From: Amanita rubescens
Lineage: Eukaryota; Basidiomycota; Agaricomycetes; Agaricales; Amanitaceae
Assembly: GCA_015039365.1 (NCBI GenBank)
Contig: WION01000067.1
Location: 1-64,000 of the forward strand
DNA length: 64,000 nucleotides
Reading direction: 5' to 3'
A program made the position numbers and the translations under genes. Positions 1-64,000 of this stretch are shown piece by piece (positions within the stretch are counted from its first letter, which is position 1; every line of letters begins with the position of its first letter). A model generated the notes under the pieces. That model did not search any database, was not told the origin of the DNA, and was given only the letters and a program-made list of their open reading frames with translations.

Positions 1-1235
1 CAGGCGATACCTGGTCTTGTGGTGGAATGTCACATTGCACGACCATTTGGGTATGATCATGAACTATCGCACTTGGGAGGAAAACGACGGGAGCACTAGG
101 CGGTGATGTATATGGACGACTCGCATCCAGCTAGGTTTTTACCTTCGGCGCGCCGCGCGAGATATGCGCCGGTAACTGAAAGTGGTCAGCAAAGCGGCCA
201 AAATGGCCACCCCCGGTAAGCTGTAGACGCAACGACTCCTCTACAATTTTTGACGAACAATCAGTTTATCAATTCTCCGTACACTGTTGCCGAAGTTAAT
301 TAGGTCTTGCCGTAGATTTGCACATCATTATGTCTGCGATCAGATGACCTCAGTTCTTGCTGTCAATCTTTTGTTTCAATCATCAGCCTTAAAGGATTCA
401 CTGAATAAGGAAGCACGTATATTGCGCTATTCCCAATACGGCGTACCTGCTGACGTATCAGGTGGAGTCCCAGCCCGTTTTTCATCAGGCAATGATGGCA
501 TTGATCTGAATTTGTGGTCTAATGAGCATATTGCGTCACTACACATACCTGGCAGAGCGTCACTCTAGGCCACAGAGAGGTAGTATTATCGATCGTCATT
601 CTATCATTCAAGTTGCCTGTCTGTTCCATTCATCGATGGAATGGATAGAGCTCGGTGGAGTCTAAAGCCTTGGGTTACGCGAATCCCTGGAGTAACTAAC
701 GATATACCCTTCCAGGAAACACGACGCACACGTTCATTATTCTACCTGTCAAGAAATGTTGTACATCATAACGAGACTTTCGCATCATCAAGGCATGTGT
801 CCGACTTTCGGCAGTGCTAGAACGCTATAACGTCAGAAATGGCTAGCATTGGGTTAGCAAATCGGTAAGGTAGCTACCACAGTATCGCCAAAAACCACCG
901 AAAAATCGCTTGAAAACGTCTGCGGTCCTTGCTGTCAATGTCTTTAATTTCGTTGCTTTTTTTGCTAATTCCTGAAATTAGGATTTTGGACTCTTCGAAC
1001 ACGAACCGATTAGAAGCTGTCCCTTGATATATTTCATAAAACATTACCTATACGCGGGTGCCGATGACAATTTCTGGATGACAGTAGCCTCCGCAGGAAA
1101 CGTATAAATATAAGAGGTTGGCACCGGAATCGCCATCCACATCTGCGGATCCCAACGAGTTAGTGAAACAATAGAGGTAAGACCAAAGTTCACTAGCTTA
1201 CGACTTAACGACAATCAAACCGTTAGAGTCTGGAT
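1..1235. other. Left-edge stretch without a recognised gene
   Basis: I see no recognisable protein family on either strand here. The longest open frame (287-568, +) encodes about 93 residues with no domain, no signal peptide and no plausible intron structure, so I do not call it. The last 150 bases form the promoter of the next gene. Confidence 0.5.
1103..1110 (+). promoter_or_regulatory. TATA box of the 1236-1592 gene
   Basis: TATAAATA lies about 130 bases upstream of the ATG at 1236, a normal distance for a fungal core promoter with a short leader. It is the main support for the small gene downstream being real. Confidence 0.45.
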
Positions 1236-1592
1236 ATGTCACAGGCAGCCACAGGTGTAATCTACGGCCGGGGTAGCTCACTCTCTGGCAACTTCAACGT
1301 TCATGCCCAACCGGTGCAACTTTCGGGCTCGTTCGGCCCACCCACCATACCATTCACAGCTCAAGTGGTTTTGCAATATGAGGAGCCCGGCGATTTGTAT
1401 GGACCGTACATAATCTCCCAGGGCAGCCAAATTGGCCCAAACACCATCACTCTCATTCTTATCAGCCCCGACCGTAGCAGAACGTTGCGAATATCCGGCC
1501 AGCTCAGTTCGGCCGCCCCCGTAACCCAATTGTCTGGACAGGTCCTTTTTGTTGGATATGGATTTGATTCGAGTGAACATGGAGAATCATAG
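1236..1592 (+). CDS. Small hypothetical protein (118 aa)
   Basis: A single intronless frame of 118 codons with a TATA box upstream. The product is rich in Ser, Gly, Pro and Gln, has alternating hydrophobic stretches that suggest beta structure, and ends in an acidic tail. There is no signal peptide, membrane segment or cysteine pattern. I do not recognise the family. The even composition and the promoter favour a real gene, but overlapping antisense frames also exist. Nothing in the context suggests a function. Confidence 0.4.
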   Translation: MSQAATGVIYGRGSSLSGNFNVHAQPVQLSGSFGPPTIPFTAQVVLQYEEPGDLYGPYIISQGSQIGPNTITLILISPDRSRTLRISGQLSSAAPVTQLSGQVLFVGYGFDSSEHGES

Positions 1593-2634
1593 GGGTTGTA
1601 ATGCAAGGGGACGTTGCGCGTGTATTGCAGCAGTGAATATATGCATGTTGTCGAATGTGTAATAGTGAATCGAGGCTTGTGTTGGTTTGATCTCTAGATG
1701 TGTCGTCCAACCTTCTCCCCAAACGATCTGAATTACGACGATATTGAGTAGACAGTAACCTTGAACGCGTGCAACGTTCCAACGTGCTCTGGGCTTCGGA
1801 AACCGCCTGTCGTTCCGCATTCCGATCGCTCTACTAGCCAACCGTAACATCACCACATCTTCACGGATATTGCTCGCCAATTATTTCCTTCGACGCCTGT
1901 ATCGTCTCAAACACACCTTCCGCTGGGAGCAATCGGCAGTTGAATAGTAATGGGCGCGCGCAGTCCAGAAATTTAGCTGGTTTCCTCCCCCCTGTTGTTT
2001 GGTTGCTTCTCAGGATGTTCCTCGATGGCCATCTGCAGACCGGGGTTGGAAAGAGCGGGACTTGCAGCTATCGATAGTGAAGCAGTCTGGTTGGCGGAGG
2101 TTCGGACGCGTGATACGACAAATTGGACTTTTTGTCCATCTCCTTTAGCTAATCCCGGGGCGAATGAGACTCTGGGGTCGCATATAATCCGCCGTTCCGG
2201 CAGCTCATCGCTTATTTACAGGGTCGTGTCCCATCCACAATACACGACTCGGTCAGACCCTGTATGCAGCATTGAGACGCAAATGGGCGGCTAGGCGATA
2301 CGCAAGGTGAGCGGGAAATGGGTGTGATGGAGAAAGGATGCGTTTATCTTGGCCGAATTCGTACACATGGGGACTAGCGTTTCACTATCTTGTTAAATCC
2401 CTTGTGCGCTTCAGAACCTGTTCTAGCCGAAACGGCCGCCGCCGACATCAATACAAGTGGAAAAGAAGAGAGACGGTATCGAACAATCGCCCAATTTTAT
2501 TTAAACAGGAATTCGGTTAGATTAAAGCGGTTAAGTCGGCAGGGAAAGGTAAGATGTTTTAAGTCTCGCATATGTAGAGGGCAGTGGTTACTGGTCGAAC
2601 GGTTGAGCATCTTCATGATCCGTAATAATAAGGA
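1593..2634. other. Intergenic, no recognised gene
   Basis: Several short frames occur on both strands (for example 1995-2294 + and 2390-2674 +), but none has domain-like features or a convincing splice structure. The stretch ends at the target site of a transposon. Confidence 0.4.
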
Positions 2635-2642
2635 GGTAATGC
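2635..2642. repeat. Left target-site duplication (8 bp)
   Basis: GGTAATGC directly precedes the left terminal inverted repeat and is repeated exactly at 4199-4206 after the right one. It marks a precise insertion. Confidence 0.9.
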
Positions 2643-2677
2643 AGGACCCCCGAAAACCCCCCTTAGATGCCTGAGGC
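2643..2677 (+). repeat. Left terminal inverted repeat
   Basis: It starts AGGACCCCCGAAAACCCCCC and continues through TTAGATGCCTGAGGC. It pairs with 4165-4198 on the opposite strand. Confidence 0.9.
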
Positions 2678-3942
2678 GGCCCCTACCCAAATTTGCGGTT
2701 TTTTACCAAGGAAAATCTCAAGATTTTTATCCTTTTTCCTCAGGCCTGCGGCGCGTCACGCCGCAGCCCTGTTTTTATCCCCGATCCCAGCTCAGGCCTA
2801 CCTGCGGTAGTGCTGGGCCGTTTTTTATCCTCTGGATGGCTCAGGCCCCCCTACGCTTCAGAACGGACGATGTGCATTCTCTACTTAACTCCTAGATACT
2901 AATCTGTACCTTTGGAACAATTCAACATAGTGATTTCCCTCGTACAAAGTAGTGAAAACCCGCCCCAAGACTATTCCTCCAACTCCAACTCATTTTGTGT
3001 CAATCTCTTTCTATTTCTGAGACTGCCGGAGTGAATCCGAGTGATGGTAGTCAGCTTCGTCTTGAGAATTTTGAACATATGAAAGTCATCTGGCAAGATC
3101 TTGAGACCAGTTTCCGAGATCTGGGGCACATGCTTGAGTGTGTAGAGGAAATGACTAGAAGGAATCGTGTCGAAGCACTTCAACAATGGAAATGTATGTG
3201 AAGGGGGCTTATCGGAGAACTGGATCCCGAAGTGATGTTCATAGATTTGTACGGTGATGTACGATGCAGCCGTGATTGCTGGGACAGAAGGTAGGAGTGT
3301 GCGCCTTTGTTGCCTCCGCTCTTCGAATAGATGGCCAGGACTTGTTATTGGTCAATTTCTACAGCTTAAGACGAACATCACCTGCTTTACCTTTGCCAAT
3401 CGTGATCCCGATCTCCTTGTTAGACGACAGAATGAATCCAGATTCCAAACGTGGTAGCTTGTACAATGTAAAATTGATACAGAATTTATTCGAGCATCGC
3501 CTAGCTCAATGATAGGGAGGTCGTAAGTCCTGAATAATTCTTGTCGACGCTTGAGTGCCTGGAGCAATGGGATGAGACGATACCCGGAAGCGAAGTAGCG
3601 CCTGAGTTGCAAACCTTTGTCCATGCTGTCTTTGCGGCAGCAGCAGCATTTGCAGAGTTCCCGGCATTGGGGGCATCTGCGTCGATGCTGTCCCACGCCG
3701 CCGCATTCTTCCAACGAGCTGCCCTTTCTAGTCCTGTGCCTACTCCTTTCCGTTGGCGTTCCGAGAGAGCTGAAGCGTCAGGTGCTAATGATTGGGTTGT
3801 AGTACTGGTACGTGTTCCTTTGGCTGCTTGTTCCGTTTGGTGAGAGAATCGCAGATGTAGACATGGCGATTTGACGCTGCACGAGCACTACAGTTTGAAA
3901 GTATTACCTTGACATTAGGAACTACTGTAAATGTCTAGTATT

Positions 3943-3996
3943 TAGTCTAATGGTTAACAACTAAATTAATATTTGGTCGTTCATAGGTTCGAGTCC
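3943..3996 (+). other. tRNA-like pol III promoter (A and B boxes) inside the transposon
   Basis: TAGTCTAATGG at 3943-3953 fits an A box and GGTTCGAGTCC at 3986-3996 is an exact B box. The two starts are 43 nt apart, as in an intronless tRNA. The flanks do not make an acceptor stem and the T stem is broken, so this is a decayed tRNA or a tRNA-derived promoter, not a working tRNA. Confidence 0.55.
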
Positions 3997-4164
3997 CGCG
4001 AATGACGATTTTTATCCTACACTTGACTCAGGCCAGCTCAGGCCCACCGTCAACCTGTATTTTTTATCCTCAAAAATACCCAAGCATACGGCCAAAATAG
4101 CCCAAATTTTTATCCTTTCCCGCATCAGGCCTTAAAAAATTTCCCGAGGTTTTTATCCTCTCGC

Positions 4165-4198
4165 GCCTCAAGCATCTAGGGGGGTTTTCGGGGGTCCT
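4165..4198 (-). repeat. Right terminal inverted repeat
   Basis: Read on the minus strand it starts AGGACCCCCGAAAACCCCCC and continues TAGATGCTTGAGGC, one base shorter than the left repeat. Confidence 0.9.
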
Positions 4199-4206
4199 GG
4201 TAATGC
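4199..4206. repeat. Right target-site duplication (8 bp)
   Basis: GGTAATGC, identical to 2635-2642. Confidence 0.9.
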
Positions 4207-5651
4207 TCGCGGATCTCTTTCTCACACGGCAAGGACAGGGGCCACGGACCACGGTTGCGGGAGCATACGCGGGCATTCAACCGTCCAGCATGGCCATCAC
4301 CGTGACCAACCTACACGATTTCCTAGCGGAACATGCGACCCTCAACCTGATGAAGATCAATAGGCTGTCGACACCACAGACATATCTCTCCTTTTACTCG
4401 AGAGGGAAAGTCAAACACGCTGTGGGAGTGGGAGACAATACCCTTGTTCAGGAACTCTGCAGTGCTCTCGAGAACATCCACGGAGACACCCTTTTGGTAG
4501 CGGATCAACTCCTAGCGCAGTTTTCACCTAGGATACAGTTTAGTGCGCTTCGATTGGACAGAGAATCCAAGCGAAAAAATTGTAAGTGTTTTTTTAGTTC
4601 TTCATTCTCGGCCCAGAAATTCGGGCTGATCTTTGGAACAGAGTCGGAGGTTGTTGGACAAACGCGTCCTTAGCGGACTGTCTATGGATATATGGTGGAT
4701 ACCACTTTCGGGCAAAATTAGAAAAAAGCTCCGCGTTGTACAAATGGACGGCGAGGACGAGGTTCTCGTGCAAAATCCCCATCGATCATGAAGAAAGTTG
4801 ATGAGATGTTACCGCCGCGCGGTATCGAGTGTGGGCTCGCCATCAATCTTTGGTGCCGAAAATTCTTGCAAAGGTGAGTACGCTGTTTTCGTCACCTGCA
4901 GCGCTGGCGTTAAAGAAATACATGTAGGCTGCAAATGTATTTGGTTCTATGACGAATGGAATGGCTTTTTCTTACCTGCCATAATTACTGGATTGTGTTA
5001 CCAGCCCTTTCCCCAATGATCAGCATTGAAGGCTCATCGGTGTTCTTTCGAGCACCCGTCGGCGCCATCTTGTCCAAGGCTTCTGTCGAGTCTGCCGAAT
5101 TCTAAGAAATGGCGAAGGATCCTCCGAATACCCGTAACCACCACCGCGCTGGCCAGGAGAAGGCCGAGTCCAGGCTAATGGTTCGTCCATACCTCCTATC
5201 GCATGTCATTTTCCTTGTTCATTTACTCTTAGGTCACCTCGTCCTCCCAAAACTCGTGAATCCTTCCAAGTTTGGAAGCATCTCCACCCCTTCTCGAACA
5301 ATATACTTGCCTCTCCGCAGTGCGCCAATAATGGGAAACAGCGCCTGTGACTAACCCACTTCGTAGGGTCCAGGTCGACCGGCAATGCTTGGCAATGTCG
5401 CTTTGATGACACCGTTGACTTGTTCATCGCCAAGATTGTCGAGGTGCTACGCCGTGCTGACGCAGACATATACTTACCTTGAAGAGGGCATACCAATCTT
5501 ATCAATTACGATCGTATCGCTCCTCGCTGCGATGGTGCATTCGAAGGCGATGTTGTAGACGTTCTCTTTCTCGATTTATGTGATGGCCTATTGAATGAGT
5601 GGAGAGCTTAGCGATCCTGAGTGGTAAGCGGTAGCAATCATGCCGAAGTAA
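4207..5651. other. Degenerate, unassigned region
   Basis: A frame of 156 codons (4203-4673, +) and shorter pieces with plausible donors (for example after 4579 and 4870) suggest remnants of an intron-containing gene. I recognise no domain before the kinase-like fragment at 5695. It may be the worn 5' part of the same gene. Confidence 0.3.
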
Positions 5652-5694
5652 TTGCTCTCATTGACGATCATGATTTCCTGCAGATCTCAAGTAT

Positions 5695-5837
5695 ATAAGT
5701 TGGTACCGGACCATCGTATTGGGATAGTTCATGAAGACCTTGAACCCCGGAATATCGCGCCTGCTCGTGAAGGTGGGTTCTACCTCATTGATTTTTCGGA
5801 GAGTAGGAGGCATGTCTGCAAGGAGAGCAAGGTATGA
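5695..5837 (+). pseudogene. Fragment of a protein-kinase-like catalytic loop
   Basis: About 45 codons encode a stretch with HEDLEPRNIA, matching the catalytic loop (HxDxxxxN) of atypical fungal kinase-like proteins, followed by FYLIDFSES, which resembles the metal-binding DFG region. The upstream N lobe and downstream C lobe are not recognisable in the neighbouring frames, so this is probably a relic. The upstream frame at 4203-4673 may belong to it. Confidence 0.45.
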
Positions 5838-6446
5838 TATATGACAACTTTATTCTCTTGGTCGCTTACATGTGAATTAGGTCAGCAAACTGGACACTCA
5901 ACCTACTTCGTAATGTGTTCCTAACTGCAAACATTGCGAAACTGCTTGTGGAAACGACGGCCCCTTCAAGATGATCCTATAAATTCGGGGTGAGGGTGTT
6001 GAACGGTGACCGGTGACCGGTGTGCGTAATTGGGAAGATGCATAGGCAGATGACGCTGGGGGTTTCACGTGGAGATGATGTGGGACCGTTCTATATTTTT
6101 TTGCTTCCCTCACCCTGACGATATGTCAATGACTCTTGCAGCTATCGATTATGTAACTCAAACCCAAGACGTTTCCCCTGTTAAAAACGCCACAAACATG
6201 CAATGTGATACCGCAACAGGATTAGATCAAGGTCACACCCGCACGCCATCGATCCGCCACACTGGCGCTTTCGTCACACGGTAAAACATGTGGACCAATG
6301 CGCCAACGTAACGTCGGTAGCATCCAAATATCGGTTCTCAGGATTGTCAGAGGTAAATACGCAACAATAGAGATTTCATTTCTTACTAAAGGGCAGGCGG
6401 CGAATCGCCGCTTTATGTCGGGAATCCGCCTCACCATCCTTAAAAC

Positions 6447-8181
6447 ATGACCTACCTTGATACCACGCTAGGAGCTACTTTTGTCGGTAATGTGATCGCG
6501 GGTTGGTGAGTCCCAATCACTCTTACCCTATTTGCTCATAACTGATAAATGTATCACCAGCCTGTATGGTATTGCGTCCATCCAAGCGTATACTTATTTT
6601 AGAGGAAAACCTACCGACTCTATTATGTTTCGATCATTGGTTAGTTTTCGAGGAATAATATCGTATGCTTCTAACACATTTATAGTTATTTCTTGTATGG
6701 TAAACTACCTCCGTGCAAACCGCAAGTGGTATCGCATTAATACCGTCAATCAAAGGCTGGCAGATACCGCCCAATTAATTTTCGTCACTCATGCCCTGTA
6801 TTACTATATGGTCACCAACTACGATAATCCCCTTGCATTATTGTACCCGAATTGGTACGTGTTGGATAGTGATATTATTGACAACGTTCTGACTTCGCCG
6901 ATCAAGGAGCATTCTCGTAAGATTTGTCATTGCTAACCAATATACTACGCCTCAACTATCCGCTCAAAGTTGCAGGTTCTCGCTACGGTTAGTCTCCATG
7001 TTCCATCGCTCAGCGCTCAGCTCTGACTGATGGAGTTATCAGTGCATAAGTGGTTTCATTGTCCGGGGGTAGGTCTCAATTTTCAACTACCGTGATATAA
7101 ATTCCGAGGAATGCTACAGTGTCTTCACCAGGCGCATATGGTTATGTAAGTTTATTGGTCACAATGCTCATGTGCTCTTTATCACGTTTCGTAGTTACGC
7201 GCCGAAATTATCTTCTAGCTGGAGTCATCGTGCGTGGACCTCTTGCGAATCGTTGCCCAGCCTTTCTCACGACGAACAATAGGCACTTGCGTCACTTTCC
7301 GCATTCAGTGAGTGTCGTGACTAATGTTCCTTGTTCCTGCCTAATGGCGAGTCGCCTAGTTTTTGGCTTTGGTAAGCACTTGACAGATTGAAACAGCCGC
7401 GTTTGCTCATCACGCGTGAAGTATTTACCATCAGCGGGTTCGTATCCTCGTTTGGAATTGATCGTCGCGTCAATCAACTAGCTTGACAGCTTTTCCGTCG
7501 ACTCGTTTGCCAAATTGCCGAAGATCTCCGTAAGTGGACTATTTGCTGTGTTCCTCACGTCTAGACTTAGAATATAGTATCTTTTGTATGCTGCCTTTGC
7601 CAGCGCCGTGGCATCGGATGTTTTGATTGCGACGTCTCTCTGTGTGTCTTTATCGAAGCGTCGAACTGGCTTCAAACGGTACGTAGTAACGTTCCCAAGT
7701 CTGGAAGCGGAGCATAAGACAATTTCCAGGATGGACTCACTTCTTAACGTGTTGATGCTCTATGCAATAAACAGCGGTACGTTCCTGTGCTTCTGGCGCA
7801 GTTTCCCTGCCAACTCACGTGAAACCATCCATTCAATCAAGGTTTGCTGACTAGGTGAGTTCATTCATTCACCTGCCAGATAATCGGTGAACCTTTTGAC
7901 AGCCTGTGCTCCATTGGGTCCTTAGTCACTTACGCCGTTTGGCCAACGGAATTCACATTCATTGCCGTATTCTTCTCACAGAGTAAATGTAGGCCAATTC
8001 AGTCCCGGTCCTGGATCTTAGTCATTTAACTGCAGAAACAGTGTATACCATTAGTCTCTTCGCGTCGATCAACAACCGAGAACACTTAAGAGAGAAGATT
8101 GTGGGATTGGAAGACATCCCGTTCTCTCTGCCTACAAAGTTCAGCGGATTCCAAGAAGACGACCCCACGAAAACAATTCAG
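6447..8181 (+). pseudogene. Seven-TM membrane protein of the Agaricomycete DUF6534 type, probably damaged
   Basis: Pieces match this family in order. Exon 1 (6447-6505) gives TYLDTTLGATFVG. Exon 2 (6561-6639) gives CLYGIASIQAYTYF. An exon from 6764 gives THALYYYMVTNY. Pieces near 7590-7680 and 7731-7776 give ASDVLIATSLC and DSLLNVLMLYAIN, joined in phase by a good intron. A last piece (about 8036-8181) gives SLFASINNREHLRE and a polar cytoplasmic tail. Donor and acceptor phases agree at several joints. The exon near 6685 puts the next exon out of frame, and 6860-7560 cannot be assembled cleanly. The function of the family is unknown. It may be a recent pseudogene or contain sequence errors. 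Confidence 0.5.
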
Positions 8182-9490
8182 GTATATCACTCTTTGTATC
8201 TGCTGGTCTGAATTGTTGCTGAGTTCAACAAGTCCGTGATGGTTACCATAGAACGCATGGTCGAGGTTGAAGGAACAGATGAACCCTTGAGAATACTTCG
8301 GATTTGATTCCTCATGGGTTAATCCGCTCGCTACTGGGAGCACATGCTGCATTAACGTTATATAGGCCAGTTAATTCACTTCAAAAGATGTCACTCCTTT
8401 TGTTCAGGTGCAAGGAACATGTGATTATGCACGTGAAATCGAAAAGTTTACGAATTCCCAACGTTAATCTTCCGCGTGCCAATCGGGCCGCCTGATTTAT
8501 TTAATTCACGAGCCATCGTCTCTTGATGAAGTTTGCGATGGCGCTTGATCATCTCCTTCCTAAGCTGGTAGAAGGGGATGGGCTTGGGTCAAACAGTGCA
8601 CTCTTGTGTCGGGACCTTGGAGTGCGTTTGTTCCGAGTCGGTGCAGCCTTCGTCGGTCCTACAACCTGGCCAGTTGCTGTAGATGCAATTTTAGCCGTGC
8701 CACGGCGAGACTTCTGCAAAGACGTCATTCCCGTCTACTTTGACTGCCCGAGAAAAGCGTTGAGAACCGAGGATTTGCGATAGTCCTAGACAGATTCACG
8801 ATTGAAGATATTCCGCGCGTCTTGCCCGCCTTGCTCACCATCATCGGCTCTCGTAAGTCTTTTCACAAAAGACACATCTCAAATCCCATTTTCAGCTCCA
8901 AACCCACTTTGCGTTTTCGCCGACTGGAGAGGACTCGTGTCCTTATTCACAGCGTGGAGAGCAGTAATGATGCGTTGATATGCCTAGTAAAAGGGATCCC
9001 TTTCGTGCGTGACCTGTGTTCCAAGCCTGCAGACTCTCCAGGACGCCTAGCATTGTTGCTCTAGTTTTGCACAAAGCGCCAGGCCTCCTATATTGCAATA
9101 AATGCGGACTCACATTCGTGGAATACAAACTAGTATATATTGTGGAAGGCAATACATGCGAGCTGGTAGGTACGTTATTTTTTCTTATTACTCTATCTCT
9201 TGCATCTGGAGCTCTACTAGAACCAGCTCGACTTTCCCGTCCCTTGGAAAATACTTCGCTGAACGGAAAAGCCGTAGTACGACCTGGCCATAAGCTTACA
9301 GAGTTAACTGTGATGTCATAGCTGATCTAACAACTCTCAAGAGTTGTTTCCAATTAGTTACTGGCACATACAGGTCGTGCTACCTCGCCAAGGTGAATAA
9401 GTGATAAATTCGAGATCAATGACTATATACAATACAATACAACTCGACAAGCGATAACAAACTCGAGTACAACGTAGTTCAAATCCTGAT
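8182..9490. other. Unassigned region
   Basis: Open pieces at 8523-8783, 8822-9064 and 9016-9321 (all +) have intron-like joints between them, but no domain is recognisable and no continuous model can be built. It is probably a worn gene. Confidence 0.3.
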
Positions 9491-10073
9491 CTACTCAACC
9501 GCGATTTTCTTCGGTGCGGTCTCGGGCGTAGACCTAGGGAAGGTTACTGTTAAAATTCCATTGTCCATCTTTGCAATGACTTCGCCCTCCTGTGCCCTAG
9601 GTAAGTAACCACGCTTACCATTCCAAAAAAAGACGTTTTACTTACTTTTACTCCGTATGGAAGTTTCAAGGTTCTGGAGAATTTGCCATACCGACGTTCT
9701 CGTACGGCATAGCCGCTCTCTTCGCGGTCGGCAGAGATTTTGCTTTCTCCGCTAATATGCAGGCGGCCGTCGTGGACATGGATGTCCACGTTCTCCTTGG
9801 TGAGACCCGGAAGCTCGAACGTTGCGGTTACGGTATTGGCCTCGACATTTTCATGGAGGTCCAATCTATGAAAGTCGGGTTAGATGTCTTTATCCAGAAC
9901 GGCGAACAGTAAGCTTCCACATACCTTGGCCTCAGGGCCTGCGCAACATCGCCTGTGGCATTGCCATGGCGTTGAACGGCGCCGTGGAAAGGACTTAGCC
10001 TGGCATCGAAAGCCTCACTGAAGAGGCGGTCAAATTCGTGGGAGGGATCGTAGAGAAAAACAGAGCTCGACAT
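9491..10073 (-). CDS. Small heat-shock protein, Hsp20/alpha-crystallin (155 aa)
   Basis: Holdase chaperone that binds unfolding proteins as an oligomer in the cytosol. The model is complement(join(9491..9589, 9646..9865, 9925..10073)), phase-consistent. The N-terminal arm starts MSSSVFLYDPSHEFDRLF. The crystallin domain follows from LDLHEN through FELPGLTKENVDIHVHDGRL to the strand YGKFSRTLKLP and the MDNGILTVTFP motif. The protein ends PKKIAVE, so an I-x-V-type tail is present. The acceptor at 9590 was chosen because it gives the same reading as the paralogue at 10910. It is divergent from that paralogue, with both introns at equivalent positions and an identical middle exon of 220 nt. It is almost certainly heat-induced. 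Confidence 0.95.
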
Positions 10074-10161
10074 GGTGTTAGAGTTAACTTGAGAGTAGGA
10101 GAGTGGATATCGAGGTTGTGCGCTTTGCAGCTGCTGGTGATCAAAGCGTACAGAATGTCGA

Positions 10162-10170
10162 CCTTATATA
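10162..10170 (-). promoter_or_regulatory. TATA box of the minus-strand Hsp20 gene
   Basis: TATATAAGG read on the minus strand, about 90 bases upstream of the ATG at 10073. Confidence 0.5.
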
Positions 10171-10278
10171 CCTAAGAGTCGACATATAAGGCTGCTCTGG
10201 AATGTGCTCTTCTTTCCTAGACATTGGAGTTCGCACTAGCAGCGACGGCGCTAGTCCGGAGAGCTCGAGACGTAAATA

Positions 10279-10291
10279 GAATGTTCTAGAA
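10279..10291. promoter_or_regulatory. Perfect heat-shock element (three units)
   Basis: GAATGTTCTAGAA fits GAAnnTTCnnGAA without mismatch, the binding site of an Hsf1 trimer. It lies between the divergent Hsp20 genes, nearer the minus-strand one. Confidence 0.8.
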
Positions 10292-10774
10292 CTTATGAAG
10301 GCGAGACTACTGAGCAGGCACGACTCAAGCCTCCAGCCCCCTTTGGATGTTCACAGGACTTTCCATGTCGACCAACAGGCACGCCTAGACTGCGAATCTG
10401 GTAGTATCTGGAAGGTGACGAAGGCGGCGATAGCTGCTATAAATATTCGAAGTCCAACTATAACAGAGACAAATATAACCCACTACACATGCACATTGAA
10501 TGTAGTCGCAAGCTAACTTCTGAAGCGTCGATATAGTGATGTTGTTTCAACGATTTACTCAGAGCACTTCGATCTACTTGACATGCGGGTACGGGGATGG
10601 TTACGTTTGGTGATCTTCACTTTGACTAGATTGACTTTTTGGGGTAGACGTCTAGACATTGATGTTGGATTCCGAGCCCCCCGGTTTTCTTTGAATCTAG
10701 GCTATGCGAACGACTATAATTGAATATAGTTCAGCTGACTGACTCCATCCAGAGAAATGAGTCAGAGTCCATAT

Positions 10775-10787
10775 TTCCAGAACTTTC
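10775..10787. promoter_or_regulatory. Perfect heat-shock element (three units)
   Basis: TTCCAGAACTTTC fits TTCnnGAAnnTTC without mismatch. It lies 58 bases upstream of the plus-strand TATA box, the expected place for Hsf1 control of the plus-strand Hsp20 gene. Confidence 0.8.
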
Positions 10788-10832
10788 GAGGCTTCAACAA
10801 GAACTAAAGACTGAAAGCAGACGCTGGGAAGG

Positions 10833-10840
10833 TATAAATA
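10833..10840 (+). promoter_or_regulatory. TATA box of the plus-strand Hsp20 gene
   Basis: TATAAATA 77 bases upstream of the ATG at 10910. Confidence 0.65.
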
Positions 10841-10909
10841 CGGGAAACTCAACCCAAAGAAAAATCAAAATTCACCTCACGAGATACAAAGCCTTCTAAC
10901 GCTCTCAAC

Positions 10910-11474
10910 ATGTCCAGCGTTTTCTACGACCCCACCGTCGACTTTGACCGTCTCTTCAGCGAGGCGATGTTCTCGCGATACAATGGCGTCCCTCAGCGTC
11001 GTCATGACCACCACGTCGACAATGCAGTCAGCACCATAAAACCAAGGTAAGGACCCGACATTTCTCTCAGAGCGGGACAAGATAATAAACCATTTTCACA
11101 GAATGGATTTACACGAGGATAAAGAGAAGAACATGGTGACAGCCGTCTTCGAGTTGCCCGGTGTATCCAAGGAAAACATCAACATTGACATACACCACGA
11201 CCGCTTGACTGTCACTGCGGAGAGCAAGATCTCTTCCGAACACGACGAGAATGGCTACGCCGTACGTGAAAGACGATACGGCAAGTATTCTCGAAGTCTG
11301 CAGATTCCTCAGGGAGTCAAGGTAATGCCGAATTTTTTTTTGATCATTTGTAGTTACTGACCGTTTACGAAAAAGGATACTGAAGTCAAAGCATCGATGG
11401 ACAATGGAGTTTTGACTGTCACGTTCCCTAAAGTGACCTCTGAGATGGCGCCGAAGAAGGTAGAGATTGCGTAG
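10910..11474 (+). CDS. Small heat-shock protein, Hsp20/alpha-crystallin (151 aa)
   Basis: Paralogue of the 9491-10073 gene. The model is join(10910..11046, 11102..11321, 11376..11474), all joints in phase. It starts MSSVFYDPTVDFDRLFSEA, followed by a short Arg/His-rich linker. The crystallin domain starts at MDLHEDKEKN, passes FELPGVSKENINIDIH and the YAVRERRYGKYSRSL strand, and ends MDNGVLTVTFP. The tail is PKKVEIA. A TATA box and a perfect heat-shock element precede it. The divergent arrangement with two copies suggests an inverted duplication and joint heat induction. Confidence 0.95.
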
Positions 11475-12446
11475 ATATGCTACGGGATGACGGTGACTTG
11501 TGTAGTAGTAATTTCAGAGAATTGAATTGTTGTGGCAAACCATGTTCGGGTTTGAGGTAGTGCGATAAAAAGCTGCGCATACAGCCGGAAGACGGGCGTG
11601 ATCCGTCAGCGATGTCTACATATTATAGCATTGCCATGAGATTCGCCCGATACCACGAGAATGTCTGCGGAGGAGTCGACGTGTTGAGTCAGGAAGAGGT
11701 AAGCGTAGCGCTAAATTTCAAATGCCTTGGATTCTTTGCGCAGTTGTTCAGATTTTTCGCCCGGTCGACCCTCGCGGAGTTGGCCATCGAGTTCAAGTTA
11801 TTCCGCATCTCGCTCGGCGTTCTGACCGAGTGCCCAATATTCTTCCGGATATAGAGATTTGGGACGACTCCAATCAAGGAGCCTAAATGCATCATCAAAT
11901 TCCAAAACATCGTAATTATCTATTTACTTCACTAACATAGATTATGGTACATAGTCAACCGTCAGGGAAGCAAAAAAAAAAATCAAAAAAACTGTTCAAG
12001 ATATATGTATAAATCTACTGTCGTTATTTATTTAATCGAGTATCAAGATGATGATATGATCCAAGAAAGACCCAGTAGCACAAACACAAAACAACCCACC
12101 GACAGATTGGAAAGAGTGAAAAAAAACAAAACAAGATAGATTGAATAAATAGATAAAAAAAGGGGGTTTAACAATATAAAAAAGGGTAGCGTTAATTTGT
12201 TGATTTTGTGTCGGCAGAAGGAACATTCAAGATGACATGCGCAGCACATGACGAATCGTTTACATTGAAAAAATTGGTATCGGGGCGAAGAGTCTGGAGG
12301 GGTGTATGCGGGTTGGTAGAGTGTGATAGTATACTGTGGGGATAGACGACAGTTATCGACATCGGGAAAGTAGAGCCCGAGGTATCTTGGCACGAGACAC
12401 TAATAAACAACCGCGAGCATCGAAGTGCGTCTGGCCCATGAGCATC
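11475..12446. other. Intergenic, AT-rich, no recognised gene
   Basis: This is the shared 3' space of the Hsp20 gene (+) and the next gene (-). A short minus-strand stretch at 11690-11880 is rich in charged residues in one frame and may be a decayed coiled coil, but I cannot support a gene. Poly-A and poly-T tracts near 11970-12170 suit UTRs. Confidence 0.4.
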
Positions 12447-13792
12447 TTAAAAACCTCCATACGCATCTTGTTCGGAATAGGTGGAGGTTTGCCTTGATTG
12501 ATCATCAAGGGGTGATTTGTAGACGGGAACAGCGGCAGCAACTTTAGCAGCGGCGAGCGCAGCCGACGCCGTAGTGCGAGGAGCACCTGTAGTGGGTGAA
12601 ATGGAACGACGAGGTGGAGGAGAGTTTGACGGAGCTGGAGCTGGAGGAGGGCTGGACTGGGTAGGATAAGCAGCTTGAGGGAAAGGAGGCTCAGAAATAG
12701 CATAGCCAATATTGACGGGAGCTTCGAAAGCGCGTTGACCCTGGTAACCTCTGACAGCTTCTTGATAGCCGGCTCCACCCCCATTGCCGTAAGGGACGTA
12801 AGAACCATAAGCCTCAGGGTTGTATGGTGCTTGAGGTTGAGGTTGAGAACTGTAGGCACCGCTGAAAGATTCGTCGTCGTTCTGGTATCCAGCGTATCCT
12901 CCGCCATACCCGGGGGTACGCATGGCAGCACGGGTTGCCATAATCCCTTGGCCGGCCATACCCGCACTAGTGCCGTATGATGCGGCTGATGCAGGTTGCG
13001 ACATTGGAGGGTCTCGGAGGCTGTTGGATCTGGAGGGGGAGAAATCGGGGGCTGGCTCGTTGTATTCGTCAACAAAGTCATGTTCGGCGGAGTGCCTCCT
13101 CCACCAACGCTGGATGGCGGATCAGTTGAAAATTTGAAAAAGGGTTGGTGTGAAATACAAACCAAGAGGTATGACCCTAGCATAAGAAGGATCAAAGCAC
13201 CGAACAATCCACCACCGACGATTCCCACGATGGCTCCAACGCTCATTCCGCCGACGGATGAAGAGCTGGAAGACGTAGTGCTAGGCGCAGCGGAAGTGGT
13301 CAATGCAGGATAGCTGTAAGTGCCAGTGTTGGTGGGTATGCTGTAGGTTGGCGGGATAGCAGTAGTCTACACAATCTCATCAGTACCAAAATAGCACAGT
13401 TGGATGGTATTCTTACAAGAGGAGCCTTGGTCGTGGCGGAAGTAGAGCTAACCGTGGTCGATACAGAAGCCGAAGTGGACTTGGAAGTCACTGAGGAGGA
13501 TGCTGCGCTGCTTGGACTCGTGCTTGAAGCCGTGGCAGCAGACGTGTTGGCCGTGGGAGGCGAAGAGGAAGCTGAGCTGGCAGTTGGCGCTAGGGGAAGG
13601 TATTCAAGATTTGTAAAGCGATGTAGAGGTAAAATCAAACGTACGCGTTGGGGGAGAAGGTCCACTGGCAGGAGCACTCGCTGAGGTTGGCTGGCCCAGG
13701 ATGCCCGGCCCTAGGGCGTCAGTGTTTTGTTTGCCATTTTTAATGTCCCTGGCCTTGAAGATGCCATGGCCTGAGCGCTTGTGTGCAGTCAT
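12447..13792 (-). CDS. Single-pass Ser/Thr-rich membrane protein (395 aa)
   Basis: The model is complement(join(12447..13109, 13163..13366, 13417..13589, 13645..13792)), with all phases consistent. An N-terminal part of about 50 residues is followed by about 100 residues dominated by Ser, Thr and Ala, likely an O-mannosylated outer segment. A Gly-rich membrane helix follows (from GGMSVGAIVGIVGGG through LILLMLGSYLL), with the basic stop RWWRRH right after it at the exon joint. The inner tail (about 200 residues) is Gly/Tyr/Pro-rich and ends DAYGGF. The architecture recalls fungal wall-stress sensors (Mid2/WSC style) but lacks a WSC cysteine domain and an obvious signal peptide. A similar protein is at 31482-32599. 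The role is inferred only. Confidence 0.7.
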
Positions 13793-13964
13793 GAGGAAAG
13801 GAAAGAGAGACGGAAGGGAGAGTGGTGAGGAAAGAACGTGAAGACGCAGCGAGAGAGCGTGGCGGCAGAGACGAACAAAGGCCGGCTGATTGTTGCGGGT
13901 CAAAAATTCGGAAGCGCCTTCACGACCAGGGTCGGTTAATGGTCACGCGCTAGACTGCTTCTTG

Positions 13965-14042
13965 TGCCCCATGGCTGAGTTGGTTACAGCGTCCGACTGT
14001 TATGCAATCGGAAGGTCGTGAGTTCGAGCCTCACTGGGGCAG
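13965..14042 (+). tRNA. tRNA-Asn (GTT) with a 4-nt intron
   Basis: The acceptor arms TGCCCCA and TGGGGCA pair over 7 bp with discriminator G. The D arm is GCTG/CAGC. The anticodon stem is TCCGA/TCGGA. The T arm is GTGAG-TTCGAGC-CTCAC. The anticodon loop is four bases too long. Removing TGCA (14003-14006), which sits exactly between positions 37 and 38 where nuclear tRNA introns lie, leaves loop CTGTTAA with anticodon GTT (13999-14001). The body closely resembles yeast tRNA-Asn. A T run follows. Confidence 0.85.
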
Positions 14043-14044
14043 TC

Positions 14045-14050
14045 TTTTTT
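14045..14050 (+). terminator. RNA polymerase III terminator
   Basis: TTTTTT starts two bases after the tRNA discriminator. Confidence 0.8.
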
Positions 14051-14174
14051 ATTATGTAATAATTCTACTACATAGTATGTAACAACAATAACATCTGTAC
14101 CTTTTTTGCTCTTCCGGGCTACTACGCCACAATCCCCTCTTTGCTCCTCTCTTCCATCTTCCACCGCCCATGTC

Positions 14175-16976
14175 ATGGCACAGGCAGTCTTTGAAGACCA
14201 TCCGCTCGCAGACTACCTTCGAGGTATGCCTCTTCACTCTCTTTAAGGAACTTGTGACGTATGTTTACTTTCAAAGATGTTGGAGAACTCGGCGAATTGA
14301 TGCCCGGAACTTCCTCCGAGCTTGAGACAGAGATTGACCCCTTCAGAACCGTATTCCCTAATGACGAAGACGACTTGGAAACCATCGCAGAGTGGCGTCC
14401 TCGTCTGCTCATCGAACTCCTCGACGTACGAAAAAACATTCTCCTATTGTTAGACATTGCTTATTGTCTTGTTTCCATTTCAGATTCTATATGCATTTCT
14501 GGAACTCATACAGCCGCCAAAGTCCCCCAATCCGTTCGCAGAGCGGTTCAAGTATGACATTATCTCATCCTCGCTATTGTCTCCTACGCTGCAGACACCG
14601 TATCACCGCTCCACAAGGACACCGCCAATACCAGGAAATCTCCATAGCAGGAATTCCAGCGCGGACACTTCCTCCACATTCCCTCCACTTCCACCCCCAC
14701 ACGCAACACCTCAGGAACCGAACTACACTACTCCATCACTTTTAGCTATCGCAACTGCATTCTTCTACCTCGCGGATCACATGTTCTTGACTCTGGTTTC
14801 TTTGGTAGCTGTCGCGTTTTCATTGCGCAGCTTGTATATAATGAACGATTCATCTAAAATCGATATGACCCCAGTATGTTGACGTTCTATGCGCGTATAT
14901 CCTTCTAAACCTGCCCATAGTGTTTGACATCCTTAAACGAACTAATTGGTGCAAGCGATGCCTGGGCATCCATCATTCAAGAAGCTATAGCTAACATCGA
15001 ACTGGAGGAGCAAAGGTAGTTATAGCCTCTACCTTGCTCGGATCACGGCTAACTAACCATCATTTAGTCTGCTTTACGGAGCCACGTTCTCGTCAGCGTC
15101 GCCTACGTCATCGATCCGAGTTTCTTTACATTCTTCTCTTCTTACGACACAAAACCAATGCGACAACGTCCGTCAACTATTTTCTGCTCTCACATCTGTT
15201 ACAGAACTATCACAACTATCCGAAATGTATGCGCCAACTTCCAATAAATCCAATCAGCCGCTGCCCGATTCAAATTCACGACCACTATCCCTACCAACTT
15301 CTCAGAGTCGTCCTCGGTTGTCAGATCCAAGGCGCTTGACCTGGAACGGTTCATATACAACTCTTGCTGACCAGGTTGGGCCTCTGCCTCCTTTCCTGCG
15401 CCACAGAGAGAAGAGACGTTCTGACATGACGTCAATTCTGCAAGGTCTCACGCCCGGGACATCTCGTAGTGCTCCCGTGACTCCCGCCTCAAATAGCCCC
15501 AACGGCAGCATCAGCAGCAAATTAGCCAGCGTGCGCGAAGAATCGATCTCCACTACGAGCCTCAACACTGACAGCTTTGGTACAACTGCTTTGTCTCTTC
15601 AGAGGAGCTTGAAAGCGGAGGCGGCAGATGTGTTTGGAACACCGCCTCCGAAGTCACATAATCGGCGCTCTTGGATGCCATCTACGATATCCTCCACTTC
15701 ACGTCTGTCATCCATACAAAGTTCCCGGCATCCTTTGTCATTGCCTACGTTACAAAATGCCATTCAAAGTGCTCTCGCGTCAAAGCGTTATGCCTGCTCA
15801 CACCTACTGGCCTTGCGGTTCACAGAAGATGAAGACGAGGCGTACTGGGAGGATGCTCGCAGTGTCATGGGGCTTTTAACTACCACGTTCTCAGATGCCT
15901 CATCAAGATTACTGCAAGCATTGGAAGAATGCAAGGCGTCGGAAGTGTCTCCGACTCTTTCATCTGAACAAGATGATAGTGCGCATGGTTTGGGTCAAGA
16001 CTTGACCCCACAAGTATCAAGGAAGATCTCGGAGTCATTTTCCTTTGCCCCTATGCCCGGTCCCTTTTCACGGTTCGCCGAGCACGTGGCTGCCGTTTCA
16101 TCGGCAATGGATAACGCAAAAGAACATCTGGAAAGCTGCGTATCATTGTTGAAAGACGATCACGGCGCTTCATCTCCGTCCAACATATCCATTCAAATAG
16201 AGAATTTACATGGCGAACATCCTGCACTACAAGCTTACGAACGCCTCCGGAGAGAGCTCGGACTGACCTTGCGAGAATGTGAGCGAGGTCGAGAGCGTCT
16301 CCTTGAGATTGTCAAGCCTCGTGCGGATCCCACAGCTCACGATTCGGATTCAGATGACGTTCCTCTCCTGGGTCATGATGTCAGCGATTACTCTGATAAG
16401 CCAGGTCCTCGTTCGTTGTCGGATGGAGAAGAAGATGACATGGTTATGGACCGCGTTTCTATTGCTGTGTTTCTCGAAGGGAAGATCAATGATGGAGAAC
16501 CAGGGCACGAAAAGGATGACGCAACAGAAAATCTTTTGCTCTCAGCATCACCTCATCATCTCCCACCCATGCTTGGGATTGAACAAGTATTTGAAGCTGA
16601 AACAGCTGTCATGGACGGTTTTATTAGGGAACGTTCCAAAATGTCCAGGGAAGAGCGAATCAAGCTTGTGAAAGCACGACGGGAGAAGACGGTTACCAGC
16701 CGGCATCGCGATTGCTTATCGGATTCCCGTGAGGATGCTGATGGCGATAACGAGGGAGGTGAGAAATGGGGACCTGGTGGTGAAGTGGTTCAGGAATTGA
16801 AAGATGTCATTTGGAAGGTTGGAGAGAGGCGACGAAAGTTCGCGAACGAGCTTCACCGACACAGCATCGACGTGTCGACTCCTGTTCAAACTCCGGTCGA
16901 CGCTGACAATGACACTCTTCCGACTTTTCTGGACGGAGATGCGAAAGGGTCTTTGGGAACAAAAGGTGGCAGTTAG
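14175..16976 (+). CDS. Vezatin/Inp2-like protein with a myosin-binding-type domain (863 aa)
   Basis: The model is join(14175..14223, 14277..14425, 14484..14873, 14921..15015, 15068..16976), with every joint in phase. The N terminus has an acidic region and then the conserved-looking stretch LLIELLDILYAFLELIQPP. Residues of about 150-185 form a hydrophobic pair of segments (LLAIATAFFYLAD and LTLVSLVAVAFSL). The middle is helical with YERLRRELGLTLRECERGRERLLE. The C terminus is acidic and disordered. This layout fits the fungal family related to vezatin and the peroxisomal myosin receptor Inp2, which links a membrane to a myosin motor. The family call rests on layout and remembered motifs, without a search. 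The downstream 3' region is about 400 bases. Confidence 0.6.
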
Positions 16977-17402
16977 GGTAAGCTCTCGCTGGTAGCGTTC
17001 CTGATCCTTCTTATTGTTTTTTTTGTTCCTCGCTTCTCGGGCATGTCATTCAAATTATTGTTGTTCGGATTCATTTTTTTGTTTACTCTATCCCACGCTC
17101 GCTTAGATCCCTGCTAATCTTATTCAAATCTATGCAATCATCATTCTTACACGTGGCCCTTTGAATGTAGCCTAAGCTAATACGGTCTCGCAGGCGTTTC
17201 AAGCTCACCGTCCACGTCTGATCCTTATTGTTCGGCGGCGTGGGTTACATCAATGGAGAATCGGGAACGCTAAGTATGACCGTACCTGTTGCTTAAGCTT
17301 CACGGACATTGCCGTTCAGTCTCATTTCCGCTCGAGTACTTATTGTTAGCTCTTCACAATGACTTTTGAAATTCGTGTCCGTCCTCGTAGGCCTTGACCA
17401 CC
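16977..17402. other. Promoter region of F-box gene A
   Basis: No gene. The last 120 bases contain TCATTTCCGCTC and TTATTGTTAGCTCTTCACAA, which recur twice upstream of F-box gene B (27790-27970). The duplication therefore includes the promoter. Confidence 0.6.
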
Positions 17403-19105
17403 ATGTCTTACGCCGCTTACCATCTATTACCCGCTGCCAATCGAGTGCCCTTCGAGCTATGGAGCATCATTTCGAACGAGTTTAGCGTTCAGGACCTCGC
17501 GAGGTACTGTGGGGTTAACCGACCACTGTTCGAAATTGCGATGGAGAAACTTTACCGACGGATGAAGGTCTGTTCATTTGACTGGCCTTGGTGCGAGAGG
17601 TTCGAAGACGTGTTGAGGTGAGCGTTCCGCAGTGGTTATCCTCAACGCGACTGACTTTGATCTCTCCTCCTCGCGTCCGTTTGGCAGTAAGCCCGTCGTT
17701 GCACCTCGTGTCAGAAGTCTGGGGCTGGACATGAGGTCAGCTTTGCACCTCACTAGGTCCGAACTCCGAGTAAGTGGGGCCTGTCTCGAGGCTTGTTTCG
17801 AGAATACCGTAATTAATAACTCGCGATCATTCAGGAAGAGCACTGCCGCTGCCACGGCAAGGATGCTGCGCGTTATACGGAAGAAGACATGTTTCGAGAT
17901 ATCGTTCGTGGTTTTGAGAGCATCGAGGCTCTTCAGTTGTGTTCCTGCCAGGTGCACTATGATTCCCTCCGGACACCGTTGTTGCACCAAACGTCGCGTC
18001 TTGCCAAAGTATTTGGAGAGATATTGCCGAAACTGAAAACTCTCAACCTCCAAGTCCATCCAGAGACGTTCATTGAACTCGTCGAGGCCTCGCCCTCGGT
18101 GACGCTACAATTGCAGGAGCTTTCCATCACCTTGGACTCCAGTCTATACAATAGCTCGGAGAGATTCTGCGAGTCGCTTGCGAAATTGATCTCCAAAGTC
18201 TCCCATTCTTTGACCAGCCTCAAGCTCATTGCACCCTACGACAACCTTCATGTGCCTCACCACCTCTTCCCGTTCCTTGGTCGCATAAGATTACCTCAAC
18301 TATCAAAGGTCTGGTTTGGACTACACACACGCCCTTACTACGATGCTGTGCCAAACTTGGATGGTCTAAACATGTTCCTGTGCAACCACGCCGCACAATT
18401 AGAAGAGTTGCATCTCACGTTCTATCAACGTGGGATGCTGTCACTTCCAACCCCATCTCTGTTAGAGTGGTATCAGCGGTGTTTCCAGGGCGTCCCTGTC
18501 GGCTCCAAGCTCAAGAATTTGTGGCTGGGGTCGTGTCATGCACAAGAGCTTGTCCCACTGTACACCTCTATTCTCGGGCCGGTTTTCCCCACCGTGACGT
18601 CACTGCTGTGCGTGAGGGCGCAACTCGACTTTGACCAACTCGAGGCGTTGTTATCGATTCCATCATGTGCTCAGCTCAAGTCGTTGGTGCTGTATTACAA
18701 GGGTGTCCTTAATCAGCAACTTGCGGATCTGTTCGCTGAAAAGTGCCCTGAACTTGAACAACTCTGCATTCGGTATGACAGGAGTACGTACAAGCAGGAG
18801 GTAGGCTCTCGAGTTCTTCGGTTCTTTGACATTGTGAATTTACCAAATCTTACGTTCAGGCTCCCTTCCAGAATGTGTTTAATTCGCAATCGTGGAAATC
18901 GATAGGAGAGAAGGACGAGTGGTCACACAAGGTGTTCCTTGTTTGGCCTCAAGGCCTCTATATGAAACTGGCACGGGGTTCATGCACCGAAGGCGTGGAA
19001 CAACTGATGCCCGCTGATATGCAGGTGTACGGCTATACGTGTGAAACCTGTGCAAAGCCAGAGGAAGATGAGTCAAGCAAGCGGAATCAATGCGTCGTTC
19101 AATGA
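17403..19105 (+). CDS. F-box/leucine-rich-type protein, copy A (502 aa)
   Basis: The model is join(17403..17617, 17688..17769, 17835..18800, 18860..19105), all in phase. The F-box-like segment is near residues 17-55 (RVPFELWSIISNEF then LARYCGVNRPLFE). The rest alternates hydrophobic strands and helices like a worn leucine-rich repeat (ALQLCSC, LKTLNLQV, LQELSIT, LTSLKLIA, LEELHLTF, LKNLWLGS, LKSLVLYY, LEQLCIRY). Such proteins recruit substrates to an SCF ubiquitin ligase. An intron at 18801-18859 was chosen over the stop at 18905 because it joins in frame to a further 82 codons that are also open in copy B. Copy B is at 28004-29689. Confidence 0.8.
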
Positions 19106-19962
19106 TTTTTGGCCACTTGTCCAAAGCTTGTTGGTTATCAATGTTCGTTAACGTTTACGAGTCACATATTTATCATTCTTTCGTACATTTTTACAGTATT
19201 ATTGATACTAGTCTAGGTCATAACCTGACTGTACGAGTATAAACCAATTTGCCGCGTAATCACCACACAAATTTAAAACGCACTCTAACGCCGATGGTCT
19301 GCTTCACATTTGCAGTGCTGAGTTGCCAAGGCTGATGGTTCCTCAACTATTTGCGGATAACGACTCCCTACAGCGTCATCGATAGAATCATCGTAACTTC
19401 TGAACGTGTTAAAGTCATATAAACCCCACTTCGAGGTGACATGAACGCCAGTTTCCGTGACCATGTGTCTGGCGGTCCATTGGAACTGCTGCCTTGTGTG
19501 AAGAGTTGCGGTCAGTCCCCACCGCGTTCATTGTACTAATGACATTATTTGTCAACCAGTAGTTACCTAATACGGCAGGTGTCAAATATTTGTCATTCAT
19601 ACACTTTGACTTGTCGACAAAGACTGGAAACCTCCTGGATCTGTCTCTATGCGAGTCTTATGCTTCAAATGGCCTTCAAGTTCAAGCACTTCTAATCGGG
19701 CTTCGGATTTCGTGGCCGTCGGTCGCATGACGACCTGGATGACGTATTAGTAAGACCTACGTCGTGAGGCCTGAGGGTTGTTGAAGAGTGCGTCCCTAGG
19801 AGTTATGATGACGGATGGTGAAGGGCCTCTTGTAAACTGGATGATACTGGCGTGGTAAGACCTGGTAAGACTCCTTACTTGTGGTGTTAAGTCTAAGCGG
19901 GTCTATAAGCGGCTGACAAACACCTTGCACGTCGTGGGTTTGGGTGGGTACTCCTGCTACAA
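19106..19962. other. Spacer between F-box A and pirin A
   Basis: No gene. 19106-19600 recurs in diverged form at about 21170-21660. 19800-19960 recurs at about 30350-30468 as the promoter of the second pirin copy. Confidence 0.6.
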
Positions 19963-20873
19963 ATGTGGACAATCGTCATAGTACTTATTGCGCTCACAGT
20001 CGCCCTCTTGTCTACATTGTACTCAACGATGACCTCGTCGGCTATCAGGATTCTGCCTCGTCTTAGCCAACTCCGTGGCCATGGTGACTATGGGTGGCTC
20101 AAGACATTCCACACATTCTCGTTTGTATCCTACCATGACCCCGCCCACGAATCTTATGGCCCACTGAGGGTCATCAACGAAGATCGGGTTTCGACAAAGA
20201 GGGGGTTCGACACCCATTCCCATCACGAGTTTGAAATCTTTTCCTACATTGTGTCCGGAGAGCTTCAGCAGTGAGCTTTCTTCTCGCTTCTATCTCACCC
20301 ATTTGACTGACTGGTATTTTTGACAGCAACGATTCGATGGGCAACACTGAAGTCCTTGGCCGAGGAGATATTCAGATGACCTCTACAGGGACAGGCATAT
20401 CACATTCCGAGTTTGCTCATGGTTCCGGACCTGTGCACTTTCTACAGATTTGGTCTACCCCGCACACGCGGGGTCTTAAACCAGCATATTTCACTCGACA
20501 TTTTTCCGATGCCGAGAAACTGAATAAGTGGGCGCGGGTGGTAGCTCCTGTCGGTTCGGAGGGCGTTGACGATAAACGCGAGTCGACCGGGCCTGCGCCT
20601 GTTCACAGCGCGTTGACGATGTACGCGAGTCTGATTGAAAAGGGTTTGAAGCTTGAACGCGAGATGAAGAGCAAGAAAGGTTACGTGCATGTGGTGATGA
20701 CAAGTGGATATGAAGAAGGTGCCGGCGAAGGCGCGGCGGTGCGACTAGCGAGCGGAGGCGAGACTGTGACACTCCGCGAAGGAGATGGAGCATATTTGGC
20801 AGGGAAGGGAGGGCTTGTGGTTGAGAACGTCGGGGAGTCGCGGGCCGAGGTGGTGGTGTTTGAACTTGACTAG
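19963..20873 (+). CDS. Pirin-family bicupin, copy A (284 aa)
   Basis: The model is join(19963..20270, 20327..20873), in phase. The pirin N domain follows a hydrophobic leader: residues 2-21 (WTIVIVLIALTVALLSTLYS) resemble a signal anchor, unusual for a family that is normally soluble. The metal-binding pattern HSHHEFE with a later His of QHND and the GTGISHSEF loop are present, as is the second cupin with YFTRHF and the YVHVVMTSGY strand. Family members bind iron, and some have quercetin 2,3-dioxygenase activity; the substrate here is unknown. It is part of the F-box + pirin block copied at 28-31.4 kb. Confidence 0.85.
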
Positions 20874-21044
20874 TAGTAGTAGCAACGGACTCTGGAGCGT
20901 TACATATTGTCACATCCTGTTTTCTTACCATCACCTTCGTTCCCTAGATTTACAATCCTTTTCTACTTCCTTCCATAATAACATCTTTCAAATCCTCGAC
21001 CTTGGCCCAAGATAGCTTTCGCCATCACGGAAATTGATCGAACA

Positions 21045-21660
21045 GGAGGACGAGTGGTCACACAGGCTCATGCACCAAAAGCATGGAACAGCTGCTGATA
21101 TGTAGACGTACGGCTATACATATGAAACCTGCGCAAGGCCGGAGGATGATGGGTCAAGCCGGAATCAATGCGTCGTTTAATGATTTTTGGCCACTTGTCC
21201 AAGGTTCGTTAACGTTTACGAGTCACATATTTATCAATTTTTCGTACAATTTTACAGTATTCTTGATACTAGTCTAGGTATAACTTGACTGGACAAATAA
21301 AACGCTGTTCACCAATTTGCCGCGTTATCACTTCACAAATTTAAGCCTGCACTCTAACACCGATCGTCCAATGCTTCTTGACTCGAGTTGCGAAGATTGA
21401 TGGTTACTCAACTATTTGCGGATAACGATCCCCTAAGGCGTTGATAGAATCCTCGGAGAGTGAATTCAGAAGGGGTTGAATCCATTAGACCCCACATCAA
21501 GGTGACATGCACGCTAGTTGCCGTGATCAGGTAGCTGGCGTTCCGTTGGAACTCTACCTTGTGAAGAATGGTGTTAATCCCTACACGTTTGTTGTACTGA
21601 TGTCGACCGTTGGGTCCATTAGTAGTTATTCAACCAGTCTAATATGGGGGGGCGTGAAGT
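21045..21660 (+). pseudogene. Third copy of the F-box 3' end plus its downstream spacer
   Basis: From 21045 the sequence follows 18915-19580: the end of the F-box gene, with an internal deletion of about 40-50 bases, then the untranslated spacer. It begins about 30 bases after a break at 21012, where the sequence leaves the homology it shares with 31499 (GACCTTGGCCCAAG). It is a fragment only and encodes no working protein. Confidence 0.75.
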
Positions 21661-22574
21661 ATTTATCGCGCAGGTCACTCAGATCCTATGATCATGCATA
21701 TCAGTGCGTGTTGTTTAATCTGGGAATGTTTGACCGACATTGATCGGATCGGTACATGTGCAGGGTGCCCGTTATCGCATGATGTCGAAGGAAAATAATT
21801 ACTCCGAGGCGACGCATGTATGCCTACTGTTCCTCTTGATCATAGATGAGTTAATTTAACAGAATATGCTTTTACTACTGACGAGAAACAAATTACAGTG
21901 TCCGTTCCCAGCGCAGAGCTTGGTAACCGGCTAATCCCTTCATGTTTCAACGCAATATGCCAGAATATGCCTTTATCGATAATTACTTAACGATGGTACA
22001 CGATCTCTTGAGCAGTAAATCGAACCGGGATGGACCGACTGAGCTAAAGTAGAACTAGCCGTGAAGCTACCATTTGTCATTCATTGGTGATAAACCAGGC
22101 TACCCCCAAGGGGACGAATGAAGCACAGCATTCATCCAAATTCGTGGTCTGGGACTCCGGTATATCGTTCCGGGGGTTTCGTAATGCGGTCTACGTCGTG
22201 CACGTGTGCATTCCTTTCCTCTTCTTGACCCCCAGTGCACAGCAGACGCTTACCTCACACATTTATCTGTTTGTTTCACTTGCAGATATTATTGCTGACG
22301 TGTTTATCTCGCAATATCTCTTACACACCTCTGCATTCAACTTCAGCTCACTAATCTTTTTACATCAGCAGTAACCTCTTGTGCCCGACACGTCATTTTG
22401 GCCGAGTCACTGTGACCAACACAGTGTTTCTTGTATTCTGTGTTCTTTTTGACAGCAAGTCACTAGCATTGCTGTCTGGTGTACTATCTTGTAGGTTGTA
22501 CCATGTGCTCTTCTCTCCAACTTAGCATTGTTTTAGGACACTGGGATCCCCCATTGAAACATCTGTGAATTGTG
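21661..22574. other. Upstream region of the micro-exon GTPase gene
   Basis: No gene recognised. Composition changes from mixed to AT-rich and C/T-rich by about 22200. This is the probable promoter and leader of the gene starting at 22575. Confidence 0.4.
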
Positions 22575-25500
22575 ATGGCTGAATCAAGTAGGCTGACTGA
22601 ATTTGTACATCATAGTATTTAACCTGTAATTTATACAGATGTGGGGGATATGGAAATACTCCAACAGCGCTACAACTGTCCCTGTTTTCGTATCCTTGTC
22701 ATAGGCAGGGCCAATGCAGGCAAGACAACTATTCTTGAGAAGGTCTGTGGCGCAAAAAAGGGAACAACACCTATCATATATAATGAGAATGGTAAGTTGA
22801 ACAAAAGCAAGCAGCTGCTTGTAAATAACCAGTACATTTAGATGAACAATTGATGCCTTCCGAGATAGATTTGATCCCCTCAGCTGAGGTAAGTTGAATG
22901 GTTCAAGTTCATAATGGTTACCACACTGGACAACAACTGTTCTTCAGAGAGGCATGCACAATATTGAGCATCAGATTACATACCCTGGAAGCAACTTCAT
23001 CTTCCATGACTCTAAAGGTTTTGAAGCTGGTGCAATTGAGGAGATAAAAGATGTTTGGGAATTCATTGAGAAACGGTCCTCTAAAACTGAGTTGAAGAAT
23101 CAACTACATGTTATCTGGTAAAAATCTGATATTGATTGTTTACATGACCAACTAACAAGAAGCCTTTCTTAGGTATTGCATACCCATGGATGGCCCTCGC
23201 CCTCTGTTAGATGCAGAACTTCAGTTCTTTAGTAAAGGGACAGGGAAAGGTAAGTTCTGAGGTCAATTGTCTAATGTCATTTGGATATGTTGCTGAGCAT
23301 AGCTGGTTACCTCTTGACTTTTCTGTTCTTCCCATTAAACAAGACCCATTAAAATCATTGTTACAGTTCCCTTGGTGACTATTTTCACAAAATTTGATGG
23401 TCAAATCATCCAAGAATATGGTAAATTGGATGAAACCAAACATGAAGATAAGTGGGACAAAGCCAAAGAAAATGCTGAAGCTACTTTTCAGAGAGTTTAT
23501 CTTCCTAAAGTTTTGGATACTGAGCACCCTCCAAGATCCTATGTACGATTGCAAGGTGAGAGTAGTGAACATATCTGGCCTTGCACAGGATTAAATGACT
23601 TTGTTGAGCAGATATGGACATTCCAGAGAGCAACTGTCCTGAATTGACTGAGAAGACAGCTGATGTAATTGACAACACTAGTTTATATCAGCTATTTGTT
23701 TCAACACAAATGAACAACCTCGATCTCTGTGTTAAGGCAGCACTGAAGTGAGCATTGCATTTTAAATATTGATTTTTGAGTTCAAACTTGGATATTATTA
23801 GATATGCTTTTGATGGAAGTAAACCTGCACTGTGGGATAGTTTCTTCAGGGTTCTTTGCAGGTTTCCACACTACTGGGTAGATTGCAAAATGCTTTGATG
23901 TGGACATTCAAATTACTGACTCAAAAAAGGTTGATAGCAATGTAAGTTTTCTTAAACTCTGGTGGCCCTGGATGACATTCAAAGCAGTTTGTAAGTTAAG
24001 TTTCTGATAAAGGGCTTGGTTGGCTGATATTATGTTTAGGATGTATGTTTTATTTCTGTGCATGGGGCATCATCCGATTTTGTGCTAAATAGCAAGATAC
24101 CACAAATGTCAGTAACCATCATCTGTTCTGAATCTGGATTTGATAATAGATAACAGTGGGTAAGTGACATGGTTGTTTGTGAATCTCTGATGTTATGGTA
24201 TAATAGACTGTGAGTGTAACATGAAATCCATTATTTGTCGCATCTTATCACACCACCACCAGCTAGTGAGTGAATATCTAGAATTAATCACCTAAGCAAT
24301 TTCTGATATCACCTTCAAATACCATGACAAACAGGTAAGTGATACCAGTGAAGCAAGTTCATTTATTATATCTTATCTAATTATCAAAGCATGTGAGTTG
24401 TCTTTGCTGATATGTATATGACCTAACCACAACTTATAATTAATTCATGACAGGGAGTGAGTAATCTTTTACTACTGTCAAGCAGCCTCACAACATCTTG
24501 TTCATGAATAACAGAAAGTGGGTGGCCCTGTAGTTCATCTTCCTGAGGCAGTCTCACTACATTTTATGTCCAACAGGGAGTGAGCAATGATGCTATACTG
24601 CCAGGCAGTCTCACTGCATCTTACTGTTGACCAACAGAAAGTGAGTGATATGCACTTTTTTAAAAATTATTCAGCCTTGTGACCTCTAATGATGAACAGC
24701 TTGTCAGTGCACCACTTTTTTGCTGCCAATTCATCATGTCCTTATGATATTACCAACAGAAAGTGAGTACACTTTGTTTCCATTATTCATCTTTGTGACC
24801 TCTATCTCATGATGAACTTCAGCTTGTTAGTGCATCGCTTTTTTGCTATCAATTCATGTCCTCATGCCATTACCCATAGACTGTGAGTAACAATACATTT
24901 TTCCAGTACATCATGTGTCAATCCATGATCAACAGCTTGTGAGTAATACTGCACTAGTATTTTTAGCCACACAGTATTATCAAATGCCATCTCATAACAA
25001 ACAGTTTGTGAGTAGTCATGTATTTTAAAAATATAAGAAGTAATAGTATCTTGTGTAATGATAAACAGGGAGTGAGTGGCACTCTCTTTCTTCTACCACA
25101 CAATCTTATCACTTCTTCTCATCAGCTTGTCAGTGATACTCCACTTTTCAAGTTATGTAGTTCCATCAAATCTCATGATATGACACCCAAATAGGATGTG
25201 AGTATGGCATCTGCCATTCATCACCACAATCACATCAGAGATAATCATGTTGCTATTAGATGGTGGGTTGTGCCATACCATTTTCTGTCATACAATCTCA
25301 TAGAATCACAATCACATTCTATGGGCAACAGTTTGTGGGTGATACTCTGCTTTCATCAGTGAAACAGCCTTCATTTCCTGTCTTATACCCACCAGCATGT
25401 TAGTGATGTTACATTTTTCTCAGTCTGGAAATCTCATCTCATATCATCTCCCCACAAAAGAATGTAAGCAATTCTGCTCCCTTTTTGAAGTCTCATTCAC

Positions 25501-27230
25501 ACATACATACTGTGACCAACAGTATGTAAGTGACATCATAGCCGAGCCTTCCACAAGCATCTCACTTTGTGCCAAAGTTTGTGAGTGACACAATACACTT
25601 GTTTCAGCAGTCTCATCACATACATACATACATATTATATATCATATGAAGAATGTGAATGGCCTTCTTCCCTCTCAAGCATTCCATCGTGTCTCATGCC
25701 ATAACCTTCAGATTGTAAGGTTTTGGAAGCCTCATGTTTGAGTCCTATCACATACATGCACATTTAATCAACAGGATGTGAGTGATAGTATCTTTGTTAG
25801 CCAGGCAATGGTCTTCATCATAACTACTAGACAGTGAGTTGCATTTACATTTTACTATTATACATGAGTCTCATCAAATATGTTGCATGAATAAAAGAAA
25901 GTGAGGGGCATGGCCTTTTTTTTTTTTTAAAAAAAAAGGCACCTTCACTCATCTATGTATTCCTGTGTTTAACTAACAGCGAGTAAGTGACATTTGATTT
26001 TCAATAGTATGATCCCATCTGAACACATGATGCCACCAGTTTGTGAGTGTACTGTATTGCACTGCCATATTTTGTCACACCTCATCATGACCAATAGAAT
26101 GTGGGTAATATAGTACTATGATACTTTACTGCTAGGGCACATTTTTCACCTCTTACCCCATGACCAACAGTGTGTAAGTGACACTCCATATTCCTTTTAT
26201 AGCTAGACAGTCTCCCCACACCCATTATCAGCTTGTGAGCAATGTTAAACCTTTACCAAGCAGTCTCATCAGTGATCACATCTTTTTGTGTAATTAACAG
26301 CTTGTGAGTTTCTTTGTTTATAGTATATACCCTGCTTTATGTCTAACATGATCAACAGGATGTAAGTGACACATGTTTTCTGCTAGACATCTCTGAATCC
26401 CATAGCCAATAGCTAGTGAGACATTTCTGTTCTTTGTGCAGTTAACCTCACTTCTGAATCCTCATCTCATTATGCACTGGCACAGAGAGTGAGTGACATT
26501 TTCAGTTTGGCAGAGTCTCACTTGGTCTCATTCTGCTTCAAAAAGACTGTGGGTATCATTGTGCTTTCTTCCAGACAGTTGCCTCATAAGTCATACCACA
26601 ACTAACAGCAAGTAAGGCATACAGCAACCTTCCCTATACTACCTAATTTCTGGTGCTAACATTATGGTCTATCTAGATTGTAAAATACCATTGGTTTTGC
26701 TGAAGTTGCTTCTTCTCAATGTTTGACTTTCTAGGTGAGTGGTGGGAATGTAGAATATATAGTAATAAAGTTACTGATGCACATGTCAGCTTGTGGGTTA
26801 ACATCTGATCTGAACTTCATTTTTGACAAGTCTTTGTTAATCCACAGAATGAACTTTCCCCTCTGTTTGGTGGTGGTGGTCCCTGGACAAGACTCTCAAA
26901 GAATGTAAGAATTAATGTTATACTTCTATCCCTGTGTATGCATTTAACAGTGTTTTAATCAGCCTACATCTTGCCGATTTTTAGTTGGTAAGGTATTCTA
27001 CTTTATTCAATTCTATATGCTAAGTACAGTATCTCTAAGCAATTATTATCATTGTCAAAAAATCATTCTGGATAAAAGAACCAATTCATCAAGCAATTGC
27101 AGATGCTTACAAGGAGTTCAAATATGAAGGCTATGCAGAGAAACTTGTGATTGATATCACCTCTGTGTCCATCCCATCTAAACATGAGGATTTGCTTGCA
27201 TACCTTTATAATTACATTATCCACATTTGA
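22575..27230 (+). CDS. P-loop GTPase with a 43-member single-codon exon array (433 aa if all included)
   Basis: Exons 1-9 are 22575..22587, 22639..22791, 22842..22888, 22948..23117, 23173..23249, 23367..23555, 23612..23747, 23802..23877 and 23930..23941. The array follows (next entry), then 26848..26904, 26951..26987 and 27040..27230. Every joint is in phase and no frameshift is needed. The G domain shows a P loop GRANAGKTT, the G3 motif DSKGFE and the G4 motif TKFD. This places it among TRAFAC-type GTPases such as fungal AIG1/septin-like P-loop proteins. After the array come ELSPLFGGGGPW, a hydrophobic segment near AIIIIVKKSFW and a helical tail ending LLAYLYNYIIHI. Composition is much more AT-rich than the flanks. 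The gene sits between the two F-box + pirin copies. The donor at 23878 is weak. Function is unknown; GTP binding is a confident inference. Confidence 0.75.
23942..26847 (+). repeat. Micro-exon array: tandem introner-like units of about 62 nt separated by 3-nt exons
   Basis: Each unit reads as an intron (GTGAGT or GTAAGT ... often TGACCAACAG) followed by exactly 3 nt before the next donor. Candidate 3-nt exons start at 23988, 24040, 24157, 24207, 24263, 24390, 24454, 24515, 24577, 24638, 24700, 24760, 24823, 24880, 24936, 25005, 25069, 25126, 25195, 25260, 25332, 25396, 25461, 25523, 25578, 25652, 25712, 25775, 25831, 25898, 25980, 26040, 26098, 26171, 26232, 26301, 26359, 26413, 26486, 26546, 26609, 26677 and 26790. 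A 15-nt exon is at 24093-24107. Zero-length AG|GT junctions are at 24334/24335 and 26734/26735. Spacing is 50-82 nt. Many units share a middle like CAGTCTCATCAC, so they look related by descent. Confidence 0.85.
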
Positions 27231-28003
27231 TGGTATGATCTCCTCTTTAAATCCAGATAAAATTTATGGCTGCTCATTATGCTTTCCAAAATAGGGTAAA
27301 AATTGCACCACAATAATTTTTTGCTCCTAGTCTAGGTGATGATTGCATTTGTGTTGTACAATACTAGGTTTCCTTTCTTCCCTATGCCTTCCCCTTTGAA
27401 TACAAGTTTCAAGTTTCCACAGTTTCATTTTTACTCAATTTCTTCTTATTGCATATGATGCCCATCTGATCAGACTAATCCAAAGTCACTGTCAGCTATG
27501 TATAATTACCATTTATCAAATGGAGATTTTGTTGACTTGAAACTAAATATTGCTTTTGAGATTCCAATATTGATTTTTGGCTATTGGCATTAGTGTGGGA
27601 TCAATCTGAATACTAGTACTGCCAACTTTGTCCCGCTGCTCCCACGTCGATTTAACTGTTAGAGATGTACTAGGAGGAGTTAATTATTAATTATATAAAA
27701 TATGGCGTCAGGGCGTCACTACCCATATTTAGCCTGGTTACCCGCTATATATAGTACCCGGACTTTTACACCAATAGCTCTGTCCGAGTCTCATTTCCGC
27801 TCATTCGCTCGACTTATTGTTAGCTCTTCACAACAAGTTTTGAATTCGAGTCCGTTTTCGTTGAACTTTCCGTACTACCTGTTGCTTAAGCTTCACGGAC
27901 ATTGCCGCTCTGTCTCATTTCCGCTCATTCGCTCACGCTCGAGTACTTATTGTTAGGTCTTTTCAATGAGTTTTGAAATTTGTCGTCGTCGGCTCTAGCC
28001 ACC
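27231..28003. other. 3' flank of the GTPase gene and promoter of F-box gene B
   Basis: 27231-27640 is AT-rich and holds no gene. Around 27700 composition returns to that of the flanks. 27780-27970 contains two tandem copies of the promoter motif seen once before F-box A (TCATTTCCGCTCATTCGCTC, then TTATTGTTAG). Confidence 0.55.
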
Positions 28004-29689
28004 ATGTCTTATGCTGCTGACCATCTACTGCCCGCTGCCAATCGAGTGCCCGTTGAGATTTGGAGCGTGATTTCGAACGAGTTTAGCGTTCAGGACCTCG
28101 CGAGGTACTGTGGCGTTAACCGACCGTTGTTCGAAATCGCGATGGAGAAACTTTACCGACGGATGAAGGTCTGTTCATTTGACTGGCCTTGGTGCGAGAG
28201 GTTCGAAGACGTGTTGTGGTGAGCGTATCGTTCAATGCTCAATATGGCTGGCTCTGACCTCTGCTCCTCACCTCCGTTGGCAGTAATCCCATCGTTGCGC
28301 CGCGTGTCAGAAGTTTTGGGTTGGACATGAGGTTAGCTTTGCATCTCACTAGGTCCGAACTCCGAGTGAGTGGGCCTGTCTCACTGAAGCTTGTTTTTGA
28401 AAATACCAACACACGGTCATCTAGGAGGAGCACCGCCACCGCTATAGCAAGGATGCTACGCGTTATACGGAAGAAGACATGTTTCGAGATATCGTTCGTG
28501 GATTTGAGAGTATCGAAGCTCTTCAGTTGTGTTCCTGCCAGGTGCACTATGATTCCATCCAGACACCGTTGTTGCACCAAACGTCGCGTCTTGCCAAAGT
28601 ATTTGCGGAGGTTTTGCCGAAACTGAAAACCCTTAGCCTCCAAGTCCATCCCGAGACGTTCATTGAGCTCGTCGAGGCCTCGCCCTCGACGCTACAGTTA
28701 CAGGAGCTTTCCATTACCTTGGACTCCGGTCTCTATGATAGCTCGGAGGGATTCTCCAAGTCGCTTGCGAAGTTGATCGCCAAAGTATCGCATTCTTTGA
28801 CCAGCCTCAAGCTCATTGCACCCTACGACAACTTGCATGTACCTCGTCACCTCTTCCCGTTCCTTGGCCGCACGAGATTACCTCACCTATCAAATGTCTG
28901 GTTTGGACTACATACCTGCCCTCCCTACGATACTGTTCCAAACTTGGATGGCCTAAACATGTTCCTGTGCAACCATGCTGCACAATTGGAAGAGTTGCAT
29001 CTCACGTTCTATCAACACGGTGGGATGCTATCACTTCCTGCGCCGTCTCTATTAGAGTGGTATCAGCGGTGTTTCCAGGGCGTCCCTGTTGGCTCCAAGC
29101 TCAAGAGTTTATGGCTCGGGTCGTGCCATCCACATGAGCTCGCCCCACTGTACACCTCTATTCTCGGGCCGGTCTTCCCCACTGTGACATCACTTCTGTG
29201 CGTGAGGGCGCAACTCGACTTTGACCAACTCGAGGCGTTGTTATCGATTCCGTCATGTGCCCAGCTCAAGTCGTTGGTGTTGTATTACAAAGGTGTCCTA
29301 AGTCAGCAGCTTGCAGATTTGTTCGCTGAAAAGTGTCCTGAACTTGAACAACTCTGCATTCGGTATGACAGGAATACGTGCATGCAGGAGGTAGGCTCTC
29401 AGGTTCTTCGCTTCTTTGACATTGCAAATTTACCGAGTCTTACGTTCAGGCTCCCTTCCAGAACGTGTTTAATTCGCAACCGTGGAAATCGATAGGAGAG
29501 AAGAACTCGGAGTGGTCACACAAGGTGTTCCTTGTCTGGCGCCAAGGCCTGTATATGAAACTGGCACGGGTTTCATGCACCAAAAGCGTGGAACAACTGA
29601 TGCCCGTGCAGGGCTATATTTGTGAAACCTGTGCAAAGCCGGAGGAAGATGAGTCAAGCAAGCGAAATCAACACTGCGTCTTTCAATGA
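28004..29689 (+). CDS. F-box/leucine-rich-type protein, copy B (500 aa)
   Basis: Close paralogue of copy A with identical exon layout: join(28004..28218, 28284..28365, 28425..29390, 29450..29689). Exons 1-3 have exactly the same lengths as in copy A (215, 82 and 966 nt). The F-box segment (RVPVEIWSVISNEF) and the LRR-like strands are kept, with only scattered substitutions and balanced codon indels, so both copies look functional. The intron at 29391-29449 is shared. The function is substrate recognition for an SCF ligase by family inference. Confidence 0.8.
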
Positions 29690-29925
29690 CTTTTGGCCAC
29701 TTGTCGATATCCGTAAGAGTCGTCCTTTCGTATTTTACAGTATTTTTTATCCCAGTCTAAGTATAACCGTTTACCAATATCACCACACAAATTTGAGCAT
29801 CCCTTCGCGTTCGCTGTACCGATACCGTCCGAGACCCCGAGCCGCAGTAAGTTGTTCAACCACATATGCCGTGCATCCTCAAAGTCCGTCCTCCGCTTTT
29901 CTAATTTTGGGAGGCTTTACTACTC

Positions 29926-30236
29926 GGTCGCTACTCGGTCGCTTCATTGCTGTAATATCAATCTACTAAGACATGAGGCGTGCCGAGAACACATTTACTC
30001 CCCCTAATCGGCCTTGTAATCGTTGACTATTTATGACAGAAAGAAGCGCTCGCCGCATGAGTGCTACTCGGTCGCTCTCATTGCCGTAATATTAATTCGG
30101 GATACGGTGCTGAAAACACATTTATTGTTGACTATTTTTGAGCGCTCGCCCCATGAGTGCTATGTACTCGGTCGCTCTCATTGCCGTAATGATAATACGG
30201 GTGCGGAAAATTCATTTACTCCCTATAATCGGGCTT
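29926..30236. repeat. Three diverged tandem repeats of about 90-120 bp
   Basis: A unit with CTACTCGGTCGCTCTCATTG, then CCGTAAT and an ACATTTACTCCC-like end occurs near 29926-30011, 30056-30140 and 30145-30236. It lies between F-box B and pirin B and is not coding. Confidence 0.6.
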
Positions 30237-30468
30237 CGGCCGTACCTGAGTCAGTCGCATCGCGATCTGGATGACGTAAGACTCGGAGGTACCTGCTAGT
30301 AGATTCGTCAGAGGTTAACGTTGTCGAAGGTGCGTCCTGGCCTTGGATTCTGGAATAACGATGACGGATGGTAAAGGGCTCATGTGATGGCGTGGTAAGC
30401 GGGTCTATAAGCGGCTGACAAACACTTTGCTACGTCGTGGGTTCGGGTGGGTACACTTGCTACAAATG

Positions 30469-31377
30469 CGGACTATCGTCGCAGTACTTATTGCGCTCGC
30501 AATCGCTGTCTTGTCTACATTGTACTCAAGGATGACCTCGTCGACTAGTCAAGATTCTGCCTCGTCTTAGCCAAAACCGTGGCCATGCTGACCATGGCTG
30601 GCTCAAGTCATTCCATACATTCTCGTTTGCTTCCTACTATGACCGCAGCCACGAAGGTTATGGCCCACTGAGGGTCATCAACGAAGATCGGGTTTCGACA
30701 AAGAGGGGTTTCGACACTCATAACCATCGCGAGTTTGAAATCTTTTCCTACATTGTCTCCGGAGAGCTTCAGCAGTGAGCTTTCTTCTCGCTTCTATCTC
30801 ACCCATTTGACTGACTGGTATTTTTGACAGCAATGATTCGATGGGCAACACTGAAGTCCTTGCCCGAGGAGACATCCAGATGACCTCTGCAGGAACGGGC
30901 ATATCGCATTCCGAGTTTGCTCATGGTTCCAAGCCTGTGCACTTTTTACAGATTTGGTCTGTCCCGCACACTCGGGGTCTTAAACCAGCGTACTTTACTC
31001 GACACTTTTCCGATGCCGAGAAACTGAATAAGTGGGCGCGGGTGGTAGCCCCTACCGATTCGGAAGGCGTTGACGATAAACGCGAGTCGACCGGGCCTGC
31101 GCCTGTTCACAGCGCGTTAACGATGTACGCAAGCCTGATTGAAAAGGATTTGAAGCTTGAACGCGAGATGAAGGGCAAGAAAGGTTACGTTCACGTGGTG
31201 ATGACAAGTGGATATAAAGAAGGTGCCGGAGGAGGCGCTACGATACGACTGGCGAGCGGAGGTGAGACTGTGACACTCCGCGAAGGAGATGGAGCATATT
31301 TGGCAGGAAAAGGGGAACTTGTGGTTGAGAACGTCGGGGGGTCGCGGGCCGAGGTGTTGGTGTTTGAACTTGACTAG
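30469..31377 (+). pseudogene. Pirin-family bicupin, copy B, with a 1-base insertion
   Basis: The second copy of the pirin gene keeps the same intron (donor near 30777, exon 2 from 30831 to 31377). Relative to copy A it has one extra base at about 30544-30551, after the hydrophobic leader. This puts the leader frame onto a stop (TAG at about 30568) before the cupin domain. The rest of exon 1 and all of exon 2 are open and highly similar to copy A, so the break is recent or a sequence error. The only in-frame downstream Met is in exon 2 and would give half a protein. Confidence 0.75.
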
Positions 31378-31481
31378 CAACGGAAGCGTTACATCGTGTC
31401 ACTTTTTGTTTTCTTTACCATCAACTTCGCTCCCTAGATTTACAATCCTTTTCTACTTCCTTCCATAATAACATCTTTCAA

Positions 31482-32599
31482 ATGCTCGACCTTGGCCCAA
31501 GGCATCATCGCGTGGCAAAACGACAGGGTCCTCCAGGAGGCGCGACTTCGCAAGCGACACCACCCTCAACCCCAACCGGGCCTTCTACAACCCAGTCGAA
31601 CCCGACCGGCAATCCTACGTCGACTCAGACAGCAAACAGTACTTCGAAGGTTTGCCTTGTGGGTGACATCCTTTGTCAATCCCCTTCTTCGTCGACGTCG
31701 GCTAGCTCGACGAAGTCAGCCTCCTCCACCTCCAGCCATGCTCAGACTACATCCAGCGTTTCGACTGTACGTGTGAAACGCGTCAGGTTTATATTTTTCA
31801 CCGCTAACGACGGAAACTAGAGTGCACCTCCCGCACCATCTCTACCCCCTCTCACGGGTTCTTTGACATCCACTGGCCTGACAACCATCAGTTCGGGTTC
31901 GGCAACTGCCACTTCGAGCGCGACCAACAGTGACTCGGGACCTATTGCCGGTGGCGTCATTGGTGGCCTCTTTGCGGTAGCTCTTGTTGGCATGCTCATC
32001 TCGTCCCTTCTCGTAAGCACTTCCGTGACCTTGGGTCAGTGGCTCTCACCAACCCCAAACAGCGCCGGTGGCGTCAAAAGAGAATCGACAAGGCCATCTT
32101 TGACTCGACCGACTTTCGTCGGTCAGCTGTCGTCCTTGATGACGCGTCTGCTGAGAATATTGCTCAGAAACAACACTACAACCCGCGGCCACCCACGATG
32201 ATCGAGAAACGCATTGCGGGAGGCCAACAGCGTTCGTTCGGGGGCGGTACCCCTCCTCCTCCCCAGGCTTATGGAGGATACGGACAACCATTCTATCCAC
32301 CTCAGTCAATGCAGAGAGGCTATTATCCTCAGCAGGCTGTTCATGTACCAGGTGGATACAATCAGATGTACGCAGGAGGTTACGGTCCGCAGGTCGCTCC
32401 GCCATCACGTACCCAAACGCCACTCCACCAGCAGGTTGCCCCGCCATTACGTACACAAACGCCACTCCATCAGCAAGACCCGATGGGTCTCCCAAATCCA
32501 TTCGGTGCTCGTTCACCAACCGCGATGCCTCCAGCTGAAAGGCATTCCAATCGACTCCATGGTCATGCCAGGTGCTATGGGAAGACGGAGCGGCGGTGA
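31482..32599 (+). CDS. Single-pass Ser/Thr-rich membrane protein, second (337 aa)
   Basis: The model is join(31482..31766, 31821..32012, 32063..32599), in phase. It has the same plan as the 12447-13792 protein: a Pro/Ser/Thr-rich outer part of about 150 residues, a Gly-rich membrane helix (from IAGGVIGGLFAVALVGM to ISSLL), the basic stop RRWRQKR at the exon joint, and a Pro/Gly/Tyr/Gln-rich tail with two near-identical units of QVAPPxRTQTPLHQ. In the last 70 bases a +1 shift near 32525 gives a more family-like end (MVMPGAMGRR to PPTYG, stop at 32621), so the annotated C terminus may be wrong. The start at 31482 is uncertain. A 20-bp scrap of this gene's start survives after pirin A (21000-21012). 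Confidence 0.65.
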
Positions 32600-32743
32600 A
32601 GGACCACCTACATATGGATAGAAATATTTATCTTGATACCAAGCACTATTGTAGTCGTCTATACCCGTAGCACACTTGTTCGAGACAAATTGTGACAAAC
32701 ACGGTCGAGATTAGTGTTATCTTAAAACTCCTAGTCCACAGCT

Positions 32744-34312
32744 ATGGACCCACGCTTACCACTTGTCGTCGATAACGGCACTGGCGTACGTTCGCCAGAT
32801 TTCACAGCAAATCCGTAATCTGACCCATCTCCAACATCTCAGTTTGTCAAAGTCGGATATGCGGGGTCAAACTTTCCTGAACATGGTACGCCATTTGACG
32901 CCACTATCTGTATGTAGTAACTCACCCCCCCAGTCTTCCCATCCATCGTCGGCCGCCCGATCCTGCGCGCCGAAGAGCGCCTCACCACCGCCTCTCAAAT
33001 CCGGGACATCATGGTCGGCGACGACGCCGCAGCCCACCGGACATACCTCCAAGTCACGCAACCGATGGAACACGGCATCGTCAGAAACTGGGAAGACATG
33101 AAGTACCTCTGGGACTACACGTTCTACGATAAGCTCAGGCTAGACCCCGGGCGCGACTTGCGGGGACGAAAAATCTTGTTGACGGAACCGCCGATGAATC
33201 CGAGAGCGAATAGGGCTAGGATGTGCGAGGTCATGTTTGAGGAGTATGGATTTGGAGGGGTGTATGTCGCTATTCAGGCTGTGTTGACGTTATATGCTCA
33301 GGGTACGTCGTTCTGGTCTTGGGTGTGGTTTTTTTTCTTTCTTTCTTTCTGAACGAATGGAACGTAGGTTTGACGACGGGGGTGGTGGTTGATTCGGGAG
33401 ACGGTGTGACGCATATCGTACCCGTGTACGATGGATTCTCGATGCCGCATCTAACGCGGAGATTGGACATCGCAGGGCGGGATGTAACGCGGTATCTGAT
33501 CAAGCTGTTGTTGATGCGCGGGTATGCGTTCAATCGGACCGCGGATTTCGAGACGGTGAGAGAGATCAAGGAGAAGTTGTGTTATGTCAGGTATGCTAGC
33601 TCAGATTTGACGGTCTGAACAAAGGCTGACGGGGACGCTGCGCAGTTATGATCTAGAACAAGATACCAAGCTATCGGAAGAGACGACGGTGTTGGTGGAA
33701 AGCTACACGGTTAGTGCCTACTCTGTGCCGAATATGAGGCTACGTCTAACTTTCGGGCAGCTTCCGGATGGACGAACGATCAAAGTAGGCTCAGAGCGAT
33801 TCGAGGCACCAGAATGTATGTTCCAACCACATTTGGTAGACGTTGAACAGCCCGGTGTCGCAGGTACGTGCGTTATCTGCCGGAATTCCAATCTTAATCA
33901 TTCTATCCCAGAAATGCTGTTCCAGACGATCCAAAACGCAGCAGTAGACGTCAGACCAGAATTATACAAGCACATTGTTCTCTCGGGTGGCTCTAGCATG
34001 TATCCAGGTCTTCCTAGCCGGTTGGAGAAGGAGATGAAACAGTTATACCTCACACGAGTCCTTAGGTGGAGATCCTTCCCGACTGAACGTACGTTATTAA
34101 CTCCGTTAATCGGATGTTTTTGAACTAACACGTAAACGATGCAGAAATTCAAGATCAAGATCGAAGATCCTCCACGTCGGAAGCATATGGTATTCTTGGG
34201 CGGTGCAGTGTTAGCTGATATCATGAAGAACCGAGAAGAGTTTTGGATATCGAGCGAGGAGTGGCATGAACAGGGTCCGAGAGCACTTGAAAAGCTCGGA
34301 CGCGGGGAGTAA
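32744..34312 (+). CDS. ARP2: Actin-related protein 2 (395 aa if a +1 shift is read through)
   Basis: ATP-binding subunit that, with Arp3, forms the first two positions of a branched actin filament. Exons are 32744..32785, 32843..32885, 32934..33302, 33368..33590, 33646..33709, 33761..33863, 33912..34088 and 34145..34312. It starts [20 protein letters not shown] (phosphate loop 1) and has [11 protein letters not shown] (phosphate loop 2) and [13 protein letters not shown] (adenosine motif). It ends with [20 protein letters not shown] and SSEEWHEQG. All joints are in phase except inside exon 7. There, after LYLTRVL, the frame must move +1 at 34064 to give GGDPSRLN and reach the last exon. The zero frame would stop early. 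See findings. Confidence 0.9.
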
Positions 34313-34825
34313 TGATATGTATGTTATGTACAAAATCCAGGGAGTGTCCTTTATGAAGTTTCATTCACTGTATACGAAGTACAAATAGTATTAATTCCCA
34401 AACAGGTGAATGCGCAGCCACGAGACGTTACAACCTAACACGTTGGAATTTGCCGAGCCCTGGAACGTCGTTGTATTAGAACAATGTGAAGGAATAAGCT
34501 GTAATGCCAAACTTGAGTAAGATATTGTGTGGCCGGGAACAATGTCACGGACCGTAGATCGATATAGTTGAATAGTACGTACGGACGCTGCACCGTGGGT
34601 GGGATCCGGACACAAAGGTATCTTCTGTAAAAGCGCAAGTCAAGTCAGCCTCCGAAGTCGAAGGTCCCCGGCGAGAACATGGCCTGACGAAACAGCCCGA
34701 GCGGCGAGCATCTGCCTGCCTCTCCGGGTCCGATTGATCCCGAATACGATGACTAAACACAACCGCGCCTCGATTCAGATTACTCACGCTGCCAAATAGT
34801 GCCGCAGTGTTCCCACGCTACCACC
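34313..34825. other. Intergenic between ARP2 and the Crinkler gene
   Basis: No recognised gene on either strand. It holds the 3' end of ARP2 and the promoter of the next gene. Confidence 0.5.
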
Positions 34826-36915
34826 ATGCCCGTGACCAGGCTCCGGCTTATGTGTCTCATAGAAGGCGAATTTATCCTCTTTCCAGTTACAGCGGTGTGC
34901 GATGATGAGGTTAGCGACCTGAAGAAGATACAAAGCGAGCGAGCACTGGATAGTCTAAAGGATGTTGGTCCTCACACTCTAGAATTGTGGAAGGTGAGTG
35001 CCATTGATGAGTCGCTAAGTGAAGTGACATTGGCTTACTCCCGTACCTTAACAGGTCAACATTGATCTTAACACTCACGATGAGCAATCTTGCAGGGACA
35101 TAAAACTTGGGAATCTTGGGGAATCGAAGAGTTGGAAGCATGGAGGTCCATCTCGCACTATTGGTCAGTTCAACCTCATGGCGAACACCTCCACATAATT
35201 GTGAAGGCTCCGGCCTCTGGTGAGTGGGAGTAAATCTTCGTGGTTGAGCGTTACTGAGAAAAATCTGTGTCGTTTACCCTGTCACGGTTTCGAATCCACC
35301 CCTCATCTCCGCCGATCATTCCATGGTTTTCATATGTTGCCTACTGACGCATCGTTTCCCATGTCCGTCTCGGCGTTCAAACATGGTTTGCTCGCTCCTC
35401 TGGACTCCATTCACCTTTTCCCTTCATCCCCATCCTGACTTGACTCCAGAAAATGACTCGTTTGACGAGGTACCTGATCGCGGGATGAAACGACGACGCA
35501 GCGAATCGGACGAGCTCATAACGGAAAGAAAGCGTCTGGCCAAAATGGCAAGACGTGCACCGTCCTCTTTGTCTAAGCCGTCTGCCTTTCAAGATTCAGC
35601 TCAACAAGTTGTCGCCTGCAATCGTCCGTTCGATTTTGATACGATTCCCATCACTTTACTCCAAGAGGAGTTTGGACTTTTCATGGACGATTGTAAAGTC
35701 CTTCCATCCCCGAAGTCGCAGGAACTGCTGCAAGCTCTCACGGTGGCCGCGTGCAAGTGGTACGAGAACAAGACCCAGCGAAGGTCCGAAATTCAAAAAG
35801 TAACTTGACGACGTAGGTCATCTCTATTTATCGGCCGAGACTATCGCTGGCACAGAATACAATACAGATGGAAATCTAAGGGTCAAAATTATGCCCCCAG
35901 TCATTCGGAAATGTAAGAACGAGGCCGGATGCGCACTGCTGGAATCCATTGCATATTATGTGCAGTTCCTAGTCAAGGTGTTGGATAGACGTGGCATGCG
36001 CAACCGCTTTCCTTGTATTCTTCTCATTGATACTGGTAAGGTTGTTCTTTGCATAACTACGCAGTGCCTTATGATATAAAATAGGATCATATTTTGGGTT
36101 TTACGGCTGCCTATGGACTGGAGAGCGTTTACATGTTGAACCTTTGACGCCGTTCTACGATTTAACGATTCATTGGACTGATGAAAGCGGCAGGCAAGCC
36201 ATTGCAGCGAGTCTGGATGCCTTTTTAAAAGCTATTCCCCGCCTTGAAGCCCATTATGCCCAACTGACATCCATTGCACACACCCCCTTTCCAGATCCAT
36301 CTCTTCTGGGCCGTGCTTATCCGTACAAAACAAGCTACGAAGACGAGAATGGCCAGCATATTAACTTTTCATATTCGGTTTCGAATTGCCGAAACACTGG
36401 TCTTTGTAGCCAAACCCGACAAGTCTAGTGACAAAGATCTAGGTACCTTATGCGTTAAGTTCACTAGACGGTATTCGGAGGATGCCCATCGCCTCCTTGC
36501 ACAATTAGGCTATGCACCACGACTTCGAGCGGTTATGCGACTTCCTGGTGGATGGATCATGGTTGTCATGGACTACTCGGAATATACGCAACTCTGTGAC
36601 CCAATGCTCCAAATCTCGGACGACATGCGACATACAGTAAAGGCCAAAGTTTCAGAGGTTGTTCAAAAGTTGCATGATGCCGGGTTTGTTCATGGCGATA
36701 TCCGATCTCCCAACGTCCTCGTCGACTGTAGAACGCTAACGAGCAAAGATGGCATCAAGATCCATTTCATAGATTTCGACTGGGCAGGCCGTCAAGGAGA
36801 AGCTATTTACCCAATGCGTGTCAACAATGTGACAGTTCGGAGGCCAGAAGGCGCTTCAGATGGAAAACCAATCTTGGTAGAGCATGACATAGCCATGGTT
36901 AATTCTTTGCTGTAG
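34826..36915 (+). pseudogene. Crinkler-type protein with a protein-kinase-like C-terminal domain, two +1 frame breaks
   Basis: Exons are 34826..34993, 35096..35219, 35450..36035 and 36085..36915. The N terminus (RLRLMCLIEGEFILFPV, then SERALDSLKDVGP, LELWK and later HYWSVQPHGEHLHIIV) matches the ubiquitin-like Crinkler N-terminal module. The C-terminal part has the ESIAYYVQF motif, a kinase loop VHGDIRSPNVLV and the metal site IHFIDFDWAGR, then ends HDIAMVNSLL. In fungi such proteins are thought to act in conflict or in effector-like roles; this one has no signal peptide. Frames must move +1 near 35804 and near 36370 (a T run). Between the breaks the frames are clean. It is either a young pseudogene or contains sequence errors. 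Confidence 0.7.
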
Positions 36916-37506
36916 TAGTGTCTTCAGGCGTACATCCTTTCTATTGTTATCATAATAAATGTTGACACTTTACAACTCACATCAATGGACGGTCCGACAG
37001 TTTGACGAGGTCTTCAAAAGTGCCGACGTCGGTAAACTCCTTGGATGTTCCATACCGGCTCGTCCCCTACTTTCCCTTTGTACCGTTTTTCTTCACTGGT
37101 CGTATTCACTATGTTTTTCGCTCTACCCCTCACCTTTATTAGTCCCTTGTCAACGTTCCCCACAAACGCCCGAACATTCTGCTAAGCGGCCCCGTCTGGA
37201 AGAGATGTAAATTCGGAGCAACTGAACCGAACTATTTGGGGTCCACAAAAATATTGATTTCGGAATGCTTGCAAAAGAACATATTTTTGAGGTTTATTGG
37301 CTCCTGTATGTGCCAGAGAAGGTTGCAGCGCTAGCTTGACAGTGGTGAGGAGCGTGAGTGGTAAACAAAAGCGGTAGAACCCCGAGCGAGAGCAGTGGGA
37401 GCAGTCGTTGCCAGAGCGGGAGCACGGAGCGGCCGAATCATTGTTTGGCCGAGCGTTAAACGGCCGGAGCGGAAACGGCCGAAAACCTGTTGTGTAACCA
37501 ACCACA
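36916..37506. other. Intergenic before the NLR gene
   Basis: No gene recognised. The sequence shifts toward GAGCGG-rich and then AT-rich composition as the NLR gene begins. Confidence 0.45.
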
Positions 37507-40500
37507 ATGGCAAATGAACTCAGATTCGGCGCCCTAGAAACAGGGAATCGCTTGGTCCTAACTTCTGGAGCTTTTCACGCTGCGCATGATTTTACAATTA
37601 ATAACAGCACTTTCAATGATGTTCACGGAGATTTCGTTCGTAACTCTCACCGAGTCATCGCCTGTCCAGATCATCCGAGCTGATATGGTCATGCTCAGAT
37701 ATATGCTCAGAATTACTATGAAGCTCCTACGACTGCAAATAGAACACCATCACCCCCTCTTGCATTGCCGAAACACTCTAGCACACTATTCACAGGTCGT
37801 GACACATATCTGGGAAAGCTGAGAGAACACTTCGGACTTCGTGCTTCTCCGAATGATCTTGCTCGGCGATCATTTCTGTTATATGGTATGGGAGGCATTG
37901 GTAAAACCCAGATCTGCCTTAAGTTTATGGAAGATTCTGAAGACCAGTGACTATCTGCATCTAATGACTGTGTGGTCTTATGCTTATATCAAACATAGGT
38001 TCTCTCATCTATTTTGGATTGATGCTTCTTCTGAAGCCACCATGACATCAGCTATCAGACAGATAGCAAAGGAACATGGCTTGCAAGCCAGCAACAATGC
38101 CAAGCCTAGTGTTGTAACAGTGATGAAGTGGATCTCATCTCTCAAAAATGATTGGTTGATGGTATTTGATAATGCAAATCATGATCCAGATGTTGTTGAA
38201 AAGTTTATTCCTCCTGGAAATAAGGGAAATATCCTTATTACTAGCAGAAATATGTCAATGGGGAGAGTTACTTCCAACAAGTCTATGGAAGTGGAAGAGA
38301 TGAACAAGGAAGAAGCTGTCTCTCTGCTTTTGAAAGCAGGAAATGTAGATGTGATGGACAAAGAATCTGAAGAGATGGCCATGCAAATTGTCTCTGCATT
38401 GTTTTATCTGCCTCTGGCCATTGATCAAGCTGGTTCTTATATTTTGTCCTGTCAATGCAGTCTCAAATGACTATTGGCAGTTGTACAAAAGAAATTACCA
38501 GCTTTTACTGGATGATAGTACATTTAAAGGTGCTTCAGACTATGGGAAGAGTGTATATGGAACATGGGAGATTTCAATTCAGGAGATTGAATCAAGAGCA
38601 AAGAACCAATCTAAGGCTGCCCAAAGTGCTATAAGCCTCCTCAAATTTATTCCTTTCCTTCATCATGTAAACATTCCTGAAAATATTTTCAAATATGCTG
38701 TGCATGGGGGTTAGAGATAGAGATACAGAGGAGGCATATGAACTGCCAATGTTGCTTTCCTTGTTGGATTCTGATGATCTGCAATTGAATGAATCAGGTG
38801 AATGGGATGAACTCAGGTTTTATCAGGGGATACAAGTCCTGCAATCATTCTCTCTGATCAAGAAGAATATCAAGATCAAGATGTATTCTATCCATCCTTT
38901 AACACAGTCATGCTGTCAGGACAGAATACCTGGGGCAGAAAAACAATCTAACTGCATCAAAACAGCTGCACTCTTAACATGTGCAGGCATATTTTCTGAA
39001 CAATACAGAGGAAAATCACACTCTGTTGGAGGCACTTGTCACACACATCAAAGCAAATAAGGCATTTGCAATTAAGCTGGGAATAAAAGAGGACTATTAT
39101 GATGATCAATTCTCATGCTATGCTGCACTTTATTTCCAGACTGGATATTGGAATCAAGGAGAAGAGCTACAAAAAGAAGTCATGAGAATGAGGAAAGAAA
39201 AACTGGGATTAAATAATATGATGACTTTGAGTAGCATGTTATTTGCAGCTTTATTCTATAACAGGCTAGGCAATTGGAAAGAAGAGGAGCTGCTATTGCT
39301 GGATGCTATTAAGATACAGATGAACACATTTGGATTTGAGCATGAAGATACTCTGGAAACTCGAGCACAGGCTAGCTGTATCATACATGAATCAGGAGAG
39401 ATTGAGAGAAGCAGAGAAATTGGCCATAAAAGTATATGAAACAAGAAAGGAAACATTAGGTGCTGATCACCATGACACTCTTATGAGCATGAATACCATG
39501 GCTATGATATATGGAAAGCAAGGAAACTGGAAAGAGGCAGAAGAATTACAGGTGCTAGTGATGGAGACATTCAAGGCAAAATTGGGGCCAGATCACATGA
39601 AGACACTTCAGATCATGGTTTATCTGAATAGGCACATATGGCAATAGAGAAAAGTTGAAGGAAGCAGAACAACTGCTTATTCATGTGATTGATATGTTCA
39701 AAGTCAAACTAGGTCCTGATCATCCATCCACCCTTTACAACATAACAAATCTAGGAGTTACATACAGAGAGCAAGGAAGATTAAATGAGGCTCAAAAGGT
39801 TTTGGAAGAGGCACTAGAGACATGCAAGGACAGATTGGGACCTAGCCATCTTATCACTCTTGGGACAATGCGCAATTTGGCCATGACATACAAGGCACAG
39901 GGTATGTTAAAGGAGGCATTAGACCTGCAGGTTATTGTCATTGAGTCCATGATGGAGACATTAGGTGCAGAACATTCTGAAACAGTCATGAGCACCATGG
40001 ATCTAGTGGTGATATATGGAGAACTAGGAAAATGGAATGAAGCAGAAAAAATGTTGGTTCCCTTAATAGAAGTTCTGAAATCATCATTAGGGCATCTCCA
40101 TCCTTCTACATTAAGGAGCATGACACACCTGGCAGACATGTACATTGAACAGGAAAAGTGGAATGAGGCAGAGAAATTACTGATACAGGTGATGGGTGCT
40201 AGAAAAGAGAAATTAGGTTCTGGAAACCCTGGTACTCTGACTGTTATGCATAATCTTGCAGAGGTCTATGTGAGGAAAGAAGAGTGGAGTAAAGCAGAGG
40301 AATTACAATTGCAAATTGTAAATGTTGGGAGGACAGAAATGGTGATGGACCACCTACAGATTCTTGCAAGCATGATGGATCTAGCAAAAACATACTTCTC
40401 CCAAAAGAAATGGTCCAGTGCAGAGCAACTTTTGATAGAGACAATGTCTTTGGGGAAAGACAAGCTGGAACCAGATGAATCCAGTGGTACTTGATGTCAT

Positions 40501-41092
40501 GGGTAAATTAGCAATGATATATATGGCTCAAGACAAGTTCAAGGACTGCAGAAGATCCTGCAGGATCATGTGGTCAAAGTACAGAGAGAAAAGGCTCCAA
40601 ATGATCTAGAAACTATTATCAATATGTCCAACCTGGCAAGGATTTATAATATGCAAGGGAAATGGGATCAGGCAGAAGAGTTGCTAATACATGCAGTGGA
40701 AGTGTGCAAATTTGATCAAGGACCTTAATGATGCATACACACTTAGAAGCATGAAAAACTTGGCAGAAGTATACCAGAGTCAAGAGAAATGGGATAGGTC
40801 TGGAGAGATCATGGAACAGTTGCTCAAGGTGGTAAAAGTTGAGATGGGACCAGAGCATCCTGAAACTCTGAGCATCATGTATCATTTAGCAATGTCATAC
40901 AGGCATCAAGGAAAGTTGAAAGAAGCAGAGAAGCTGGCAGTTCATGTATCAGATGTACTAACAGCGCTTGTGGGGGCAGGACATCCACTTACTATTGAAA
41001 ATGAGGAAAATCTGGAAATAATTAGAAAGGAGATGACAAAGAAAAATAAGGGATCAATCTTGAGTAAAATATTTAGGCACAAAAAGCACTAG
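37507..41092 (+). pseudogene. NLR-type protein: NB-ARC ATPase plus kinesin-light-chain-like TPRs, eight single-base frame breaks
   Basis: Exon 1 (from 37507) has FTINNSTFNDVHGDF, a stretch found before NTPase domains of Agaricomycete NLRs. Exon 2 (37699..37946) has TLFTGRDTYL and the Walker A GMGGIGKTQ. Exon 3 (from 37999) has the Walker B WLMVFDNANHD, NILITSRN and LPLAIDQAGSYI (GLPL-like). About ten TPR units of 42-44 residues follow (for example DHxxTLxxMxNLAxxYxxQGKWxEAE). NLRs sense non-self and trigger cell death or defence. Frames must move +1 near 38456, 38704, 38992, 39373, 39625, 40483 and 40727 and -1 near 40548. Between breaks frames of up to 279 codons are free of stops. It is a young pseudogene or carries uncorrected insertions. 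Composition is AT-rich like the GTPase gene. Confidence 0.75.
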
Positions 41093-41504
41093 CACTATCT
41101 TGTGTACTTATATACATACACTGTACATATGTGCATAAATTTGTCTTGAAGTACACTGATGCTATGAATAATTGTAACTTGGGCATTGTACAGTCAGGGT
41201 GGGATTACCCTAGTGACACAGTGCCCAGCCCGCATGAGTCCCAATAGGCTGTTGACCATTTATGTAAAGCTATTACATGATATGGCTCTTACCAACCCTG
41301 GTCACCACTTCTAAGATATTTGTATTGTACATCTGTTTATTGGGTATGACAGGTATTGAAGATCACTGGGCAACTGATGTAAATGAAAAGATTTCCAGGT
41401 TGTTTCTACACACATCTTTCGAAGTCAGAGGTACCAGGATCTCGCATGTAGGTACTTACCTGATACTTCCACTGTGATCCTGTGGTATGAAGAAAGGCTT
41501 TTTG
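41093..41504. other. 3' space between converging genes
   Basis: No gene. The NLR (+) and the CorA-like gene (-) converge here. Confidence 0.5.
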
Positions 41505-43226
41505 TCAGGGTTCCTTGAAACCAGCCATTTTCCGTGCATTGTCTGCTGCCTTTCTGTTCTCCCGAGCCTTGGTAAACCCGTAAACGCCAACAACAGCCAT
41601 GACGAAGACTGTTAGTGGGATTGCCACAGCCCAGTAAAGCCAAAAGTGCCGTGTCATGACATCCGTCATCGAAAGGGCATTCCAGTTTAGGAGGGGCATG
41701 GCAAAGAAACTCTGCGAGTTGGACATTTGGAATTAGCACCAGGAACCCTTTAGCGCTTTTCTGGGTGACCTTTGAAACTCACTGCTACAGTGAATGTTCC
41801 CGGCAGGAAAAGGGTTGTGAGCACGGCAATGACCTTCATAGAAGAACTATCGCGTTTGCTTGCCTCGGCCAGTTCCTTTGAGTCTCGAGCCATGCCGATA
41901 TTGATGAGGTTAAACAACTAAGAGGGACAACAACTCGATTAGCAACTGAACCTGCATTCTTGCTGGCACGAGCCACGTCGAGATACAGGAGGTCTAGGCA
42001 CTCACAACGTTCTGCTGCGTCTGCATACGCTGTCCAATCGCGCCAAACTAAAGCTATGTGACGCATATTGCTCGCCAGGAACTCAACTCGGTGCCTCAGA
42101 CCGGCATTGTTCATGATGCCATTCAGCCTGCGTCGGTTAGCCGATGCTGGTGTAGTCCTTCATGAAGTCTATCTCCTGCAGCGTAAACTCGACCATGGAG
42201 AGGCTGCACTGGACTGCTACGTTCATGAAGGCGAAGCGGCAGCTCAGAAAGCCGAGGATGCGTGCCAGCTGGTGGTTGTCCTCGCACTTTTTCATCTCCC
42301 TGCTCATGTCCTTCCAGTAGCTCGGCTCCTTCTGCATCTCGGAAGCAGTCTCGTCGTGCCAATACGAGTCTTCCGGAGCAAGCAGCGCACCAGGATGGTG
42401 AGCTTGCGCGGATTTCAGGTCCGCGTTTGCGAGGGAGTCTTGGATTTCCCAGTCGCCGGACTGTGTCTTGCACTCGGACTGGGTTAGCAGGCGGTTGATG
42501 TGGTACAGTTCCCTCATGAGGTCCGTCGCTGTGAGCTCAATCAAGACGGTCGGGACGAGGAGAGGATGGGGGAATGCAGGAAACTGAGAACAGATCTTGC
42601 TGCCTAAGTTTTCCAGTGAGATACGTGGTCCCAAAAGGGCGTAGCCGGTGGTGACATTTGCGGCCGAGTCGTACTTTAGAACCGTGGAGATGGTGCCGTT
42701 GTTATTTGACCGATGATAGACAAAGACTATCAAGTTAGCCAATGGTTAGCTGAGGACAAGAATGTGCCTCACTTGGCTGTCCAGATATCCCAAGATATTT
42801 CCCACAGGCGCCAGATTTGGGCAAGTTGAAATAAGAGGAGGCCTTGGTCAAGCCTAAGGTATGCTGGATTGCCTCGAATGTAACTTTGTCAAAAGGCCAT
42901 TTCATTGAGTCTTCCTGCTCCAGGCACAGGAGTCGAAGTCCAACGACCGGCCTCACATCACCTTTCTGAATTATCGTCGGGCTGGGCGCTTTCAGCCAGT
43001 CGGTGATCTGGTCAGTGGTGAGCGTTCCACCCGTAGACGCGGTGATGGGCGGGACTTGATCAAAGACCCAGCACTCGACCTTGTGGACCTTCAATGCAAC
43101 ACCGGCTTTCTGGACCGGCGCGGATGCAGGCGGCAGTGGCGCCGGGGTCAAGATGACTGGTGCTTGCAAGAGACCCTGCTTGAGACGAGCTGGCGGCTTG
43201 GAAATGCGATCAGGTCCTTGGTCCAT
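41505..43226 (-). pseudogene. CorA-like metal transporter, fungal type, with two +1 frame breaks
   Basis: The model is complement(join(41505..41711, 41783..41917, 42006..42726, 42773..43226)). A long N-terminal cytoplasmic part precedes the domain. The C terminus has the typical run ASKRDSSSMKVIAVLTTLFL-PGTFTVA-SFFAMPLL (first membrane helix) and FWLYWAVAIPLTVFV (second helix), then a basic tail ending AGFKEP. These two helices are the CorA pore layout. The GMN signature of bacterial CorA is absent, as in other fungal relatives, so the ion is uncertain. In the third exon the frame must move +1 near 42146 and near 42062. The other joints are in phase. It is a possible pseudogene or sequence error. 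Confidence 0.7.
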
Positions 43227-43695
43227 GGTGGAGTGCTACACAAAATGCGGGCGCCTGTGGCAGAACCTTTTTGATCTATTGGGGTACAGCGTTCTAGCTA
43301 CCATTTGTAATGACGAATATGACAAGGTCGGACGTGATGCATTGATGTTTGGTTTATTTGTTCACGTTGACTCTATTATACTATTACTATAGTGTGTATC
43401 ACTTGCGTAAGCGATGGTAGTGTCGCGGGAATGTCGTTTCTGCGACGTGAATACTTAAGGAATCCCGTGAGCCGTTTTATTCAACACTTAAAGTAAACAA
43501 ATATCATGGAAGCTGGCAGAGGGCATATGCTGGTAGAAATCTTCAGTCGAATGCTGTATATGCAAAACTTGAAAATTTACCAGCACTATATAACACGATA
43601 CATGTCGTTAGCACTAGTTTTACATAACGGAAGTGAGGACAGTACAATCAGCATCCGTATAGGAATCGTAAGAAAATCGTGCTGGCTGCTAAATT
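43227..43695. other. Intergenic, no recognised gene
   Basis: Upstream region of the CorA-like gene and 3' region of the oxygenase gene, both on the minus strand. A short plus frame (43506-43712) has no features. Confidence 0.5.
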
Positions 43696-44937
43696 TCATG
43701 CAGGAACCGTAGCTCGGAACCGCCCCATAATATACTCGCTAGAATTAATACCTGCATATTGCTTGTCATCCGCACCTCCCTTCAATATCCCAGGCAGGGC
43801 TTCCACGAACTCTTGCACATTAGGATTACAGAAGCAGGCAATGCTATATCGCGCTGGGCACATATCGGACCCGTCGTTTTGGATCCTTCTTGGTTCGACA
43901 ACTCGATGAGGCGTACTCCTGATGACATTGTTGGACCACCTGGCCAACATGTCAGCGGCGTTGACGATGACGGTACCGGGTATCGGTGTCACGTCGATGT
44001 AAATCCCATCAGGAGATTCAATCTGTAAACCACCGAGCGAGTCCTGGAAAAGCAGCGTAACGGTACCGTAGTCGCTGTGTTCGCCTGCGCGGACCTGTCC
44101 AGGGTTCGCGCGGAAAACTTTCTTGGGTACGGGGGGGTAGTGCAACAGACGAACGAAATTATTCGCGCCGTCAGTGAACTGGTCGAAAGTGTTTTCGGGT
44201 AGACCCATGCCGGTAGATATGGCATGCATCAACCGGGCGTTTAGGTTCGTGCAATGCGCAGAGAAGTCGAGCATGGTCTGTTTGAAACGCTTGCCTTCGT
44301 CGTCGAGCGGCGGCCAGATGTTCCAGACGCCCCTCGCGCCTTCTGGACCGATTTCGAATGTCTCCTTGAGGTCTGGTTTGGCATTGCGCTCGACGTCGAT
44401 CTCTTCAGCAACGTTCGAGTGACTCAGTTTCTCGCGGCCGTGAGTGATGTAGCCACGGTTGGTCTCGGCTCCAGTCCAGCTTATGCTGTCTTTCTGGTGC
44501 TGAGGGCGCGCAAAGAACAGCTTGGTACGGGCAAATGCATGGGCGATGGCTAACGCGGGAATCCCGTGATTCTTTAGGTAAATGAAACCACAGGTCTTGA
44601 ACGCTTGAACGATGTGGTCGGCCACCATTTGCTTATCCTCAGAAGTACCATTGATGAAGGGGCCAAAGTCAATGAGCTAGAGGACGAGCTTAGCATCGAA
44701 AACAACTAAGGGGCTCCTTAGACATACGGGTATTATGTTTTTTGCGTTGGGATCTGTAGAGCTGGCTTTGCCGGGCAAATCGTGCATGATGGGCAAGAGT
44801 TGTAAAGAAACACCACCAGTCGTTGCACATATATATATATCCTCGTAGGAGCCGAATGCCAGTACGCATATAGCAACAGCAACGCTAAGACCGTGGAAAA
44901 GGAATCGAGGATTTAATGTACGATATGGTGACCCCAT
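43696..44937 (-). CDS. 2-oxoglutarate/Fe(II)-dependent dioxygenase, isopenicillin-N-synthase-like (396 aa)
   Basis: The model is complement(join(43696..44676, 44728..44937)), in phase. Non-haem iron oxygenase that couples 2-oxoglutarate decarboxylation to oxidation of an unknown substrate. It shows the N-terminal IPLIDFGPF motif, FKTCGFIYLKNHGI, the iron ligands HSDYGTVT (HxD) and STPHRVV (distal His), and RYSIACF for the 2-oxoglutarate Arg. Joining exon 1 restores the IPLIDFGPF motif. Exon 1 also encodes an N-terminal hydrophobic stretch (FLFHGLSVAVAICVLAFGSY) that could anchor the enzyme in a membrane. Starting instead at the later Met of MHDLPGK (about 44790) would give a soluble enzyme of usual length. 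No secondary-metabolite cluster surrounds it. Confidence 0.85.
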
Positions 44938-45687
44938 CTGAACTTAACTTTATCATGGAATGGAGACGAGACGCATACTTGAGGCTATGGAGCCCCCTAA
45001 CTGCGTTCATCACCAGTATGTGCAACCCCGGACGATTCAGAGTGCCTTGAGCAATACATGCCCTATGAGTTCGAAGGCTGTAATTTGCATCAGGAACGAT
45101 TCAGTCTTTTGGGATGAACGCAGCGGATATATATTAATAGCTCTGACCGCTCATCAGAGTGGCTCAATCACGAGCTTATTTGAGCGTGTGATCGAGAGCC
45201 ACGAGATTTCGGCAAGTACTTGATGATGTGGCATGGCGCCCGCTCACGCTGGCAAGAACTGTACACCAGATGCACGGCGGATCAGCCAGTTTGGCACGAG
45301 AATCTCGGGAACCGGGTGGAAATGCGGCCGAAGTACGGATATTAATATTGAAGTGGCAGTTGGTTCCACGTCTATGTTCAGCATGCGAGCACATCGAAGT
45401 CTTACAAATCAGAAGCAAAGTTACCGTTTCTTGCATCTCGTCATTACGTATACAGCGCACACACATCCCGTTTGGGTGATCTCTAAGTAGATTGAACGAA
45501 CGCGGCTGCCCAAAGAAACGTTAATTACAACGAGACTGCCGGTGCGTAATGACTAACCTTGCTTTGTTAAACCAGAGAGATACAGTGATGGTATTTTCGT
45601 AAATACGCAATACATTGGCATGAGGCCTAGCTCTAATAGACCAATTAGATATTCATATATATATAGCTCCAATGTTCTAGCGGAGTT
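44938..45687. other. Intergenic, no recognised gene
   Basis: Short frames on both strands have no domain features. It is the promoter of the oxygenase (-) and the 3' region of pyridoxal kinase (-). Confidence 0.45.
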
Positions 45688-46884
45688 CTATGCCCAGAAG
45701 TCCGTCCAGGGGAGTAGTTCATATCTCGGCGCGGCGTCCTTGTCGGTGATGAGGTGTCGTCCCTGGACAAGCGCTAATTCTCGCCCGCGCATGCGACGAG
45801 TAAGGCGAAGTGGATCTGCTGCATCCAATTCATCATCTGTGGGGGGACGCTGGTCATCAGGGAGGGACAAGGTTCGTGCATGGGTAAATGACAGGATAGC
45901 ATGGGTAACCGAAAGCGCAAAAGATGTGCCGGACCGGAGTGGATCGGCACTGGCTTTGTCGCCTAACGAATCATCGTTCGTCAAAGCTGTCCCATCGTTC
46001 TGTACGACTGCGTTCCCGTAAGGTATTTGGGGGTTATAGTGACCGAGAAGAAGTGCAGAAAATAGATCTCCCACGCCAGAAAAGTATCCTGGGATGTGCG
46101 GAACACATGCGGCCGAGACGGCGGAGATGTGATCAGAGTTCCTGTCCCCGGTAACCTGCGAGGAGACGCAAAGAAGATGAGGTGTAGAAGAGTCAGATGG
46201 TTTTATTGCCGAGGGAAGAATAGGTATAAGCCACGGATAGAGGGGGATGGAGCTTATCACAACGTTGGGAACCTGATAGTCTATATGGAGGATTTCGAGG
46301 GCGCGCTTCAGCGAGGGGAAATCTACAAGGGGGACCTGCGTGAGAGTTCTGGAGCATATTAAAATCGAGGCAGAAAAACAGTGTTAATAGAACATACTCG
46401 ACTTCAAACCAATTGGGAGTGATAATAGTCGCAAGAGGAAGCATGGAGCGATATACGGGTATCACATCGGATGCAACATACAAACACCCTGCATCCCCCA
46501 TGACAGGGTCTAGGAGATAAATAAGATGAGGATTTTGCGACTTGAGTTTGCGTGCCAAGTCTGCTACAGCACTGAGAGGCCCTGCGCCTGGAATATATCC
46601 TGCGAAAAATCGGTCACGACGAACAACATATAGGAATCGTGCGTACCAGTCAAGAGCCTATCAGGCCTGAGCAGCTCATTCTGGGTCATTACATCGAAAA
46701 TACGATTGAGGTCGTCGGCGGTAGATTTTGTGCCCCCGGTTCGACCGTAACCGGAATGGTTTGAATAATTTACTGTATTTACGACGTCGACATCGTATCC
46801 GAGCAGCTGTAGAGGGAATACGGCAGCTTTACCGCCCACGTAGCCGTAGACGACATGAGATTGGATGGACAAGACGCGGGCCAT
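45688..46884 (-). CDS. Pyridoxal kinase (366 aa)
   Basis: Phosphorylates pyridoxal, pyridoxine and pyridoxamine in the vitamin B6 salvage pathway in the cytosol. The model is complement(join(45688..46348, 46398..46599, 46647..46884)), all in phase. Family marks in order: LSIQSHVVYGYVGGKAA (substrate site), GGTKSTADDL, GYIPGAGPLSAV, YLLDPVMGDAG (metal and ATP site), TPNWFEVETLT, VPNVVISSIPL, and GYFSGVGDLFSALL with the catalytic Asp. The frame is intact, unlike several neighbours. Its ATG lies only 31 bases from that of the divergent START gene. Confidence 0.93.
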
Positions 46885-46888
46885 GAGT

Positions 46889-46894
46889 CACGTG
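46889..46894. promoter_or_regulatory. E-box CACGTG between two divergent start codons
   Basis: The palindrome CACGTG sits inside the 31 bases that separate the pyridoxal kinase ATG (46884, -) from the proposed START-gene ATG (46916, +). It is the class of site bound by bHLH factors, and the symmetry would let one factor act on both genes. Confidence 0.45.
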
Positions 46895-46915
46895 GGCCAC
46901 TGTCCAGTCTCCTTC

Positions 46916-49900
46916 ATGTCAGACGGTTCGAGGTTCGTCACTTGTCTAGTTCTTCGCCTCAGAACTGACCCATTTGCAGACTGCGACAGACCTGGTATTC
47001 TGCTTTGAACAATGCTGAAGCCCACTTTAGACAGCTGTTGAGCTCAACAAACTGGAAACGTCTCTCTGGCGAACAACTCAAATGGAAGACCCCACCGGAT
47101 CTGTCAAACGTGGTCGTCCATAGGTCTGACGACGTATTGAGACTCGTTTTGGACCTCCCTATGTGTTCCGATGGTCTAGAGCCATGGAAAGCCGTTCTTT
47201 CGACTCCAGAGCTCAGGCAGGATTGGGATCCCGCTGTTGAAGAGGCCCACATGCTTGAGTTGATTGATCCGCATGTTAGGATTTGTAAAACTAAATTCAC
47301 TCTCGGATGGCCAGCCAAGTGAGTCCATCAGCCCTATGACCTCATCATCGTTGTCCACCTCGCATCCTAGCCCGCGAGACGCTGTAACGATATCACGAAT
47401 GTTTCACGACTCTAATACGTTAATTGACATTTCCACATCTTTGCCACGTTCACCGGACGAACCAGCATATTTACGTCCTTCGCCCCCCTACGTAAGGTCG
47501 CATGTTGCACGTCAGTCCCTACATCCCCCTTTTTGCAACACTGACGCTCAGCCGTGTCCTATATAGTATTTGCGTGGTGTATTCAACGCCTCGCCACCGA
47601 CTCTCTTTCACCCAAACTTCGCATAACGTGTTTCTGGCAACATGACCTCAAATTTGTCTGGTCCTTTTCCCTTTCTTCACCCGCCCTGCATCAACAATTA
47701 TCCACTATGGTTCTCGGCCTCTTCAAAACAGTATTGAAACGCGGCACGCGCGTTCCTTACCTTTGTTCCTTCGGTGAAGGAATTGCTGTGGAGCGTGTGA
47801 GATATCAGGTCGATCGACAGGCATTGACGGTTAACTACGCTCTGGTGCCGCAGGAATGCAACTTAGAACACCAAAGAAGTGGGGCATCGAGTGTCGTGGA
47901 GTACATCTTACCTTCGTTAGAAGGTTGGGATCTTCAGCTTTCCATCAAAGCCTCGTCACAGGAGGTCGAGAAGTTGTCATGGGTGGCACAGGCATTGAGG
48001 CGGAGCATGGTCGTTGACTCAGATGGACACGCTGACCTCGTCCTACTGCGGGTCATGCACGAACCCTTGCGAGGCGATCACGAAGTGCTTAAAGCTCGAT
48101 TGATAATCGAGGTTTCATCTGCAAGCAGAGGTATCAGATTGAATGGAGTGCTACAGAGAGTGGAGGATGAGGATGAAGAACGCCGAAGGCTCGAAGATCA
48201 AATAAAGGAGGGTGAAGAAGAGATTCTGAGAGACGTGGAGAGCGCGGCAGGTGTCAGCATCATCACCACTTCTTCGGCTGCAACTGGACGGAGTGTGCCC
48301 TCAGTAGCCTCAGTTGGATCAGGAACAACCTTAACCGGAGGATCCTCGTCCGGGATGAACGCCGCACTTGGAAGACCGGGTGAACGGACTCCCGCTGCGG
48401 AAAAATCAGTTCTCTCGCGTGTAAGGCGGAACTACATCTATTTCTCATCCCTGTTGCAGGAACCAGAAGCCAAGTGGAGACAGAGTGGGTCGCTCTTCAC
48501 ATTCAATCAGGATGTGCTGATCTTCTTATAACTTGATACACTTGGGCAGCCATGGATGCCCGCGGTGTGTCCATCACCCAGTTAGACTCAATCGACCCCA
48601 CCCTCGTTGTATATCGCGCTGAAGCAACCTTTGTGGGTGTAGGACTATGGGACCTATACGGAGTCGTCGTGTCATCCGCTGCAAAAGGATACTGGGACAA
48701 GACCCATGACGACGCCATCCTACTTGAAGACCTAAATGGACTTACGGAGTTATGGCATATCAAGACAAAGCCGGCGTGGCCAGTAAAGTATGTTCATTGT
48801 TTATAACTTTTCTTTTATAGGAATCTGACTAAGAATATACTGAAGCGGCCGAGACACTGTTCTCCTTAGAACAGTCTACAAGTCTCCAACCTCTATCCAC
48901 GTTTTCGCCTTCTCCGCAGATGCCGACCCTCACCTATTCCCAAACAATCAAATTCCCCCCATTGATACAAATGTCATCCGCACCCAGGTTGACTTGCAAG
49001 GCTGGGCCATTGAATCACTCTCGCCTACCACCACTCTACTTACCCTTCTCGAGCAATCGGATATGAAAGGGTGGACAGGCAAAACAAGTATGCCAAGTCA
49101 AATGATTGCGCATGTGGCTGGCATCGGCGAGTTCGCTATCAAGAGTGGTGGTCCACCCGCCGTGACAAGGTTAAGCGGCGCGAGGAAGGTCGTAGAGAGG
49201 TTCGACTGGGAAAAGGCGAGCCTTCGAGTGGTGTATGAGGCGCTCAAACCCTCTGCAATCAAGTCCAGATCAGTTTCCTCGTCGAGTTCAACACGATCGG
49301 TATCTGAATCTGCATCCGGAGAATCAACTCCGGCGAGGCAACAGCAAGGGTCAGGATCCTCTGCGGGCGCAACTGAAATGGATATGATCGAATGTGAAAT
49401 CAGATGTGATATCGATACTTGGGCTGCTTCGCTTGACATTGTCGTCGATCCCCCACCGCAAGGCATTTCGTGCCTCCGGCGACACAAGTTATCCCCTGAG
49501 GGAGGCGGACTATGGCTCACACTCACACACGACCCTGTCTATCCCTCAATTGGTCCAACCTTCCTTAACCGCCGAAAAAGGTCGACAAAGATGTCCATTG
49601 GCTCAATATCGGAACTCCAGGCTACTAGATCCTCTCTTAATGCAAGGGACGATGAAGCCGAGGAGGAAGGCAAATTCAGAGTAATTGTGAGACGAGCACC
49701 GGGGAAGGAGAAAGGTTTGGTGATGGTGAACGGGGCGAAGGTAACCGTGGATGTGGAGGAGATGCCAGAGAAGCGAAGTGAAGAACGCAATGAAGCAGAG
49801 GAGAATCAAGCCAGCCAGAGTTCCGTTGGATCAGCCTCCTGTTGTCAACGTCGTGCGGAAACGCAGAGCTGAATGGAATGATGAAGGAAGCGATGAATCA

Positions 49901-52900
49901 CAGAACGCGTCCGGAAGCAGTGAAGTTGGTACCAACGTACCTCAACGGAGTACAAGCACGAGTAGGGAGAGAACAGAAGTCATGTCAGCGACGAGAGAAT
50001 GGGCGACTGCCCCGAAGCAGGCTGGTGCACTCACGAAATGGTGGCTATATGCAGTCGATGTTGCTGCGAGTACTGTTGTGCCAGCCAGTACCACATCTGC
50101 ACCAGGTACTCGAACAGAATTGATGCCGTCAAAACAAAAATGGCCAATGCAATACTCTCTGGAAGCACTAGAGTGGATCATGGAAGAGTACGCTGAAGAC
50201 AAGTTGGGTGCCTGTCTAGTTTCTTCGGCAAGTTCAAGAACGAATAGCGTGGATTCGACCGCGAACGTGGGTACATCCAATATTGCATCAAGCTCGAGTG
50301 TATCCACTACCACACCCGACGGATGGACGTTCGTTGGCGAAAAAACTGGTTTGAACGTCTACCGCAAGATGATCAGCGAGGTTTCTCCCGTGGTACCCGT
50401 TCACAGAGGTACAAAGGTCATCGAGGGCGTAAGCGCAGAGGAGCTGGCGAGCGTTATTCTGCACGATAGCTGCCGAAAGGAGTGGGACGACAAATTCGAT
50501 TCCAGCAGAGTCTTTGAAAGCTTTGGGTGGGGTTGCGAGACAGGTTTTACCGTGATGAAAGGAGGGTTTCCATTCCGAGATCGAGGATTTTACCTCGCGA
50601 GAGTGGTAGCGCGACCTGCGCCTGGTGGGCTGGCGGGGATGTTTGGCCGTATCGGACGGAGTCGAAGCATGGGACGTACATCGAGTCGACCTGGAACGCT
50701 CGTAAAGAGGAATACCGACTTGAATGATCCTGGCGCCGATGGAAGACGGTTTAGCGGTGTTCAGCAAAATGCGATATTCATCGTCAGCGCTTCATATAGC
50801 GGCGAGAGCGACAGCGTATCGCGATTTAGCCCGAGCAAGTATAACGAATACGTCTTGCCAATTGGCCGTGTGCTCGTTGATGCTTGGGTGTTGGAGACGC
50901 TGGACCCTTACGATACACGGGAGATTGATGTGGCTATCCCCAGCACGAGGTGTACGCGAGTGGTTGCAGTGGACTTGCGGGGCAGTGCCCCGGCTGCTGT
51001 GAACAGCATGGTGAACGTGGCAATGGTGCGCGCGCTAAGCACACTTGGAGACTGGGTGGGGAAGAGGCTGAAAGCAAAAGTAGAAGCTGAAGGAAAAGGA
51101 GACAGCACGTCAGCCACGAATAAAGATGTTCTTGCGGGATTGGGAATTGCCGCGCCTTTCATGAGGATACCTGGAGGAAACATTATGCTAAAGGAGGCTA
51201 GAGGCGGTATGGAAGGGCTGGATCGGAGGGGGGTTGCTTGGAGTGCGAGGGTGAGCGACAGGAAGAGGGCGTTGGTCAAAGAAAGGTTTAAGATTGAAGA
51301 GAGGGTGTATCGGTGCATGATGCTTGTGAGCGTTGGATCGGTGTTGGGTGGAGAGAGCGAAGTGAAGGAGAAGGATGAAGGTCCAAGGAGGAGGACGGTC
51401 AGCCATGCTAAAGAACCTCGAAGTCCAAGTCCCACGCGCGTGGATGGAAGCGAACAAGCGGGGCACTCGAAGGAGAGTACGGGCGGTAGCCATAACAGCA
51501 CCGAGGGGACAACGACGATACCACCCAGTCCTCCGGCCACCGCGCGCGGGCGCGCGGCCTCTTCACCGTATTCCAAGCATCGTGGACTAAGGATGCCTGC
51601 TGATTTGCTCGTGGCAGAGCTAGTGATTGACACAAAGATGTATCCTGATGGATACGACATTCTCATGTGTTCACGGAAACGCTCGGAAGAGAAGATCATG
51701 ACGACATGTTCCAGGGACGATGCGACATGCATATCTCTTGAAGGATGCAGTTGTCAAGACTACGGCTACGAAGGCAAAGGGTGCCATGGAAACTATGTCA
51801 TTACTGGACGTTGCAAATGCTAGTGTCAACTCTACGACTACCTCCGCTGAAGGACGCCCGACTGTGGATGAACCAGAGGACCGAGCGCTTCCATTGGAAT
51901 ATACCGTTCATACCATGCCGTTATCACCTATGCACTCTTCGGGGCTCGCAGCCGAAAGCCCGATGAGGCATCTGGTCAGGGTGACGCTTCCTACGGCGCA
52001 ATACCAGATACAGACTGTAGAAGATCCGCTGACGGGCGAGACGAGAAGTGCGCCACCGAAGCCATCATGGTTAACGGAGATGGAAGAAGGTGGGTCGGCA
52101 GTAGTAGAAATTGAAGTGAGACCTAGACGCGACAAGGTTTTGTCCAAGAAGAAGGGGGCGGTGGTGAGAGTGAACGGAAGCGACGTATCAGTTGAGAGTG
52201 AGAAGGAGTCGTTGACGAGCCTTGGGCGGGAGGAGTTGATGGATGATCGACTTGTCAAGATGCCGGTCTTGGTGATGTGAGTGCTGTTGCAATTCGAGGC
52301 AATACATATTAACCCAGAGAGACAGGGTACCGAACGAAGCGGAAGCTCTCCCAGAGATGCTGAGAATACCATTAGCTGTTGCAGACGACCTTCTGGACCC
52401 CACGGCGATGAAGCTTCCTACGACTGATAACCCAAAGCCTGTTGAAGAGGCTGTCACCGAACCCGGGCCTAACGGAGAACCTGCTAGAACTGTAAGGATA
52501 CCTCATGTTCTTCACGCGCATCAGTTGCTTAATAAAGATAACAAGCAGGCAGCAGAGGCGGCTAAAGTCGCTGGGGCGCCAACACGGGTGAATAGCGGAG
52601 GATTTCTCGGCTTTTTACAAGGTTACCCGAACCCGTTGACCCGTTTTGCATCTGGATCTATCTCCAATGGTAGTAATGGTCACACGGCAACAAACACCGG
52701 TACGAGTTCCGCGCCGAGCGCATCGCCTACGGACACAGGAAAATCTGTGTCGTCGGCGTCGATAGAAAAGGTACCGGGAGGGTTTATAGAGCTGACAGTG
52801 GCGACGAGCACAACGCCGAGGACGTATCCGCTGTCGACAGTGGTGATAGTGGCGCTAATCGCGTTCTTAATCGGGTCATTGCTTCGATCGCTTCTTTCTC

Positions 52901-53049
52901 CGGCGGATTTCATATATGTGGTAAAGGACTTGCAGCAAGCAGAAGAAGCGGGAGTGGTTGGAGGCTGGCGAGAGATACGGAGACTATTTGAGATGAAGTA
53001 TGTGCTTGGAGGGTGGGACTTCCAAATCGCAGTCGTGCGACGACATTGA
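46916..53049 (+). CDS. Very large START-domain membrane protein (about 1936 aa), two +1 frame breaks
   Basis: Exons are 46916..46932, 46980..47318, 47371..47510, 47567..48484, 48550..48787, 48846..52276 and 52320..53049. START-like modules recur. One is near residues 40-160 (WKAVLSTPELRQDWDPAVE, then FTLGWPANPRDAVTISRMF). A second starts at LTELWHIKTKPAWPVNGRD. A third is at DGWTFVGEKTGLNVYRKM, then SCRKEWDDKFDSSRVFE. START domains bind single lipids or sterols. The C terminus has one membrane helix (PLSTVVIVALIAFLIGSLL). Long Ser/Gly linkers join the modules. The frame must move +1 near 49795 and near 51720; elsewhere all joints are in phase. The first break could instead be a 58-nt intron (49740-49797). 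The 17-nt first exon is inferred. Confidence 0.75.
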
Positions 53050-53474
53050 AGTGTTAGACTGGTAATAATAGCAATAATATATAATATTATAATAATAGTA
53101 TAAATGGATAATAAACTCCGGTAAGTTGCGAGATTCGGGCGGAGCTGGAAAGGAAAGGATTCCCACCTCGCGCTTCCCGTCCCGCTCTTGAGGCCCATCA
53201 CTCTCCGACTCCTCTCCTCGTCGTCTCCTACGTCCTCCGCAGCCCCGTCCTCATCGTCTACCGCAGCGAGGGCGCTTAGCCTCTCTGCTGTTCCCTGTAC
53301 GCCCCTACGACCTTCTCCGACTACTTGGGACACTTACTCATCTCCCCGGTGTTTATTATATCAGTCCCACACGCGCCTGCCTCTACTTAAACCTCTTTCT
53401 GTCTACCTTCCATCTCCAAGTGTCCCAGTCCCTTCCGCTTTCCCGCCATCGCACTTATTTCACCCCCGATTACC
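53050..53474. other. Promoter and leader of the LisH gene
   Basis: No gene. The plus strand is strongly C/T-rich from 53160 to 53470, typical of fungal promoters with long pyrimidine tracts. Confidence 0.5.
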
Positions 53475-56209
53475 ATGACCTCAACCGCCCCGCCCGGTGC
53501 GGCTCAGTCTCTATCTCAGCCCTCTCCAAACGATGCGCCGCTCTCCTGGGAAGGCGACAAGATGTATGTTTTTGTGCCACTCATTCTGTTCAGCATGTTT
53601 CTGATGTATCGTCCTCGGGGCCACCTTTTGCACAGGTTTAACATTTACATCTATGACTATTGTTACAAACGTGGATACAAGAAGACAGCTAAAGAATTGC
53701 AGCAAGAAGCGGATATTCCTGAAAATTCAAAGCCTCCCATCAACGCGAGACAGGGATTGTTATTTGAGTGAGTTGTTTACTTGGTTGTTGGAACGGTGTT
53801 GATTTGCTCATCTAACCCTGTGTAATAGGTGGTGGAGCGTATTCTGGGTACTGTTCACCGCCAAGGCGAACGGTAGTGGCACAGAAGATGCACTGCTGTA
53901 CACACAGGTGTGTTGTCTCGTCCTATGGCTTTGCATTTCGTCAGTGCAAAGTGGTGTTCCTTGTTTTTTTGAACGACAGCATCAGGCAAATCAAGTTATG
54001 CAACGCCAACTGCAGCAACAGCGCATGCAGCAGCCCGGACAGGGCCCCCTACCTGGTACGCCGGTTGGCCAGCCAGGTGGTCCCCAGCAGCCGCCCGTCC
54101 AACGGATGATGAACGGTCCTATGCCGCCGAGGCTGAGTGGATTTCCTCCAATGAATGGCCCGATGCCCAACGGTGTCAGTTCCTCGCAACTTCAATCTGG
54201 ACAAATGGCGGCAGGACCAGCCCCATTTCCAAACATGGGTGGTCCAGGCCCGCAACCCAATGGCATTCCAGGTTCAGGTCATCCGCCTCAAACTCCAGGA
54301 ACTGCTCCAGCGCAACCTCAAAACTTTCAAACACTGTTACCGAATCAGCGGACCATTGGACCCCCTGGCCATCAGCAAAGCCCACAGCCCCCACATTCTC
54401 TTCAGCAACAACGGCAGAATGGGCCATTTCCGCGGTCACCTACAATGTTTAATTCACCTCAAGGAGGCGCACCCGGCTCGGCGCCGCCGCCCCCTCAACG
54501 CCAGACGACGCCTCAACAGCAGCAGCAACAACCCCAACAACATCATGCACAGCCACCCGCAATGGGCCAATTATCTGGCCCATCGCCCCACATGCAGCAC
54601 ATGAATCGACCAATGCCACCGCCAATGAATCCCTTGAATCCAGGAGTACAGCAACCTGGAAATCCTGCTAATCCGTCATTTCCTCAATTGGGTCGGCCAC
54701 CCAGTAGAGCCAACACCCCCGGTGGGCAGTCGAGCATGCTGCAACCGAGCCCATCGTTATCAGCACGACAGCCTCCGGGGGGTCCTGCTTTGATGCAAGC
54801 TAATCAAGAAGTATTAGAGCTACGGATGATTCCTCCACCAATCCTTGCAGTTTTGAAGCAAGAACTTGGGTTAAGTGATCGTGATCCAAATCAGATGACC
54901 CCTGCAGAAAGAGTACGCAGATCATAACGTTATGCGATGCGATATTGATGGTTATTTTCTAGCAACGGCTGCTTGGGGCATATCGCCAACGGAGAAAGCC
55001 TGATAACACAGGACCAGCAGCTGGATTGCAGCAGCCAAATCCTGCGCAACTTCGAGCGCTACCCCAACAGCAGCCACAGCAGCAGAGGCTGAAGCGCAGC
55101 AGCGCAACTCCTGAAGAGGTAAGCAATGTTTAACTCGGGTATCTCGGAGCCAAAGATATGGACAGACACATGAGGTTGGCCGAACCGATTCGTCCCCACC
55201 GCAGAAGCGTCAGAGACCATCGCCGGAGCAACTACCTATCCAAGGAATAAGCTATCCTCCTCAACAGCCTCCGCAGCCCCAAGGTCCACCTGGCGGCCCA
55301 CAACCAGGGCAGCCTGGCATTCCTATGCCAGGCCAAAATCCATTGATGATGATGCGAGGGCCACCCCAGATGACTGGCGGAGTTCCTCAGGGCGGTCAAC
55401 CACCCATGGGTAATCCAATGAACATGGGCATCGGCCAACCTCCATTAGGTGGACCTCAAATGGGTATGTCTCTATACCCGCAAGGACATGGAAATCAACC
55501 TGGTCTGATGAACCAGCAGCAACAGATGGTAGGGCGATCATTCAGTCCATGTCGTTTTTAATCAATGATTGAGTAGCATTGGCAGTATCGAATGCAGAAT
55601 CTTCAACTGAAGGGAGCAATGCCTCCCCAGGCCATGAATCCGACTATTCAAGGCCCACCCAACAGTGCGAACCCAGGCTCAAGCGATCCCAACATGCATC
55701 CTGGGGCACCTAGTGCGCCTGGCGGCCCCCAGTTTAATCGTCTGCCGCCGCAGAACAAGCCACTGAGCATGATGCCTCCGCCGTCCCCTGCCCAAAATGG
55801 TGCAAACAAGGAACAGGGTGGCAGCAAGGACATTAAGCAGGAAGACATGTCACGAGGCGTTGGAGGTAACGCTGGTCAGACGCCAAACGCTAGCGGTACT
55901 GCACCTCCAACTCCAGCACCTGGGGCTCCGACGAACCAAGGCCCGAGTCCTGCCACCAACGGGGCTCCGAACTCAAACATTTCTCAATCTCCGTCGTCAA
56001 TTCTGGGTACTCCGCTGAACCCGGGCCCAATTGTGAACCAGCAATCGGTATTAGCCGATTCCTTGTTCCCGCCAGATTTCATGCAGCACCTTTCGAATTC
56101 CCTAGACGACTTTAACACAAACATGTTCCCGGCGGAGACAGATATCAATTTTGAGAGAGACTTTGGACAGTGGTTCAACGGTGACGACGTTCAGCTGGAC
56201 ATGAAGTAG
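53475..56209 (+). CDS. LisH-domain transcriptional regulator, Flo8/Som1-like (about 770 aa)
   Basis: Exons are 53475..53563, 53636..53767, 53829..53907, 53980..54912, 54963..55118, 55175..55528 (or from 55166) and 55577..56209, all in phase. The LisH and its extension run from FNIYIYDYCYKRGYKKTAKE through ARQGLLFEWWSVFWVLF. This is the LUFS-type module of Flo8, Som1 and SSBP proteins, which dimerise and partner other factors in fungal development and cAMP signalling. The rest is Pro/Gln/Gly/Met-rich low-complexity sequence, with a conserved-looking helix ELRMIPPPILAVLKQELGL. An acidic, aromatic tail (INFERDFGQWFNGDDVQLDM) may be an activation segment. The 3' part is copied into the chimeric gene at 60-63.4 kb. 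Confidence 0.85.
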
Positions 56210-59200
56210 CGCCCTAGCGCACATTTTTATCTGTCACATCGGCTACAGAAATTGTTCTTCTTGGTCTGCTTCCACATGGGTCTGTCGCCATTTATTCTCT
56301 AAAAAAGACTTCATTTTTGAAGTCTCGCCATTTTCTGCATGGATTGGTCTCCTATCTTTCTGGTTGTATTCTTTATAATTTCTTGCTTGCTGCTAGAGTA
56401 TCGTCGAAGAATGGTTTGGTATCCCTGCACCGCTTCATCAACGGGTCGATCCCGACTTCCCACCCACGCCTCGTCTACCCTGTCGACATCCCCGAGAACC
56501 CACGCATCATATTTCCTCCCGTTCATTACCTCGATCAAACGTTGGTGGTCCTGCGACACAATCGCTATTCCCATACACATGCCAAAGTCATCTGTAGTTT
56601 TATCGCGGGCTCGTATTACCCCGGTCCGGACACTCATACTCATCATCATCGCTCATTCCCCATCGACGAACGATGATTTATCTTTCAATGTCGGTGGTTC
56701 GAAGTTTTCTCGCTGTGTTGTCCCGCTGCCTGTTACAGTTCGTCCGTGTTTTATTAACCTCGGTGTTTTTCATTTCCCCTAATCCTTATCTTGCTCGTCC
56801 CTTGTTCTTTACTGTTCCTTTTAAATCTACCCCACATGCACCCTTCTATTACCTTGTCTTTACTAATTACCTTCATACACTCAAATTCCCTATCTGTCCA
56901 CTATACACTAGCGTAGTTGTATGTATTTTTTCCGGTTTCCCTTCTATAAACAGGAACACAAAAATTCTTCCCTCTCCTTGTTTGTCTGTGTAAGTAAGGT
57001 GCCTAGTTACATACGTGAGTCGAACAAGGATGCCGTAATTGTGTCAGCCCCGAGAATACATGACAAGGGTCATGATAGCAACAGCCAGAAAATTGCATCT
57101 ACTACGGATGTGATACAGTTTTCGAGAGTCCGAGCGACGAATAGCAATAATACGATTCGGTTACCTTTTCTCACTACCTTCCATAAAACCTCAAGCCCTT
57201 GCCCTTGTTTTTCTTCCTGTCCGATCGGGGCGTATCAAGGACGCGGCGACTAGCAAACGTCTCGGACATGCACCTTTCATTCATGCGTCCTGTCCTCTTA
57301 CTTTTTCTAATCAGGCTGTGGTCTCACATGGAGTTGATTTTGCCATTCTGGGCGAGAGGGTACGGTCATAGAATATGAATATGGTAAGTGGGTGTGCCTA
57401 CTGCCATGAGCGTGGGTGGCGGATTTCCGTTATGGGACTGATGACGCATGTCAGGCGCTCGGCACTGCAAGCTGCTACACTTGCGTGATACGATAATAAA
57501 TTGAAATCCTTATCGATTCCTTAAGGGTTCGACTTATGCCAGCCATTTGTGGTAAAGTCCGTTCGAGTCCCAAGTTACTGGCGCGATAGTGCAGTGAGGT
57601 ACTACGTAATTGGTGGAACCATCGCTGGTTTCCTAGTTCTACACCCCTCCATCTTGCTTTATCATGTTGTTAATCAATGTTAACGTGAGTGACCGCACTT
57701 CCATTTAAGCCATGTTTATGACGCCGTACTGCCGTTCAAAGCGTTCAGGCCTCAGGCGGATATGAAAGATGATCAGTCAATCAAAAGTACACGTGGATTT
57801 GGGAAGCTAGTACAAAGTAAGTAGTCGTATCGTTTATCGGACAAAGATGATTGGGAGGGGCTCGAGCATGCGTCGTTCACTTCGGATGTCAGCTCCGAAA
57901 AAGTTAGTCGAACGCCACGGGGCCTAGATAGCGTAGCTCGCGGATGGCACTAATATGAACAAGCGGCCATGTGGGTCGGTCAGATGAGGTCGGTAATTGC
58001 GTCAATGGGATGGAATTGAGGGTTCTGGACTCGGATGGCGTCATTGGTGTACTATCGGATATGTCGGAGGCAATAAGTGTGACCGTCATGTGTTGAACGA
58101 TTCTTCGAGAATTCGAAAAAGCTTACCTTCAGTGCAGCGACGCTGATTACATCGTCAGGGATCTGGGAGATTACATGCCGTAGTCACACTTGTCATTTCA
58201 TTAAAGTTGGACGCGTGGTTTTGACCATCGCGGCAAACGTAATCGGAACTTCAATTCTTAAACGTTGTCGATCTCGAGTTCTCTGTTTGGAAAGATAAAG
58301 TACCCTCCCGCTCCGTGTCGGAATCACGAGAACTGTGTCGCGGTGACATCGGAGAAGGTTAGGGGGCTTGATCGTGGTATTTGGCTTCGGTGTGGTTTTC
58401 TGTCCAGATTCCTGGTTGTAAGCAAGTTCCAATTGTCGAAAGATGAATGCACCGATAAGTTTCAGTTCATCGGGCAAGGTCATTCATAACACGTGTGCTC
58501 GACAAGTTCATGCCCAGACACATCTGAGGAAGCGTGTCAAGCCACGACTTGTGAACCCTGCCAATGCAGAATAGACAATCAAGGTCAGAACCGAGGCCGG
58601 AGAGCCTCGTTTACGAAAATGTGATTTCAAACGAGTGAAATACGTCAATCAAGGGCTCGCCGAATCGGCCTATATTTGGTCCAGCGCCAGCGGTGTCCTC
58701 TCCTGATTGAAAACAGCAATAGCCATGGAATTTCTGTGACTGTAGCTGACAGTTCCGAAAATCCTGAAACCTTCTGATTCTCTTCATACACAGAACCAAG
58801 GTAAGTCTCTCCATGGGTATTCATTCATCAGAAGAACCGTCTGCTATGTATGGAGTGACAACAGTTTAACTCGATCAACTTTATCAACAACATACATAGA
58901 GCGTCATAAAGAAGGTCTGCCCAGTGTGTGTGGACTTGTTTTACGGCAAAGCCCTGCGTTTTCGCAGACATGAGCACCCGCATGCAGAATATTAAAGAAC
59001 TTACCTGGAGTTGTGATTCCCAGGAAGTAGCGAACCTAGATGGTTGATAAAAAGGGTAATCCAGTCTTCACTATGACGATGCTAAACACGAGCTGAAAGT
59101 CCCATTCTGAATGAGGGCGAAGTCGGACGACAGACTCGAGACACGTTAGGTCAACCAGGTCGCAACGCGAATAGGCGCGCGATAAACATGGGCTAGTTCG

Positions 59201-60009
59201 TATGTGGCGAGTCGAAAAGATGACACCTAAGAGTCCTTGGAGTCAAACTATACGTGCGCAGCTTGTTCTATTGCTGCCTTCGGGTTTTGTGGTCGTGATA
59301 GTAATTTCGGTAAGACGATGCTGTGCGTCTGGAACAAAGTGTCTGGGTTCAACCTAATTTGGCTTTCACAGTTGATCATCTTCGCAAACATCAAGAATCT
59401 GGGCATTGTGTTTGTTTCGAAGAACATGACTACAACATGTATTCGCCCTGGTGATTGAAAAGATTTGAATGCGTTTTCTGCAACAATCAGCGAGTGGTGA
59501 ACGGAATACGCACATACAACACCATGATTATGTAATGGATATTTCGAGCGCTGCCACCAGACTCCTTCCCAATTTGCCCTTTGCGCGACGAGCTCAGGCT
59601 CAAATCCATCTACATTCTAGCCTGGAGGTTGGACGTCTTGACGATGTTATGTCATTGTCAAAGAGCTCGGGAAGGAGCACTGCCACAGGCTAATGTGAAT
59701 GTGATTACTAAGCTGACCGCTACGACGTCCTATGGCCTAGGCTCAGCCGCTACAGCCTTGAGCATTAGTTCACACGATTAAGCGCTCAATGCCACTCTTG
59801 AAGTCTTTTCAACTACTACCACGTCGTGCTTCAAGCTTCATAGGGCTTATTTGAGTTTTGAACAGCATACTGATGCAGTTTAATCAAGGCAACCATGCCC
59901 TCCCATCGCTGCTGTCTATACTTAGTAACAAGGTGTGCAAGATTACTCGAAGCGTGGAATACAATCCGCTTAAGAACTTGCAGTTCAGATCCATCCCCCC
60001 GATTCCGTC
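56210..60009. other. Long intergenic stretch, no gene I can support
   Basis: The first several hundred bases are LisH 3' region, then mixed sequence. Minus-strand frames at 58193-58483 and 58611-58814 and plus-strand frames at 59237-59458 and 59469-59693 have no recognisable domains. Some may be remnants of a gene upstream of the kinase. A B-box-like GTTCGAGTCCC at about 57562 has no matching tRNA around it. A short frame at 59870-59930 with a good donor could be a 5' exon of the kinase gene. Confidence 0.35.
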
Positions 60010-63000
60010 GTGAACGCATCAACAATCAATCTTATTTGCAAGTTATTATCTAGCGAAGACTACATCAGCGTCGCGGAACAGCTGAGCCAGGACTCAGATG
60101 TCAAGAATCTGGTGGATTTCATGCTCCATCTGCTTCGTGATGGTCTCCTACCAAACCTGGATGAAACCGTGGGCATCAAACGGCGAGCAAGACGGCTAAT
60201 GTTCAAAATCATATCAAGGATTCCTGTCATACCGTCTTCCTTGATCGTGACTGGAGTCAATATGCCAGAAAAGCGCGACTATATCGGTAGTGGTGGCTTT
60301 GGGCGCGTTTTCAAGGGCGAACTACAAGGGAAAGTCGTTGCGCTCAAGGTATTGTACAAGTCTGATAACAACGTTGTCAGTCCTTCATGTTATTTTCATA
60401 ATGTCATTGCGTTGATTCCCGTTCCAATAGGCTTTCTGTCGCGAGGCATTGATGTGGCGATCCCTAACTCACAGATCCGTGCTACCATTTCTGGGAATCC
60501 ATGAACTCGAAGATGGAACTACACCGCAATTCTTCCTCGTCTCACCTTATATGACGAATGGGAATTTGGCCCAGTGGCGCAAGAAAACAAATCCATCTGT
60601 AGCTGAGGTAGAAGAACGTGTAAGCTTTTTTTCCCTCAGCTTTTTGTAGACACTTATCCCCCGAGGAAGATAATAGAAGTGGCCCAAGGCATGGAATACA
60701 TTCATTCTGAAGGCGTAGTTCATGGCGATCTCCGCGGGGTATTCTACCTGAAATACTCTATGTTGAAAAGCTGACTTCTTTTCAGGAGAATATTCTGTTA
60801 GATGCCAACCTTCATGTTCAAATTGCCGACTTTGGACTAACCCGACTTTCTGAAGCTACGAATACCCGATCCGGAGGGCTACACCTCAACTTTGCAGCCC
60901 CAGAGCTATTCGGTTTCTGCGAGGATGAGAATGGCCCTTCCGAAGATGTTCCACCCAGAACGCAAATGTCGGATGTCTATGCATTTGGCTGTCTATATTA
61001 TGAAGTAGGTCCTAATAAACATGCAGAGTGCTCTTACTGAATTATCTAGATCCATTACGATAGTATACCTTTCGCCGGTAAACAAGACATACAAATTTGG
61101 ACCCTCATCTCTCGAGGCACACTGCCACCTCGGTTAGATGGGCCACCTTTGAGTGATAGGGCGTGGAGCGTAATTCTGTCCTGCTGGATGAGGGAGGCAT
61201 CAAAACGACCAGGAATGAAAGATATCATGTTGTCTATGACTCAATCTGTGTCTCTTCCGATCGAAGCTCGAGACTCATTTCAAGAGTTGATTAAGCTGCG
61301 GATGATTCCAGCACAGACACTTACGGTTCTGAGGCAAGAACTTGGGCTAGATGATCGAGAATCCAAGTCAGATGACATCTGCAGAAAGAGTGCGCAGATC
61401 ATGATATTGTGGGATGCAATATTGATGGATTTTTCTAGAACCGGCTCTGGGCGTACCACCAGCAGATAAAGCCTGATGGCGCAGGACCAATGGCCGGATT
61501 GCGGTCACGAAATCCTGCGCAACTTCAAACCCAACAACCACAGCAGAGGCTGAAGCGCAGCAGCAGTGAAACTCAAGAAGAGGTAAGTAACATGTAATCT
61601 CGTGGTTTCCTTGAGTTGAAGTTATCAGAAGCAACGTGGGGTTGGTCGGATCAATTCGCCCCCACCGCAGAAGCGTCGGAGACCATCGCCTGAGCAACCA
61701 CCTACCCAAGGAATGGGTCATCCTCAGCAGCCTCCACAGCCAGGGGAACCTGGTATACCTGGCCAGCATCCACTGAAGATGACGCGAGCGCCACCCCAGA
61801 TGAACGGACCCAGGACTGGCGGAGTTCCTCAGGGACGTCAAGTATCTATAGACAACCCAATGAATATGGACCTTGGCCATCCTTCATTGGGTAACGAACA
61901 TCAACTAGATGTGCCTCTGCCGCAAGGATATACAAACGGAGTTGTCGCTCGGCAGCAACAGGTGGTAAGACATTCATTCAACCCATATAAGTTTTATTCA
62001 GTGATTGAATTGAATCAGTATTCAAGTGAGAACCGTAAATCGGAAGGAGTAATGCCTCAAGACATGAATCGAGACCTTTACGGCTCGACCAACCCCGAGG
62101 TGGAGAACGAAAAAGTAGCGTTGGAAAATGAGGACCTCGAGGCGAAGATCGAACTAGCAACGTGGGAAAATGAAAATCTTCGAGATTTGCTCGCTCGTAT
62201 GCAATCTGAGAACATGATGCTTAAACAACAGCAGCAGGCACCCTTAACATACTCAGTACAGAAGAATGCTGGTAATGGTCTGGAACGGATGAGAGACTCT
62301 TTCATAGGTTCCACCCCTACTGCTCCTTCCTCTCGGACGTTAGCATGGTCAAGTCCACCAATCGAGTATACTACCTCTGATTGGAGTTCCTTGTTGGCGA
62401 GCTTCAACCCTTCCATGCTCAGCGGCTTGGATGAGTCGCCCCAGACTACCGCGGCAGGCGGAGAACTGAGTATCGATTTTGGCTCCGGTACAAGCTCTGA
62501 TGCTTCGGCAGGATTCCCTTTTACCACCATCGGGAGCAATCCCGCCTTCTTCAGTCTGGCATCAACATTTGATGCAGGAACGCCAGCCCATCAGGGCAAC
62601 CGTTTAGCCCCTTCGTCGAACGACCATAATTTTGACTTCGGTCCTTTAGCTCCATGGCCTACGTCAAATATTCAGGATACGTCATTCAACGATTTGTTCA
62701 ACGGGAGCTATATGCCTTCTAACAAGTCGGGCGACTACAACCCCTTTTTGAGTAATACGCCAGAATCGACACCTCTTCCCCGGCATATGGAATCGAACCC
62801 AAGTTCGAGTTCTTCCGCTTCCTTCGCCGCATCCCCTTCAGACCTATTACGTATACCAGTGCAGGACACCGACCCTCACAGGAGCGAGCGTCTCAAATCT
62901 AGGAATGCACGCCAGAAAGACATCGAAGCTGAAGGGCCATCCCCGTTTGCGCCTTCCGCATCTCTACATACTCCAAGCAACCTATCAGCTGCGCTCAAGA

Positions 63001-63386
63001 AGACACTAGACAGTAATTCAACACCTATTATCATGGCTTCAGGATCCAAGTTTCCAAAGACCCAGCGAAGCGATAAGAACATCGAGGTACTCACGGCGTG
63101 GCGAACCGCTACTTCGAATCCCAATTTTCCAAAGATCCAGCGGAGTGACAAGAACATTGAGGTGCTTACGGCGTGGCGAACTATAACCTCGAATCTCAAG
63201 TTCAAGGTTCGTCAATGTTGCTTGACCTTTTGCCTCAAAAGCTGTCTTACGAGGCCTACTGATTAGGACGCTGACATGAACGAGCTATGTGCTGAGTTCA
63301 CGGCCAAAGCTAAATCTGATGGCACGAAAATGGTACTAGAACCTCAGGCTATCTGTCACATACTTGAGACACTCTCGAGGAAGTAA
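60010..63386 (+). CDS. Chimeric gene: protein kinase + LisH-gene 3' part + AP-1 zipper and C-terminal domain (about 990 aa)
   Basis: Exons are about 60010..60375, 60431..60619, 60670..60738, 60786..61004, 61050..61389, 61439..61582, 61629..61964, 62019..63206 and 63267..63386. The kinase (TKL-like) has GSGGFGRVFKGE, VALKVL, VHGDLRGENILL, ADFGLTRL, LNFAAPELF and SDVYAFGCLYYE. From LIKLRMIPAQTL it follows the LisH gene exon by exon to MPQDMNRD. It then continues as an AP-1 factor: zipper DLEAKIELATWENENLRDLL, a Ser-rich middle, FPKTQRSDKNIEVLTAWR repeats and the tail DADMNELCAEFTAKAK. One extra base near 61365 shifts the frame +1 relative to the LisH source. All other joints are in phase. The true start is unknown. 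The 54-nt intron at 61965-62018 is open and could be retained. Confidence 0.7.
63051..63200 (+). repeat. Tandem 75-bp repeat in the chimeric gene
   Basis: 63051-63125 and 63126-63200 each encode a 25-residue unit FPKxQRSDKNIEVLTAWR...TSN. The second copy has many silent changes. AP-1 factors normally have one such unit just before the C-terminal cysteine domain. Confidence 0.85.
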
Positions 63387-63654
63387 CTGTCAAGCCTAAA
63401 ATACACTCATATTTGACCCTCCGTTCCGGACTCATCCCCATACATATCACTGGTATCACCATCAATATCCTTACCAAGTCGGGAATACTTCCCCAAACCT
63501 ATCGTCCGATTTTCAAGGACGACTTATTTAACGCTAAGTAACCGAGCGTCCATGATGCATGATAGCGCAGCCCAACGCTCAATAATGAGGGAGCAATGTT
63601 CCTCGGTCTCCGACCAGCAGTGCAACCCTTAATCCAACTGGACCGAGCATCCAG

Positions 63655-63729
63655 GAGGCTGATATCAATTTTGAAAGGGATTTTGGACAATGGGTCGAGA
63701 GTAACGACGTACAGCTGGATGTGAAGTAG
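63655..63729 (+). pseudogene. Remnant of the last LisH exon
   Basis: The frame ADINFERDFGQW, then NDVQLDVK and a stop, matches the end of the LisH gene (56139-56209). It lies about 270 bases after the stop of the chimeric gene. It shows that the AP-1-like segment was inserted into, or joined within, a full-length 3' copy of the LisH gene. Confidence 0.8.
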
Positions 63730-63771
63730 TCTTAGAGCAAAATTATGCAAGCCTAAATTAGAATTAGAAAC

Positions 63772-63975
63772 ATGACAACTTTATCTTTTTTATATTTATT
63801 TTTCGTTATAAAACTGGCAGTCTCGCCGTTCCTTGTGGCATACGACTTTCCGCCTCTCCACATCGACGTCAACAACGTTCTCCCATCGAAAAATGGAGAC
63901 GATCTCGTTACCTCCTTTGCCAGAAGTGCCCGGAATAGATCCATTTCGGATAGTTATGTGAAATTTAAATATTGA
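63772..63975 (+). CDS. Possible small protein with an N-terminal hydrophobic segment (67 aa)
   Basis: A single frame whose first 22 residues (MTTLSFLYLFFVIKLAVSPF and onward) look like a signal peptide, followed by about 45 polar residues. It has no cysteines. An antisense frame of similar length overlaps. I do not recognise it, and it may be chance. Confidence 0.15.
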   Translation: MTTLSFLYLFFVIKLAVSPFLVAYDFPPLHIDVNNVLPSKNGDDLVTSFARSARNRSISDSYVKFKY

Positions 63976-64000
63976 CGCTTGGACAAGGAGTCCACCACAA

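Follow-up and report, generated by a model that had tools for sequence, protein, structure and literature searches.

Candidate arrays of one-codon exons in a GTPase gene family of the basidiomycete Amanita rubescens

The window, the whole 64,000-nucleotide stretch of Amanita rubescens DNA analysed here (contig WION01000067.1, assembly GCA_015039365.1), contains a GTPase gene at 22575-27230 on the + strand. Its central part is an array of 43 three-nucleotide exons, one 15-nucleotide exon and two zero-length AG|GT junctions; each of the 43 slots has AG directly upstream and GT directly downstream. All 43 single-codon exons that the initial annotation had placed across 23942..26847 lie there with these borders, and the 15-nt exon (24093-24107) and both zero-length junctions (24333-24336 and 26733-26736) that it reported were found. 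The slot-to-slot spacing of 50-82 nt also holds, once each zero-length junction is treated as a step. The gene model joins the exon parts at 22575-23941 and 26848-27230 in phase 0, as had been proposed, and yields a 429-aa frame that stays open across 56 exons to the stop codon at 27230. To reach the last exon in frame, the model needs an additional 25-nt exon (26963-26987) that was absent from the earlier description and is supported by the protein P0021. The 55 introns have a median length of 58 nt (range 46-124); those of the array measure 46-79 nt, with lengths of 124 and 110 nt when the intervening zero-length junction is left uncounted. The features of the gene are as follows.

22575..22587, +, exon 1, start codon, MAES; GT/AG borders, open frame
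22639..22791, +, exon 2, P-loop GRANAGKT; borders, open frame
22842..22888, +, exon 3; borders, open frame
22948..23117, +, exon 4, G domain; borders, open frame
23173..23249, +, exon 5, G domain; borders, open frame
23367..23555, +, exon 6, FTKFDG motif; borders, open frame; 150 copies scored in its own genome
23612..23747, +, exon 7; borders, open frame; the deposited 262-aa protein P0032 stops here
23802..23877, +, exon 8, FPHYW at end; borders, open frame
23930..23941, +, 12-nt exon VDSN; borders, open frame
23942..26847, +, whole array; gene model, spliced alignment to P0021
23988..23990, +, one-codon exon F; gene model
24040..24042, +, one-codon exon D; gene model
24093..24107, +, 15-nt exon QDTTN; gene model; DTTN also in P0021
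24157..24159, +, one-codon exon W; gene model
24207..24209, +, one-codon exon T; gene model
24263..24265, +, one-codon exon L; gene model
24333..24336, +, zero-length junction CAG|GTAAGT, recursive-splice-like; also placed in L009; P0021 has no residue between L and H
24390..24392, +, one-codon exon H; gene model
24454..24456, +, one-codon exon G; gene model
24515..24517, +, one-codon exon K; gene model
24577..24579, +, one-codon exon G; gene model
24638..24640, +, one-codon exon K; gene model
24700..24702, +, one-codon exon L; gene model
24760..24762, +, one-codon exon K; gene model
24823..24825, +, one-codon exon L; gene model
24880..24882, +, one-codon exon T; gene model
24936..24938, +, one-codon exon L; gene model
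25005..25007, +, one-codon exon F; gene model
25069..25071, +, one-codon exon G; gene model
25126..25128, +, one-codon exon L; gene model
25195..25197, +, one-codon exon D; gene model
25260..25262, +, one-codon exon M; gene model
25332..25334, +, one-codon exon F; gene model
25396..25398, +, one-codon exon H; gene model
25461..25463, +, one-codon exon N; gene model
25523..25525, +, one-codon exon Y; gene model
25578..25580, +, one-codon exon F; gene model
25652..25654, +, one-codon exon N; gene model
25712..25714, +, one-codon exon I; gene model
25775..25777, +, one-codon exon D; gene model
25831..25833, +, one-codon exon T; gene model
25898..25900, +, one-codon exon K; gene model
25980..25982, +, one-codon exon R; gene model
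26040..26042, +, one-codon exon F; gene model
26098..26100, +, one-codon exon N; gene model
26171..26173, +, one-codon exon C; gene model
26232..26234, +, one-codon exon L; gene model
26301..26303, +, one-codon exon L; gene model
26359..26361, +, one-codon exon D; gene model
26413..26415, +, one-codon exon L; gene model
26486..26488, +, one-codon exon R; gene model
26546..26548, +, one-codon exon T; gene model
26609..26611, +, one-codon exon Q; gene model
26677..26679, +, one-codon exon I, weak donor; I present in P0021, placed by guided alignment
26733..26736, +, zero-length junction TAG|GTGAGT, recursive-splice-like; parser puts one at this array end in 9 of 13 other loci
26790..26792, +, one-codon exon L; gene model
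26848..26904, +, 57-nt exon NELSPLFGGGGPWTRLSKN; borders, open frame
26963..26987, +, 25-nt exon, PTSCRFLV plus one base, sets the frame for the last exon; P0021 reads ATCCRILIA here
27040..27230, +, last exon, C-terminal helical part and stop; homologous exon in paralogs

Unguided parses omit the exon I at 26677..26679. On exons 1-9 Pfam finds MMR_HSR1, barely over the cut-off. The homologue of the last exon is 40-42% identical in L026, L015, L014, L011 and L016, and less so in other loci. Counting both strands, the window contains 33 matches to the strict motif YAGNNNGTRAG, where 6.2 are expected and the highest count in 100 shuffles was 13. Of the 33 matches, 26 fall within 23985-26616 on the + strand.

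Are the codons of the array joined in any protein? For the array-coded part plus the C terminus, the only protein listed was P0021 (E 3.3e-77), from a short 'jgi' contig. A 41-residue run of this protein aligns with the array slots without a gap, 27 residues being identical, and the C-terminal exons match it as well. At 74% identity to the corresponding part of the window's gene, P0021 is the product of a relative and not of the gene's own transcript. Guided spliced alignment, a method steered by its protein query, matched one-codon exons of two paralogs to other short-contig proteins, 36 of 38 in one paralog and 39 of 47 in the other. Where L033 was aligned with P0059, the misfits comprised about 16 residues directly after FPHYW, an internal stretch (PTKGI in the query) and a few single residues. 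Their short length and intronless frame suggest that the short environmental contigs carrying array residues are cDNA. From these sequence comparisons we conclude that the array is very probably translated, its three-nt exons being joined into one coding sequence in relatives, and that the roughly 43 residues that separate the G domain from the C-terminal helical part are, in all likelihood, gained one codon per splice. Transcripts lend little support to the arrays with constant introns described below: P0005 carries the head and a variable stretch, followed by a different end. The deposited A. rubescens gene model P0039 bridges both sides and leaves the array out. Gene finders would not follow such an array, which could explain why many of the family's deposited proteins end near the same place.

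The initial annotation had described a single GTPase gene. The gene itself is real; it is no lone oddity, since its G-domain exon has at least 150 scored copies, out of 258 candidates, in the assembly (haplotype copies included). Of 29 loci of the family that were analysed, 25 have at least 24 slots. The more distant member L034 has only 8, and on the gene's strand L010 has 6, L020 has 7 and L027 has none. Each of twelve parsed paralogs contains 38-59 three-nt exons (the L021 parse is unreliable; the unguided parse of L028 limited exons to multiples of three). Across 21 loci, YAG is followed by GTRAGY after 3 nt in 572 cases, and no other spacing between 0 and 30 nt is seen more than 23 times; on the opposite strand the 3-nt spacing occurs once. 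Many members share the array head x-W-F-E-Q-G-K-K-E-T-D-R-E-I, and the arrays have a conserved head and a conserved tail, with a variable middle in many members.

Stop codons occupy 2 of 551 slots where about 93 would be expected, a count that includes L021, whose second-half parse is frame-shifted and unreliable, and that is drawn from related loci (L014, L015 and L026 are close copies), so that its probability is not to be read literally. A TGA slot is present in two of the twelve parsed paralogs, L014 and L022. The raw motif list, some of whose stop-bearing matches are overlapping or stray, has stops in 5 of 721, and in L033 a stop fills one of 33 motif slots. Could the array nevertheless be a decayed tandem repeat within one long intron, its motifs relics and its three-nt exons unused? 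The 50-82 nt spacing and the exact periods of 65 or 56 bp found in paralogs do resemble a minisatellite, and P0039 joins the two sides just as such an intron would require; but the slot-coded residues stand in order within the short-contig proteins and stops are depleted in the slots. On these two grounds we rejected the long intron, which is almost certainly not the explanation. The same evidence, together with the W-F-E-Q-G-K-K-E-T-D-R-E-I conserved among paralogs, backs the original proposal of a micro-exon gene that encodes part of its protein residue by residue.

At the array end, the parser placed a zero-length junction like that at 26733-26736 in L009, L011, L013, L014, L015, L018, L019, L026 and L028; it placed none in L016, L017 or L022, and L021 was unreliable. 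A zero-length site before W in several paralogs is a parser artefact, P0001 and P0005 indicating a 30-nt exon there. The 10-nt exon assumed near the end of L026 is probably of the 25-nt type seen in P0021. Pfam listed four families among 28 family members, with MMR_HSR1 in 11; neither NACHT nor ankyrin appeared in these results, and the joined L026 model matched no Pfam family at E 0.001. Residues 290-478 of P0015, used as query in a region search, matched only themselves, and the plasmid collection gave no match.

How do the codons vary in relation to their introns? Three loci, L029, L036 and L037, have flanks 1.0-2.3% apart and a common 62-nt intron (23 mismatches among 6,758 bases), and their codon series are unrelated. 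Over 243 constant-intron units from 15 loci (the near copies L016 and L031 both included), slot heterozygosity is 0.47-0.69 against a mean of 0.058 for the introns, a disparity which implies that something acts on the codon alone. The pattern of constant intron and hypervariable codon looks like codon-by-codon diversification of the protein, and these young arrays set intron and codon evolution apart more clearly than any other example known to us.

The first 30 bases of the intron recur at 1,621 places in the assembly with at most 2 mismatches (control, 0). It might be supposed that an ordinary exon existed first and that a mobile, introner-like 62-nt intron then entered between its codons. 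This would account for identical introns beside different codons, and the abundance of near-identical copies is what introners, too, display. An inherited exon, on the other hand, predicts codon series that can be aligned, and those of L029, L036 and L037 cannot, despite their similar flanks; insertion in phase 0 behind every codon is left unexplained; and among the matches listed (the first 100), 8 of 10 intron clusters sit 1.5-5.3 kb behind a family G-domain exon on the same strand (the other two are C3 and C12). We therefore rejected simple insertion into an inherited exon for the young arrays on account of the unrelated codon series, and regard the introner-like origin as quite improbable.

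Might a dedicated process instead rewrite the codon of each unit? Between copies with near-identical introns the slots are nearly all different, and the codon alphabet is restricted, with C or G as first base in 224 of the 243 units and A or T as third base in 234. That restriction may, however, be a splice-site preference, and repeated codon blocks within the arrays, along with a somewhat greater tendency of units with similar introns to share a codon (9 of 10 arrays), suggest copying of units. Nor is the slot mutation rate raised in the close pairs formed by the window's gene with L009 and by L015 with L026. Directed mutation is improbable.

In the older arrays the picture differs. Between the window's gene and L009, slots have changed by 2.5%, near the intron rate of 3.5%. 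Slots of older arrays change no faster than introns, and ongoing directed change is not supported there. The splice dinucleotides of this pair differ at 1 of 160 positions, and at 1 of 28 in the short overlaps of each with L010. Pairs among L016, L023 and L024 show differences of 14-16% in introns, 16-29% in slots and 15-25% in splice sites; unequal array extent and poor alignment kept them out of the 444-position count, in which the slots were those matching the motif in each pair's first sequence, a choice that somewhat favours conservation. Also outside that count are L012/L013 (zero differences), L014/L026 (not independent of two pairs that were counted), L020/L014 (7 slots) and the short L010 overlaps.

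Is the window's own copy a decaying pseudogene within a working family? Its array is irregular and, by eye in the alignment, one slot acceptor kept in paralogs has been lost (TTT after W). The open frame over 56 exons, the C-terminal exons that match P0021 and the splice dinucleotides kept relative to L009 make this very improbable. More serious is the proposal that the arrays have no use: spliced in phase, units would duplicate cheaply while their codons drifted in a tolerant linker. Every unit is indeed frame-neutral, the first half of the slot-coded part has low structural confidence, and the similar slot and intron rates of the older arrays fit. Yet drift predicts introns at least as variable as slots, the opposite of what the 243 constant-intron units show, and we consider a neutral ratchet rather unlikely.

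What kind of protein carries this segment? The best structural matches, from a table that re-examines Foldseek's own top chains and leaves room for other families, are immunity-related GTPases (IRGs), over the G domain and the helical domain, at 9-12% sequence identity. IRG (p47) proteins belong to a vertebrate interferon system, in which respect they differ from the Amanita family. The fold match is intermediate in strength, with low confidence for the slot-coded residues up to 313, and the family profile matched no PDB chain by sequence at E 0.001. The protein may be an IRG-like GTPase whose array-coded segment serves self/non-self recognition; this putative role is doubtful, and is the weakest step in our argument.

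The initial annotation knew of no fungal precedent, but genes with dozens of codon-sized exons have already been published from truffles, the nank family (Iotti et al. 2012, quoted in PMC4986451, PMC3689799, PMC9815663). As far as the quoted accounts go, these NACHT-ANK genes have codon-sized microexons, thought to diversify the C-terminal part and reported to be alternatively spliced (the same three and PMC10197012). Like the Amanita family they are, on those accounts, an expanded fungal gene family with dozens of 3-bp exons; unlike it they are NLRs of an ascomycete, and a GTPase family in a basidiomycete is a different setting. In a search covering mainly open-access literature we found no paper on one-codon exon arrays in basidiomycete GTPases. 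Schistosome micro-exon genes likewise have many small in-frame exons with which automatic annotation struggles. Their exons are mostly 15 bp (range 6-81, or 3-81 in the abstract of the same paper), 10-20 per gene, with introns of 0.1-5 kb (PMC10526429), whereas the Amanita arrays have about 40-60 consecutive 3-nt exons and introns of some 60 nt.

How might such an array be spliced? Each short intron may be recognised as a unit (intron definition). With acceptor and donor 3 nt apart, neighbouring introns would not both be occupied at once, so that the introns would leave in some order. Recursive splicing uses zero-length exons in very long introns. The AG|GT junctions with no exon between them resemble it, and removal may proceed as a similar ratchet with a 3-nt step; here, by contrast, the steps carry a codon and the introns are short. 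Since the units start and end in phase 0, gain, loss or skipping of a unit changes one residue only.

In the young arrays, units of constant intron plus codon may be replaced through unequal exchange, whether inside one array or among several, the introns being homogenised while codon variety stays, most likely through selection for a variable helical segment. TALE repeats are constant units with few hypervariable positions. Fungal WD-repeat NLRs have near-identical units that vary at chosen positions and are exchanged (PMC9815663). Both share with the arrays near-identical units and confined variation; their constant part is protein, whereas that of Amanita is a spliced-out intron, the variable residue alone staying in the protein. 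Both function and diversifying mechanism are inferred. Tentatively, we propose as possible, and as yet short of probable, a codon-cassette system: the heritable unit would be a codon with its constant spliced-out intron, the intron would supply homology for exchange between arrays genome-wide, and an IRG-like family would rebuild its variable segment residue by residue with the frame intact.

Beside truffle nank this would be a second lineage with codon-sized exons, in another phylum and another protein family. The joining of dozens of consecutive one-codon exons, very probable here, tests the minimal exon for the spliceosome and the order in which crowded introns are removed. What keeps codons variable amid uniform introns, and whether fungi diversify receptor-like GTPases by such means, become testable questions. 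If the codon-cassette reading is true, A. rubescens would hold a germline repertoire that follows the logic of TALE repeats or fungal NLR repeats at single-residue resolution.

How is the array of the window's GTPase gene built? The assembly comprises 75.7 Mb in 786 contigs, the window being bases 1–64 000 of the contig here called C618. The initial annotation had claimed 43 one-codon exons, one 15-nt exon and two zero-length junctions (AG|GT with no exon between), all of which were located by script. In a scan of the window, the array (23942–26847) yielded 43 three-nucleotide stretches, each preceded by AG and followed by GT; we call these slots, and a slot with its intron a unit. For the strict motif YAGNNNGTRAG the window has 33 matches where 6.2 are expected; 26 of these fall on the sense strand inside the array. 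The model of the gene comprises 56 exons and, between them, 55 introns of 46–124 nt (median 58 nt), and it is open from the ATG at 22575 to the stop at 27230, giving 429 residues. It requires a short exon:

26963–26987, + strand: 25-nt exon

The deposited protein P0032 (Amanita rubescens, 262 aa, from a 204 935-base contig) equals the window's gene through the end of exon 7; the public annotation of this gene ends where the trouble with the array starts.

The gene is flanked by two duplicated stretches (17283–21011 and 27876–31501; identity 87% across 1.87 kb and 90% across 1.12 kb), which contain 338-aa ORFs and pirin genes. The one such ORF tested had no Pfam match. The surroundings also hold:

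37841–41092: NLR-type gene some 10 kb away from the GTPase gene, with tetratricopeptide repeats after an NB-ARC domain
13965–14042: tRNA-Ile, anticodon TAT

Are the slots joined in a message? The database holds short-contig ‘jgi’ proteins that span the array-coded region. With residues 270–429 of the window model as query, only P0021 was listed, with an E value of 3.3e-77 and 74% identical residues throughout that part. Its run WTLHGKGKLKLSLFGHDIFHNYYNLNTRRFSEILNIRSEIL aligns without gaps to the last 41 slots, 27 being identical, with a score of 163 against a highest value of 38 among 100 000 shuffles. P0021 sits on a contig of 1669 nt, too short for the window's gene with its introns (4.7 kb), and we therefore infer that it comes from cDNA. 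Missing from it are 17 G-domain residues that fall within the window gene's exon 4; this piece may be alternatively spliced. Guided spliced alignment gave identity at 28 of 42 one-codon exons for the window's gene with P0021, at 39 of 47 for the paralogous locus L028 with P0015 and at 36 of 38 for the paralog L033 with P0059 (scores 431, 531 and 518; maxima of 20 shuffled queries each, 276, 325 and 330). Unguided, the parser placed 49 one-codon exons for L028/P0015 and matched 50 of 62 columns; for L033/P0059 it matched 45 of 63 aligned residues. Since P0059 equals L033 across all 60 residues of exon 6, the two are practically one gene; their misfits are the first 16 or so residues past FPHYW (the end of exon 8), an internal stretch (query residues PTKGI) and some isolated positions.

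The array is also translated, as argued by a conserved head series and by the depletion of stops. Most parsed paralogs begin the array, one codon per slot, with x-W-F-E-Q-G-K-K-E-T-(D)-R-E-I. An unguided parser with splice-site matrices and no stop rule, applied to 12 paralogs, gave 551 three-nucleotide exons with 2 stops against about 92.5 expected from first-base T usage in the other slots, a count over kindred loci, some of them close copies, so that its probability is not literal. The raw motif list, without the parser, has 5 stops in 721 slots. Third bases of slots are A 313, T 197, G 38 and C 3, against A 166, T 228, G 125 and C 105 in 624 codons from ordinary exons of two family genes. 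All 41 glycine slots use GGA, and of the 49 arginine slots with a CGN codon 47 use CGA; XTA, which with the next base would form TAG, occurs 8 times versus 116 for XTT. In our reading, the slot codon is selected for its amino acid first and for splicing second.

How far does the family extend? A 161-base exon query scored 40 places among 180 candidates and a protein query 150 among 258, haplotype copies included. In the first fetch (20 places, L009–L028), the count of motif slots on the gene strand reaches 24 or more in 17 loci; L010 has 6 before its contig ends, L020 has 7, and L027 has none on the gene strand and 2 on the opposite one. The later fetches, partly picked for their arrays, gave 59, 67 and 51 slots in L029–L031, 43, 33 and 43 in L032, L033 and L035, 8 within the 3.9 kb taken of L034, and 51 and 45 in L036 and L037. 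In all, 25 of 29 fetched loci, some close copies of one another, have at least 24. Across L009–L028 and the window, an acceptor–donor distance of 3 nt occurs 572 times, any other value up to 30 at most 23 times. L009 (C776) and L010 (C333) match the window at about 97% identity for 9.0 and 4.6 kb, respectively, and are either haplotypes or recent duplications. The arrays of L023 and L024, akin to that of L016, are broken off as if by insertion; that of L024 resumes after about 2.9 kb free of slots.

A first protein search found 734 proteins. Among the best 120, 75 carry a crude motif (FP or a similar pair plus H, N, Q or S beyond residue 220), of which 16 continue for more than 60 residues; 11 of these come from short contigs and 5 are deposited gene models. 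The remaining 59 end within 53 residues of the motif, in Amanita, Mycena, Galerina and Hebeloma alike, which suggests that annotation fails on this gene structure in other Agaricomycetes too; equally, some of the species may have no array. The deposited models P0039, P0100 and P0113 reach the C-terminal part with few residues intervening.

For the truffle nank family, dozens of codon-sized exons have been reported (Iotti et al. 2012, as quoted in PMC4986451, PMC3689799 and PMC9815663). The Amanita family has the same feature in a different phylum and a different protein family.

The middle of the array repeats at a fixed 65-bp period in many members, with a single intron sequence, whose first 30 bases recur at 1621 places in the assembly with at most 2 mismatches (reversed control, 0). 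Such constant-intron units (at most 6 mismatches of 62) number 243 and are present in 12 of 15 loci examined. Over the 243, heterozygosity is 0.52, 0.69 and 0.47 at the three slot positions, against an intron mean of 0.058 and maximum of 0.21; they carry 25 codons and 0 stops. One letter-identical intron accompanies 14 codons in 89 units of 6 loci. L029, L036 and L037 differ by 1.0–1.6% in the 5′ flanks and 1.6–2.3% in the 3′ flanks, and their 109 constant introns show 23 mismatches to one consensus in 6758 bases. Their middle codon series cannot be aligned with one another. Point mutation at flank pace cannot account for this. L030 (C8:76500–81500) has a 56-bp period; the first half of its intron is common to the 65-bp family, and two intron subtypes are scattered over units carrying many different codons. 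We found no description of the constant-intron, variable-codon state in the literature searched, the original truffle nank paper lying beyond its reach.

How might the codons change? Repeated four-codon words number 7 in L029 (shuffles 0.64), 4 in L030 (0.33), 1 in L037 (0.05, p 0.05) and 1 in L016 (p 0.08), where three-codon repeats exceed shuffles (p 0.003); 14 other arrays tested have none. Such repeated blocks point to duplication or exchange of several units. Within ten arrays, 9–28% of the pairs of units whose introns are most alike have the same codon, against 7–17% of other pairs; the former figure is the higher one in nine arrays, and in L018 the two are equal. Units are thus in part copied whole. 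Old arrays, with diverged introns, gave no faster change of slots than of introns in three comparisons: 2.5% versus 3.5% for the window's gene and L009, 2.8% versus 4.6% for L015/L026, and 1/105 versus 12/2531 differences for L014/L015. Fast turnover seems to be a trait of arrays that have kept similar introns, matching the prediction from inter-unit exchange.

We have established exon order, phase, translation and joining in relatives. How might such exons be spliced? Sites 3 nt apart cannot be occupied by U1 and the acceptor-binding proteins simultaneously, and for this reason the introns would be recognized by intron definition and removed in order. A zero-length junction lies near the array end in the window and in 9 of 13 other loci, as parsed in those 13. 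It would fit a ratchet in which no splicing step is long; another reading makes it part of a single longer intron. Since all slots are in phase 0, an error of the ratchet costs one residue. L014 and L022 have one TGA slot apiece; in the case of L014, close relatives carry CGA or CAA at that slot. If a gene of this kind skipped the unit concerned, the stop would be lost and the frame left intact.
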